53,613 bases of DNA from positions 1-53,613 of the forward strand of contig CALWMI010000085.1 in NCBI GenBank assembly GCA_944381745.1, in the 5' to 3' direction. Every line of letters starts with the position of its first letter. The stretch's first letter is position 1. Positions 1 through 53,613 of this stretch are shown piece by piece. Made by a program: the position numbers and the translations under genes. Source of the stretch: an uncultured Lachnospiraceae bacterium (GTDB lineage: Bacteria > Bacillota > Clostridia > Lachnospirales > Lachnospiraceae). The notes beneath the pieces were generated by a model. The model saw nothing but the letters and a program-made list of their open reading frames with translations. It ran no database searches and had not been told where the DNA came from.

Positions 1-57
1 GAACAGCCCGTATTCGACAGTGTGGACGCGCTGTTTGCAAAATTGGAGGCGGATTGA
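1..57 (+). CDS. RelB/DinJ-like antitoxin, C-terminal end only
   Basis: The first 18 codons are open and end in TGA at 55-57, giving a tail that reads EQPVFDSVDALFAKLEAD. This acidic, helical tail resembles the C-terminus of RelB/DinJ-type antitoxins, which wraps around the partner toxin. The start lies outside the window. The stop overlaps the ATG of the next gene (ATG at 57-59), the coupling usual for type II toxin-antitoxin pairs. The family is inferred from the tail and from the toxin behind it. Confidence 0.5.
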   Translation, partial: EQPVFDSVDALFAKLEAD

Positions 58-324
58 TGGCCTACCAGTTTACTTTTACCAAACGGTTAAGGGCAACACT
101 TTAAGGACCTAAGCGCACAGGAGAAAAAGCAGCTTCAAAACAAGTTGCAGCTTTTAGCTGAAAATCCCATGCACCCATCCTTACGCGCCAAGCGCATCCA
201 GGGCACCAAGGATTTGTTTGAGTGCAGCGTCAATATGGACATCCGCATTATCTGGTACTATGAGGGCGACAAAATGATTCTCCTCATTGATGTGGGGCAC
301 CATGATATTTTAGACCAGTTGTAA
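57..324 (+). pseudogene. RelE/YafQ-type toxin, frameshifted
   Basis: The frame from ATG 57 reads MAYQFTFTKRL and hits a stop at 102-104. From about 91 the next frame continues as GQHFKDLSAQEKKQLQNK and runs to a TAA at 322-324. It includes the typical late segments FECSVNMDIRIIWYY and LLIDVGHHDILDQL of RelE/YafQ mRNA-interferase folds. The joined product would be about 88 residues, normal for the family, so one small indel near 87-92 seems to have broken the gene. Intact, the toxin would cleave mRNA and be neutralised by the antitoxin ending at 57. A sequencing error is an alternative. Confidence 0.7.
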
Positions 325-359
325 GAGCAGTGGCGGCGTTTACTTATGGTAGGCGCCGC

Positions 360-554
360 CTATATTTTCTCCAGGGCCTGACCAATATCTCCGTTGATAC
401 AGACCGACCGCGCTGCGATCTCCCGGGGAGCAAACGCCTCTCCCTGGTTGAGACAGGCATAAACTGCCTTTGGATTCTCATAGGTCATCTGCCAGAAAGG
501 ATACTTGATAATGCCGGGGGTGTTATGTTTATTGCGCGCCAAAAATGAAATCAT
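360..554 (-). CDS. Small hypothetical ORF downstream of abiE remnant
   Basis: An open frame of 64 codons (MISFLARNKHNTPGIIKYP at its start) follows directly on the broken abiEii stub and overlaps its stop. I do not recognise the sequence. It has no clear ribosome binding site. It may be a fused leftover of whatever was brought next to abiEii by a deletion rather than a functional gene. It has no membrane segment or signal peptide. Confidence 0.25.
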   Translation of the reverse strand: MISFLARNKHNTPGIIKYPFWQMTYENPKAVYACLNQGEAFAPREIAARSVCINGDIGQALEKI

Positions 555-628
555 TTAAACCCTGTAAAGCAAGAATCGGCCTTATTTGCAGCCTTTTCCT
601 TTGCCGGAAGTCTGGCAATCTCAATCAT
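551..628 (-). pseudogene. abiEii: abiEii toxin, N-terminal stub
   Basis: A 25-codon frame beginning MIEIARLPAKEKAAN overlaps the end of the abiEi gene by 8 bases, the usual abiEi-abiEii arrangement. AbiEii nucleotidyltransferase toxins commonly begin MIEIAKLP, but the full protein is roughly 300 residues with a GSxxD nucleotidyltransferase core. Here the frame ends at 551-553, and no core appears in any frame down to 325. A large internal deletion is therefore likely and the toxin should be inactive. The identification rests on this short N-terminus and on the upstream partner. Confidence 0.55.
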
Positions 629-1241
629 TTTCTCTTCCTCCTCTGCAGATCTCTTTAATCACAGTGTAAATCCAATCCGTCGCTTCGGCCCCTTCTGCAA
701 GAAGTGCTGCCTTTTCATCTTCATTCAGCCGGCGGGAAAGCACCCGTATTGTTTTTTCGTCCACATTTTCTTTTCCCAGGGTCTTTAACGCCTGGATCAC
801 CAGGATCGTCATAGGCGACAGGCCCGTGACCTCCTTATTAGTCCGATGCTTAAATTCAATCTTTGTCTTATCCCATTCATAGGTTTTATAGGGTCCGTCA
901 CTGATATAGGACCATACTGCCGTTACCTGGGTAGACAGCCCCAGCATATTTAATGCGGTATCTCCACAGGGAGCGATCGTCCAATGATAGCATCTCGCCA
1001 GTGCTTTGGCAACCGCATCCGGATCCGCCGCCACATATTCCCCAAGGAGCTTGCTGAATTTCGGCTTTTCAAAGACGCCTTTCAAAACACGCCGGAGCAT
1101 CCCAGCCTGCACAAACCGGTTCAGGTTCCTGCGTATGGTCTCGCTGTCTGCCACATCCGCAAAATCGGAAACAATAAAAATCGTGCCGTCAGGAGCCGCA
1201 CCAATGCGGTTTTGAATCTCTTTCGCATAACCGTTTGCCAT
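621..1241 (-). CDS. abiEi: AbiEi-type antitoxin (DUF6088)
   Basis: A 206-residue protein with an N-terminal winged-helix segment (about residues 5-65, containing DFADVADSETIRRNLNRF) and a conserved middle part (YHWTIAPCGDTALNMLGL). This layout matches the DUF6088/AbiEi antitoxins of type IV toxin-antitoxin systems, which repress their own promoter and counter AbiEii. The ATG at 1241 follows an AAGGAGGCG ribosome binding site. The partner toxin is only a stub, so the gene is probably an orphaned antitoxin kept as a repressor or not yet lost. An inverted repeat over its promoter (1255-1290) suggests autoregulation is intact. Confidence 0.75.
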   Translation of the reverse strand: MANGYAKEIQNRIGAAPDGTIFIVSDFADVADSETIRRNLNRFVQAGMLRRVLKGVFEKPKFSKLLGEYVAADPDAVAKALARCYHWTIAPCGDTALNMLGLSTQVTAVWSYISDGPYKTYEWDKTKIEFKHRTNKEVTGLSPMTILVIQALKTLGKENVDEKTIRVLSRRLNEDEKAALLAEGAEATDWIYTVIKEICRGGREND

Positions 1242-1254
1242 GCGTATCGCCTCC

Positions 1255-1296
1255 TTTTGTCCTGTTTATTATATATTATTCAGGACAAAAAAGCAA
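1255..1296 (-). promoter_or_regulatory. abiEi promoter with inverted-repeat operator
   Basis: On the minus strand a -35 TTGCTT (1291-1296) and a -10 TATAAT (1268-1273) are 17 bases apart. A perfect 10-base inverted repeat, TTTTGTCCTG (1255-1264) and CAGGACAAAA (1281-1290), brackets the -10 box. AbiEi proteins are known to repress their own operon by binding inverted repeats in the promoter, so this is the likely operator. Confidence 0.65.
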
Positions 1297-1422
1297 TAGA
1301 CCTGTCCCTTTTCCTAAAGGGTTCCCAAGAAAAGACTTCTCCATACATCATAGCAAGACAAAGCATGCTATGCGTAGTTACCGCAAAGAAACTAATGGGA
1401 TAAAATGGAGGTGAAATGCTAT

Positions 1423-1806
1423 ATGCAGCAGATAAAAGAGTTGCCCGCCTGCCCGGTAGAGACAACGCTGATGTTGATTGGGGACAAATGGAAAGTCCTG
1501 ATCCTGCGTGACCTCCTGCCCGGTACAAAACGGTTTGGAGAGTTAAAGAAATCCATCGGCAGCGTGTCCCAGAAGGTGCTGACCGCCCAGCTTCGAGATA
1601 TGGAAGAAAAGGGCCTTGTCAACCGCCAGGTGTACGCAGAAGTGCCGCCACGGGTGGAGTACAGCCTGACCGATTTGGGGAAAAGCCTGAAACCGATTCT
1701 GGATGCCATGTGGACATGGGGGAAGGCTACCAAGCACAGAACAGCCAGACCGAATAAAAAAGTGTGCGCTCCGGCGCACACTCGCGCCGGAGCGCGGTTG
1801 CGTTAG
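1423..1806 (+). CDS. HxlR-family transcriptional regulator
   Basis: A winged helix-turn-helix protein of about 127 residues. CPVETTLMLIGDKWKVLILR followed by FGELKKSIGSVSQKVLTAQL and VEYSLTDLGKSL are hallmark HxlR motifs. The family includes redox- or aldehyde-responsive regulators such as HxlR and HypR that bind DNA as dimers. An in-frame ATG at 1405 overlaps the GGAGGTG at 1407-1413, which is well placed for the ATG at 1423, so the latter is preferred. The last 25 or so residues run into a hairpin (1766-1795) and look like an extension beyond the usual family end near WTWGKA. No target gene lies next to it: the exporter downstream is convergent. Confidence 0.8.
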   Translation: MQQIKELPACPVETTLMLIGDKWKVLILRDLLPGTKRFGELKKSIGSVSQKVLTAQLRDMEEKGLVNRQVYAEVPPRVEYSLTDLGKSLKPILDAMWTWGKATKHRTARPNKKVCAPAHTRAGARLR

Positions 1807-1811
1807 CAACC
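1766..1811. repeat. GC-rich hairpin pair at the 3' end of the HxlR gene
   Basis: GCGCTCCGGCG (1766-1776) pairs perfectly with CGCCGGAGCGC (1785-1795), with an 8-base loop. It is followed by GGTTGC-GTTA-GCAACC (1796-1811). The HxlR stop lies inside the second hairpin. There is no T-run, so this is more like a dispersed palindrome or an RNA-stability element than an intrinsic terminator. Confidence 0.6.
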
Positions 1812-1850
1812 AATTTCCTTAAGCGCGGAGTGCGCATCCACAGCGGAGCG

Positions 1851-1891
1851 TTTTTATTTAATAGGGAACGAAGTTTCCTATTAAATAAAAA
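1851..1891. repeat. AT-rich 15-bp perfect inverted repeat
   Basis: TTTTTATTTAATAGG (1851-1865) and CCTATTAAATAAAAA (1877-1891) are exact inverse complements around an 11-base loop. The repeat lies between the GC hairpins of the HxlR gene and the exporter terminator. It could be a miniature element end pair or a weak bidirectional terminator. Confidence 0.6.
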
Positions 1892-1893
1892 AT

Positions 1894-1926
1894 TTTGGAG
1901 GAAGCAGTTCGCCTGCTTCCTCCAAA
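1894..1926 (-). terminator. Intrinsic terminator of the ABC exporter operon
   Basis: On the minus strand TTTGGAGGAAGCAG (1926-1913) pairs perfectly with CTGCTTCCTCCAAA (1907-1894) over a 5-base loop and is followed by ATTTTTTATTT. It lies 37 bases past the exporter stop. Confidence 0.75.
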
Positions 1927-1963
1927 TGTTATTCAACGCTTATTTCACCGCAGCCGTGCCAGA

Positions 1964-3880
1964 TCACTCCAGCTCGAAGGCTCCTGTGTAGAGCTGATAA
2001 TACTTACCCTTCTCCTCCAGCAGCTTCTCATGGCTTCCTCTCTCGATAATCCTTCCATGATCCAGCACCATGATGACGTCCGAGTTGCGGACGGTGGAAA
2101 GCCTGTGGGCGATGACAAACACTGTCCTGCCCTCCATCAGCGCATCCATACCCCTCTGGACAATGGCCTCTGTCCTCGTATCGATGGAGGAGGTGGCCTC
2201 ATCCAGGATCATCACCGGCGGGTCAGCCACAGCCGCCCGGGCAATGGACAGCAGCTGCCTCTGCCCCTGGGACAGGTTGGCTCCGTTGCTCTCCAGCATG
2301 GTGTTGTAGCCTTCCGGAAGCCTGGTGATATAGTCGTGGGCTCCCGCCAGCTTGGCAGCCGCGATGCACTCCGCATCCGTGGCATCCAGCTTGCCGTAGC
2401 GGATATTGTCCATCACCGTCCCGGTGAACAGGTTGGTATCCTGCAGAACCATGCCCAGGGAGCGCCTCAGGTCCGCCTTCTTAATCTTGTTGATATTGAT
2501 CCCATCGTAGCGGATCTTGCCGTCCGCGATGTCGTAGAACCGGTTGATCAGGTTGGTGATCGTCGTCTTGCCAGCTCCGGTGGCGCCCACGAAGGCCACC
2601 TTCTGCCCAGGCTCCGCATAGAGCGTGATGTTGTGGAGCACCGTCTTGCCGGGCTCATATCCGAAATCCACATCCTCCAGCCGCACATCGCCCTGGAGCT
2701 TCGTGTAGGTAATCGTCCCGTCCTCGTGGGGGTGCTTCCACGCCCAGACGCCTGTGCGCTCACTGCACTCCTTGAGCTCCCCGTCCTTCTCCGTGGCGTT
2801 GACCAAGGTTACATAGCCCTCGTCCGCCTCCGGCTGCTGGTCGATCAGCTCAAAAATCCTCTCCGCGCCTGCCAGTCCCATGACCACCGAGTTCACCTGG
2901 TTGGACACCTGGCTGATGTTGCCGGCGAACTGTTTCGTCATGTTCAGGAACGGCACCAGGATGCTGATGCCCATGGGGATCCCGGAGATGCTCACGTTGG
3001 GCGCGCCCGCCAGGAGCAGGACGCCGCCGAACAGCGCCACCACCACATAGAGGACATTGCCGATATTCACCAGGATCGGCATCAGCATGTTGGCAAATTT
3101 GTTCGCCGTCTGTGCGTCCTCAAAGAGCGCCTCGTTGATCTTGTCGAAATCCGCCTTGCTCTCCTCCTCGTGGCAGAACACCTTGATGACCTTCTGGCCA
3201 TTCATCATCTCCTCCACGAATCCCTCTTCCTTGCCGATGGAGATCTGCTGCCGCAGGAAGTACCGGGCGGAGTTGCCTCCCACCTTCTTCGTGACAGAGA
3301 TCATCAGGAAGACGCCCAGCAGGATGAGCAGCGTCATCCACAGGCTGTAGTAGAGCATGATGCAGAACACCGTGCACACGGTCACCGTGGATATCATCAG
3401 CTGCGGGAAGCTCTGGGAAACCATCTGCCGCAGCGTGTCGATATCGTTCGTATAATAGCTCATGATATCCCCGTGGTTGTGGGTGTCAAAATATTTGATC
3501 GGAAGATCCTGCATGCCGTTAAACATCTTCTCACGCAGCTTCTTCAGGAAGCCCTGGGTGATGATGGCCATCATCCGGGTAAAAGCCAGCGCCGCGGAGA
3601 TGGACAGCACATACAGGACGATCAGGGTGCACACCAGCTTCACGATCTGGCCGCTGACCGCCGCCCAGTCGCCCGCCTGCCAGCTCTGCTCCACGATGGC
3701 GATAATGTTCTGCATGAACACCGCCGGGATGGAACTCACCACCGCGCTGAAAATAACGCACACGACCACCACCGGCATCATCACCGGATAGAATTCAAAC
3801 AGCGTATGGATCAAACGCTTCATTGTCCTTCCCATGGACCGCTTGCCCAGGGTGTCCTTCTTGCCTGCTGCCTTACTCAT
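1964..3880 (-). CDS. Heterodimeric ABC exporter, subunit with canonical catalytic residues
   Basis: A 638-residue ABC half-transporter: an N-terminal six-helix exporter domain (about 20-340), a linker, then a nucleotide-binding domain (about 385-630). The ATP site residues look intact: Walker A GATGAGKTT, Walker B VMILDEATSSID with the catalytic Glu, and the switch His in VIAHRLST. The signature is LSQGQ rather than LSGGQ. The ATG at 3880 overlaps the upstream gene's end by 8 bases (ATGAGTAA), and a longer open frame upstream is not needed. With the partner at 3873-5615 it should form a lipid/drug exporter of the TM287/288, BmrCD or LmrCD kind. A linker insertion rich in charged and aromatic residues (near RTGVWAWKHPHEDG) precedes the NBD. 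Substrate unknown. Confidence 0.9.
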   Translation of the reverse strand: MSKAAGKKDTLGKRSMGRTMKRLIHTLFEFYPVMMPVVVVCVIFSAVVSSIPAVFMQNIIAIVEQSWQAGDWAAVSGQIVKLVCTLIVLYVLSISAALAFTRMMAIITQGFLKKLREKMFNGMQDLPIKYFDTHNHGDIMSYYTNDIDTLRQMVSQSFPQLMISTVTVCTVFCIMLYYSLWMTLLILLGVFLMISVTKKVGGNSARYFLRQQISIGKEEGFVEEMMNGQKVIKVFCHEEESKADFDKINEALFEDAQTANKFANMLMPILVNIGNVLYVVVALFGGVLLLAGAPNVSISGIPMGISILVPFLNMTKQFAGNISQVSNQVNSVVMGLAGAERIFELIDQQPEADEGYVTLVNATEKDGELKECSERTGVWAWKHPHEDGTITYTKLQGDVRLEDVDFGYEPGKTVLHNITLYAEPGQKVAFVGATGAGKTTITNLINRFYDIADGKIRYDGININKIKKADLRRSLGMVLQDTNLFTGTVMDNIRYGKLDATDAECIAAAKLAGAHDYITRLPEGYNTMLESNGANLSQGQRQLLSIARAAVADPPVMILDEATSSIDTRTEAIVQRGMDALMEGRTVFVIAHRLSTVRNSDVIMVLDHGRIIERGSHEKLLEEKGKYYQLYTGAFELE

Positions 3881-5615
3881 CCTGATCACCTGCCTTATTC
3901 TGGGAGGTATATACCTCGCGGTAAATATCGCTGGTCTCCAAAAGCTCCTTGTGCGTGCCGCAGGCCACAATCCTGCCCGCATCCATCACCAGGATCCGGT
4001 CCGCATCCTCCACGGACGCCGTCCTCTGGGCGATGATAATCTTCGTCGTCTCGGGGATGAACTCCCGGAAAGCCTTGCGGATGAGGGCATCCGTCTTCGT
4101 ATCCACCGCGCTGGTGGAATCGTCCAGAATGAGGATCTTCGGCTTCTTCAGCAGCGCCCTGGCGATGCAGAGCCTCTGCTTCTGGCCGCCGGAGACGTTC
4201 GTCCCGCCCTGCTCAATATAGGTGTCGTATCCCTGGGGGAACTGGCTGACGAACTCATCCGCCTGCGCCAGGCGGCAGGCCTCCACCAGCTCCTCGCCCG
4301 TGGCCTCCTTGTTGCCCCAGCGCAGGTTATCCTTGATGGTGCCGGAGAAGAGGATATTCTTCTGCAGCACCACAGCCACCTGGTTGCGGAGCACTTCCAT
4401 ATCATACTCCCGGACATCGATGCCGCCCACGCGGACAGTTCCCTCCGTGGCGTCGTACAGCCTGGAAATCAGCTGGATCAGCGTCGTCTTGGAGGAACCG
4501 GTGCCGCCGATGATGCCGATCGTCTCGCCGGAGCGGATATGGAGGTCAATGTCCGACAGCGCCATCTTCTCCGCCTTGGCAGAATATTTGAAGCTTACGC
4601 CGTCGAAATCGATGGAGCCGTCCGGCACATCCATCACCGGATGGGACGGGTTGGTGATCGCGCTCTTCTCCTTGAGCACCTCCACGATTCTCTCCGCCGA
4701 CTCTCCCGCGATGGTAATCATGACAAATACCATGGACAGCATCATCAGGCTGCTCAGGATCTGGAAGCTGTAGGTCAGCAGCGAGGAGAACTGTCCCACA
4801 TCCAGGTCAAGCCCTCTGGAGGTGATAATGGTGTAGGAACCGAAGTAGAGGACGAAGATCATGACCACATACATGCAGAACTGCATCAGCGGGTTGTTGA
4901 ACGCCAGGAGCTTCTCTGCCCTCGTGAAATCATGGCACACATCCTCGGCAGCCCTTCCGAATTTCTCCTTCTCGTACTCCTCCCGCACATAAGCCTTCAC
5001 CACGCGCATGCCCTTGACATTTTCCTGGATGGAATTGTTCAGGGCGTCGTATTTACGGAAAACCTTGCGGAACAGCGGCATGGTCATTCGGATAATAGAA
5101 AACAGGCCGATTCCCAGCACCGGTATCACCAGCAGGAAGATCGCCGCCATCTTCCCTCCCATGATGAACGCCATCGCGAAGGCGAACACCAGCATCAGCG
5201 GGCAGCGGATCGCCAGACGCACCAGCATCATATAGGCCAGCTGCACGTTCATCACGTCCGTGGTCATCCTCGTCACAAGGGACGCGGTGGAAAATTTGTC
5301 AATGTTCTGGAAAGAAAAGCCCTGGATATTATAGAACATATCCTTCCTCAAATTCTTGGCAAAGCCGCAGGACGCCGTCGCGCAGTAATTGCCGGCCATC
5401 GCGCCGCAGAACAGCGACAGCCCCGCCATAATCACCAGCGCCGCCCCATACTGTACAATCACCCCGAATTCGCATCCTGCCTTGATCTGGTTCACAAGCT
5501 GAGCCGTCACAAAGGGAATGATGCATTCCAAGATGACTTCCAGAGAGACGAACGCTGGAGCCATCAGAGAAGGCTTCTTGTATTCCCTGATACTCTTTGC
5601 AAGCTCTCTCAGCAT
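3873..5615 (-). CDS. Heterodimeric ABC exporter, subunit with degenerate catalytic residues
   Basis: A 580-residue ABC half-transporter with six predicted membrane helices (about 15-300) and a C-terminal nucleotide-binding domain. The motifs are the degenerate kind: Walker A GGTGSSKTT, signature VSGGQKQR, Walker B ILILDDSTSAVD with Asp where the catalytic Glu normally sits, and Gln in place of the switch His (IIIAQRTAS). Heterodimeric exporters such as TM287/288 and BmrC/D have one such non-hydrolysing site, so pairing with the downstream subunit is well supported. The ATG at 5615 has GGAGG about 11 bases upstream. A promoter and a leader hairpin with T-run precede it (5737-5765, 5672-5713), so expression may depend on antitermination, as is known for the BmrCD system. 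Confidence 0.9.
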   Translation of the reverse strand: MLRELAKSIREYKKPSLMAPAFVSLEVILECIIPFVTAQLVNQIKAGCEFGVIVQYGAALVIMAGLSLFCGAMAGNYCATASCGFAKNLRKDMFYNIQGFSFQNIDKFSTASLVTRMTTDVMNVQLAYMMLVRLAIRCPLMLVFAFAMAFIMGGKMAAIFLLVIPVLGIGLFSIIRMTMPLFRKVFRKYDALNNSIQENVKGMRVVKAYVREEYEKEKFGRAAEDVCHDFTRAEKLLAFNNPLMQFCMYVVMIFVLYFGSYTIITSRGLDLDVGQFSSLLTYSFQILSSLMMLSMVFVMITIAGESAERIVEVLKEKSAITNPSHPVMDVPDGSIDFDGVSFKYSAKAEKMALSDIDLHIRSGETIGIIGGTGSSKTTLIQLISRLYDATEGTVRVGGIDVREYDMEVLRNQVAVVLQKNILFSGTIKDNLRWGNKEATGEELVEACRLAQADEFVSQFPQGYDTYIEQGGTNVSGGQKQRLCIARALLKKPKILILDDSTSAVDTKTDALIRKAFREFIPETTKIIIAQRTASVEDADRILVMDAGRIVACGTHKELLETSDIYREVYTSQNKAGDQDE

Positions 5616-5671
5616 AATTTCTCATTCCTCCCTGTTTCCGATAGTCCGAAGGACTTTCCCGTTGTGGCAAA

Positions 5672-5713
5672 AAATAAACGAGTGCTGCCGTGTCTGGTAT
5701 CACTCATTTATTT
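5672..5713 (-). terminator. Early leader terminator (candidate attenuator) of the ABC exporter
   Basis: On the minus strand AAATAAATGAGTG (5713-5701) pairs with CACTCGTTTATTT (5684-5672), one mismatch, and runs into TTTATTTTTT. The hairpin begins about 17 bases after the predicted transcription start and ends about 55 bases before the exporter ATG, so it sits in the leader. It could also stop readthrough from the gene at 5847-6749. A 32-codon frame starting inside the stem (ATG at 5707) ends over the exporter start codon but lacks a clear ribosome binding site. Confidence 0.55.
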
Positions 5714-5736
5714 CTTATTACTATGTACAGTAGTTT

Positions 5737-5765
5737 ATTATACACAATTATTAAATTTATTACAA
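5737..5765 (-). promoter_or_regulatory. Promoter of the ABC exporter operon
   Basis: The minus strand has -35 TTGTAA (5760-5765), a 17-base spacer and -10 TATAAT (5737-5742). A partly symmetric ACTATGTACAGTAGT (5720-5734) overlaps the expected start site and may be an operator. Confidence 0.65.
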
Positions 5766-5846
5766 GTGACTTTTTTTCTAAAGTGGGAGAGCTTTTTTTC
5801 CTTTTTGTACGGGCAAATTCCCCAATTCTAAACTGCGCGGCTCCTG

Positions 5847-6749
5847 TCAGTCCACGCTCGTATCCGTCACGATAATCTCGTAATCGTCAAACAGAACAGG
5901 CTCGTACTGCGCATCCGTGGGCGCGTCAAATTCCACGGCGGCAGTGTCCTTCAAATCATACAGGTAATTGGTATCATATCCCACTGCCTGCCCAGCCTGG
6001 TAATACACGCACACCAGGTCCAGACTTCTGATCTCCTGGTTCATCCCGTTCGTCAGAGCCGCTACAACACCTCCAGCTGACGCCAGATTGGATTCTATGG
6101 AAATCTGGGCGGCATAATTTTCATAGCTGCTCTCCTCCACATTTACCGTGATGTCGTAATCTGCGTAGGGCACAAGATTGCCCTCCGGATCCCGGGGCAG
6201 CTGCACAGATGCCACATTCTTCCCTCCCGGCGGGCAGCACTGCACATAGGCATCTTCCACCGACAGCATCGTTCCTGCCTCGTCGCGGAAGAGCACGCTG
6301 ATCTCCAGCCGGTAACCCTGGGCGTTGCCGTTCTCCAGCACCAGCAGCAGCTCCCGGGGCAGGCCATAGGCCTGCCAGGTTACCGCCTCCGCCGGATCTG
6401 GCCCTTCATCCTCCGTCTCCTGTGCCTCTTCCTCCTCTGCCCAGCCCTCATATTCCTCGCCGTATTCGTCTCCCGAGGCATACTCGTCATCGCTGCTGTC
6501 CGATCCGCCGGTCATGTGCGTTGCAAAGAGGACAGGGAATACGCTCATAACTAAAATGAAAATGATCAGCGCAGCCAGGCAGCCGCCCCGGCCGCCCTTC
6601 CGCCTCCTGTCCTGCGGATCCGGCGGGATATTCCCGCCTGCGCAGGCGCCATCCTCCCCTCTGTACGCCTGGTACGCCCAGGGATCCACCCTCCCTGGAT
6701 CGTCGTCCTGAAAATGATAGCCCTGGCTTGAATCGTTCCTGTCCTGCAT
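5847..6749 (-). CDS. Membrane-anchored hypothetical protein with FxLYD-like C-terminal domain
   Basis: A 300-residue protein. Residues 1-55 are polar and Gly/Pro-rich (cytoplasmic tail). One membrane segment follows at about 58-78 (LAALIIFILVMSVFPVLF), then an acidic linker of Glu/Asp/Gly (about 85-125) and an extracellular beta-rich region. The last part (about 220-275, LVCVYYQAGQAVGYD and LKDTAAVEFDAP) resembles FxLYD domains, extracellular beta-sandwiches of unknown function. The ATG at 6749 has AGGAGAGGG just upstream, so I prefer it to the ATG 90 bases further out. It is a single gene between the gltD end and the exporter. Function unknown. Confidence 0.65.
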   Translation of the reverse strand: MQDRNDSSQGYHFQDDDPGRVDPWAYQAYRGEDGACAGGNIPPDPQDRRRKGGRGGCLAALIIFILVMSVFPVLFATHMTGGSDSSDDEYASGDEYGEEYEGWAEEEEAQETEDEGPDPAEAVTWQAYGLPRELLLVLENGNAQGYRLEISVLFRDEAGTMLSVEDAYVQCCPPGGKNVASVQLPRDPEGNLVPYADYDITVNVEESSYENYAAQISIESNLASAGGVVAALTNGMNQEIRSLDLVCVYYQAGQAVGYDTNYLYDLKDTAAVEFDAPTDAQYEPVLFDDYEIIVTDTSVD

Positions 6750-6872
6750 ATACCCTCTCCTCCATTCCTCTTCTTCTATCCGAATGTCTAAATAGTATAA
6801 TACAGATGTTCCTCGCCCGCTACCTTGCTCTTGTATCATTCATGTAAAATCCATGCAAAGAAGGCGTTCCTC

Positions 6873-8366
6873 TTATTCCATATTCGTGTACCCCATCAGG
6901 TACCCGTCCACCTCCCTGGCGCAGGCGCGCCCCTCTGCGATGGCCCACACCACCAGGGACTGGCCGCGGCGCATATCCCCTGCGGCGAACACCTTCTCCC
7001 GGCCTGTGCGGTGGGTGCCGTCCCCGGTCTTCGCCGTGTGCCTCTCGGTGAGCGCCACGCCGAAGGCCTCGGCCGCATAGCTCTCGCAGCCGTTAAAGCC
7101 TGCGGCGATCAGCAGCATATCTGCGGGGATCTCCTGCTCAGTCCCCGGCACCTGCTCAAGCTTCCCGTCCCGGAAAGCCGCCTGCACTGTGCGCACCGCC
7201 GTGAGCTGCCCTTCCTTGTCTGTGACCAGGGCCTGCACCGTCGTCTCATAGACGCGGGGATCCTGTCCAAAGAGGGCAATGGCCTCCTCCTGCCCATAGT
7301 CGGTCTTGCACACCCTGGGCCACTCCGGCCAGGGGTTGGACTGCGCCCTCTCGTCCGGCAGCTTCGGCATCATCTCCAGCTGGACGACGGAGGCGGCGCC
7401 GTGGCGGATGCAGGTGCCCACACAGTCGTTGCCGGTGTCCCCGCCGCCCACAATCACCACGCGTTTCCCCGCAGCGCTGATATAGTCTCCCCCGTCGGGA
7501 AGGATTCCCTCCCTGGCGTCCTCCGACGCCTCCAGCAGGCATCGGGTCGTGGATGCCAGGAAGTCCACCGCAAAATAGACGCCCTTGGCCTGCCGGTTCT
7601 CCGCCGCCAGATCCCTGGGCTCCCCCGCGCCGCAGCAGAGCACCACCGCGTCGTACTGCTCCAGGATACTCCCGGCATCCACCGTTCTTCCCACATCCGC
7701 GCCGGTCACAAAGCGGATGCCCTCCTCCTGCATCAGCCGGATCCGGCGGTTCACAACCCGCTTCTCCAGCTTCATGTTGGGAATGCCGTACATCAGCAGG
7801 CCTCCCGGCCGGTCAGCCTTCTCGTACACCGTCACCTCATGCCCTCTCCGGTTCAGGCGGTCTGCCGCCGCCAGGCCGGCAGGGCCGCTGCCGATGACAG
7901 CCACCCGTTTCCCGGAACGCACCTTCGGCGTCCGGGGCTTCATATCCCCGGAGGCGAAGGCCGCCTCAATGACGAACAGCTCGTTCTCCCGCACCGTCAC
8001 CGGGTCGCCGTCCATCCCGCAGATACACGCCTTCTCGCACAGAGCCGGGCACACCCTTCCGGTAAACTCCGGGAAATTCCCCGTCTTCAGAAGCCGGGAC
8101 AGAGCGTGGGAAACATTGCCGTTATAGATCTCATCGTTCCACTCTGGGATTAAGTTGTGCAGCGGGCAGCCCGTCACCATCCCGTGAAGCGTCATCCCGG
8201 ACTGGCAGAACGGGACGCCGCAGTTCATGCAGCGCGCTCCCTGCCTGCGCCGCTCCTCCACGGACAGCGGCGGATGGAACTCACGGAAATGCTTGATGCG
8301 CTCCTTCGGCTCGCACGCCTGGCTGTCCACTCTCCCATAATCCAAAAAACCTGTCGCTTTTCCCAT
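6873..8366 (-). CDS. gltD: Glutamate synthase (NADPH) small subunit
   Basis: A 497-residue flavoprotein that passes electrons from NAD(P)H to the large subunit for reductive formation of glutamate from glutamine and 2-oxoglutarate. The N-terminal iron-sulfur region has CMNCGVPFC (about 46-54) and [12 protein letters not shown] (about 106-117), as in GltD, whose cysteines hold two 4Fe-4S clusters. The FAD-binding [14 protein letters not shown] (about 154-167) and the second nucleotide site [14 protein letters not shown] (about 295-308) are both present. Length is normal for GltD. It starts 11 bases after the gltB stop with a GGAGG site, so the two are co-transcribed. Confidence 0.95.
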
Positions 8367-8377
8367 GATCTCCCTCC

Positions 8378-12904
<4,527 letters not shown>

Positions 12905-12991
12905 ATTGCTTCTCCTTTCCATGCCAGAGGCTGCGCGTCCTCTGCGCCAGGCTCCTGTGCGCCTTCGCCCTTGCCTTCTGCCACTCTGTCT

Positions 12992-14572
12992 TTATTTCCC
13001 GCTGTCCCCGTAGTTGGACAGCGCCCGCGCGGAGGGATCATCCACATCGCAGCCCTCCCACGCCCGGTTCCGCATCCAGAAATCCTTCACCATCTCCGAC
13101 TGGCCCGGGTAATACCTCTCGAAAATTTCCCGGTACAGAAGCGATTCCTTCGTGAACGGCGCCGCATGGGCGTAAGCCTTCCGCTTCTCCTCAAACTCCC
13201 TGTCCGTGTAAGCCGCCTCCGCATATTCCTTCAGATGGTCGGCCAGGGAATGCCCCACAGCATCGGAGAACGCGGCCTTCTCCCGCATCAGGATGTCCCT
13301 GGGCAGATAGTCTCCCTCAAACGCGCGGCGCAGCAGGTATTTCCCCTTGTGATACACGTTCATCTTCTTGGCCGGGTCGATGCTCATCACATACGACACA
13401 AAGTCCAGGTCGCCGAAGGGCACCCGCGCCTCCAGGGAGTGGGTGCTGATACAGCGGTCCGCCCGCAGCACATCGTACATGTAGATCTCCTGGATGCGCT
13501 TCACCGACTCCTGCTGGAATGCCTCCGCAGACGGGGCGAAATCCGTATATTTGTAGCCGAACAGCTCGTCGGATATCTCCCCGGTGAGCAGCACCCGCAC
13601 ATCCGTCCGCTCGTGGATGGCCTTGCACACCAGATACATGCCGATGGACGCCCGGATGGTGGTGATATCGTAGGAGGCCAGCGCATAGATGACCTCCGGC
13701 AGCGCCTTTATCACGTCCTCCTTGGTGATGACCACCTCCATGTGGTCGCTGCCGATATAATCCGCCACCTCCCTCGCATACTTTAGGTCGATGGCATCCC
13801 CCTCCATCCCGATGGCAAAGGTGCGGATCGGCTTGCCCAATATTCTGGCGGATACCGCGCACACCAGGGAGGAGTCCAGGCCGCCGCTCAGGAGGAAGCC
13901 CACCGGCGCATCCGCGTCCAGCCTCTTGGCAATCCCAGCCGTCAGCTTGTCATGGATATTCCTGCATACCGTGTTGATATCATCATAACATACTTTGGCC
14001 ACATCTGTAATCCTCCGATAACAGATAAATTGCCCGTCTTTATAATAATATCCAGGCGGGAACGGCCGGATCCGGTCTGTCAGGCCCACCAGGTTCTTCG
14101 CCTCGCTGGCGAAGATGACGGCGCCCTCCTTATCATACCCATAAAACAGCGGACGGATACCGATGGGATCCCGGGCCGCGATATAGGAGCCCGTCTCCCC
14201 GTCGTAAAGAACCATCGCGAACTCCGCGTCCAGCTTGGCAAACATATCCGTCCCGTACTCCCTGTACAGGGGGAGCAGGATCTCGCAGTCGCTGTCCCCC
14301 CGGAACCGGTATCCCTTCCTCTCCAGCTCCTCCTTCACCGGCCGGAAACCGTAGATCTCCCCGTTGCACACCAGCCAGCTGCCATCCAGGGAGAAGGGCT
14401 GCATGCCCTCCTCCGTCAGCCCCATGATGGCCAGACGGTGAAAACCAAGCAGCCCCTTGCCGGTATCGATGATCCTGGTGTCATCCGGCCCCCGGGAAAC
14501 TGTACGGCTGAATCCCTCCTGGAACAAGCCCATGTCTGCATGCTCCGAACAATAAACCATAATGGAACACAT
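12992..14572 (-). CDS. asnB: Asparagine synthase (glutamine-hydrolysing)
   Basis: A 526-residue AsnB-type enzyme that makes asparagine from aspartate, ATP and glutamine. Cys2 (after Met1 in MCSIMVY) is the amidotransferase nucleophile, with RGPDDTR, NGEIYG and DPIGIRPLFYG typical of the glutaminase domain (about 1-200). The synthetase domain carries the PP-loop FLLSGGLDSSLV (about 227-238), GEISDELFGYKY and EARVPFGDLDFV. GGAGG lies seven bases before the ATG. It sits between glnA (95-base gap with a palindrome) and gltB (87-base gap), so it draws on the same glutamine pool and is probably in the same transcript. Confidence 0.95.
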   Translation of the reverse strand: MCSIMVYCSEHADMGLFQEGFSRTVSRGPDDTRIIDTGKGLLGFHRLAIMGLTEEGMQPFSLDGSWLVCNGEIYGFRPVKEELERKGYRFRGDSDCEILLPLYREYGTDMFAKLDAEFAMVLYDGETGSYIAARDPIGIRPLFYGYDKEGAVIFASEAKNLVGLTDRIRPFPPGYYYKDGQFICYRRITDVAKVCYDDINTVCRNIHDKLTAGIAKRLDADAPVGFLLSGGLDSSLVCAVSARILGKPIRTFAIGMEGDAIDLKYAREVADYIGSDHMEVVITKEDVIKALPEVIYALASYDITTIRASIGMYLVCKAIHERTDVRVLLTGEISDELFGYKYTDFAPSAEAFQQESVKRIQEIYMYDVLRADRCISTHSLEARVPFGDLDFVSYVMSIDPAKKMNVYHKGKYLLRRAFEGDYLPRDILMREKAAFSDAVGHSLADHLKEYAEAAYTDREFEEKRKAYAHAAPFTKESLLYREIFERYYPGQSEMVKDFWMRNRAWEGCDVDDPSARALSNYGDSGK

Positions 14573-14623
14573 TGTCTCTACCTCCCTATTATTCCGGTAC
14601 AGCGCAAGGCTGTCCCCTCATTT

Positions 14624-14667
14624 GCGCCGGTGCGCCAAGGGACCATCCGGTCCCTTGTACGCCGGCG

Positions 14668-14668
<1 letters not shown>
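14624..14668. repeat. Dispersed GC-rich palindrome, copy in glnA-asnB gap
   Basis: Left arm GCGCCGGTGCGCCAAGGGACC and right arm (inverse complement) GCGCCGGCGTACAAGGGACC fold into one long stem with a few mismatches. The outer base touches the glnA stop codon. The arm sequence recurs at 38526-38570, 40223-40316 and 47009-47031. It may separate or stabilise the glnA and asnB messages. Confidence 0.7.
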
Positions 14669-16761
<2,093 letters not shown>

Positions 16762-16903
16762 ACTCTTCACTCCTCCTATCCCTGTCTGCCGCCTCCCCTG
16801 GCGGGAAATAAAAAAGGGCAGCGATGCCGTTCGATCACCTATCCAGCACCGTTGCCGCAATATGAATATTAGAAAGCCGCCGTTTTCCCAGGGTGCCCGC
16901 CAG

Positions 16904-16944
16904 GCGCCCACAGAGGGGCCTCCAAGCGCCCGCAGGGGGGGCCT
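16904..16944. repeat. Tandem GC-rich direct repeat in the glnA leader
   Basis: GCGCCCACAGAGGGGCCT (16904-16921) is followed by GCGCCCGCAGGGGGGGCCT (16926-16944), two near-identical units in the untranslated leader. Function unknown; the units could pair with neighbouring C-rich or G-rich stretches and alter leader folding. Confidence 0.45.
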
Positions 16945-16949
16945 GAACG

Positions 16950-16986
16950 AAAAAACGGCGCACAGGGATTTCTCTCTGGCGCCGTT
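16950..16986 (-). terminator. Terminator hairpin in glnA leader / end of arabinose operon
   Basis: On the minus strand AACGGCGC (16986-16979) pairs with GCGCCGTT (16961-16954), with extra inner pairs and a loop AGAAAT, then six T. It lies about 12 bases after the glnA transcription start and 72 bases after the last arabinose gene. It could end arabinose readthrough, attenuate glnA, or both. No second hairpin with ANTAR-type loops was found. Confidence 0.6.
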
Positions 16987-17004
16987 GCCGTTCTTTTGCA
17001 TGTT

Positions 17005-17033
17005 ACTATACTGCAAAGATTTTTGTTTGTCAA
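17005..17033 (-). promoter_or_regulatory. glnA promoter
   Basis: A near-consensus housekeeping promoter on the minus strand: -35 TTGACA (17028-17033), 17-base spacer, -10 TATAGT (17005-17010). It lies directly behind the stop of the upstream isomerase gene and gives a leader of about 237 bases. Confidence 0.85.
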
Positions 17034-17057
17034 CTAATTTTTTTCAGATGCGCCTGC

Positions 17058-18542
17058 TTACGCGAACGGGTTCTCCGTGGGGTAGCGCATGCCCTTGGGC
17101 TGATTAAAGCCAATTTCACCAGTGTCCACGCCGATATACTTGAACACCTCGTACATCGCTTTCCCATAATGGCCGAAGGCCACCGCGCCATGGTGCGGGA
17201 AGTTCTTCTCGATCAGCACATGGCGGTAAAAGCGGTTCATCTCCGGGATGGCAAAGATGCCCACGCCGCCGAAGGAATGGGTTGCCTCCGGGAGTACCTC
17301 CCCCTGGGCGATGTAGCCGCGCAGGATATTGTCGGCTGTGCTCTGCAGCCGGTAGAAGGTAATCGGCCCCGGCACCAGGTCGCCCTCCAGCGTACCCTGG
17401 GTCACCTCCTCCGGCAGCGTCCTGGCCATAATCAGCTGATACTTCATCTCGCAGGAGGTCAGCTTGATGGAGCAGGTATTGCCGCAGTGGAAGCCCATAA
17501 ACGTCTCATTCTGCCGGTAAGGGTATTTCCCTTTGATCTCCTCATCATACAGATCCTTCGGCACGGAATTGTTGATATCCAGCAGGGTCACCGCATCCTG
17601 GCTGATGCAGGTGCCGATGAACTCGCTGAGCGCCCCATAGATATCCACCTCGCAGGATACCGGGATTCCCCGCCCGGTCAGGCGGCTATTTACATAACAG
17701 GGCACGAAGCCGAACTGGGTCTGGAAGGCCGGCCAGCATTTCCCCGCGATGGCCACATACGGGCGGCTGCCCTTGTGCTCCTGCACCCAATCCAACAGGG
17801 TGAGCTCATACTGGGCCAGCTTTGCCAGAATCTCCGGCTTCTTGTTGCCCGCTCCCAGCTCTGCCGCCATGTCTTCCATGACGGAAGGGATCCTGGCGTC
17901 CCCGTCGTGCTTGTGGAAGGCTTCAAAAAGATCCAGCTCCGAGTTCTCCTCAATCTCCACGCCCAAGTTGTAGAGCTGCTTGATTGGCGCGTTGCAGGCC
18001 AGGAAATTCAAAGGCCGCGGCCCAAAGCTGATCAGCTTTAAGCCCGCCAAGCCGATGACCGCGCGGGCGATGGGAAGGAACTCCTCAATCATATCCGCGC
18101 ACTCCTGCGCCGTACCCACCGGATACTCGGGGATATATGCCTTCACACCGCGCAGTTTCAGGTTGTAGCTGGCGTTCAGCATGCCGCAGTAGGCATCCCC
18201 GCGCCCCTGTACCAGGTCTTTGCCGCTCTCCTCAGCTGCCGCCAGGAACATCACCGGCCCGTCAAAATACTTGGCCAGCAGCGTCTCCGAAATCTCCGGC
18301 CCGAAGTTGCCCAGATAGACCGCCAGGGCATTGCACCCTGCCTTTTTCACATCCTCCAGCGCCTGCTGCATATGGATTTCACTCTCCACAATACAGATCG
18401 GGCACTCATAAATATTTTCCGCGTCGTATTTGGCCGCGTAAGCCTCTGTCAGCGCCTTTCTCCGGTTGACCGACAGGCTCTCCGGGAAACAGTCCCGGCT
18501 GACAGCCACAATTCCTACCTTCACCTTCGGAATATTGTTCAT
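17058..18542 (-). CDS. L-fucose/L-arabinose isomerase family protein
   Basis: A 494-residue protein of the fucose/arabinose isomerase fold, distant from the AraA encoded in the same operon. It begins VKVGIVAVSRDCFPESLS, and has conserved-looking blocks AVYLGNFGPEISETLLA, DINNSVPKDLYDEE, GFHCGNTCSIKL and FGGVGIFAIPEMNRFYRH. Enzymes of this fold interconvert aldoses and ketoses with a divalent metal. The start at 18542 has a GGAG site, and it lies 33 bases behind araD as last gene of the operon. It may act on arabinose itself or on a related sugar such as fucose or D-arabinose. The specific substrate cannot be told from sequence alone. Confidence 0.75.
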   Translation of the reverse strand: MNNIPKVKVGIVAVSRDCFPESLSVNRRKALTEAYAAKYDAENIYECPICIVESEIHMQQALEDVKKAGCNALAVYLGNFGPEISETLLAKYFDGPVMFLAAAEESGKDLVQGRGDAYCGMLNASYNLKLRGVKAYIPEYPVGTAQECADMIEEFLPIARAVIGLAGLKLISFGPRPLNFLACNAPIKQLYNLGVEIEENSELDLFEAFHKHDGDARIPSVMEDMAAELGAGNKKPEILAKLAQYELTLLDWVQEHKGSRPYVAIAGKCWPAFQTQFGFVPCYVNSRLTGRGIPVSCEVDIYGALSEFIGTCISQDAVTLLDINNSVPKDLYDEEIKGKYPYRQNETFMGFHCGNTCSIKLTSCEMKYQLIMARTLPEEVTQGTLEGDLVPGPITFYRLQSTADNILRGYIAQGEVLPEATHSFGGVGIFAIPEMNRFYRHVLIEKNFPHHGAVAFGHYGKAMYEVFKYIGVDTGEIGFNQPKGMRYPTENPFA

Positions 18543-18575
18543 CCTGTTCTCCTCCTACTCTCTCATCCTGCGGGA

Positions 18576-19268
18576 TTACCGCTGCCCATAGTAAGCGTTC
18601 GGCCCGTGCTTCCTCTGGAAATGCTTATCCTGCATGCACTGGGGCGTCCGGTTGTCCCCGCTGGGATTCAGAATCTCCGTCATCAAGTTCATCTTTGCGA
18701 TCTCTTCCAGCACCACCGCGTTGTGCACCGCCTCGGCGGCGTCCTTGCCCCAGGCAAAAGGCCCGTGGTTCTTGCACAGCACCCCTGGCACATATACCGG
18801 ATTCCTGTCCCGGAAGGTCTCCGCAATCACCAGGCCGGTATTTTTCTCATATCCGTCCTCAATCTCCTGGGCCGTCAGGTTCCTGGCGCAGGGGATCTCC
18901 CCGTAAAAATAATCTGCGTGGGTGGAGCCGTAGCAGGGAATCCCCCTCCCAGCCTGGGCCCATGCCGTGGCGTGGGGCGAGTGGGTGTGGACGATGCCCC
19001 CGATTTGGGGGAATGCCTTATACAGCTCCACATGGGTCGGCGTGTCCGAGGAAGGGTTCAAGTCCCCCTCCACCCGCCGGCCTCCCAGATCTACCACTAC
19101 CATGTCCGAGGGCTTCAGGAGCTCATAGTCCACGCCGCTGGGCTTGATGACGAACAGCCCGCTCTTCCGGTCAATCCCGCTGACATTTCCCCAGGTGTAG
19201 GTGATCAGCCCTCTCCTGGGAAGCTCCATATTGGCCTCATAAACCGCCTGTTTTAATGCTTCCAGCAT
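18576..19268 (-). CDS. araD: L-ribulose-5-phosphate 4-epimerase
   Basis: A 230-residue class II aldolase-fold enzyme converting L-ribulose 5-phosphate to D-xylulose 5-phosphate, the last arabinose-specific step. Zinc ligands fit His94 and His96 ([11 protein letters not shown]) and His168 (KNHGPFAWG), with Asp75 in [24 protein letters not shown] and IKPSGVDYE are the phosphate-binding segments. Length is exactly that of the family. It is 15 bases behind araB. Confidence 0.95.
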
Positions 19269-19283
19269 CTTACTCTCCCTCCT

Positions 19284-20894
19284 CTAGTCTCTCAGCGACT
19301 CCACAGCTGCCCGCTCAATGGGCAGGCCCCGGTGATAGCGCTCCATGAAGGCGTCAAAGCCTTCCACGTCCCGGGCGTCCGGCTCCACCACCGCGCCTCT
19401 GCGGCCGCCAAACACCTTCTCGCCCAGATAGGCGTCCAGAGATTCCTGTTCCTGCCTCCAGATGCGGTAGGCTGCCAGCAGCGCGCAGCCCCAGGCGCCT
19501 CCCTCTCCTGCTGTCTCCATGACCTCCACCGGCACACCGGCTGCAGCCGCCATGATCCGCTGCCCGACGCCCTTTGTCTTGAACAGCCCGCCGTGCCCCA
19601 GCAGCACGTCCAGTTTCACCTGCTCTTCCTTAAACAGGATGTCCAGGCCGGTCTTCAGGGCTCCCAGGGATGTATACAAGTGGGTCCTCATGAAATTCGC
19701 CAGGGTAAACTTCCCATCCGGCATGCGCACGAACAGCGGACGTCCCTCCTCGAAGCCCGTGATGTGTTCCCCGGAAAAATAATTGTAGGCCAGCAGTCCG
19801 CCGCAGTCCTCGTCTCCCTCCAGCGCCTTGTTGTACAGCACCTCATAGAGCCGGTCCCATCCGATCTCCCCACCGGTGCAGGACGCGAATTCCCGGAAAA
19901 GCCCCACCCAGGCATTCAAGTCCGACGTACAATTGTTGCAGTGCACCATGGCCACCAGGTCGCCGGCCGGTGTGGTCACCAGGTCGATCTCCGGGTGCAC
20001 CTTCTTCAGCTCCTTCTCCAGCACAACCATGGCGAAGACGCTGGTACCGGCAGACACATTCCCGGTGCGCACCTTCACGCTGTTGGTGGCTGCCATACCG
20101 GTGCCTGCGTCTCCCTCCGGCGGGCACATGGGGATACCCGGCTTCAGGTTGCCGTCCACGTCCAACAGCCTGGCGCCTTCCTCTGTCAGGCAGCCTGCAT
20201 CCTCTCCGGCTGTCAGCGCCTTGGGCAGGATATCTCTCAGCTTCCAGGGGTACCCCTTCTCCGCCACCAGCCCGTCAAAGCGCTCAATCATCTCCTGATG
20301 GAAATCATGGGCCGCCGTATCCACCGGGAACATGCCCGCCACGTCGCCGATCCCCAGCACCCTCTGCCCGGTCAGCTTCCAGTGGACATAGCCCTCCAGT
20401 GTGGTCATATAGTCGATGCTTGGCACATGCTCCTCTCCGTTCAGGATCGCCTGGTACAGGTGGGCAATGCTCCACCGCTGCGGGATCGGGTAAGAGAACA
20501 GCTCCGTCAGCTTCTCTGCCGCCTCCTCCGTGATCGTATTGCGCCAGGTGCGGAAGGGCACCAGGATCCTTCCCTCCTTGTCAAACACCATGTAGCCGTG
20601 CATCATGGCACTGATGCCAATGCAGCCAATCACAGACAGCGTCTCCCCGTACTGCTCCTTCACATCCTGCGCCAGCTTTTTATAAGCGTCCTGGACGCCC
20701 TCCCAGATCTCCTCCAGGGAATACGTCCAAATCCCATCCTCCAAATGGTTCTCCCAGTCATGGCTGCCGGATGCCACCGGGGCGTGATCCTCCCCGATCA
20801 GGACTGCCTTGATCCTGGTGGAGCCCAGCTCCATCCCCAGGGCAGTCTTTCCTTCCCTTATCCAGCCGGCAATCCGTTCCCTCTCAGTTCCCAT
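19284..20894 (-). CDS. araB: FGGY-family ribulokinase
   Basis: A 536-residue FGGY sugar kinase; in this setting it should phosphorylate L-ribulose. The N-terminal phosphate motif [16 protein letters not shown] (about 18-33) and the second-domain [19 protein letters not shown] and [12 protein letters not shown] are typical. It resembles the xylulokinase-like ribulokinase branch common in Clostridia rather than the E. coli AraB length class (about 566). It lies between araA (45-base gap) and araD. Calling it ribulokinase relies on context. Confidence 0.88.
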
Positions 20895-20939
20895 ATCCTG
20901 TTCCTCCTTCTCTCTGCCCCCATAGCGGCATCGGATGTC

Positions 20940-22436
20940 CTACCGGTAGTAAGCCTCGTTCCACCTCAACTCATCCTTCAGCCTGCGGATTGTTGTCTCG
21001 TTGTCTATGTAGACGGCCTCGATGCCCATTGCAGCCGCCCAGTCTCCCATCTGCTCTGCCGTCAGATCGTAGGAGAAGGCCGTGTGATGGGCGCCTCCCG
21101 CCAAAATCCAGCTCTCTGCCCCGGTAATCAGGTTGGGCCTGGGCGTCCAGAACGCGGTGGCCACCGGCAGCTTCGGCATCGGCTTCTCGGTCTTCTTCAC
21201 ATCCACCTCATTGATGATCAGCCGGAAACGGCGTCCCAGATCCACCAGGGAGACGGCGACCGCCGCCCCTGTCTTGGCGGCAAACACCAGCCTGGCCGGA
21301 TCCTCCCGGTCTCCCATGGACAGCGGGCAGACTTTGATGCCGGCCGGCCCGTCTGCAATGCTCGGGCAGACCTCCAGCATGTGGGCTTCCAGGATACCCT
21401 CCTTGCCGGGCACCAGGTTGTAGGTGTAGTCCTCCATGAAAGAGGTTCCCTTGGCGCCTTCCATACCGGCAGTCATCAGCTTCATCAGGCGCACCATGGC
21501 AGCTGTCTTCCAGTCTCCCTCCGCGCCGAAGCCGTAGCCCTTCTCCATCAGCCGCTGGATCGCCAGGCCTGGCAGCTGCTTTAAGCTTCCCAGGTCGCCG
21601 AAATGGGTCACCAGGGCATGATAATCTTTCTCCATCAGGAAATGCTCAAAACCGATCTCAATCCCGGCCTGCACGGCCACATGCTCCCGGAACTCTTTCT
21701 CGTCACGGCCCTCCAGGAGAATGGCATAGCGGCTGTAATATTCCTCCACCAGGGCCTCGATATCTCCCTTGGATACATCCTGGACATAGCCCGCGATCTC
21801 GTTGACCGGGTAGGCGTCCACCTCCCAGCCAAACTTCATCTGGGCCTCCACCTTATCTCCCTCGGTCACCGCCACATTTCTCATATTGTCCGCCACACGG
21901 GCCACACGGATATGGCTGCTCTCCATGATTCCCACGGCGGTGCGCATCCATCCGGCAATCCTCTTCTGCACAGACGAATCGCTCCAGTGGCCCATAATCA
22001 CCTTGCGCTCCATCCCCAGGCGGGTCACCATATGGCCAAATTCCCGGTCTCCGTGAGCCGACTGATTCTCATTCATGAAATCCATGTCGATGGTGTCGTA
22101 GGGGATCTCCCGGTTGAACTGGGTATGGAAATGCAGCAGCGGCTTGCGGTACTCCTGCAGCCCCAGTATCCAGGACTTGGCCGGCGAAAAGGTATGCATC
22201 CAGGTGATGACGCCGGCGCAGTTCTCATCCATATTTGCCTCGTTGAAAGTCCTGCGTATCAGCTCGTTGGTAATCAGCGTGGGCTTCCACACAATCTCAT
22301 AGGGGAGAAGCCCGGAACGGTTGAGCTCCTCCACAATCGTCCGTGAATGCTCTGCCACGTGCGCCAGGCACTCGTCCCCGTAGAGATCCTGAGAACCCGT
22401 GCAGAACCAGAATTGATAGTTTCTTGTCTCCAGCAT
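20940..22436 (-). CDS. araA: L-arabinose isomerase
   Basis: A 498-residue AraA that converts L-arabinose to L-ribulose using Mn2+. It has the N-terminal FWFCTGSQDLYG, the family block GVITWMHTFSPAKSWI, the metal-site Glu residues in GFGAEGDWKTA and TSFMEDYTYNL, and the late His pair in LAGGAHHTAFS. Length is that of E. coli AraA. The gene follows the second permease by 33 bases with an AAAGGAG site. Confidence 0.97.
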   Translation of the reverse strand: MLETRNYQFWFCTGSQDLYGDECLAHVAEHSRTIVEELNRSGLLPYEIVWKPTLITNELIRRTFNEANMDENCAGVITWMHTFSPAKSWILGLQEYRKPLLHFHTQFNREIPYDTIDMDFMNENQSAHGDREFGHMVTRLGMERKVIMGHWSDSSVQKRIAGWMRTAVGIMESSHIRVARVADNMRNVAVTEGDKVEAQMKFGWEVDAYPVNEIAGYVQDVSKGDIEALVEEYYSRYAILLEGRDEKEFREHVAVQAGIEIGFEHFLMEKDYHALVTHFGDLGSLKQLPGLAIQRLMEKGYGFGAEGDWKTAAMVRLMKLMTAGMEGAKGTSFMEDYTYNLVPGKEGILEAHMLEVCPSIADGPAGIKVCPLSMGDREDPARLVFAAKTGAAVAVSLVDLGRRFRLIINEVDVKKTEKPMPKLPVATAFWTPRPNLITGAESWILAGGAHHTAFSYDLTAEQMGDWAAAMGIEAVYIDNETTIRRLKDELRWNEAYYR

Positions 22437-22469
22437 AGGAAAACTCCTTTCGTCTCGTCACTCTTTCTT

Positions 22470-23519
22470 CTATTTTTTCCTCGCCAGCAGTACGCTCTGG
22501 ATGACTAGGAAGATACACAGCATCGCCGCCACGGTGATGCCTGTCCACCACGCCTGGTCAAGGCCGATGGAGGATACGATGTTCTGGATAGTACTCAAGG
22601 AGAGCACCCCCACAAACGTTCCGAAGATATTGCCCACGCCTCCGGTCAGCAGCGTGCCGCCGATAATGGAGGAGGCGATGGCGTTCATCTCCATCCCAGA
22701 CGCATGGGACGCCGAACCGGAGCCCACATGCAGAAAATAGACATAGCCTCCGATACCGGCCAGGATCCCGCACAGCAGATGGGCGAAGAATCGTGTCTTC
22801 TTTACATTGATGCCCAGCATCAGGGCACTCTGGCGGTTGCCGCCCACCGCGTAGAAATTCCTGCCCGCCCGCGTCCAGCGAAGCATGCAGAACAGCAGCA
22901 CCACAATGAGCAGGGCCACAATCACGCCGATCTCCACATAGGCGTTGACGTATTTCCCCAGCTTATTGACCGTCCCCATGCCGGGCACGGTGATCCTCGT
23001 CCCCTTCAGCGCTACAAAAGCCTCGTTCTCCACGTTGAAGGGCGCCGTGTGGACAATCGTGGTCATGCCTCTGGCAAAGAACATCCCTGCCAGGGATACG
23101 ATGAACGGCTGGATATCCAGGTACGCCACCAGGAAACCCTGCACGGCCCCGAAGGCCAGGCCGATGGCCAGGGCGATTATGATAGAAACAAACACATTTC
23201 CCCCCATAAAATCCAGGTAGACAGCGCAGCACATGCTCACCAGGGCCACCACACCGCCCACCGAGATATCGATACCTCCGGTGATCATAACCAGGCTCAT
23301 ACCGCAGGCCGTGATAATCAGGGCCGCGTTGGCATTCAGGATGTTAAAAAAGGTCTGCGGCTTCAGGAATCCCTTCTGCAGGAAGACCATGGCCCCTATG
23401 TACATCACAAAGAATACGGCCACGGTGATGATGAGCAGCAGGCTCGTATCGGTGAGCTTGCCCTTCTTTGCCGTCAAAGCGCCGTCCGCCGCTTTTTTCT
23501 CTTTTTTCATATCAGGCAT
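22470..23519 (-). CDS. Sugar ABC transporter permease (YjfF-like)
   Basis: A 349-residue RbsC/AraH-family permease with about nine to ten hydrophobic segments. The family segments MSLVMITGGIDISVGGVVAL and GRNFYAVGGNRQSALMLGIN are present, and the C-terminal IIGGTLLTGGVGNIFGTFVG contacts the ATPase in related carriers. Paired two-permease systems with this ATPase resemble the E. coli YtfQRT-YjfF galactofuranose importer. Its start overlaps the preceding permease by 8 bases. Expected to import arabinose, probably with the other permease as a heterodimer. Confidence 0.88.
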   Translation of the reverse strand: MPDMKKEKKAADGALTAKKGKLTDTSLLLIITVAVFFVMYIGAMVFLQKGFLKPQTFFNILNANAALIITACGMSLVMITGGIDISVGGVVALVSMCCAVYLDFMGGNVFVSIIIALAIGLAFGAVQGFLVAYLDIQPFIVSLAGMFFARGMTTIVHTAPFNVENEAFVALKGTRITVPGMGTVNKLGKYVNAYVEIGVIVALLIVVLLFCMLRWTRAGRNFYAVGGNRQSALMLGINVKKTRFFAHLLCGILAGIGGYVYFLHVGSGSASHASGMEMNAIASSIIGGTLLTGGVGNIFGTFVGVLSLSTIQNIVSSIGLDQAWWTGITVAAMLCIFLVIQSVLLARKK

Positions 23520-24594
23520 CCCCTTTCTGTGCTTTGACTTTCTTTCCCCACGCGGCGATCTTTTCCTTGACCGCCGGTGCGCTGATCACCACCAGGACGA
23601 TGACCACCACTGCCTTGTAGGCCGGCAGGGCGTCGGAAGACACCTGGAATTTATAAAGGGTTGTGGTCAAAAACTGGATGACATAGGCGCCGAGGATCGA
23701 GGCCATGATATTGAACTTTCCTCCGCTCAGCACATTTCCCCCCAGAGCCACCGCCAGGATCGCGTCCATCTCAATGTCCTTGGCAATGACGGAATAGTTG
23801 ATGGTGGACAGGCGGCTCGTCTTGATCAGCCCGACGACTGCCACGCACAGCCCCAGGATAACGAAGGTCAGCCATTTGATAAACGTCGGGTTCAGGCCGT
23901 TGAGCCTGGAGGACTCGGCATTGATCCCGACTGCCTGCGTATACAGCCCCAGATTGGTGAACTTCAGCACCAGCAGGGCGATCACAATGCAGACCACCGC
24001 GATGAAGAAGGGCGTAGGGACAGGAATCCCCGGGATAAAGCCTCCAAAGTAGGTAAATGTCTCATCGGTGACAGAGGGCAGTTCATTGTTGTTGATCCAG
24101 GCGGCAATGGAACGTCCTGCCGTATAAAGGATCAGCGTGGCCACCATCGGCTGGATCTTGAAGACTGCCACCAGCACCCCATTGAACGCCCCGCAGAGCA
24201 TAGCAGCCCCACAGGCAGCCAGAAATCCCACGATAATCGGGGCCTGGAGCGTCCCGTCGCCGCCCAGCCCTACTAATACCCGCAGGATTACCGACCCGGC
24301 AATGGCCACCACAGCTCCCACGCTGATGTCCTGTCCGCCGGAGGCAGCGGTCACCAGCGTCATGCCGATGGCCAATATGGCCACCTCTGAACCGTAGTCC
24401 AGGATGGTCATCAAGTTCCCGGTCAGCACCGGATGCCCGGCGCTGTTGTAGCCGAAGGAAATCTCGAAAAAGCTCGGATCCATAATCAGGTTAAACACAG
24501 CCAGCAGCAAAAGCGCTGCAATCGGTATAAATATCTGTTTGCGGAAAATGGCTGTCACGCCGCTTCCCATCGTTTTCTTCTTGTCAGCCATCAC
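23512..24594 (-). CDS. Sugar ABC transporter permease (YtfT-like)
   Basis: A 360-residue inner-membrane permease of the RbsC family. Recognisable segments are AIGMTLVTAASGGQDISVGA, LLVLKFTNLGLYTQAVGINA and ALGGNVLSGGKFNIMASILG. It overlaps the ATPase gene by four bases (ATGA) and the next permease by eight, so the three are translationally coupled. In E. coli the homologous pair YtfT/YjfF carries furanose sugars. The charged N-terminus MMADKKKTM sits in the cytoplasm. Confidence 0.88.
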   Translation of the reverse strand: MMADKKKTMGSGVTAIFRKQIFIPIAALLLLAVFNLIMDPSFFEISFGYNSAGHPVLTGNLMTILDYGSEVAILAIGMTLVTAASGGQDISVGAVVAIAGSVILRVLVGLGGDGTLQAPIIVGFLAACGAAMLCGAFNGVLVAVFKIQPMVATLILYTAGRSIAAWINNNELPSVTDETFTYFGGFIPGIPVPTPFFIAVVCIVIALLVLKFTNLGLYTQAVGINAESSRLNGLNPTFIKWLTFVILGLCVAVVGLIKTSRLSTINYSVIAKDIEMDAILAVALGGNVLSGGKFNIMASILGAYVIQFLTTTLYKFQVSSDALPAYKAVVVIVLVVISAPAVKEKIAAWGKKVKAQKGDA

Positions 24595-26099
24595 ATATCA
24601 CCTCCGGCAATGGTTTCCATAATCTTCGCCTGGTTCAGCTCCTCCGCCGACAGCTCTCCCACGACCTTGCGGTCGCGCATAACAATCAGCCTGGAGCAGG
24701 TGCGAATCATCTCATCTGTCTCTGAGGATATAAAGGTCACACTCATGCCCTCGGACGCCAGCTTCAGCACCAGCTTCTGGATTTCTACCTTCGTGCCAAT
24801 GTCGATGCCTCGGGTGGGCTCATCCAGAATCAGGTAATCCGGATGGGTCAGCAGCCAACGGGCCAGGATCACCTTCTGCTGGTTGCCGCCAGACAGCGAT
24901 TTGATCGGCGTATCCACGGAGGCCGTCTTGATCTCCAGAAGCTTGATGTATTCCTCTGCGAATTTGTTGGCCTCCGCCTTGGAAAATGGACGGAAGAAGC
25001 CCCGGAGCACCTGCGCCGCCAGGATAATGTTGTCCCGCACAGACAAGTCTCCCACAATCCCGTCATTCTTCCGGTCCTCAGGCAGATAGGCGATACCGTT
25101 CTTCATGGCGTCCAGCGGCTTGGCAATCTTCACCGGTTTCCCGTTCTTCTTGACGGTTCCTGCAATCACCTTGTCCGCGCTGAACAGCGCCCGGACACAC
25201 TCGCTTCGTCCAGAACCCAGCAGGCCGGTAAAGCCGTTGACCTCGCCCTTCTTGATGTAGAAATTGAACGGCTTGATCCCGGCATCGCTCTGCAGCCCTT
25301 CCGCCTGGATGACATACTCGTCCTCCCCCTCGTAAGGCTTGGCCTCGCTCTTGATGTCCGCCATATCGTCCATCTCCTTGCCCAGCATCTTGGCCACCAG
25401 CTTCACCCTCGGCAGATCCTCGATCACATACTCACCCACCAGGCGGCCGTCCCTAAGCACGGTGATCTTGTCGCACACCTCGTATACCTGATCCAGGAAA
25501 TGGGTGACAAAGATGATGCCCACGCCTCTGGCCTTCAGATCCCGCATGAGGCCGAACAGCTTCTCCACCTCGGACTCATCCAGGGAGGAGGTGGGCTCAT
25601 CCAGGATCAGCACCTTGCAATCCATGTCCACCGCCCTGGCAATGGCCACCATCTGCTGGATGGCGATGGAACAGTCGGACAGCTGCTGGGAAGCCCTCGC
25701 CGGGATTCCCAGGTTTTCCAGAATCCTGTCTGCGTCCTCGTTCATTTTCTTCCAGTTCGTAAGCTTTGATTTCCCTCGCCCGATATACATATTCTCCGCC
25801 ACCGTCAGGTTCGGGCATAACGTGATTTCCTGGTACACTGTGCTGATGCCCAGGTTCTGCGCGTCGTGGGGAGCGCGGATAACCACCGGCTTCTCGTGGC
25901 CCTTCAGATAAATTTCCCCCTCGTCCTTCTCATAGACGCCGGTCAGCACCTTGATCAGCGTAGACTTGCCCGCGCCGTTCTCTCCCATCAGCGCATGGAT
26001 TTCCCCCTCGCAGAGGTGAAAGTCCACTCCTTGAAGGGCCCGCACGCCAGGAAAGCTTTTGTGGATATTTTTCATTTCCAGTACAGAGTGTTCGTTCAC
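24591..26099 (-). CDS. Sugar ABC transporter ATPase (tandem NBD, YtfR/AraG-like)
   Basis: About 502 residues with two fused nucleotide-binding domains. The first has Walker [10 protein letters not shown] and Walker B VLILDEPTSSLD but a poor signature (LSDCSIAIQQMV). The second has a degenerate Walker A (GLLGSGRSE), an intact signature SLSGGNQQK and Walker [13 protein letters not shown]. This half-and-half layout is normal for RbsA/MglA/AraG proteins. An upstream ATG at 26123 has no ribosome binding site in front and itself covers one; AAGGAGGG precedes the GTG at 26099, which is therefore my start. Supplies energy to the two permeases that follow. Confidence 0.9.
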   Translation of the reverse strand: MNEHSVLEMKNIHKSFPGVRALQGVDFHLCEGEIHALMGENGAGKSTLIKVLTGVYEKDEGEIYLKGHEKPVVIRAPHDAQNLGISTVYQEITLCPNLTVAENMYIGRGKSKLTNWKKMNEDADRILENLGIPARASQQLSDCSIAIQQMVAIARAVDMDCKVLILDEPTSSLDESEVEKLFGLMRDLKARGVGIIFVTHFLDQVYEVCDKITVLRDGRLVGEYVIEDLPRVKLVAKMLGKEMDDMADIKSEAKPYEGEDEYVIQAEGLQSDAGIKPFNFYIKKGEVNGFTGLLGSGRSECVRALFSADKVIAGTVKKNGKPVKIAKPLDAMKNGIAYLPEDRKNDGIVGDLSVRDNIILAAQVLRGFFRPFSKAEANKFAEEYIKLLEIKTASVDTPIKSLSGGNQQKVILARWLLTHPDYLILDEPTRGIDIGTKVEIQKLVLKLASEGMSVTFISSETDEMIRTCSRLIVMRDRKVVGELSAEELNQAKIMETIAGGDM

Positions 26100-26127
26100 T
26101 GTCCCTGTTCCCTCCTTCTCCATTAAG

Positions 26128-26173
26128 AAAGGGCACGCGCGTCCATAGAACCCTTATGCCGCGCGCGCCCTTT
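26128..26173 (-). terminator. Hairpin between binding-protein and ATPase genes
   Basis: On the minus strand AAAGGGCGCGCGCG (26173-26160) pairs with CGCGCGTGCCCTTT (26141-26128), with one G-T pair, then CTTAAT. The T-run is weak. It probably stops part of the transcription or protects the upstream message, giving more binding protein than carrier. The galactose operon has a similar hairpin at 45225-45255. Confidence 0.7.
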
Positions 26174-26228
26174 TCTCAATTGAATTTTCTTCTACGAAAA
26201 AGCTGCTTGCTTATAAAATTTTCCGCTA

Positions 26229-27305
26229 TTAGATTCCGTATTTCTCCACATCCTCAGCGGTAATCGTTGTAGCGTCGAAGCCTTTCTCCTCCAGGATGAT
26301 GGTCTTCTCGGTGATTTCCTCGCCGTTCACAACCTTCTTGATAACCTCGTCAATGTAGGATGCCTGGAACGGATTGCACTGTCCGTCGTAGTTCCAGTTC
26401 TGGTCCAGCAGCTCCTGCAGCGCCCACTTGTTGCAGTCAAATCCCATAATGATGACGTCCTTGCCTACGCCGTGGGAGATGTTTGCCTTGTCCAGAGCCG
26501 CCACAGCACCCTTAGCCATGTCGTCGTTCTCAGCGTAAATAACGTTGAATTCTGTGCCTGCGTCGATGACAGACTGTACAATCTGCTGTGCCTTCTCAGA
26601 ATTCCACTCAGCGGTCTGCTGGGTTACCAGGTTCCAGTTGTCAGACTCCGCAACCTTCGCGTCGAGAGCGCCGGTACGTCCCTGCTGCGCAGCAGATCCC
26701 ATAACGCCCTGGATGTGGATGATGTTGTACTCCTCCAGTCCCTGGGACTCCAGCCAATCTACTGCGGTCTGGCCTTCCTGCTCCATATCGGACACGATGG
26801 AGGCAAGGTACAGATCCTCGCTGGCATCGATGGTACGGTCAAACAGGATCACGCCGATGCCGGCATTCTGGGCATCCTGCAGGACGCTGTCCCACCCGGA
26901 TGTGTCAGCTGCGGACAGAAGCAGGAAATCCACCTCATCCTGGATGAACTTCTGTGCTGCTGTAATCTGCTCATCGTTCTTCAGACTGTATGCGAAAGAA
27001 GCGTCATAGCCGTTCTCCTCTGTGAACATTGCCTTCATGTCTGCATCGTTGGCTGTACGGTATCCGGACTCGTTGGGGTCGTTGTTGATGATACCTACGC
27101 GGATCAGCTCACCGTCTGCTGCCGGAGCTGTCTCTGCGGTCTCCTCCCCAGCTGCCTCTGCATCCTCTGCTGCCTCTTCCGTCTCAGCTGCCTCTTCTGT
27201 CTCAGCTGCATCGCTGGAAGCTTCCTCAGATGAGCTGGAGCATCCTGCCAGGCATGCCATAGCCATGGCCGCCGCCAAAATTGCTGCTAATACTTTCTTT
27301 TTCAT
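26229..27305 (-). CDS. Sugar-binding lipoprotein of arabinose importer (YtfQ-like)
   Basis: A 358-residue extracytoplasmic binding protein. The signal peptide ends in the lipobox CLAGC with the lipidated Cys at 22. An unusually long acidic linker of Glu/Ala (about 27-62) precedes the periplasmic-binding fold starting at IRVGIINNDPNESGY. YRTANDADMKAMFTEENGY, SAADTSGWDSVLQDAQNAGI and the late CNPFQASYIDEV resemble YtfQ/ribose-type binding proteins. First gene of the operon with an AGGAGG site. The sensor protein at 30435-31496 is a paralogue. The ligand is inferred to be arabinose from the enzymes behind it. Confidence 0.9.
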   Translation of the reverse strand: MKKKVLAAILAAAMAMACLAGCSSSSEEASSDAAETEEAAETEEAAEDAEAAGEETAETAPAADGELIRVGIINNDPNESGYRTANDADMKAMFTEENGYDASFAYSLKNDEQITAAQKFIQDEVDFLLLSAADTSGWDSVLQDAQNAGIGVILFDRTIDASEDLYLASIVSDMEQEGQTAVDWLESQGLEEYNIIHIQGVMGSAAQQGRTGALDAKVAESDNWNLVTQQTAEWNSEKAQQIVQSVIDAGTEFNVIYAENDDMAKGAVAALDKANISHGVGKDVIIMGFDCNKWALQELLDQNWNYDGQCNPFQASYIDEVIKKVVNGEEITEKTIILEEKGFDATTITAEDVEKYGI

Positions 27306-27361
27306 TTTTATACCTCCTCTTTCTTTTTTCGTCCGGGAACCTGTCCCGTCCCTATGCCTGT

Positions 27362-27391
27362 ATTGTAGCCTCTGGCTTCTCCTCTTTTCAA
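27362..27391 (-). promoter_or_regulatory. Arabinose operon promoter
   Basis: The minus strand has TTGAAA (27386-27391), an 18-base spacer and TACAAT (27362-27367), with a leader of about 50 bases to the binding-protein ATG. TACAAATT motifs lie 44 and 76 bases further upstream (27435 and 27467). Confidence 0.55.
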
Positions 27392-27416
27392 TGCGCAGAG
27401 CCCCGCATTTTTATGG

Positions 27417-27475
27417 TTTGTAGATTATTTACAATACAAATTCCCCATGTTATAATCCAAATAAAGTACAAATTC
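27417..27475 (+). promoter_or_regulatory. araR promoter with TACAAATTC direct repeats (likely operators)
   Basis: A plus-strand promoter TTTACA (27428-27433), 17 bases, TATAAT (27451-27456). TACAAATTC occurs at 27435-27443, inside the spacer, and again at 27467-27475, just past the expected start; the spacing is 32 bases. TTGTA (27418-27422) and TACAA (27430-27434) form a dyad over the -35. AraR of Bacillus subtilis binds sites built on TTGTAC/GTACAA half-sites, so these may be AraR operators for both divergent units. The transcript leader to araR would be over 200 bases; the AT-rich stretch 27476-27677 shows nothing else I can name. Confidence 0.6.
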
Positions 27476-27677
27476 TTCCCATTCAGATGTTTTCTTATGA
27501 TTCTGCTGGTGAATTTTTAAGACTTTCCCGGTTTTCTGGCGGGAAGAAGAGGCAAAAATCGTTGTGCATTTTTTTATTTCCTCATAAAACCGATGTTTTT
27601 TTTAGAAAAAAAGACATTTTTTACAGGGATGGCTCTGGATTTTTTATCATTTTAACCGCAGGAATGGGGGGATTTTT

Positions 27678-28760
27678 ATGTCGATCAAATACAAATGGCT
27701 GGCAGAACGCCTGGAGCAATTAGTAGAAAAGCAAATCCACATGGGAATTCCCAAGCTGCCCACGGAGCACGAGCTGAGTGTCCGCTATCACGTCAGCCGG
27801 CAGACCGTCCGCATGGCCCTCGGCATCCTGGAGGAAAAGGGCATGATCGCCCGGCGGCAGGGAAGCGGCTCCCATATCACCGGCCTTCTCCCGGACTCCC
27901 GTCAAAACGCCGTGGCCATCTTGATCTCCAGCGACCAGGAATACATCTATCCGGGCGTCCTCAACGATATCCAGTCCGCCCTCTCTGCGGCAGGCTTCCC
28001 GAGCCGGGTTTTCCCCACCGGCAACCAGGTGTCCGCAGAGCGGGCGCTTTTGGAGCTGCTCGTCAAAAACCCTCCGCGGGGCATCATCGCGGAGGGCTGC
28101 AAGACTGCCTTCCCAAGCCCCAATCTGGAGCTGTATCAGGCGCTGATGAGGGACGGCTGCGAAATTGTCTTTCTGTACAACTATTATCCCGGGCCTCCAG
28201 TCTGCCTCTACATCAAGGATGACAATTACGCCGGGAGCGCCCTCCTCGTCCAGCATCTGCGTGACCAGGGCCATACCGCTGTCGGAGGAATCTTTAAATA
28301 TGACGATATGCAGGGCGCCGAACGGTATCTCGGATTTGTGGAGACGATGCAGAAGCTCGGCCTGTCCGTGCCGGACAGCCATGTCTGTTGGTATGGGGAA
28401 CGGGAGCTGCGCCGCCTGATGGCGGAACAGGATACCAGTTTCTTGAAGTCCATGGCGGAGGAGGCGCTGGCTGGCTGTACCGCCGTCATCTGCTACAACG
28501 ATATCATCGCATACCATCTGATCAGCGTCCTGCAGCTGGCCGGCTACCAGCTCCCAGGAGATATGGCCATCGCCGCCTTTGACAACACCTACCTGAGCAA
28601 TTCCAACATCCTCACCGTCACCACCCTCTCCCATAAGCCCCACGAGATGGGAACCCGCGCAGCCCAGGCCATGATCAGCCGTCTAAAAGGGCTTCCCGCG
28701 CAGCCGCAGGAAGCCCCTTGGAAACTCAATCAGAAAGAAAGTACGCAAAGCGGCGTCTGA
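27678..28760 (+). CDS. araR: AraR-type GntR/LacI hybrid repressor
   Basis: A 360-residue regulator with a GntR-type winged helix N-terminus (about 1-68; LPTEHELSVRYHVSRQTVRM and GMIARRQGSGSHI) fused to a LacI-type sugar-binding domain (about 75-345; VAILISSDQEYIYPG, IIAEGCKTAFPSP, CYNDIIAYHLISVLQ, AIAAFDNTYLS). This exact fusion is that of AraR, which releases DNA on binding L-arabinose. It is divergent from the arabinose operon. GGGGGG lies before the ATG at 27678. Some ligand other than arabinose is possible but unlikely given its neighbours. Confidence 0.9.
   Translation: MSIKYKWLAERLEQLVEKQIHMGIPKLPTEHELSVRYHVSRQTVRMALGILEEKGMIARRQGSGSHITGLLPDSRQNAVAILISSDQEYIYPGVLNDIQSALSAAGFPSRVFPTGNQVSAERALLELLVKNPPRGIIAEGCKTAFPSPNLELYQALMRDGCEIVFLYNYYPGPPVCLYIKDDNYAGSALLVQHLRDQGHTAVGGIFKYDDMQGAERYLGFVETMQKLGLSVPDSHVCWYGERELRRLMAEQDTSFLKSMAEEALAGCTAVICYNDIIAYHLISVLQLAGYQLPGDMAIAAFDNTYLSNSNILTVTTLSHKPHEMGTRAAQAMISRLKGLPAQPQEAPWKLNQKESTQSGV
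28687..28719 (-). terminator. Possible terminator for the sensor operon inside the araR 3' end
   Basis: GGAAGCCC(C)TT and AAGGGCTTCC form a stem at the end of araR coding sequence. On the minus strand the right arm is followed by TTTTAGAC, so it could end transcription coming from the response-regulator gene at 28809. Confidence 0.35.
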
Positions 28761-28808
28761 CCCACGCCGCCCCATCGCTCTTCGTGCACGCCGCACGTTC
28801 CGTACGGC

Positions 28809-30413
28809 CTATCTCCTTTTCTCAGCCCGGTACTCCCGCGGGCTGCAGCCCTGCAGCTTTTTGAATACAAACCCAAAATAATGGGCGTCCTTGTAGCCCA
28901 CTGCTTTGGCGATCTCCCCCAGCGGCCTGTCCGTCTGCCGCAGCAGCTTCTTCGCCTTCTCAATCCGCTTGTCCGTCACATACTCGATGAACGTCTTCTG
29001 CATGTTCTGGCTGAATATGGCGCTGAAGTAATTCGCACTCATCCCCACCTGCTCCGCCACCGCGCTCAGGGACAATTCGTCGCTCCCATAGTTCTCATCA
29101 ATATATTCTAATGCCTTCTTCAGCATCTTCCCGCCCTGATAGCTGTTGATCCGGTTGCGGATCCTCATGGCCAGCTTCAGCATATTGATAAAGTAGAGGA
29201 ACACATCCGTCCCCTCGTCATGCATGCGGTTGACCGCCGCCCCTATCTCGTCCTGGTACTCTGCCTGATCTGCCCCGATCGACTCCAGGAAAGAGACTAC
29301 CGCAAAGCGTATGTTCAGGACGACATAGCTGCGGAACATCCAGGAATGCAGGGCATTCTGCACACCGTGCAGGTAGGATTCCACAAAATCGTGGATCTCC
29401 TCCTCTGCCCCCCGGGACAGGAAATCCCGTATAATTTCCGGATCCATCTGCATGAAATCCACACTGCCCAGGCTCTCTCCCCCGGGCGCAGCCAGATATC
29501 CCGCGAGGGAATCCGCAGACAGCACATGCCGGTCCGGCAGGATAAAGCGGTAGGCAAAGCAGTGGTTCGCTTCCTTATAGCACTGGGGGAGCATGCTCAG
29601 CCGCTCCACCTCCGGCCCTACAGCCACATACCATCCGATGCGCTGCTCCTCCTGGCCGAAGGCCTTCTCAAAGCATTCCAGGCTGTTTGCGACCAGCAGC
29701 CCCATCTGCTCCTTCTCTCCCTTGACCAGCACGCCGTAGCTGCTCACGTTCAGCCGGAACAGAATATAGCGCGGATGCCGAAGGAAATAGTGGAATACCT
29801 CTTCCTGCTTCCTGGCGTACCACTCCTTCGAGGCTCCCTCCTTCTCGTAGATCGTGAACAGCAGCAGGTTGTAGCAGGGCGCCGTCAAATCCAGGGACAG
29901 CTCCGCCGCCTTCTCATAAATTTCCTTGGCGGACAGACGCCCGTCCAACATTTTCTCGAAGAAGCCTCGCAGGGAAAACTGCTCAAACTCCTGCAGCTCC
30001 TCCTGGTACTGTACCTGGTAGTCCTGCTGCTCCATGTCCTGCTCGATCTTCTCTTTCAGCTCCATCAGGCTCTTGCGCATCGTCATCCGGGTCACCGGCT
30101 TCAGCAGATACTGGTCAATCCCCAGGCGGATTGCCTGCCTGGCGTAATCAAAATCGTCGTATCCGCTGATAATGATAATCCGCATCTTCGGAAATTCTTC
30201 TTTGACAATCTCGCTGAGGGACAGGCCGTCCATAAACGGCATCTTAATGTCGGTAATCAATACATCCGGCTTCAGCTTCCGGATGAGCGGCAGCGCCATC
30301 TCCCCGTCCCCGGCCTCCCCTGCCAGGCTGAAGCCGTACTGCTCCCAGGGAATGTTATCCCGCAGCCCTTCCCTGATCACACTCTCATCCTCCACCAAAA
30401 ATACTTTCAGCAT
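28809..30413 (-). CDS. AraC-type (YesN-like) response regulator, arabinose-side sensor module
   Basis: A 534-residue protein. The receiver domain (about 1-120) has the acidic pair at 8-9, phospho-acceptor Asp55 (LITDIKMPF) and Lys in LLKPVTR. A long middle region (about 130-425) is typical of YesN proteins. The C-terminal AraC DNA-binding domain has two helix-turn-helix units (about 430-530; LSLSAVAEQVGMSANYFSAI and GEIAKAVGYKDAHYFGFVFK). It is last in a kinase - binding protein - regulator operon, 21 bases behind the binding protein. Likely activates a nearby sugar uptake operon; the target is inferred, not shown. Confidence 0.9.
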   Translation of the reverse strand: MLKVFLVEDESVIREGLRDNIPWEQYGFSLAGEAGDGEMALPLIRKLKPDVLITDIKMPFMDGLSLSEIVKEEFPKMRIIIISGYDDFDYARQAIRLGIDQYLLKPVTRMTMRKSLMELKEKIEQDMEQQDYQVQYQEELQEFEQFSLRGFFEKMLDGRLSAKEIYEKAAELSLDLTAPCYNLLLFTIYEKEGASKEWYARKQEEVFHYFLRHPRYILFRLNVSSYGVLVKGEKEQMGLLVANSLECFEKAFGQEEQRIGWYVAVGPEVERLSMLPQCYKEANHCFAYRFILPDRHVLSADSLAGYLAAPGGESLGSVDFMQMDPEIIRDFLSRGAEEEIHDFVESYLHGVQNALHSWMFRSYVVLNIRFAVVSFLESIGADQAEYQDEIGAAVNRMHDEGTDVFLYFINMLKLAMRIRNRINSYQGGKMLKKALEYIDENYGSDELSLSAVAEQVGMSANYFSAIFSQNMQKTFIEYVTDKRIEKAKKLLRQTDRPLGEIAKAVGYKDAHYFGFVFKKLQGCSPREYRAEKRR

Positions 30414-30434
30414 CCCGCATCCTTATCCTCTCTC

Positions 30435-31496
30435 CTAGTAGTTCCTGTCCTTCAGGGCCTCCTCCACGTTCTCCTTCGTGTAGACCTCCTCCGGGACAAA
30501 ATACAGCTTTGCCACCGGCTCCCCCTGCCTTAGCTTCTTGATAATCTGATCCGCATACTCCCCCTGGTTCGGGTTGCACTCGATATCCGCCGCAATTACG
30601 CCGTCCCGGACTAACTTCAGCGCCTCCTCAGTCGCGTCGAAGGAGATCATCAGGATCTCCCCGTCCTCCCCCACGGTCCTCCCAGCCTCCTCTATCGCCT
30701 CCAGCGCCCCGAAGGCCATGTCGTCATTCTGGGAAATCACAACGTCGATATCGCTGTATCTAGCCAGCAGGCGTTCCATCTCCTCCTGCCCTTTGGCCGT
30801 CGTAAACTCCGCGTCCACCTGTTCCATAATTACCCAGTTGCCGTGCTCTGCGGCCACCCGCTGGAAGCCCTCTGTCCTGCCGATCTCGGCAGAGGATCCC
30901 TCCGTCCCGGACAGCACCACGATGTAGACCGGCTCCTCTGAGTCCCCATATTTCTCTTCCAGCGCCTCCTCCAGCGCCCTTCCTGCCATCTCCCCCTCTT
31001 TATGGAAGTCGGAGCCGATCCAGGAGATATACAGCGAATGATCAAGCACATTCACCTTCCGGTCCAGCAGGATCACCGGGATACCGGCCTCCTTGGCCTC
31101 CTGGAGCACCGTCTCCCATCCGCTCTCCGTCAGCGGGGACAGGATGATATAGTCCACCCGCTGGGAGATAAAGCTTCTCATCGCCTTGATCTGATTCTCC
31201 TGCTTCTGCCTCCCATTCTCAAAGAGCAGGAAATAACCGTTTTCCTGGGTAAAAACCTGCTGTATCGATTCGGTGTTGGCCGTCCTCCACACGGACTCGC
31301 TTCCCACCTGGGATACCCCCACCACAATCAAGTTTTCCATGGCCTCCGCAAGCCCCGGCTCTCCGCCTGCCGCATCCTCTCCCCCCTGCCCCTCCTGTGC
31401 CTTCCCGCCAGCGCCTCCCGCGCAGGACACAGCAAACAGCAGGACACAGGCCAGCACAAGGACAGTTCCCAATTTTTTACCCTTTGTCCCTGTCAT
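30435..31496 (-). CDS. Sensor sugar-binding lipoprotein, paralogue of arabinose importer protein
   Basis: About 353 residues. The signal peptide ends FAVSC with lipidated Cys25, then a Gly/Glu-rich linker and a periplasmic-binding fold from about 57. Segments such as VWRTANTESIQQVFTQENGY, SPLTESGWETVLQEAKEAGI and IECNPNQGEYADQIIKK line up with the importer protein at 26229-27305. The gene lies between the kinase and the regulator rather than next to permeases, so it should present the sugar to the kinase, as known for XylFII-LytS in Clostridium. A TTG six bases upstream is a weaker start; the ATG at 31496 has GGAGG nine bases before it and overlaps the kinase end by 20 bases. Confidence 0.85.
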   Translation of the reverse strand: MTGTKGKKLGTVLVLACVLLFAVSCAGGAGGKAQEGQGGEDAAGGEPGLAEAMENLIVVGVSQVGSESVWRTANTESIQQVFTQENGYFLLFENGRQKQENQIKAMRSFISQRVDYIILSPLTESGWETVLQEAKEAGIPVILLDRKVNVLDHSLYISWIGSDFHKEGEMAGRALEEALEEKYGDSEEPVYIVVLSGTEGSSAEIGRTEGFQRVAAEHGNWVIMEQVDAEFTTAKGQEEMERLLARYSDIDVVISQNDDMAFGALEAIEEAGRTVGEDGEILMISFDATEEALKLVRDGVIAADIECNPNQGEYADQIIKKLRQGEPVAKLYFVPEEVYTKENVEEALKDRNY

Positions 31497-33015
31497 CCTC
31501 AATTTCCTCCCCCTCCCTCAGAGCCGGCTCCTCCTCCCGGATCGCCGGGATCACAATCTCCACGCAGGTTCCCCGCCCCTTATGGGAATCAATCTTCAGC
31601 CCATAGGAAGGCCCAAAATACATCCGCAGCCGTTCATTTACATTGGCCAGCCCAAATCCTTTCTCGGTCTCGCTGCACGGGCGCTGGATCTCCTTGCGCA
31701 GGACCGCAAGCTCTTCCTCCTCCATCCCGATTCCGTCATCCTGTACGGTCAGATGGAGCTCTCCGTCTCTCATAATCCCCCGCACCTGAATCCTCCCTTT
31801 TCCACGCTTGTATTTGATTCCGTGGTAGAGGGCATTTTCCACCAGCGGCTGCAGCGTCAGTTTCGGGATACGGCAGGCGTAAAGCTCCGGCGCAAGGCGG
31901 ATATCGTACTCCAGGATATCCCGGTACCGCATGCCCTGGATTTCCAGATAGCTGCGGATGTGACTCTCCTCCTCCCCCAGGGATATTACTTCTTTTCCCT
32001 TGCTGAGCACCAGGCGGAAGAAGCTGGACAGGGTCACGACCATGTTCACCGCCTCATCCATCTTGTTGCCCTCAATCAGCCACACGATCGTGTCCAGCGT
32101 ATTGTACAGGAAATGGGGGTTGATCTGCTCCTGCAAAAGCCGCAGGTCCAGATGACGCATTTTCTGCTCATCCTCTTTGATCTGGGCGATCATGGTCTCC
32201 ATATTTTCCGCCATGCTGTTAAAGCCGTCAGACAGGATCTCCAGCTCGTCCTGTGAATGCACGTCTGTCCGCACGGCAAAGTCTCCCGCCGACACCTTCT
32301 CCATCGCGCTGTAGAGGCTTCCCAGCGGCTTCAGTATGCCTGCTGTGATCAGATAAGCCGCGCAAATCGCCGTCACTGTCAGCGCTGCCAGCAGGCAGGC
32401 GCAGACCACCACAAAATTCTGGTTCTGCTCATTTAGGGCACTGGTCACCTGCTCCATCGCCCGGATCTGGTAATAGATATAGTACTGGATATTATCCTGG
32501 ATCAGCTCCGTCAGGATATAGATGTTGTTGTCCAGCTCCCGGATATTCTCGTCGTACTTGCCGCCCTTCCGGATATTCTCCAGGATATCGTCCACCCGTT
32601 TCTCCAGGGTATCGATATTGCGCAGGAGGCTCTCCAGCCATAGCCGGCTCTCCGACTCCATCGTAACGTCCCGCAGCTTCTTAAATTCGCTTCTGAGCTC
32701 TTCAATCAGCACATAGGGATCCTTCAGCGTATCGTCCTCCGAAATATGCTCGTATTCGATGTAGCCCACCACCAGCTTGTACAGGCTCTCGTCCATATCC
32801 TCTTTAAAATTCAAGTTGTAGTCATTGGCCACCACCAGATTGCCCACAATCTCATCGTACTGCTTCCGGTAGCTGTTCATGCTGGCCAGGAGAATGATGA
32901 CCAGAATCAGGAACGATGCCACGATCGCCGCCGAGAGCATCAGGATCTTCTGGTTGATCGAAAAGTGGATCCGGTCTGTCCTGGAATTTTTCCCGAAAAA
33001 CAATCTATCTCTCAT
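31477..33015 (-). CDS. YesM-type sensor histidine kinase, arabinose-side module
   Basis: A 512-residue kinase with membrane segments at about 24-46 and 200-224 enclosing a mostly helical extracellular domain, a HAMP domain (about 224-280), the histidine in LLQEQINPHFLYNTLD (His301) and a GHKL ATPase domain (LTLQPLVENALYHGIK, DDGIGM, GFGLANVNERL). The outer domain is long and helical, rather than a PAS/CACHE fold, which suits contact with a separate binding protein. First gene of its operon; promoter at 33048-33076. It should phosphorylate the regulator at 28809-30413. Confidence 0.92.
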   Translation of the reverse strand: MRDRLFFGKNSRTDRIHFSINQKILMLSAAIVASFLILVIILLASMNSYRKQYDEIVGNLVVANDYNLNFKEDMDESLYKLVVGYIEYEHISEDDTLKDPYVLIEELRSEFKKLRDVTMESESRLWLESLLRNIDTLEKRVDDILENIRKGGKYDENIRELDNNIYILTELIQDNIQYYIYYQIRAMEQVTSALNEQNQNFVVVCACLLAALTVTAICAAYLITAGILKPLGSLYSAMEKVSAGDFAVRTDVHSQDELEILSDGFNSMAENMETMIAQIKEDEQKMRHLDLRLLQEQINPHFLYNTLDTIVWLIEGNKMDEAVNMVVTLSSFFRLVLSKGKEVISLGEEESHIRSYLEIQGMRYRDILEYDIRLAPELYACRIPKLTLQPLVENALYHGIKYKRGKGRIQVRGIMRDGELHLTVQDDGIGMEEEELAVLRKEIQRPCSETEKGFGLANVNERLRMYFGPSYGLKIDSHKGRGTCVEIVIPAIREEEPALREGEEIEDDRDKG

Positions 33016-33047
33016 TTTTTCTTCCTTTTGGCCTGTCCTTTTCCCCG

Positions 33048-33076
33048 ATTATATCACATCTTTCCTGCTGTAGGAA
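33048..33076 (-). promoter_or_regulatory. Promoter of the arabinose-side sensor operon
   Basis: The minus strand has a good -10 TATAAT (33048-33053) and a weak -35 TTCCTA (33071-33076) 17 bases apart. A weak -35 suits a regulated or activator-dependent promoter. The divergent hydrolase gene begins at 33197. Confidence 0.5.
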
Positions 33077-33196
33077 GTCCTTCCCAGCTTTCCTCCCGCC
33101 ATGTCTTAACCTGCTTTTTACAGATGGGATATACCCTTTTGCGCGGAAAAGGAGTATACTGGAGATGGTCACATTCTATTTTAAGGAGGGTTTTTT

Positions 33197-34027
33197 ATGG
33201 CATATTTCACAACCAAGGACAACTGCAAGATCTATTACGAGGAGCACGGGAGCGGGGAGCCCTTGATCTTCATCCACGGCTGGTCCTGCAACCACAAGTT
33301 CTTCAAATATCAGGTGGAAGAGTTTGCCAAGGATTACCGCGTCATCCTCTATGACTTCCGCGGCCACGGGCAGTCTGACCGCTCGGAGATCACGGAGCGG
33401 GGCATGAGCCTGAAGCGCTTTGCCCAGGATCTCCACGAGCTGATCGAGTACCTGAAGCTCGACCAGGTCAACGTGGTGGGCTGGTCCATGGGGACAAGCA
33501 CCCTGCTGGCCTACGCCAGGGAATTCCAGTGCGAATACATCAAGCGGATGTGCTTCATCGATATGACGCCCAAACTTCTGTGTGACAGCGAGTGGAAGCT
33601 GGGCCAGAGCTGCAGCTTCGACATTGTCCAGAACCTGCAGTTCATGACAGCCATCGCCGTGAGCTGGGAGTTTGCCGCCAACCTCTTCATCCCCAACGTG
33701 TTCGCCAAGGGCTACAGCAAGGACAACGAAGAGTACCAGTGGGTGCTCAAGGAGGCGCTGGACAACACGCCCCACTGCATGATGAACATGTGGATTGCCA
33801 TGGCAATCGAGGACTTCCGCCCGATACTGCCCACGATCAAGGTTCCCGTCCTCCTGGCCTACAGCGGCGACGGCCTGATCTACGGCCCGTCCCACGGCGA
33901 ATACATGAAGGAGCATCTGGGCGGGGAGAGCAAGCTGGTCATCTTCCCCGGCTGCGGCCACGGCCTGTTCCTGGAGGACGCGCCGAAATTCAACAAAGAG
34001 CTGGGCAGCTTCCTGAAGGAGTATTGA
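33197..34027 (+). CDS. Alpha/beta hydrolase
   Basis: A 276-residue alpha/beta-hydrolase-fold enzyme with a plausible complete triad: Ser97 in the nucleophile elbow VVGWSMGTS, Asp225 in AYSGDGLIYG and His255 in PGCGHGLFLED. The oxyanion-hole segment is LIFIHGWSCNH. No signal peptide, so it acts in the cytoplasm. It is a single gene on the plus strand, with AAGGAGGG before the ATG and a strong terminator behind (34063-34108), between two sugar sensor modules. Family members include esterases, lactonases and dehalogenases; the substrate cannot be told. Confidence 0.85.
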   Translation: MAYFTTKDNCKIYYEEHGSGEPLIFIHGWSCNHKFFKYQVEEFAKDYRVILYDFRGHGQSDRSEITERGMSLKRFAQDLHELIEYLKLDQVNVVGWSMGTSTLLAYAREFQCEYIKRMCFIDMTPKLLCDSEWKLGQSCSFDIVQNLQFMTAIAVSWEFAANLFIPNVFAKGYSKDNEEYQWVLKEALDNTPHCMMNMWIAMAIEDFRPILPTIKVPVLLAYSGDGLIYGPSHGEYMKEHLGGESKLVIFPGCGHGLFLEDAPKFNKELGSFLKEY

Positions 34028-34062
34028 TGGCATATCCATGATCGAACTCCCTTTCCGACGCC

Positions 34063-34108
34063 AGGAGGGTGTCCCCCAAGTCATTCCAGACTTGGAGGGC
34101 ACCCTCCT
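34063..34108. terminator. Bidirectional terminator between hydrolase and galactose-side sensor operon
   Basis: AGGAGGGTG..CCAAGTC and GACTTGG..CACCCTCCT form a stem of about 19 pairs with two mismatches and a six-base loop, followed by CTTT on the plus strand. It sits between convergent genes and can serve both. Confidence 0.75.
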
Positions 34109-34132
34109 CTTTGCCGCCGATGCCTGCCCTGC

Positions 34133-35152
34133 TCAGTCGAAGCTGAACAGCACCTTCTGGCTCTCCTCGTCGAACATATTCTCCCGGGTGATCACCGTGG
34201 TGGCAGTGTCCACCACGGATTCTTCCACGTCGAGTCCATTGATCAGATTGTACGCGCACTCCACGCCCAGATAGCCCATGGCAAAGGGATTCTGCACGAT
34301 CAGCGCATCCACCTCCCCCGTCTCCAGCATTCCCACCGACACCACATTGCTGTCGAAGGCCACCACATACGTCTCCTCCCCGAGCCCCAGCTCCTCAATG
34401 GCGTAGCCCACCCCCAGGCTTGTCCACTCGTTGAAGGTGGCGATCACATTGATGTCTGGATGCTCCTGAAGCATCTGCCTCGTCCCCTCCTTGGCATCCT
34501 CCGTGGTGGAGAGCACATTGACCGCGTCCACAATCCTGGCGCCGGGGACATCCTCCAGCATATCCCGCAGCCCTCTCTCCCGCTGCTGCCCGTTGGCGGA
34601 ATTCTTATCGAAATTCACAAGCCCGATCCGCAGCTCTTCCAGGCCGCTCTCCAGGATGGCCTGCCCCATCATCTGCCCTGCCTCATAGTTGTCCGTGCTG
34701 ATCCGGCAGCTCACCGCCTCGCTGTCCACATCGCTGTCGATCACCACGATCTGCACGCCCTTGGCGGCGGCTGCGTCGATGGCCGCTGCGTTCGCCTCAT
34801 AGTCCACGGCGGAAAACACGATGACCCTTGCCCCGCTCTCCACCGCCTCGGCGATCATCTCGTTCTGCGTCTCATAATCCTCCTCGTTGTCCGGCCCATC
34901 CACCGTGACATCCAGGTTATATTCCGTACCGGCTGCGTTCGCCCCGGCAAATACCGACCTCCAGAAGGCCGACGTGGTAGACTTGGCCACCAGCGCCACA
35001 TAGGGCCTTCCACTCTCCCCGCTCTCCGCCTCCCGGGTTGTCAGATTGCCGATGATGTAGCGGATGCCCACAAAATAACAGGCCAAGAGGAACACGGCGC
35101 CCAGCGCCCACGGCGCGAGCTGCCTCCATCTGCCGCCTTTTCTCCCACTCAT
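34133..35152 (-). CDS. Membrane-anchored sugar-binding sensor protein (RbsB-like), galactose-side module
   Basis: A 339-residue periplasmic-binding-fold protein with an uncleaved-looking N-terminal membrane segment (about 13-34, LGAVFLLACYFVGI). The LLAC could be a lipobox but is followed by more hydrophobic residues. The fold starts at YVALVAKSTTSAFWRSV and has IVVIDSDVDSEA, IATFNEWTSLGVGYAI and IVQNPFAMGYLGVECA, like ribose/galactose-binding proteins. It overlaps the kinase gene by four bases (ATGA) and is not next to permeases, so it is likely the ligand-sensing partner of that kinase. Galactose as ligand is a guess from the operon beside it. Confidence 0.85.
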   Translation of the reverse strand: MSGRKGGRWRQLAPWALGAVFLLACYFVGIRYIIGNLTTREAESGESGRPYVALVAKSTTSAFWRSVFAGANAAGTEYNLDVTVDGPDNEEDYETQNEMIAEAVESGARVIVFSAVDYEANAAAIDAAAAKGVQIVVIDSDVDSEAVSCRISTDNYEAGQMMGQAILESGLEELRIGLVNFDKNSANGQQRERGLRDMLEDVPGARIVDAVNVLSTTEDAKEGTRQMLQEHPDINVIATFNEWTSLGVGYAIEELGLGEETYVVAFDSNVVSVGMLETGEVDALIVQNPFAMGYLGVECAYNLINGLDVEESVVDTATTVITRENMFDEESQKVLFSFD

Positions 35153-36852
35153 TGCCTTTCCTCCTCAAGCTTCGGTATCCGGATTTTGACACAGGTTCCC
35201 TCGTCCGGCTCGCTGGTGATCTGCAGCCCGTACCGCTCCCCGAAATAGATCTGGATCCGGTCGTTCACGTTCTTGATCCCGATGCCCCGCCTGTCTCCCG
35301 GCTCCCTCTCGAGAATATCCACGCACTGCTCCTTCGTCATCCCGACGCCGTTGTCCTCCACGGTCATCACGATCGCCTGCTCCTCCTCCCACACCCGGAT
35401 CTCAATATGCCCCTCGTCCACCATCCGGTCAATCCCATGATAAATCGCGTTCTCGATGATGGGCTGGAGGGTGATCTTATTGCAGTAATAGGGCAGGCAG
35501 CTCTCCTCCACCTGAAAGTGGTAGGTGAACTGGTTCTTGTACCGGTAATTCTGAATTTTCAGATAGCTCTTCGCGTGCTCGATCTCCTTCTCCAGGGGAA
35601 TCAGCTCATGCCCCTTGCTGATGCTGATGCGGAAGAGCCTGGCCAGGGCGTTGATCATCTCCACCGCCTCCTTCGTCCGCTCCTCCTCGCACATCCAGGC
35701 GATGGAATCCAGCGTATTGTAGAGGAAATGCGGGTTGATCTGGGCCTGCAATGCCTTCAGCTCCGTCTTGCGCAGGGAAATCTCCTCCTGGCGCACCTGC
35801 TCCATCAGCTGCTGGACGCGCAGCACCATGTGGCCGAAGGAGGACGAGAGCGCGTTGACCTCGCTTGTGCCCTCCACCGGTTCAAAGCAGAAGTTCTCCG
35901 CGTTCTTCTCAAAGGCCTCCATCGCCCTGGCCAGCCGCTTCGCAGGCTTGGCGAACAGCCAGGAAAAGAGGCTTCCCACAAAGACTGCCGTCAGGAACAT
36001 GAGGGCCAGCAGCGCCAGGCAGATCCGCACCATCCCCTCCACGCGCCCGGTGATCAGCTCGTCCACATAGCTGACAGCCACAATGCGCCAGCTGCAGTTG
36101 CTCAGGCTGTTCACCGTGTAGATCACGTTGGAGCGGATGTAGGAGCCGTCCGCCAGCGACTGCAGCTCCCCTGCCTCCTCCTTAAGCCCCGCGTAGATCA
36201 GCTGCTGCTGGGGATGATAGACCAGATCCCCATCCGTATCCTGGATGAAGCAGTAGCCATGCTGCCCGATGCCCACGTCGTCCACGTAGGCCGCGATGTT
36301 GGAGAAGCGGATGTCCATAAAGACGCGGAGCTCCTCCCCATGCTCCCCCTGCATTGTCCGGGAGATGGTCACCACCCAGGGATAATAGTCCTCCAGCAGC
36401 GACTCCACATGGGGCTTGGAGATATGAAGCCCTTCCCCCTCCGGTATCTCGGCGTAGGACAGGTTCACAAGCGCCGTCTCCTTCGCCGCCTTCTCCCCGG
36501 CCCAGCAGTCCAAAAGCTTGCCCTCCTCGTTGTAGATCGTCACCGCCACCACGTCCGTGCGGATCTGGAAGAAGCTCTCGAAGAAGTCCTCCCGGAGCGC
36601 GGCAGGCTTGGCGATATACTCCGTGACGTTCTCCATCGTCGCCGCCATGTCCTCCGTGTAGTTCTCCACCGTGTTGACCACCTGGCGCGCCGCCTGCTCG
36701 CTTGTGATCACGGAGCTCTGCTCGATGGAATTCTCATACAGGCGTATAAAAAACACCAGCACCACCAGCAGGATGGCCAGGACAAGCCCCACCACCACGC
36801 CGGTCATAACCACTGACAGGGATATTTTATTTTGGATTCTTCTGTTCTTCAT
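35149..36852 (-). CDS. YesM-type sensor histidine kinase with dCACHE-like domain, galactose-side module
   Basis: A 567-residue kinase. Membrane segments lie at about 13-37 and 274-300, with a CACHE-like extracellular domain between them (DVVAVTIYNEEGKLLDCW, YCFIQDTDGDLVYHP). HAMP-like helix follows, then the phosphorylated His375 in QAQINPHFLYNTLDSI, and the GHKL ATPase domain (LQPIIENAIYHGID, EDNGVGM, GIGIKNVNDRI). The start used has GGAGG four bases upstream and overlaps the regulator gene's end by 26 bases. Middle gene of regulator-kinase-binding protein. Confidence 0.92.
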   Translation of the reverse strand: MKNRRIQNKISLSVVMTGVVVGLVLAILLVVLVFFIRLYENSIEQSSVITSEQAARQVVNTVENYTEDMAATMENVTEYIAKPAALREDFFESFFQIRTDVVAVTIYNEEGKLLDCWAGEKAAKETALVNLSYAEIPEGEGLHISKPHVESLLEDYYPWVVTISRTMQGEHGEELRVFMDIRFSNIAAYVDDVGIGQHGYCFIQDTDGDLVYHPQQQLIYAGLKEEAGELQSLADGSYIRSNVIYTVNSLSNCSWRIVAVSYVDELITGRVEGMVRICLALLALMFLTAVFVGSLFSWLFAKPAKRLARAMEAFEKNAENFCFEPVEGTSEVNALSSSFGHMVLRVQQLMEQVRQEEISLRKTELKALQAQINPHFLYNTLDSIAWMCEEERTKEAVEMINALARLFRISISKGHELIPLEKEIEHAKSYLKIQNYRYKNQFTYHFQVEESCLPYYCNKITLQPIIENAIYHGIDRMVDEGHIEIRVWEEEQAIVMTVEDNGVGMTKEQCVDILEREPGDRRGIGIKNVNDRIQIYFGERYGLQITSEPDEGTCVKIRIPKLEEERQ

Positions 36853-38431
36853 GCTGCCTCCTGCACGCATTGGGAGAGATCCCCTCGTATTTTTTAAAGC
36901 AGTAGCTGAAATAGTGCTGGTCGTTGTAGCCGCATTTCTCTGAAATTTCCCGTATCTTCATGGGCGTGCCCAGCAGCAGCCGCTTGGCCGTCTCCATCCT
37001 CCTGCGCGTCAGCAGATCCACAAACGTGCTCCCCGTGGAGCGCTTGATCAGCGCGCTCAGGTAGTTGGGGCTGACGGAGATCTCCGTGCTGATGGCCAGG
37101 AGCGACAGCCCCGGATCCATATACCGGCTCTCGATCAGCTCCAGCGCCCGGTCACAGATGAGGGAGCCGCTCTTCTGCCGGTGTTCCGTCACCAGATCCC
37201 TGGCTGCCAGGCAGAAGTCCGTGTACTGCCTCTCCATCTCCCGCACGGAATCAAACAGGACTTGGCCCAGCATGGGCATCTCCTGCTGGAAATTCCTGGC
37301 TGCCTCCACATCGGCCACTGCATACACGACCCGGAACACCGCAGCCGACAGCTGCACCGCGAACAGCTGCACGATGGCGGGCGAAGCCTCCTTGCTCTCC
37401 ATCTCGTCGAAATACCGTCTCAGGCAGCTCTTGAGCTCTTCCGCCGTACCGCTCCTGAGCAGGTGCTCAATCTCCCCCACAGCCGCCTGCACCACCTCCT
37501 GGTCGAACAGCTCCACCCGCTCGATATCGGAGATAAACGACACGCCGGAGCCGCTGCTCCTGGAATAGCTCATGGCGTTCACTGCCTCCACATAGGCCTC
37601 ATGGCCGTGGGACAGCGACGGCGCGATGCGGCTGACTCCAATCACGGCCGAAAGCCCCAGGATACGCTGCACGCTCTGGGAGATATCGTCCACGATGATG
37701 TGCAGGTATTTGTCCAGCGCCCCCCTGGTGGCCGCCAACAGCGAGACCACGCGCCCGTTGCAGAAAAAGCCTGTGTGGCGCAGATAGCGGTTCACCACCT
37801 GGTGCACGGCGCCTGCGCTCGTCTCATCCGTCCGGTTCCTCCCCTCCCTGTCCAGGAAGCTTGTGACAAGCACCGTGTACTGGATCTGGCTGTCCGCGCT
37901 CTTCTGAAGCTCCAGCTCCACCGCCCGCTTGGCCAGCCTCTCCTCCCGGTCTGCGTCCGCACTGCCCTGAAATGCGTCCAGCAGGAGCGGCATCAGGAAA
38001 CGGGTCCGGCGCTGCTGCTCCTGCTCCTCCGTCTGCTTCGTAAATTCCTCGAATTTCTCATCTATCTTCTTCCGTATCTTCTTCAGTTCTTCCGTCAGCT
38101 CCTCCGCGGAGATCGGCTTGAGCATATAGCTGATGATATTGTACTGGATCGCCTTCTGCGCGTAGGAGAAGTCGTCGTAGCCGCTCAGGAACGCAATCTG
38201 CATCGTTGGGCGGATCTCTCTTACCTCCCTCGCCAGCTCGATTCCTGATTTGAAGGGCATCCGCACATCTGTCAGGAGCAAATCCGGCTCCAGCTTCTCC
38301 ACCAGCTCCAGCGCCTCGATCCCGTTCTCCGCTTCCCCTACCACCTGGAAGCCCACGCTGTCCCAGTCAATTCTCCGAATCAGCGCCTCCCGAAGCTCTG
38401 TCTCGTCGTCCGCAATGACTATCGTATACAT
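36827..38431 (-). CDS. AraC-type (YesN-like) response regulator, galactose-side module
   Basis: A 534-residue response regulator beginning MYTIVIADDETEL. The receiver domain has Asp55 (LLTDVRMPF) and the Lys of MLKPIS. The middle region (about 130-420) is of the YesN kind. The C-terminal AraC DNA-binding domain has LSLLAISTEISVSPNYLSAL and REISEKCGYNDQHYFSYCFK. An open frame extends far upstream but the ATG at 38431 follows GAGGGG and the promoter at 38474-38502. First in its operon, unlike the arabinose-side module, where the regulator is last. The mgl promoter with repeats at 46556-46595 is a likely target. Confidence 0.9.
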   Translation of the reverse strand: MYTIVIADDETELREALIRRIDWDSVGFQVVGEAENGIEALELVEKLEPDLLLTDVRMPFKSGIELAREVREIRPTMQIAFLSGYDDFSYAQKAIQYNIISYMLKPISAEELTEELKKIRKKIDEKFEEFTKQTEEQEQQRRTRFLMPLLLDAFQGSADADREERLAKRAVELELQKSADSQIQYTVLVTSFLDREGRNRTDETSAGAVHQVVNRYLRHTGFFCNGRVVSLLAATRGALDKYLHIIVDDISQSVQRILGLSAVIGVSRIAPSLSHGHEAYVEAVNAMSYSRSSGSGVSFISDIERVELFDQEVVQAAVGEIEHLLRSGTAEELKSCLRRYFDEMESKEASPAIVQLFAVQLSAAVFRVVYAVADVEAARNFQQEMPMLGQVLFDSVREMERQYTDFCLAARDLVTEHRQKSGSLICDRALELIESRYMDPGLSLLAISTEISVSPNYLSALIKRSTGSTFVDLLTRRRMETAKRLLLGTPMKIREISEKCGYNDQHYFSYCFKKYEGISPNACRRQHEEQKNPK

Positions 38432-38473
38432 ACCAGTATCCCCTCTCCATACCTGTCTGCTGGTTCCAACACC

Positions 38474-38502
38474 ATCATAGCAGAGATCGGTATGCGTGAC
38501 AA
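38474..38502 (-). promoter_or_regulatory. Promoter of the galactose-side sensor operon
   Basis: On the minus strand TTGTCA (38497-38502), a 17-base spacer and TATGAT (38474-38479). The leader to the regulator ATG is about 36 bases, so this operon is expressed apart from the galactose operon upstream. Confidence 0.7.
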
Positions 38503-38525
38503 CTGATGGGGCACACAAAAAGTTC

Positions 38526-38570
38526 GCGCCAGTGTCCCCTGGGGCAATATGCCCCCTTGGACACCGGCGC
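38526..38570 (-). terminator. Dispersed palindrome acting as galactose operon terminator
   Basis: Arms GCGCCAGTGTCC..GGGGCA and TGCCCC..GGACACCGGCGC form a stem of about 20 pairs with a three-base loop. On the minus strand it is followed by GAACTTTTTGTG, so it can end transcription after galT. The arm is a member of the GCGCCGG family seen at 14624, 40223 and 47009. Confidence 0.65.
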
Positions 38571-38580
38571 GGTATACAAA

Positions 38581-38621
38581 GGACAGAGCTGTCCCGCGCC
38601 TCCGCGCGACCTGCTCTGTCC
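38581..38621. repeat. Inverted repeat next to galT stop
   Basis: GGACAGAGC (38581-38589) and GCTCTGTCC (38613-38621) are perfect inverse complements; the enclosed CGCGCCTCCGCGCG adds an inner stem. It lies within 10 bases of the galT stop, in front of the terminator. Confidence 0.6.
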
Positions 38622-38630
38622 CCCGCCTTC

Positions 38631-40136
38631 CTACTGGATTGTCTCGATAAAGCGCCCGAAGGCTTCCTGCCCCTCCGGGGTTCTCTTGTACACGCCGGCG
38701 CACTCCAGCACCTTCGCGAACACCTTTCCAATCTCCTCCTGCACAGCCGCATGGAGGTTGTCTGGAGTAATCTCCCTTCGCCCGAGCCACTCCTCGGCCC
38801 AGTCCGCATGCTTTGCCAGAAGTTCCCTCTGCCGCAGATCCTCCCCTTTCCGGATTGCCTCCTCCAGGAGGGACATCTCTGTCTTCAGCCTCGCCGGGAG
38901 TACCGCCAGCCCCATCACCTCGATCAGGCCGATATTCTCCTTCTTGATATGATGGTACTGGGCATGGGGATGGTACACACCCATGGGGTGCTCGCTGGTG
39001 GTGATGTTATTGCGCAGCACCAGATCCAGCTCATACAAGCCATCCCGCATCCGGGCGATGGGGGTGACTGTGTTGTGAGGCGTCCCTTCCGTCTCGCTGT
39101 AGATGAAGGCCTTCTCGTCCGTGTAGCCCCTCCACGCCTTCAAGATACTGTCGGCGGCATCCGCCATCTGAACCGCATCGCCGCCCTGCAGGCGGATCAC
39201 CGACATAGGCCAGCGCACAATGCCTGCCTTCACATCCGGGAATCCTGCCACGGTAAAGCTCCTCTCGATGGGAGCGCGTGCCATAGGGAAGACGTAATTT
39301 CCTCCCTGGAAATGGTCATGGCTCAGTATCGATCCGCCCACGATCGGCAGATCCGCGTTGGAGCCCGCCGTATAGTGGGGGAACTGGCGCACGAAATCCA
39401 GCAGTTTCGCAAACGCCGCCCGGTCAATTTTCATCGGGATGTGTTCCTTATGGAAGATGATGCAGTGCTCATTGTAGTACACGTACGGAGAATACTGCAG
39501 GAAATAGTCCTCGCCATTCAGCTTGAGCGGCACAATCCGGTGGTTCTGCCTGGCCGGATGCCCGTAATGTCCTGCGTACCCCTCGTTCTCACGGCAGAGC
39601 AGGCAGCTGGGGTAGCCGCTCTTCTTTGCACGGCCAGCCTTCGCGATATCCCGCGGGTCCTTCTCCGGCTTGGAGAGGTTGATCGTGATATCGATCGGGC
39701 CGTACTCTGTATCCGCCACCCACTTCTCATCCTTCGCAATCCGGTCGCGGCGGATATAATTGGTCGCCTGGCTGAAGGCATAGTACTCGTCTGTAGCCTT
39801 CTTCGGCGATTCCTTGTAGCGCTCCCAGAATCTCCTCTGCACCTGGGACGGCGGCGGCGTCAGGATGCCCATGATCTTTGTGTCCAGGAGATCCCGGGCT
39901 GTCACGGTATCCTCCTCCAGCAGCCCTTCCTCCTTCGCACACGCCAGCAAATCCTCCAGAATCTTATGGACCGGACGGATGTCCGCCGGCGCCTCCTGCT
40001 TCTCATATTCATTTTGCCCAAACAGGGCGAGAAGCTGATTGGTCACATATACCTCATCCGCCTGGTCCACGAGCCCGGCTGCCATCCCGTAGGCGACAAG
40101 CTCCCCGATCAGGCTGTCAATCTCTTTCTTTCCCAT
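38631..40136 (-). CDS. galT: UDP-glucose--hexose-1-phosphate uridylyltransferase, class II
   Basis: A 501-residue GalT of the long class found in Firmicutes (class I enzymes are about 350 residues). It exchanges UMP between UDP-glucose and galactose 1-phosphate in the Leloir pathway. The nucleophile histidine segment fits ILSHDHFQGG, with YNEHCIIFHKEHIPM and SEHPMGVYHPHAQYHHIK as further family blocks. The start MGKKEIDSLIG at 40136 has a GAGGGG site; open sequence upstream belongs to palindromes. Last gene of the galactose operon, 181 bases behind galK. No galE or galM is seen in the window. Confidence 0.95.
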   Translation of the reverse strand: MGKKEIDSLIGELVAYGMAAGLVDQADEVYVTNQLLALFGQNEYEKQEAPADIRPVHKILEDLLACAKEEGLLEEDTVTARDLLDTKIMGILTPPPSQVQRRFWERYKESPKKATDEYYAFSQATNYIRRDRIAKDEKWVADTEYGPIDITINLSKPEKDPRDIAKAGRAKKSGYPSCLLCRENEGYAGHYGHPARQNHRIVPLKLNGEDYFLQYSPYVYYNEHCIIFHKEHIPMKIDRAAFAKLLDFVRQFPHYTAGSNADLPIVGGSILSHDHFQGGNYVFPMARAPIERSFTVAGFPDVKAGIVRWPMSVIRLQGGDAVQMADAADSILKAWRGYTDEKAFIYSETEGTPHNTVTPIARMRDGLYELDLVLRNNITTSEHPMGVYHPHAQYHHIKKENIGLIEVMGLAVLPARLKTEMSLLEEAIRKGEDLRQRELLAKHADWAEEWLGRREITPDNLHAAVQEEIGKVFAKVLECAGVYKRTPEGQEAFGRFIETIQ

Positions 40137-40159
40137 CCTACCCCTCTCTTTCCTAAATA

Positions 40160-40212
40160 GACATGCCCGCTTCAGCGGGCATGTCCACATATCAGAGCCT
40201 GCGGCAGGCTCT
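40160..40212. repeat. Two perfect hairpins upstream of galT
   Basis: GACATGCCCGC (40160-40170), loop TTCA, GCGGGCATGTC (40175-40185); then AGAGCCTG (40194-40201), loop CGG, CAGGCTCT (40205-40212). They sit in the galK-galT gap next to copies of the dispersed palindrome and may cut or stabilise the message. Confidence 0.6.
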
Positions 40213-40220
40213 CGCAATCC

Positions 40221-40316
40221 CAGCGCCGGTGTACAAGAGGCAATCCGCCCTTGCCGCATCGGCGCCAGCGTCGGCGTACAAGGGGTGATCCGCCTTGGCA
40301 CACCGGCGCTGGGTTT
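40221..40316. repeat. Tandem copies of the dispersed palindrome between galK and galT
   Basis: Two units: GCGCCGGTGTACAAG (from 40223) with its inverted partner ending at 40265, and CCAGCGTCGGCGTACAAGG (from 40265) with inverted partner GCCTTGGCACACCGGCGCTGG ending about 40312. A plus-strand T-run follows at 40314-40319. The densest cluster of this repeat in the window. Confidence 0.65.
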
Positions 40317-40317
40317 T

Positions 40318-41595
40318 TTATAGAACCTTCATTCCGCCGTATTTGCGGATCTTAAGCACGCTGCAGGCTCCTGCCCCGAAGGTCTGATCCATCGCCTCCC
40401 GGTAGCGCGGCACCGCCTCGTTTTTCACGAACGCCTGGATGGTTCCGGCAAAGCCTCCCCCGTGCACGCGGCACACGCCGTCGTCCCCCAGGACCGCCTC
40501 GCTCACGGCCAGCCCCACGGACACGCTCTGGTTCCTCACGTCGTGGCTCGTATAGACGTTCTGCAGGTATTTGAAGGAGGAATCTCCCGACGCCTTCACG
40601 GTGCGCAGGAATGCTTGGAAATCCCCGGCCCGCAGGGCAGCTGCCTCCTCCCTCACCCGCTCGTTCTCCGTCACAAAGTGGATGGCCCGCAGCAGCGCCC
40701 GGTCTCCGGCTTTCTTCCTCACTTCCTGGGTTTTCCCCAGCAGCTCCTCCAGCGTCACCCCGTGAAGCACCTCCCTGCCAAATACGGCGGCGGCGGCGCG
40801 CATCTCCGCGGGGATCGCCGCGTAATCGTCCGTCAAATCCGCATGGGAGCCCTTCGTGTCTGTGATGCACAGGCTGTAGCCGTACGCCTCCAGATCGCAG
40901 CTGATGCGCTCGATCTTCGGATGGCTCTTGTCCGCAAAGTCAATGTGCACCAGGTTCCCCACCGAGCTGGCGGTCTGGTCCATCAGCCCGCAGGGCTTGC
41001 CAAAATAGACATTTTCCGCATACTGGCCAATCACGGCGATATCCACCGCCGAGAGCTCCATATCGTTGTACAGCCCCGACTCGATGGTGCCGATCAATGT
41101 CTCGAAGGCCGCCGAGGAGGAGAGCCCCGCGCCGATCAGCACATCGCTGGTGATATATGCCTGAAAGCCGCCGATCTTTCCGCCGTGCTCCCGGATCCCA
41201 GCCAGCACGCCTTTGATCAGAGCCCTGGTCGTCCCTTCCTCTTCTCTCTTCGCCTCCAGGTCGTCCAGCGAAATCGCTATCTCCGGCCCGGTCCCGGACA
41301 CTACCCGCACTGCGCCGTCCAGCCTGCCCACAATGCCGATGGCGTCCCGGTTGATGGATGCCGCCAGCACCTCCCCATTCTGATGATCGGTGTGGTTGCC
41401 TCCAATCTCACTGCGGCCAGGCGTGCTGTAGATCTGGGCCTCCCCGCTGCCATACAGCTCCTCGTACCGCGCAATGGCATCCCCATAGCGCTGCCTCTGG
41501 TACTCCAGCAGGCTTCTGTCGAGATAAATATCCATCAGGAGCTCATCCTTCGCCCCGCTTGTGAACAGCTCTTTTAATTCCTTTGTCGTCCTCAA
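40318..41595 (-). CDS. galK: Galactokinase
   Basis: A 425-residue GHMP kinase that makes galactose 1-phosphate. The galactokinase signature appears as GRSEIGGNHTDHQNG (about 60-74), the ATP loop as LIGAGLSSSAAFE, and the third motif as HGGGFAGTIQAF. The N-terminal extension of about 35 residues before the signature is usual in clostridial GalK. The start is probably TTG at 41595, just after the preceding stop, with AGAGGGAG upstream; the next ATG would remove conserved residues. Confidence 0.94.
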   Translation of the reverse strand: MRTTKELKELFTSGAKDELLMDIYLDRSLLEYQRQRYGDAIARYEELYGSGEAQIYSTPGRSEIGGNHTDHQNGEVLAASINRDAIGIVGRLDGAVRVVSGTGPEIAISLDDLEAKREEEGTTRALIKGVLAGIREHGGKIGGFQAYITSDVLIGAGLSSSAAFETLIGTIESGLYNDMELSAVDIAVIGQYAENVYFGKPCGLMDQTASSVGNLVHIDFADKSHPKIERISCDLEAYGYSLCITDTKGSHADLTDDYAAIPAEMRAAAAVFGREVLHGVTLEELLGKTQEVRKKAGDRALLRAIHFVTENERVREEAAALRAGDFQAFLRTVKASGDSSFKYLQNVYTSHDVRNQSVSVGLAVSEAVLGDDGVCRVHGGGFAGTIQAFVKNEAVPRYREAMDQTFGAGACSVLKIRKYGGMKVL

Positions 41596-41596
41596 A

Positions 41597-42007
41597 TCAG
41601 TACTCCCTCTCTTCCTCCGGCGCTTTCCCAGGCGCAGCCTCCTCTTTCTCCGGAACTTCTGCCGGGGCGGCCTCCTCTTCCCTCGAAGATTCCGCCGTCA
41701 TGTTCTCCGCCTCCAAAGATTCCGCCTGCACAGCCTCCTCTTCCCCGGAAGCTTCTTCCGGCACGGCTTCCTCCTCCGAGGGTTCTTCCGGCACGGCCTC
41801 ATGCAGCATCTTCCCTTGTCTCCAGGCAGAGTACAGTCCCATCGCCACGCCTCCGGCGCCGGCCAGGGCGAACACCACCACAAAGATAATCATCAGGGGC
41901 TTCTCGCTTCCCGCCGTCTCAAGCCCGGAATAGAGCTGCCAGGCCAGGTACAGAAGGTATGCCCCTCCCAGGCCGTAGACAGCCATTCTTGCATTATCGC
42001 GATTCAT
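41597..42007 (-). CDS. Small membrane protein with acidic Ala/Glu tail, in galactose operon
   Basis: A 136-residue protein with two membrane segments (about 10-27, YGLGGAYLLYLAWQLY, and 38-60, LMIIFVVVFALAGAGGVA) and a long C-terminal tail dominated by Glu, Ala and Pro (about 70-136). I do not recognise a family. The ATG at 42007 directly abuts the stop of the B-repeat gene, and its own stop is one base before galK, so it is surely co-translated with the operon. A structural or assembly role for the importer or its partner protein is possible but unproven. Confidence 0.7.
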   Translation of the reverse strand: MNRDNARMAVYGLGGAYLLYLAWQLYSGLETAGSEKPLMIIFVVVFALAGAGGVAMGLYSAWRQGKMLHEAVPEEPSEEEAVPEEASGEEEAVQAESLEAENMTAESSREEEAAPAEVPEKEEAAPGKAPEEEREY

Positions 42008-42598
42008 CTAAGCTCCTCCTTCTACCCAGCGTGCTGTCAGGACATGCTCGCCCGTCATCGTAACCTGCGTGTCTGGGCCTATGACATTGCCGCTGTAGAT
42101 CCATCCGTCGAAGACAAAGCCTTCCTTCTCCGGCACGGGCAGCTCGCCGTAGGGCTCCCCGTACACAACCGTCTTATCGGCGGCATAGGCAGCGCCGTCC
42201 ACCGTCCCGCCGTCCAGGTCAAATTTCACCGTGATGCTGGCCGGCTCCCACACCGCATACAGCGTCAGGTCATTCTCGATCTGGTCCACCGAGAAATCCC
42301 ATCTCTCCGCCAGCGACGGATCCTGGGACGTCTCCCAGCCGCAGAAGGCATAGCCCGGCTTCACGGGCTCCTCCGGCTCCTCTGCCAAATCCCCGTAGTC
42401 CAGCCTCTGTTCCGCCACCTCGCTTCCGCCGCCTGTGTCAAAGCGCAGCGTGTAGCCGCCGTGCACGGCAAACCAGATGATGAGGACGACGATCAGCACG
42501 ATAGCCCCCAGGATCAACTTGTCCAGAATGCGGACGGGGACATCCGTCTTGTTGTAGATGCCCCGTCCAAATCCAAACCACTGTTTCTTTTCCTTCAT
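42008..42598 (-). CDS. Membrane-anchored InlB B-repeat protein, in galactose operon
   Basis: A 196-residue protein with a short cytoplasmic N-terminus, one membrane helix at about 26-47 (LDKLILGAIVLIVVLIIWFA) and two InlB B-type (Flg_new/Listeria-Bacteroides) repeats outside: about 50-118 (YTLRFDTGG ... GYAFCGWE ... LTLYAVW) and about 122-194 (ITVKFDLDGG ... GFVFDGWI ... HVLTARW). These beta-grasp-like repeats are usually in large cell-surface proteins. It lies four bases behind mglC and directly before the small membrane protein. Its place in a sugar uptake operon is unusual; the role is unknown. Confidence 0.8.
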   Translation of the reverse strand: MKEKKQWFGFGRGIYNKTDVPVRILDKLILGAIVLIVVLIIWFAVHGGYTLRFDTGGGSEVAEQRLDYGDLAEEPEEPVKPGYAFCGWETSQDPSLAERWDFSVDQIENDLTLYAVWEPASITVKFDLDGGTVDGAAYAADKTVVYGEPYGELPVPEKEGFVFDGWIYSGNVIGPDTQVTMTGEHVLTARWVEGGA

Positions 42599-42602
42599 AT
42601 AC

Positions 42603-43685
42603 TTACTTGCGAACGAGATACTTTCTCATATCGATGGAGCAAGCCACAAGGATAATCAGACCCTTGATGATGTACTGCAGGTTCTGGCTGATGGAGAGGA
42701 ACTGCAGCGCGACGAAGATGATTCTCAGCATGAATACGCCCAGCACCACGCCGCTGATCTTACCAGTACCTCCGACGAACGATACGCCGCCGATAACGCA
42801 GGCTGCAATCGCGTCGGACTCATAGTTCTGTCCTGTAGCCGCCGAGTTGGAGCCGATACGTGCGGACTCAATGAAGCCCGTGATGCCGTACATACAGCCA
42901 GCCAGCGTATGTACCAGGATTGTGGTCATCGCCACATTCACGCCGGACACGTTCGCTGCCTCCGGGTTGGAACCTACTGCAAACATATTTTTACCAAAGG
43001 TTGTCTTGTTCCACATAAACCACATGAACAGAACGACAAGCAGGCCGTACCACACATAGTTCGGGATCGGCACACGGCCGATGGAGATCACGCTTCCTGT
43101 GACGAAATCCTTGAATCTCTGGTCAAGGCCGGACAGAGGCTGTCCGTTGTTCCCGTTGATCATAATATACATCAGCAGGACGCCGTAGACGATCAGCTGG
43201 GTAGCCAGCGTTACGATAAAGGGATGCAGGGAGAACTTCGCCACGAAGAAACCGTTCACCCATCCCACAATTCCGCCGACCACAATCACGGCCAGGATGA
43301 CAGCCGCGATCGGTATCTCCGGCAGGTTCGGGAACATTTTCGTCGCATACTCCGCCGACTGCAGCAGAGATGCGGAGATACAAGCTGTCAGTCCCACCAC
43401 ACGGCCTGCGGACAGGTCGGTACCTGTCAGCACGATACATCCCGCGATACCGCAGGCGATCGGAAGGTTCGCCGCAGACAGGGAAATAATATTGACGATG
43501 GAATCCGTTGTCAGGAAATAGCTGTTCTTGTACTGTGTGTAGATAATCGCCAGGATAATCAGGATATAAATCGCGTTGTTGATCAGCGCGTCCTTCCAGT
43601 ACTCGGCCTTTTCCCTACTGTCAAGCGCCTGATAGCTGGCGCGTTTCGCCGCTATATTCGATTTGAAATTTGAAATAAAATTCAT
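42603..43685 (-). CDS. mglC: Galactose/methyl galactoside ABC transporter permease
   Basis: A 360-residue RbsC-family permease with about ten hydrophobic segments. GIAGCIVLTGTDLSAGRVVG and FGKNMFAVGSNPEAANVSGV are the family blocks, and VIGGVSFVGGTGKISGVVLG is the ATPase-contact region. Length and N-terminal charged stretch (about 1-35) match MglC. It is 15 bases behind mglA. One permease only, so it should work as a homodimer, in contrast to the arabinose importer with two. Confidence 0.93.
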   Translation of the reverse strand: MNFISNFKSNIAAKRASYQALDSREKAEYWKDALINNAIYILIILAIIYTQYKNSYFLTTDSIVNIISLSAANLPIACGIAGCIVLTGTDLSAGRVVGLTACISASLLQSAEYATKMFPNLPEIPIAAVILAVIVVGGIVGWVNGFFVAKFSLHPFIVTLATQLIVYGVLLMYIMINGNNGQPLSGLDQRFKDFVTGSVISIGRVPIPNYVWYGLLVVLFMWFMWNKTTFGKNMFAVGSNPEAANVSGVNVAMTTILVHTLAGCMYGITGFIESARIGSNSAATGQNYESDAIAACVIGGVSFVGGTGKISGVVLGVFMLRIIFVALQFLSISQNLQYIIKGLIILVACSIDMRKYLVRK

Positions 43686-43700
43686 TCGACGCTGCCTCCT

Positions 43701-45200
<1,500 letters not shown>

Positions 45201-45224
45201 GCTCTTCCTCCTGTCTTCTTAGCA

Positions 45225-45255
45225 GAAAGGCGACCGTATAACACGACCGCCTTTC
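45225..45255 (-). terminator. Hairpin between mglB and mglA
   Basis: GAAAGGCG (45225-45232) and CGCCTTTC (45248-45255) pair perfectly over a 15-base loop that can pair further. No clear T-run follows on the minus strand, so it is more likely to protect mglB message or partly stop transcription. Confidence 0.55.
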
Positions 45256-45289
45256 CGTTCTAGTCTCTCTATTTCACCTTGTGACCGGA

Positions 45290-46483
45290 TTATTCTCCCG
45301 TGTAGGTTCCATAGGGGATGTAAATCTTGTTCGCAATATCCGGATCAGCATTATAAGCGTCTGTACCATCTGTCAGAGCTGCGCCCGAAGCCGCATTCTG
45401 GGTCATGATGCTGATGCAGCTAGCCATTCCCTCTGCATCCTGCATGATCGTTCCAACCATCTTGCCGTCAGCGATCAGCTGCTTTGCAGCGTCTGTTGCA
45501 TCTACACCGAACACAGGGATCAGAGTGGAATCCTCGCCGGTTCCCAGGTTGTAGCCTGCTACGTTCAGAGCGGAGATAACGCCCTCAGCCATACCGTCGT
45601 TGTTGCAGATTACCAGCTCGATCATGTTGCCGTTGGTCTCATTGTACTGAGACAGGTTGGTGGTCATGTAGTTGTTCGCCGCTGTAGCGCTCCATGCGCC
45701 ATCCTGGTCTACCTGATACTTGTCAGCGTTGCTTGCATCGAAGTACTCAAGCTCCGGATAGCCGGCCTCGGTGAGAATCGCATTCGCATCCTCTACAGAA
45801 TACTGTGTACGGTAGATGGCCTCTGCGTTGCCCAGCTGGCCCATCATCATCGCGTAGGAGATCACGCCGTCGCCGTTCAGGTCTACGGTGTCATAGTTTG
45901 CTACCAGGTACTCGCCGATCATTGCGCCCTGCATATGGCCTGCCTCGGGAGCGTCTGTTCCAACGAAGGCAACCTTGTCATAGGAGCCGAGAACCTGTCC
46001 AGCTGTGTTGTCATCCTCAACTGCACGGTTGAAGAAGATCAGGTACGCATCCTTCGCGGAAGCCTTGTCCACGATTGCCTGGGAAGCGTCCACAGAGCCG
46101 GAGGTTACGATGTTGACGATCAGGATGTTGGCGCCCTGAGCCAGAGCGGTGTCAACCTGCTCGTTCTGAGTTGTCTGGCTGTTGTTGGAGTCATAGTTCT
46201 GATAGGTTACTCCAAGAGCATCCAGCTGTGCATCCAGAGCGGTACGTACAGAAGAAATGTAGGTGTCCGCGTAGGTGTAGTAGAATACTGCCACATTCGC
46301 GTCGGCGAGATCTACGCCTGCATCCTCAGCTGCATCTGCTACTTCCTCAGCTTCCTCTTCCGCTGTGTCTGCTGTGTCGGCAGAATCTGCTGCCGCGTCG
46401 TCGCTGCTACTGCTGCTGCAGCCGGCCAGCATTGCCGCCGTCATGGTGACGCACAACAGAATTGCCATCAATTTCTTTTTCAT
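45290..46483 (-). CDS. mglB: Galactose/glucose-binding lipoprotein MglB
   Basis: A 397-residue binding protein. The lipobox MLAGC gives lipidated Cys22, followed by a Ser/Asp/Ala/Glu linker (about 23-58) and the binding fold from VAVFYYTYADTYIS. The calcium-loop segment VDLNGDGVIS matches the EF-hand-like loop of the E. coli galactose-binding protein (DLNKDG...), good evidence for MglB. NNDGMAEGV and VFGVDATDAAKQLI are further family blocks. First gene of mglBAC-(2 membrane proteins)-galK-galT, with GGGAGG before the ATG and a promoter at 46532-46559. Confidence 0.94.
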   Translation of the reverse strand: MKKKLMAILLCVTMTAAMLAGCSSSSSDDAAADSADTADTAEEEAEEVADAAEDAGVDLADANVAVFYYTYADTYISSVRTALDAQLDALGVTYQNYDSNNSQTTQNEQVDTALAQGANILIVNIVTSGSVDASQAIVDKASAKDAYLIFFNRAVEDDNTAGQVLGSYDKVAFVGTDAPEAGHMQGAMIGEYLVANYDTVDLNGDGVISYAMMMGQLGNAEAIYRTQYSVEDANAILTEAGYPELEYFDASNADKYQVDQDGAWSATAANNYMTTNLSQYNETNGNMIELVICNNDGMAEGVISALNVAGYNLGTGEDSTLIPVFGVDATDAAKQLIADGKMVGTIMQDAEGMASCISIMTQNAASGAALTDGTDAYNADPDIANKIYIPYGTYTGE

Positions 46484-46531
46484 AATAAGAATCCTCCCTT
46501 TCTAAAATTTGCGTTGTTCATCGCTATCATC

Positions 46532-46559
46532 AGTATAGCACAGCCCAGAGGAATTTCCA
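46532..46559 (-). promoter_or_regulatory. Galactose (mgl) operon promoter
   Basis: On the minus strand -10 TATACT (46532-46537), 16-base spacer and a weak -35 TGGAAA (46554-46559). A poor -35 overlapped by direct repeats suits an activator-dependent promoter. Confidence 0.6.
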
Positions 46560-46595
46560 TGTGAATTTTTATCCTCCATGTACAAATTTTTATCC
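46556..46595 (-). promoter_or_regulatory. Direct repeats upstream of mgl promoter (likely AraC-type regulator site)
   Basis: TCCATGT-G-AATTTTTATCC (46556-46574) and TCCATGT-ACA-AATTTTTATCC (46575-46595) are back-to-back copies, about 20 bases apart, i.e. two helical turns. The first overlaps the -35. AraC-family activators bind direct repeats in just this position, so the response regulator at 36827-38431 is a good candidate. The second copy carries TACAAATT, also found upstream of the arabinose operon. Confidence 0.6.
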
Positions 46596-46606
46596 CTTTG
46601 GCCATC

Positions 46607-46990
46607 CTACACGGTCAGTTCGATTTGATTTCCCTCGATGCCGATCACACAGCTCTCATAGTACCCGTCGCCCGTCGTCCGGGGGCCGCTGGCCACCTGG
46701 TACCCGCCGTCTCTCAGCCTCTGCGTGAGATGATCAACCGCCTCCTTGCTTCCCAGGCTGAAGGCAATATGGATGTAGCCGGTGCGGGCCAGCCCTTTGT
46801 CCATATCCTCCATCCCAGGCTTCTGCATAACCTCCAGACGGGCTCCCCCGTCAAACTCCAGGAAATAGGAGCGAAAGCCCGTGGTCTTGTTGTGATAGCC
46901 GTCATTTGCTTTCGCCTGAAAGTACCGGACAAAGAAATCCCTGGCCTTTTCCAGGTCGTTGACATACATCGCCATATGTTCGATATGCAT
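46607..46990 (-). CDS. VOC-family (glyoxalase/dioxygenase superfamily) protein
   Basis: A 127-residue single-domain VOC protein. Putative metal ligands lie in the usual places: His5 (MHIEHMAMYV), Glu in GARLEVMQKP, His in TGYIHIAFSLG and the last Glu in NQIELTV. It has the typical lengths and beta-alpha-beta-beta-beta modules twice. Family members include lactoylglutathione lyases and epimerases, so its reaction is not determined. It lies upstream of mglB in the same direction with no terminator seen in the short gap, but the mgl promoter separates them. Confidence 0.75.
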   Translation of the reverse strand: MHIEHMAMYVNDLEKARDFFVRYFQAKANDGYHNKTTGFRSYFLEFDGGARLEVMQKPGMEDMDKGLARTGYIHIAFSLGSKEAVDHLTQRLRDGGYQVASGPRTTGDGYYESCVIGIEGNQIELTV

Positions 46991-47008
46991 TTTTAACCTC
47001 CGATCTTA

Positions 47009-47031
47009 GCGCCGGCGCACAAGGGACAATC
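47009..47031. repeat. Half copy of the dispersed palindrome
   Basis: GCGCCGGCGCACAAGGGAC followed by AATC, matching one arm of the repeats at 14624 and 40223. Located between the VOC gene and nrdG. Confidence 0.5.
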
Positions 47032-47090
47032 GCCAATCCGTTTCCGTCCCGTAATTTTGCCGGTTGTCTCGCCAAAAAAACAGGAGCCCA

Positions 47091-47660
47091 TCAGAGCCCC
47101 TGTACATATTCATCCCGATATAGTATGACCGTGTTCTGCTCCCTTGATTTTTGCAGGTCTATCACGCGCTGGTTCGCGCTTCCCCGGAACCGGAGCGTCA
47201 GATCCCTCTCCTCTTCCAGATAAGGCCCATCCACCAGAAGGTCTGCAAGTTCCAGAAGCTCTCCCACCGCCGGCCTTGTCTCCTGCAATTGCCGCAGGCA
47301 CTCCAGGGTGTAGCCGGTGTACACCGTAAGGTGCTTCCCCATCTCCTTAATCCGCCTGCCCACCATACACAAGGCTTCTGGCTGGCAGAAGGGCTCCCCG
47401 CCGGAAAAGGTCACGCCGCCCAGAAGCGGGTCGCTTTGTATCTCCTCCAAGATGGCATCGATATCGGCCTCATATCCGCCGGAGAAATCATGGGTCTGCG
47501 GATTGTGGCACCCCGGGCACCGGTGGGGGCATCCCTGCACAAAAATCACATAGCGGATGCCCGGGCCGTCCACAATCGAGTTTTTGACCGTACCGGCCAG
47601 CCGGAGCGCCGTTTTACCCGAAAGGAGCTTCCTGTCATGAAGTTCTTGTTCAGAGCGCAT
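47091..47660 (-). CDS. nrdG: Anaerobic ribonucleotide reductase activating protein
   Basis: A 189-residue radical SAM activase. The iron-sulfur motif CPHRCPGC (Cys44, Cys48, Cys51) and the SAM-binding VTFSGGEPFCQ are intact. It creates the glycyl radical on the reductase using SAM and reductant. Its ATG overlaps the end of the small glycyl-radical ORF by 11 bases, so the two are translated together. An N-terminal extension of about 15 residues precedes the core. Third gene of the nrd operon. Confidence 0.94.
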   Translation of the reverse strand: MRSEQELHDRKLLSGKTALRLAGTVKNSIVDGPGIRYVIFVQGCPHRCPGCHNPQTHDFSGGYEADIDAILEEIQSDPLLGGVTFSGGEPFCQPEALCMVGRRIKEMGKHLTVYTGYTLECLRQLQETRPAVGELLELADLLVDGPYLEEERDLTLRFRGSANQRVIDLQKSREQNTVILYRDEYVQGL

Positions 47661-47805
47661 GTTTTACCCGGTCACGCTCCTCCGCCCGTTTCGCATTGTT
47701 GAAGCGGTCTGTCGTCCCCACCAGATATCCGGTAATTCTCCGGATCCGGTCAAACTTTACATCCTGTCCTACCATTCCATCTTTCGGCTGCACTTTTCCA
47801 ATCAT
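47650..47805 (-). CDS. Separate glycyl-radical peptide of anaerobic ribonucleotide reductase
   Basis: A 51-residue ORF between nrdD and nrdG. Its core RIRRITGYLVGTTDRFNNAK followed by RAEERDRVKH matches the extreme C-terminus of one-piece NrdD enzymes, where the glycine in RVxGYLG carries the stable radical (Gly681 in E. coli). Here that glycine is residue 26. It has its own GAGGAGG eight bases before the ATG, a 64-base gap from the nrdD stop and a different frame, so it is not simple readthrough. It overlaps nrdG by 11 bases. Since the long NrdD chain lacks this segment, the peptide should dock with it to make an active enzyme. Confidence 0.85.
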   Translation of the reverse strand: MIGKVQPKDGMVGQDVKFDRIRRITGYLVGTTDRFNNAKRAEERDRVKHAL

Positions 47806-47869
47806 AGGAACATCCTCCTCGTTCTCTAATATGATAAATTTTCCTTGTTGTTCTCTTCCTATCCCACTC

Positions 47870-50188
47870 TCAGCGGGTCGGATCCGCATACACCGGGGTA
47901 TCCGGGTATTTTTTGCGCAGCTCCCGCAGCTTTTCCACCGGGACTGCTTCCCCTTCGCGCCTCCCGCAGCGGGGGCATACCTCGTCAATCACGCCTGTGT
48001 AGCCGCAAACCGGATCCCTGTCTACCGGATGGTTCACTGACCCATATCCGACCCCGCATTCTTTCATATAGCGGATGACTGCCTCGAAGGCTTCCGGATT
48101 CTTGGACGTATCCCCGTCCAGCTCCACATAGCTGATATGCCCTGCGTTCGTCAAAGCGTGGTAGGGGGCTTCCAGGCGGATCTTGTCGAACGCCCGGATT
48201 GGGTAATATACGGGAATGTGGAAGGAGTTCGTGTAATACTCCCGGTCCGTGATCCCCGGCAGCTCGCCAAAGATCCTCTTGTCGATCCGCACAAACCGGC
48301 CGGACAGCCCTTCCGCAGGCGTGGCAAGCAACGTGAAATTAAGCCCTGTCTCCTCAGACTTCTCATCCAGCTTCTGCCGCATATGGCCGATAATCTCAAG
48401 CCCCAGCGCTTGGCTCTTGGGGCTTTCCCCGTGATGCTTTCCTGTCAGCGCCACCAGCGTCTCGGCAAGCCCGATGAAGCCCACGCTCAAAGTGCCGTGC
48501 TTGAGCACCTCCCCCACGGTATCGTCCACATCCAGCTTATCGGAATCCAGCCAGATCCCCTGCCCCATCAGGAAGGGATAGTTCCGCACCTTCTTCTTAC
48601 ACTGGATTGCAAAACGGTGCAGAAGCTGGCGGCATGCCAATTCGATCATTTTGTCCAGGCTCTCATAGAAAGCGTCCTGGTCCCCGTGGGCTTTGATACC
48701 CAATCTCGGAAGATTGATCGTGACAAAGCTTAAATTTCCGCGCCCGCAGGTGATCTCCCGGGAAGGGTCATACCGGTTCCCCATCACCCGGGTTCTGCAC
48801 CCCATATAGGCGACCTCCGTGTTATAATCCCCTTCCTTATAATATTGCAGGTTGAAGGGTGCATCCAGAAAGCTGAAATTGGGGAACAGCCTCTTCGCAG
48901 ATGTCCGGATTGCCAGGCGGAACAAATCGTAGTTCGGATCGCCCGGATGATAGTTTACGCCTTCCTTCACCTTGAAAATCTGTACCGGGAAAATCGGCGT
49001 CTCCCCATTGCCCAGGCCTGCTTCCGTAGCCAGCAGCAGGTTCTTCATCACCATCCGCCCTTCCGGCGAGCAGTCTGTCCCGTAATTGAGGGAGCTGAAA
49101 GGAACCTGGGCGCCGGCCCTGGAATTCATCGTATTCAGATTATGGATCAGGGCCTCCATCGCCTGATACGTCTCGTAATCCGTCCCTTTTAACGCCATAT
49201 CGGCCGCGCACTCATGCGCCTTGCGGATATCTTCCGGCAGAAGCACACGGCTTCCACAGATAATCTCGCCGCCATTCACCCATTCTTCCAGCTTCTTCTC
49301 AAATTCCTCTGCCGTTCCCATGCGGATATCCGTCCCCACGGCGGTCTTCATTTTTTCCATGAATCCGGACGCATCTGCCCCATCCAGGTCATATTTTATC
49401 CGGATATATTTTTCAAGGTTCTTAAAATACTCCTTGCGGAATGTCCGCACCACCCCATCGGCCATGGAATAATCGAAGTTGGGAATGGACTGCCCTCCAT
49501 GCATCTCATTCTGATTTGCCTGTATGGCGATGCAGGCCAGCGCCGCATAGCTTTTGATGGAATTCGGCTCCCGGAGATACCCATGCCCGGTACAGAAGCC
49601 ATCTTTGAAAAGCTTGATCAGATCGATCTGGCAGCAGGTCTCTGTCAGCATATAAAAATCCTTATCGTGGATATGAATATCGCCGTTGAGATGGGCCGCA
49701 GCAATATCTTTGGGCAGGATATAGTTGTCCACAAAATAATTGGAGCCTTCGGAGCCATATTTCAGCATCGTCCCCATGGCCGTATCCGCATCGATATTCG
49801 CATTTTCGCGCTTGATATCCTCATCCGCCGCGCTTCGGAAGGTAAGCTGCTGGTAAATTTTCACCAGATCCGCCTCGGATTTGCGGACCTTCGTGTGCTC
49901 TGCCCGGTAAAGGATGTAAGCCTTCGCCGTCTTGGCAAATCCCCATGCAATCAGCTTTTCTTCCACAATGTCCTGTATCTGTTCTACATGTGGGATCTCG
50001 CCATCGGGAAGCGAACGGATGATATCATCCACGAGATCATGAAACTGGAGCGGTGAAATCGCCTCAACCTGGGCAGCCTCATTTGCTTTGCGGATTGCAT
50101 CGTGGATTTTCTGTGCGTCAAAAGGCACTGTCGTACCGTTGCGTTTTCTGATAACGTCTGGATAAACAGTGCTTTTCAGGTTGCTCAT
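47870..50188 (-). CDS. nrdD: Anaerobic ribonucleoside-triphosphate reductase, large chain lacking the glycyl-radical segment
   Basis: A 772-residue class III reductase. The N-terminal ATP-cone (about 1-95; VIRKRNGTTVPFDAQKIHDA) senses ATP/dATP. The catalytic barrel has GDIHIHDKDFYMLTETCCQI, NYGTDCSPEGR and AYMGCRTRVMGNR, the last probably holding the thiyl-radical Cys. The C-terminus still has the zinc-site cysteines (DPVCGYTG and CPRCGRREG) but stops about 30 residues later with no RVxGYL glycine motif. That motif is in the ORF at 47650-47805. The start used, MSNLKSTVYPD, follows GGGGA. Under an NrdR-controlled promoter (50209-50277). Confidence 0.94.
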   Translation of the reverse strand: MSNLKSTVYPDVIRKRNGTTVPFDAQKIHDAIRKANEAAQVEAISPLQFHDLVDDIIRSLPDGEIPHVEQIQDIVEEKLIAWGFAKTAKAYILYRAEHTKVRKSEADLVKIYQQLTFRSAADEDIKRENANIDADTAMGTMLKYGSEGSNYFVDNYILPKDIAAAHLNGDIHIHDKDFYMLTETCCQIDLIKLFKDGFCTGHGYLREPNSIKSYAALACIAIQANQNEMHGGQSIPNFDYSMADGVVRTFRKEYFKNLEKYIRIKYDLDGADASGFMEKMKTAVGTDIRMGTAEEFEKKLEEWVNGGEIICGSRVLLPEDIRKAHECAADMALKGTDYETYQAMEALIHNLNTMNSRAGAQVPFSSLNYGTDCSPEGRMVMKNLLLATEAGLGNGETPIFPVQIFKVKEGVNYHPGDPNYDLFRLAIRTSAKRLFPNFSFLDAPFNLQYYKEGDYNTEVAYMGCRTRVMGNRYDPSREITCGRGNLSFVTINLPRLGIKAHGDQDAFYESLDKMIELACRQLLHRFAIQCKKKVRNYPFLMGQGIWLDSDKLDVDDTVGEVLKHGTLSVGFIGLAETLVALTGKHHGESPKSQALGLEIIGHMRQKLDEKSEETGLNFTLLATPAEGLSGRFVRIDKRIFGELPGITDREYYTNSFHIPVYYPIRAFDKIRLEAPYHALTNAGHISYVELDGDTSKNPEAFEAVIRYMKECGVGYGSVNHPVDRDPVCGYTGVIDEVCPRCGRREGEAVPVEKLRELRKKYPDTPVYADPTR

Positions 50189-50208
50189 AAAAATCCCCCT
50201 TTGCATTT
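50189..50208 (-). promoter_or_regulatory. nrdD ribosome binding site and leader end
   Basis: AAAGGGG lies about five bases before ATG 50188 and favours this start over an in-frame ATG six codons upstream, which would overlap the NrdR box region. Confidence 0.4.
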
Positions 50209-50255
50209 AACAATATATAGTGTAAATTTTGTATTGATGATACTATATATTGTAT
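50209..50255 (-). promoter_or_regulatory. Two NrdR boxes
   Basis: AACAATATATAGTGTA (50209-50224) and ATACTATATATTGTAT (50240-50255) match the NrdR box (consensus near ACACTATATATTGTGT) and have centres 31 bases apart, the three-turn spacing known for cooperative NrdR binding. The second covers the -10 box, so NrdR with ATP/dATP should repress the operon. Confidence 0.88.
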
Positions 50256-50277
50256 CTTCGATGATTTTCCTTGTCAA
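50249..50277 (-). promoter_or_regulatory. nrdD promoter
   Basis: On the minus strand TTGACA (50272-50277), 17 bases, TACAAT (50249-50254). The -10 lies within an NrdR box. Confidence 0.8.
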
Positions 50278-50444
50278 GCGGTATCCGCAAATTTTTATGG
50301 GCGCCTTCCCTTCCGCATAAAATAGCAAAAGATGTTCTTTCGTATTCCCTAGTCGTTTTTATCATTATCAGAACAAACCAATGTCTCATTTCAGGTACAG
50401 CAAAGGTACATTTTTGTGACATTCAAGCGGTTCGTACAAAGCTC
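50278..50444. other. Intergenic region between nrdD promoter and toxin-antitoxin pair
   Basis: AT-richer spacer between divergent promoters. I see no gene, hairpin or repeat that I can support in it. It marks the change from core chromosome to the accessory zone on the right. Confidence 0.5.
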
Positions 50445-50473
50445 TTGATTCCGTGATAAAATCACGATAAAAT
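50445..50473 (+). promoter_or_regulatory. Promoter and palindromic operator of the Phd-type pair
   Basis: TTGATT (50445-50450), 17 bases, TAAAAT (50468-50473). The spacer holds a perfect palindrome CGTGAT-AAA-ATCACG (50452-50466), a likely autoregulatory site of the antitoxin. Confidence 0.65.
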
Positions 50474-50496
50474 AACGCCACAAAGGAGGCGATACC

Positions 50497-50770
50497 ATGC
50501 TGAATATTCGACCTGTCTCGGATCTGCGAAATCACTTTTCTGAGGTTGAGGAAGAGGTCTTGACCAAAGGCGAGCCGGTTTTTCTTACCAAAAAACGGTT
50601 ACGGCTCCATGGTCCTGCTCAGTTTGGAGCAATACGAAGAACTGACAAACGATGTTGAGTTGGCGCTGGATGAAGCGGACCGCGCTGCGGACCTCTCTGA
50701 CACCCGCCATTCTGCCGACGAGGTTTTTAGCCGGGCAAGGAGGCGTATCCGTGAACGAAAAGCATTATGA
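50497..50770 (+). pseudogene. Phd/YefM-type antitoxin, frameshifted
   Basis: The ATG at 50497 has AAAGGAGG upstream and reads MLNIRPVSDLRNHFSEVEEE, the DNA-binding start of Phd/YefM antitoxins. At a run of six A (50590-50595) the frame breaks. With one A fewer it continues NGYGSMVLLSLEQYEELTND and ends ERKAL at 50768-50770, about 90 residues, normal for the family. It overlaps the toxin start. The break may be a true mutation, a slippery run that corrects itself at some rate, or a sequencing error. Confidence 0.75.
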
Positions 50771-51041
50771 GCTACGTTTTCTTCCGCTTTTTGAAGATAA
50801 TCTTGATGAAATCGTAGACCACATTACCTATCGTCTGAAAAACCCCGCTGCGGCAGAGTGCCTGGTGGATGAGGTAGAGACGGCCATTTTAGAAAGGTTT
50901 CCCTGTGCGGAATCCTTTGAGCCTTTCCACTCGGTACTGGGGTCGCGCTTGTTGAAGGAAGGCCTCGCCTATCGGCTCGGTCTGCGCTGTTGTGTGCTAA
51001 CGCACCCAACGGTCGCCACTGACGGCCCGCGCCCCCTTTGA
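50751..51041 (+). pseudogene. RelE/ParE-family toxin, C-terminus replaced
   Basis: A GTG start at 50751 has GGAGG eight bases before it and overlaps the antitoxin end. The first 72 or so residues (EKHYELRFLPLFEDNLDEI ... SRLLKEGLAYRL) are a standard RelE/ParE toxin. After about position 50970 the expected core end (Y-R-x-Y-V-x-x-F ... R-R-x-L-Y) is missing; the frame runs into GC-rich, hairpin-rich DNA and stops at 51041. The catalytic C-terminal strands are therefore lost and the toxin is probably dead. Confidence 0.7.
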
Positions 51042-51172
51042 ACACAGATTTTCAATCTGTGGCTGCGTGTTCATCTCCGGCCTAAGAGCCGCCTTCGGCG
51101 GTTGGCCTCCGAAACGCTCTCTGCGGAGAGTGTTGCGAACGCTTTTGACTGCGGCCAGCTCACCGCTGGCCG
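51042..51172. repeat. Cluster of four hairpins at a mobile-element junction
   Basis: In about 130 bases: CACAGATT-TTC-AATCTGTG near 51044-51062, CCGCC-TTC-GGCGG near 51092-51104, AACGCTCTC-TGCG-GAGAGTGTT near 51113-51134, and GGCCAGC-TCACC-GCTGGCC near 51153-51171. The block joins the cut toxin gene to the relaxase stub. It may be a structured RNA or the end of a mobile element; I do not recognise the family. Confidence 0.5.
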
Positions 51173-51279
51173 TGGTCGGTCTTGTCTGGATTTTTTTCAT
51201 AGTCGATGATGTCGCTGATCGCTTTGCTGACCGTGCGGCCCTTGCCAGCATGCAGCGGCATGATGCGGGTGGTGGCCAT
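51160..51279 (-). pseudogene. Relaxase (MobA/VirD2-type), N-terminal stub
   Basis: On the minus strand a GGAGG-led ATG at 51279 opens a 39-residue frame, MATTRIMPLHAGKGRTVSKA then ISDIIDYEKNPDKTDHGQR. This is the start of relaxases carried by many Firmicutes integrative conjugative elements, which nick oriT. The frame stops at 51160-51162, in the last hairpin of the cluster, where a short insertion seems to shift it. The rest of the about 400-residue protein is absent, so this is a relic of a conjugative element. Confidence 0.65.
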
Positions 51280-51344
51280 GTGGGTGACCTCCTTTCTCCC
51301 GGCGTCCGGGGAAAACTTTACTCATCCTGTGTGGTTCCACAGTA

Positions 51345-51404
51345 CATGATACAGGCCATGATGCAGGCCATGATACGGGCCATGATGCAGGCCATGATCC
51401 TCCC
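51345..51404 (+). repeat. 12-bp tandem repeat CATGATRCRGGC, four copies plus a partial
   Basis: CATGATACAGGC, CATGATGCAGGC, CATGATACGGGC, CATGATGCAGGC and a degenerate fifth. In one frame it reads His-Asp-Thr/Ala-Gly repeated. Similar His-Asp-Thr-Pro repeats form a linker in the AlbA_2 protein just downstream, so it may be a relic of an earlier copy of that gene. Confidence 0.65.
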
Positions 51405-51465
51405 AACTTGGCCAATGACCAAGATGGTTCACCCATAATGTTGTACTTTTTCTTACCGAAGGGGT

Positions 51466-51494
51466 TTGATAATGTGTGAAAAATCCCGTATAAT
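51466..51494 (+). promoter_or_regulatory. Promoter of AlbA_2 gene
   Basis: TTGATA (51466-51471), 17 bases, TATAAT (51489-51494), with the ATG at 51536 behind a GGGGG site. Confidence 0.7.
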
Positions 51495-51535
51495 AAAAAA
51501 ATACAAATCTAACATCGAAGGGGGCTGTTGCTCCT

Positions 51536-52993
51536 ATGACAGAAGCCGAACTTCTCAGGCTGATCGAGGACGGCGAAAATATCCAAGTGGAGTTTAAGAA
51601 ATCCACCACCGCGATCACAAAGGATGTTTACGATACTGTCTGCGCATTCTCCAACCGGGACGGCGGAACGATTGTCCTGGGCGTCAAAGACAACGGAGAA
51701 ATTTTGGGCATTGCACCGGATGCGGCGGACCGCATGAAAAAGGACTTCGCAACTTCCATCAACAACGGGCAAAAAATCAACCCGCCGCTTTACTTGCAGC
51801 CGGAAGCCTGCACCGTGGAGGGGCGTATCCTGTTGGTCATTCATGTGCCCTCTGGCAGCCAGGTCTGCCGCCACCACGGGCACATTTTTGACCGTAGCCA
51901 TGAAGCAGATATAGACATCACCGACAACTCCGACCTGGTGTACCAACTGTACGCCCGGAAAAGCGGCAGCTACTTTGTCAACAAAGTGACCCGTTTTCAG
52001 ATGGAGGACCTGCGCCCCGACCTGATCGAGCGCACCAGGGCTATGACAGCCAGCCGCACGGCCAATCACCCGTGGAAATCGCTCTCGGATGAAGAACTGC
52101 TGCGCAGCGCCGGGCTGATTTTGAAAGACCCCGAACGGCAAATGGAAGGCATCACCCTGGCGGCAATCCTCCTATTTGGCAAAGACTCCACGATCTTGTC
52201 CGTGCTGCCCCAGCACAAAACGGACGCCATCTTCCGGGTGGAAAACGTGGACCGTTATGATGACCGGGACGTGATTATCACCAATCTGCTGGAGACCTAT
52301 GACCGCCTGATCGCTTTCGGTCAAAAGCACCTCAGCGACCCCTTTGTGCAGGAAGGCGTCCAAAGCGTCAGTGCCAGAGACCGTATCCTGCGGGAGATCT
52401 GCTCCAACAGCCTGGCCCACCGGGATTTTTCCAGCGGCTATGTGGCGAAATTTGTGATCGAGCGCGACCGGCTCTACACGGAAAATGCCAATCGTTCCCA
52501 CGGACACGGCGCTCTGCACCTGTCCTCCTTTGAGCCGTATGCCAAGAACCCGCCCATCTCCAAAGTGTTCCGGGAGATCGGGCTGGCAGACGAGCTGGGG
52601 TCCGGGATGCGGAATACTTACAAATACACGAAGCTCTATTCCGGCGGGACCCCGGAGTTTATCGAGGGCGATGTGTTCCGCACGGTAGTTCCGCTTGCCC
52701 CGATTGCGGTGGAAAAGGTCGGGCCGCAGAATGAGGGGAGGATGATCCCACATGATACCCCCTATGACGCCCCACATGATACCCCACATGAGCGAATCCT
52801 TGCTTTTTGCACGGAACCACGTTCCAAGAGGGAAATCATGAGACATTGTGGCTACCAGGATTCTAAACACTTCACGAAAAAATATCTCAAACCCCTGTTA
52901 GAATCTGGTCAGCTGCAAATGACGTTGCCCGATAAACCCCAAAGCCACAATCAGAAATATGTGACTGTACAAAAATCCACACCAGAAAACTAA
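51536..52993 (+). CDS. AlbA_2 (Schlafen-like) / ATP-binding domain protein, RecG-like regulator
   Basis: A 485-residue protein. The N-terminal AlbA_2 (Schlafen AlbA) domain spans about 5-125 (EFKKSTTAITKDVYDTVCAF, GGTIVLGVKDNGEILGI). A middle GHKL-like ATP-binding domain (HATPase_c_4, about 240-390) has REICSNSLAHRDFSSGY and GLADELGSGMRN. A short His-Asp-Thr-Pro repeat linker follows (about 400-416) and then a winged-helix end (about 417-475). Proteins of this type are labelled RecG-like helicases or transcriptional regulators, but they lack helicase motifs; several are linked to mobile elements and defence. Own promoter and strong terminator. Function not known. Confidence 0.8.
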   Translation: MTEAELLRLIEDGENIQVEFKKSTTAITKDVYDTVCAFSNRDGGTIVLGVKDNGEILGIAPDAADRMKKDFATSINNGQKINPPLYLQPEACTVEGRILLVIHVPSGSQVCRHHGHIFDRSHEADIDITDNSDLVYQLYARKSGSYFVNKVTRFQMEDLRPDLIERTRAMTASRTANHPWKSLSDEELLRSAGLILKDPERQMEGITLAAILLFGKDSTILSVLPQHKTDAIFRVENVDRYDDRDVIITNLLETYDRLIAFGQKHLSDPFVQEGVQSVSARDRILREICSNSLAHRDFSSGYVAKFVIERDRLYTENANRSHGHGALHLSSFEPYAKNPPISKVFREIGLADELGSGMRNTYKYTKLYSGGTPEFIEGDVFRTVVPLAPIAVEKVGPQNEGRMIPHDTPYDAPHDTPHERILAFCTEPRSKREIMRHCGYQDSKHFTKKYLKPLLESGQLQMTLPDKPQSHNQKYVTVQKSTPEN

Positions 52994-52997
52994 ACCC

Positions 52998-53045
52998 AAC
53001 CAGGGGGCCGGAGAAATTGCACACTCCGTCCCCCTGGTTTTTTAT
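52998..53045 (+). terminator. Terminator of AlbA_2 gene
   Basis: AACCAGGGGG..CGGAG and CTCCG..CCCCCTGGTT pair over a 10-base loop, one internal mismatch, and are followed by TTTTTTA. A strong intrinsic terminator. Confidence 0.9.
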
Positions 53046-53067
53046 GTCCCTGATGGATACAGAGTTT

Positions 53068-53107
53068 ACTTTCATGCTAACCTTATCAGCAAAATAAGCA
53101 TGAAAGT
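53068..53107. repeat. 11-bp perfect inverted repeat
   Basis: ACTTTCATGCT (53068-53078) and AGCATGAAAGT (53097-53107) flank an 18-base AT-rich centre. Lies between two terminators; possibly a binding site or element end. Confidence 0.55.
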
Positions 53108-53117
53108 TAAATCAAAA

Positions 53118-53155
53118 AATTGCCGGGGCAACCAGGGCTGCATTCCCCGGCAATT
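53118..53155 (-). terminator. Terminator for a gene lying to the right
   Basis: On the minus strand AATTGCCGGGG pairs with CCCCGGCAATT over 16 bases and is followed by TTTTGATTT. It suggests a minus-strand gene ending just beyond 53155; no convincing coding sequence is seen up to the window end. Confidence 0.7.
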
Positions 53156-53613
53156 CCGTGTTTCTGATTTAGCCATACACCGCGTCCTGAATCGCATACC
53201 GCAGAGCCTGCACCTTGCTGCCAGCCAGGCGGCCATCGGCAGCCCCAGCGGGCTGACCTGGAAAGCAATCACCACGGAAATGCAAAAAGCGCCCAGCAGG
53301 AACGCTGAACGCTTTCGCAATAAAATCATATTCCTTTGTTCAGATTTGGCCAAACTCTGCCAAACCGATTTTGCATAAAATTTCAGAGGGGCAAAAATGA
53401 TCTCTTGGGAGGGGGCGGGGGCAAAAAAGTTGTCCTATGATTTAACCCATTAGCCCCGTTTTGGGGGTGGTTGTCCTTAATTTAACGTAAGCGCTTAACA
53501 ATACAACGGCTATCTTTTTAAACCATGTTCTACTATTATTGAAGTAAAACGCTCCAACTTCAACTTTTTGATTCAATCCTGCATCTTTGCTGTATCATCT
53601 CAGACCAGGGCAT
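53156..53613. other. Right-end region without a recognised gene
   Basis: Contains a minus-strand open frame (from about 53353, LRKRSAFLLGAFCISVVIAF) with one hydrophobic stretch that runs into the terminator hairpin. It may be the tail of a decayed membrane protein. From 53400 on there is G-rich then AT-rich sequence with no gene I can support. Confidence 0.35.

Follow-up and report, generated by a model that had tools for sequence, protein, structure and literature searches.

Many strict anaerobes obtain their dNTPs from class III ribonucleotide reductase (RNR), NrdD. Oxygen destroys the glycyl radical of this enzyme and cuts a glycyl-radical chain at the glycine. Among spare parts for glycyl-radical enzymes, the sections of PMC8683613 drawn on here name only YfiD and Y06I as validated. 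The same sections consider other spare parts possible, and leave open the question of such parts for enzymes beyond pyruvate formate-lyase (PFL). In section 2.5 of PMC9669993, the finger loop of class III RNRs is described as having a single or double cysteine (MGCR or MCCR). The radical glycine of Prevotella copri NrdD is given as Gly711 in PMC11226230. Searches of open-licence PMC papers found no description of a split or spare NrdD.

The window (the whole stretch of DNA that was analysed, 53,613 nucleotides) encodes an NrdD whose radical glycine lies on a separate chain. The genes and sites involved are the following.

47870 to 50188, minus strand: nrdD large chain, 772 aa, with ATP-cone, catalytic barrel, MGCR finger loop and zinc cysteines, without the radical glycine
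47650 to 47805, minus strand: glycyl-radical peptide (small chain), RIRRITGYLVGTTDRFNNAKRAEERDRVKH, 51 aa, putative radical glycine Gly26
47728 to 47730, minus strand: putative radical-glycine codon, encoding Gly26 in the small chain, counted and aligned to the radical-glycine loop of 8p23
47814 to 47820, minus strand: GAGGAGG ribosome-binding site of the small chain, read from the sequence, 8 nt before the ATG
47091 to 47660, minus strand: nrdG, radical-SAM activase, 189 aa, TIGR02491 137.7 bits (cut-off 126.1)

The large chain matches the ATP-cone with an E-value of 1.9e-20 (73.6 bits, profile search), scores 1052 bits against NF005497 (cut-off 764), and covers positions 1-531 of the 562 positions of the NRDD profile (PF13597) with 634 bits. 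The finger loop MGCR is at residues 462-465, and the zinc-site cysteines are Cys 728, 738, and 741. A regular expression found no radical-glycine motif in its 772 residues. The remaining PF13597 positions, 532-562, are matched by the small chain (E 3e-8). Since the profile match breaks exactly between positions 531 and 532, it was counted in favour of a two-chain NrdD, and the catalytic residues are retained in both chains. These profile and motif searches confirm two claims of the earlier note: that this NrdD keeps ATP-cone, barrel and zinc cysteines without the glycine motif, and that a separate ORF after a 64-nt gap, with its own GAGGAGG, encodes the missing radical tail. The coordinates also bear out an 11-nt overlap between the small chain and the nrdG that follows. 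The locus therefore has the NRDD domain, the ATP-cone, the MGCR finger loop, and the co-encoded NrdG of the NrdD class, while the radical glycine, which in this class is at the C-terminus of the same chain, is on the 51-aa chain. We consider it likely that the locus is an operon for a class III RNR made of two polypeptides and their activase, with a detachable radical subunit that is the NrdD counterpart of YfiD/GrcA.

The same arrangement is found in other bacteria. Among 299 genomes searched in the same family, all 14 with a match have the large chain followed by the small chain; the only same-genus genome in this sample gave no match. The order is also found in 46 of the best 80 named loci (80 of 577), which brings the bacterial split loci to 60. 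Between a family and a named split locus, no alignment spanning 1500 bases exceeded 81% identity. The small ORF has 50-58 aa in the 14 family loci and 51-64 aa in the 46 named ones. An NrdG-like ORF is absent after seven of the 46 named split loci, and about 4 kb could be searched in six of these seven.

The cell might make a single full-length NrdD after all, the two ORFs being due to an error in sequencing or being joined by recoding (a programmed frameshift or read-through of the stop). In the window, the small-chain frame is open upstream across the stop of the large chain and into its ORF (112 aa from stop to stop), so a frameshift is not excludable from the window alone; it is the relatives that exclude it. 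In 13 of the 46 named split loci, the two chains share a reading frame and only one stop separates them, as read-through would have it. In 17 of the 46 named and nine of the 14 family loci, however, the frame of the small chain does not open until after the stop of the large chain, so that a single frameshift or read-through cannot join the chains. Gaps between the chains range from -44 to 284 nt, and the same-frame stops are varied (TAA 10, TAG 7, TGA 3). The small ORFs have their own starts, with a Shine-Dalgarno (SD) match of at least 4 bases in 43 of the 46 named split relatives when the start is picked for the best SD. Error or recoding is thus hardly credible.

Selection on the small ORF points in the same direction as its recurrence. 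Its dN/dS is 0.07, 0.08, and 0.06 (dS 1.0, 0.95, and 2.8) in the three of five comparisons with finite dS, which indicates purifying selection on it. A chance resemblance was set aside because of the profile hit, the gene order in 14 of 14 genomes, and these dN/dS values. Two NrdR-type boxes and a promoter-like sequence are found upstream of nrdD.

50210 to 50223, plus strand: NrdR-type box ACAATATATAGTGT, matching the search pattern exactly
50240 to 50253, plus strand: another NrdR-type box with one mismatch, at a distance of 30 bp from the first
50249 to 50277, minus strand: promoter-like TTGACA-17-TACAAT, read by eye, its -10 overlapping the second NrdR-type box

The pattern follows the NrdR box consensus. 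Two boxes were observed against 0.43 expected, and as many occurred in 10 of 100 shuffles.

The genome of the window has a second, one-piece NrdD on contig 12 with its own NrdG, both intact. It could do the work while the locus is a decaying nrdD. This is very improbable in view of the purifying selection on the small chain, the NrdR-type boxes, the catalytic residues kept in both chains, and the relatives in which the split enzyme is the only RNR detected. The earlier note had named a second full-length NrdD combined with a silent locus as evidence against its reading; the one-piece NrdD is indeed present, but silence is unlikely given the conservation, the boxes, and the relatives. The class I/II catalytic domain (PF02867) has no match in the genome of the window, which places the locus outside the NrdJa/NrdJb type. 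No further class I, II, or III RNR was detected in 20 of the 46 named and three of the 14 family genomes, i.e., 23 of 60 split genomes, although absence can reflect incompleteness in the named set, where 19 of the 20 are metagenome-assembled or uncultured genomes with no completeness figure. From these genomes, the two chains probably make dNTPs where no other RNR is present. A further NrdD is listed in 10 of the 14 family split genomes, and a class I/II enzyme in three of the 14. The split enzyme thus often coexists with another RNR. Together, the 60 bacterial split loci and the genomes without another detected RNR strongly support the two-chain NrdD that the earlier note proposed.

The C-terminal tail of the large chain, GEAVPVEKLRELRKKYPDTPVY, looks like a degenerate version of the radical segment. 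In all 46 named relatives, the large tail is closer to its own small chain than shuffled tails are. Probably the radical segment was first duplicated and the copy inside the large chain then decayed, which gave rise to the split. Mapped on the tree, the split label requires 9 changes compared with 39 in shuffles, at least three of them forced by starred branches, and the split state recurs in several lineages. It is possible, though we think it unlikely, that the gene was divided by neutral fission, the chains forming one stable enzyme whose separateness has no role in repair or regulation. Split enzymes can be neutral, and a split class II NrdJa/NrdJb exists (PMC9669993, in the part drawn on). 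Exactly one small chain is listed in 14 of 14 family and 41 of 46 named split genomes, which speaks for this reading. Against it stand the recurrence on the tree, extra radical-tail matches in some split genomes (G840, and also G996, G997, G1000, G1029, and G1038, two of the latter five being below the family cut-off), the extra radical proteins of genomes with a one-piece NrdD, and the viral contigs that keep the peptide alone.

In the two-chain enzyme that we prefer, the large chain would bind the allosteric nucleotides and the substrate, keep the zinc site, and stop near the start of the radical loop. The 51-aa chain would provide the glycine loop and the C-terminal tail and dock at the mouth of the barrel. 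NrdG would form the glycyl radical on Gly26 of the small chain, from which the radical would move to the finger-loop Cys464 to start nucleotide reduction. The MGCR loop suggests formate as the reductant. Because oxygen cleaves at the glycine, the cell could renew a separate peptide of some 50 residues and spare the large chain, and a damaged peptide may be exchanged in the cell in this way. The earlier note suggested modelling the complex. An AlphaFold model of a relative's read-through did not place the small chain (pLDDT below 50 in stretch 752-826) and so gave docking no support. As a whole, this model has P. copri NrdD as its best match.

Another form of the radical segment is found in genomes with a one-piece NrdD, which can hold an additional NrdD radical protein of about 90 aa. 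The N-terminal half of these proteins is beta-alpha-beta-beta, and its best PDB match, of a ribosome-hibernation type, is not significant (E 0.17). The spare matches the one-piece tail at 0.89 within its own genome and 0.82 across genomes (8 genomes), a difference too small to lean on. In Pfam and NCBIfam, the small chain of the window matches only NRDD-type models at E up to 0.001. Four other radical proteins, at E up to 10, match only NrdD-type models in NCBIfam, and NRDD plus two unrelated models at chance level in Pfam. Neither PF01228 nor a GrcA model was listed for any of these proteins. Scans of Pfam, NCBIfam, and PHROGs showed no dedicated family model for the radical proteins.

Free radical peptides are also found on viral contigs, where a catalytic NrdD was not seen in 49 of 50 records. 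In a control with a barrel segment of the same size, 0 of 71 were short ORFs compared with 70 of 79 for the radical segment, and the idea that the free peptides are plain decay products of nrdD was rejected. Among the matches in phage and plasmid records, two annotated phage matches that were examined are one-piece NrdD, and five further stretches carry no annotation. The C-terminus is complete in 78 viral NrdD chains, of which 21 miss the in-chain motif, and a short radical ORF is the only listed radical segment in the locus of 15 of these 21 (one, L344, is doubtful and more like a frame-broken chain). Viruses of such gut bacteria thus appear to have this tiny protein without the rest of the enzyme, which suggests that the fragile radical part is exchangeable, and the viral peptides may serve the large chain of the host. 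We lean slightly towards NrdD radical subunits being a mobile, exchangeable part, either obligate chain or spare, with phages bringing the peptide alone to activate or reactivate the host NrdD for phage DNA synthesis. Free peptides, chiefly the viral ones, might instead be inhibitors that block the barrel of the host enzyme, as no catalytic chain accompanies them and a peptide that docks might displace the tail of a one-piece enzyme. This is improbable, however, since the viral peptides retain the glycine and the tail motif needed for catalysis and since, for most of the motif-less viral chains (15 of 21, one doubtful), a short ORF is the only radical segment listed in the locus.

There are thus three kinds of candidate spare parts for NrdD: the second chain within the operon, the protein of about 90 aa in genomes with a one-piece NrdD, and the peptides of viral contigs. 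Proteins so small are readily overlooked or annotated as NrdD fragments. In a natural two-chain system, radical formation, docking, and exchange are directly measurable.

The best solved-structure match of both chains is P. copri NrdD (PDB 8p23, PRK07111 type). Like the chains of the window, it has the ATP-cone, barrel, zinc site, and radical loop RITGYLVGTTDR. P. copri NrdD has everything on one chain: the match of the large chain stops at its residue 705 and that of the small chain starts at 707. The enzyme of the window is cut there, with extra residues on each side and a decayed duplicate in the large chain. The split class II RNR NrdJa/NrdJb, which is B12-dependent, is likewise an RNR cut in two towards the C-terminus. 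Another likeness is found in YfiD/GrcA and T4 Y06I: there (PMC8683613), a small radical-glycine protein completes a glycyl-radical enzyme from outside, a phage carries one (T4 Y06I), and a stub reaching as far as the glycine position is left on the target. The small chain of the window differs in partnering NrdD rather than PFL; it matches NrdD profiles only and shows no match to the models of the PFL glycyl-radical domain that mark YfiD/GrcA. YfiD stands by for PFL that has been cleaved, whereas the small chain is encoded in the operon and its large chain lacks a radical glycine. The comparison with YfiD/GrcA, made in the earlier note, has gained support from genomes in which a one-piece NrdD is accompanied by an extra NrdD radical protein and from the viral contigs with the peptide only. 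By analogy, the architecture agrees with a YfiD/GrcA-like rescue of a damaged glycyl-radical enzyme by a small protein.

In the window, NrdD is encoded by two separate frames, followed by nrdG.

47870-50188, minus strand: nrdD large chain, 772 aa (NRDD and ATP-cone profile matches)
47650-47805, minus strand: small-chain ORF, 51 aa, radical glycine Gly26 (NRDD profile match)
47091-47660, minus strand: nrdG, sharing 11 nt with the small-chain ORF

The profile scan assigns the ATP cone and NRDD positions 1-531 of 562 to the large chain, and positions 532-562 (E 3e-8) to the small chain, which starts 64 nt beyond the large-chain end. A regular expression finds the radical-glycine motif in the small chain (Gly26) and not in the 772-aa large chain, which has the finger loop MGCR (462-465) and zinc-site cysteines (728, 738, and 741). 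Thus the earlier note's reading of the locus, a NrdD without its glycine motif, a 51-codon ORF matching the missing tail, and nrdG next with an 11-base overlap, is borne out. In an alignment with P. copri NrdD (8p23_A), residues 19-50 of the translated small frame (P0002, longer by one residue) correspond to residues 707-738 of that chain, and an excerpt of PMC11226230 gives Gly711 as the radical glycine of P. copri NrdD. Presumably a numbering offset lies between the published residue and the chain.

Two NrdR-type boxes, called with the consensus pattern, are located 5' of nrdD (expectation 0.43; at least two in 10 of 100 shuffles). By eye, the nrdD region also has a promoter-like sequence, TTGACA-17-TACAAT. 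Other features seen by eye are a small glyoxalase-like ORF downstream of nrdG (46607-46990, minus strand) and, at 50497-51041, an antitoxin-like frame in two pieces and then a RelE/ParE-like frame, beyond which minus-strand sequence has a relaxase-like N-terminus.

The same gene order, for which the earlier note had proposed a survey of Lachnospiraceae, recurs in this family. The small-chain query matches 14 of 299 genomes, always in short open frames (54-112 aa), and in all 14 the catalytic chain is followed by a 50-58-aa ORF with a purine-rich Shine-Dalgarno (SD) sequence. NrdG matches are downstream in 13 of these loci and upstream in L030. The sole same-genus genome in the sample (G256, 93% complete) has no small-chain match, so only some members of the genus may carry the locus. 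A profile of the 14 family small chains (A1, 14 rows) finds further short frames in other families, where 8 of 40 fetched stretches have large and small chains (G889 is too near a contig end to classify). Among the best 80 of 577 confirmed named loci, 46 are split and 26 one-piece, with 6 orphans and 2 truncated at contig ends; these shares are no frequency since only the best matches are counted. Massiliimalia timonensis and Scatolibacter rhodanostii are among the names, as are MAGs of Desulfovibrio, Bacilli, and Mycoplasmatota and a single MAG with the label Anaerobiospirillum; MAG names are possibly wrong. Among these best 80, a NrdG-like ORF is found within 1.5 kb downstream in 39 of the 46 split loci and not in seven, six of which (L163, L167, L178, L185, L201, and L218) have about 4 kb searchable; in these six the activase must be located elsewhere, or another activase must serve.

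Could the two chains be produced as one joined NrdD? The small frame begins strictly 3' of the large stop in 17 of the 46 named split loci and in 9 of the 14 from the family, and there a single frameshift or a single read-through could not connect the chains. In 13 of the 46, exactly one in-frame stop separates the chains, and the frame alone is compatible with read-through. An SD of at least 4 bases precedes the small ORF in 43 of the 46 (best 80 of 577), with the start picked for the best SD. In L023, 204 nt lie between large stop and small start, by eye resembling a small inverted-repeat insertion.

According to the earlier note, another full-length NrdD in the genome, with the split locus silent, would refute the split; the first part of this is found, a one-piece enzyme with its own NrdG.

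L001:1090-3852 (contig 12 of the window genome): E. coli-type one-piece NrdD (NF006732, 957 bits) with own NrdG

Its C-terminal tail (RRTCGYIGTQFWNQG) is unlike that of the 51-aa small chain (RRITGYLVGTTDRFN). No class I/II large subunit is found in this genome (assembly 94.87% complete). Among the 14 family split genomes, another NrdD is listed in ten and a class I/II enzyme in three. In three (G013, G030, and G183; 94, 86, and 94% complete) PF13597 matches only the two split chains and PF02867 has no match. Likewise, only the two chains are found in 20 of 46 named split genomes, including strain Marseille-P3753 of M. timonensis. The remaining 19 are titled as MAGs or uncultured organisms, and in three of the 20 both chains merge into one match across a stop codon. 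Assembly gaps aside, such genomes would lack any ribonucleotide reductase if the two chains did not function. The small-ORF dN/dS is 0.07, 0.08, and 0.06 against the loci L018, L158, and L020 (dS 1.0, 0.95, and 2.8); comparisons with L019 and L022 are saturated.

Large chains have a short tail C-terminal to the zinc site, and MAFFT places most of the 20 shown on the one-piece radical segment (e.g., in L172, GEGVPMERIKN versus small-chain GEGVKFERIRRITGYL). Best ungapped identity between a tail and its own small chain averages 4.6 of 11, against 2.35 for shuffled tails, and is higher in 46 of 46. For a tree, 161 catalytic cores were taken with the radical segment excluded, and the label of each row records the presence or absence of an A1 match in its own chain; dropping near copies and short rows left 118, and removing two mislabelled one-piece rows of the E. 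coli type (L001 and L032) left 116. The split label requires nine changes (shuffled mean 39), at least three changes being forced by starred branches, in a quick search with 40 of 113 inner branches open. This distribution would fit repeated origin, loss, or transfer. In five loci (L130-L134), a one-piece nrdD stands in tandem with an additional radical ORF and with nrdG, an arrangement resembling an intermediate.

A1 also matches separate, spare-type ORFs that share the radical tail and differ in the N-terminal half; with the starts chosen they measure 89-112 aa, the start of L132 being unreliable. They comprise the five tandem ORFs and 14 distant from nrdD (L138 and L140-L152); among those 14 genomes, 12 have a complete one-piece chain, G560 one cut by a contig end, and G347 one in two frames. 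Others are present in Ruminococcus flavefaciens FD-1 (L205) and a Marvinbryantia MAG (L212). AlphaFold orders the N-half as beta-alpha-beta-beta, with a low-confidence tail; the N-half has no significant PDB match. In G853, a 95-aa frame with zinc site and radical tail immediately precedes nrdG (L129, reverse strand 2216-2501). Upstream of it, where 2.2 kb remain before the contig ends, no catalytic part is found, and the frame is a candidate remnant or zinc-bearing spare. G840 has the operon and two extra small ORFs, one identical in reading to a frame of viral contig L258.

Radical peptides are also found on viral contigs. In the best 80 of 301 confirmed IMG/VR loci (A1), 60 radical ORFs are orphans, representing 59 distinct frames, and for five of them the locus has a catalytic chain at another place; the rest are 10 one-piece, 9 end-cut, and 1 split. 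For the 55 without a catalytic chain, 49 of 50 whole records searched contain no other NrdD parts; none of the 50 is rated 90% complete, and absence from the whole phage is thus unproved. As a control, a 51-aa barrel segment of the same 14 proteins was searched identically (best 80 of 140). This control, the more conserved of the two segments (mean column identity 85% versus 65%), gave 0 of 71 complete viral ORFs below 200 aa, and the radical segment gave 70 of 79. By regular expression, 21 of 78 viral NrdD chains with complete C-terminus lack the in-chain motif, and 15 of these have a short radical ORF listed in the locus (one of them, L344, resembles a chain with a broken frame, and several are near copies or belong to contigs already encountered). 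The remaining six (L345, L347, L378, L379, L395, and L396) have none in the locus; L345 and L243 are the same contig, and L243 has one elsewhere on it. Across 13 loci, ORFs close to the peptide match integrases, tail fibres, replication initiation, an endolysin, and, weakly, a terminase small subunit, and some nearby ORFs have no PHROG match. L278, L281, and L288 (IMGVR_UViG_2561511128_000007, _000005, and _000026), each with a short radical ORF, share one IMG genome number, and the L278 and L281 proteins are nearly identical. The viral radical ORFs of L308 and L317 (frames of 118 and 102 aa) have yet a different N-half, unlike that of the bacterial ORFs of about 90 aa.

In the simplest working model, the 51-aa chain would dock on the large chain, NrdG would form the radical on it, and the radical would be transferred to Cys464. 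The docking we infer, since AlphaFold left the small chain unplaced (pLDDT below 50) in a relative's read-through (48-row alignment). Judged by sequence, the large chain is a class III NrdD; it lacks one defining feature, an in-chain radical glycine. Full-text searches of open PMC papers found no description of a split or spare NrdD. According to an excerpt of PMC8683613, oxygen cuts a glycyl-radical chain at the radical glycine, and cleaved pyruvate formate-lyase is restored by YfiD, which brings in a fresh radical domain. In this comparison, the large chain of the split enzyme looks like a NrdD that is always in the pre-cleaved state and keeps a stub. While not a member by profile, the small chain is like YfiD/GrcA in its build logic.
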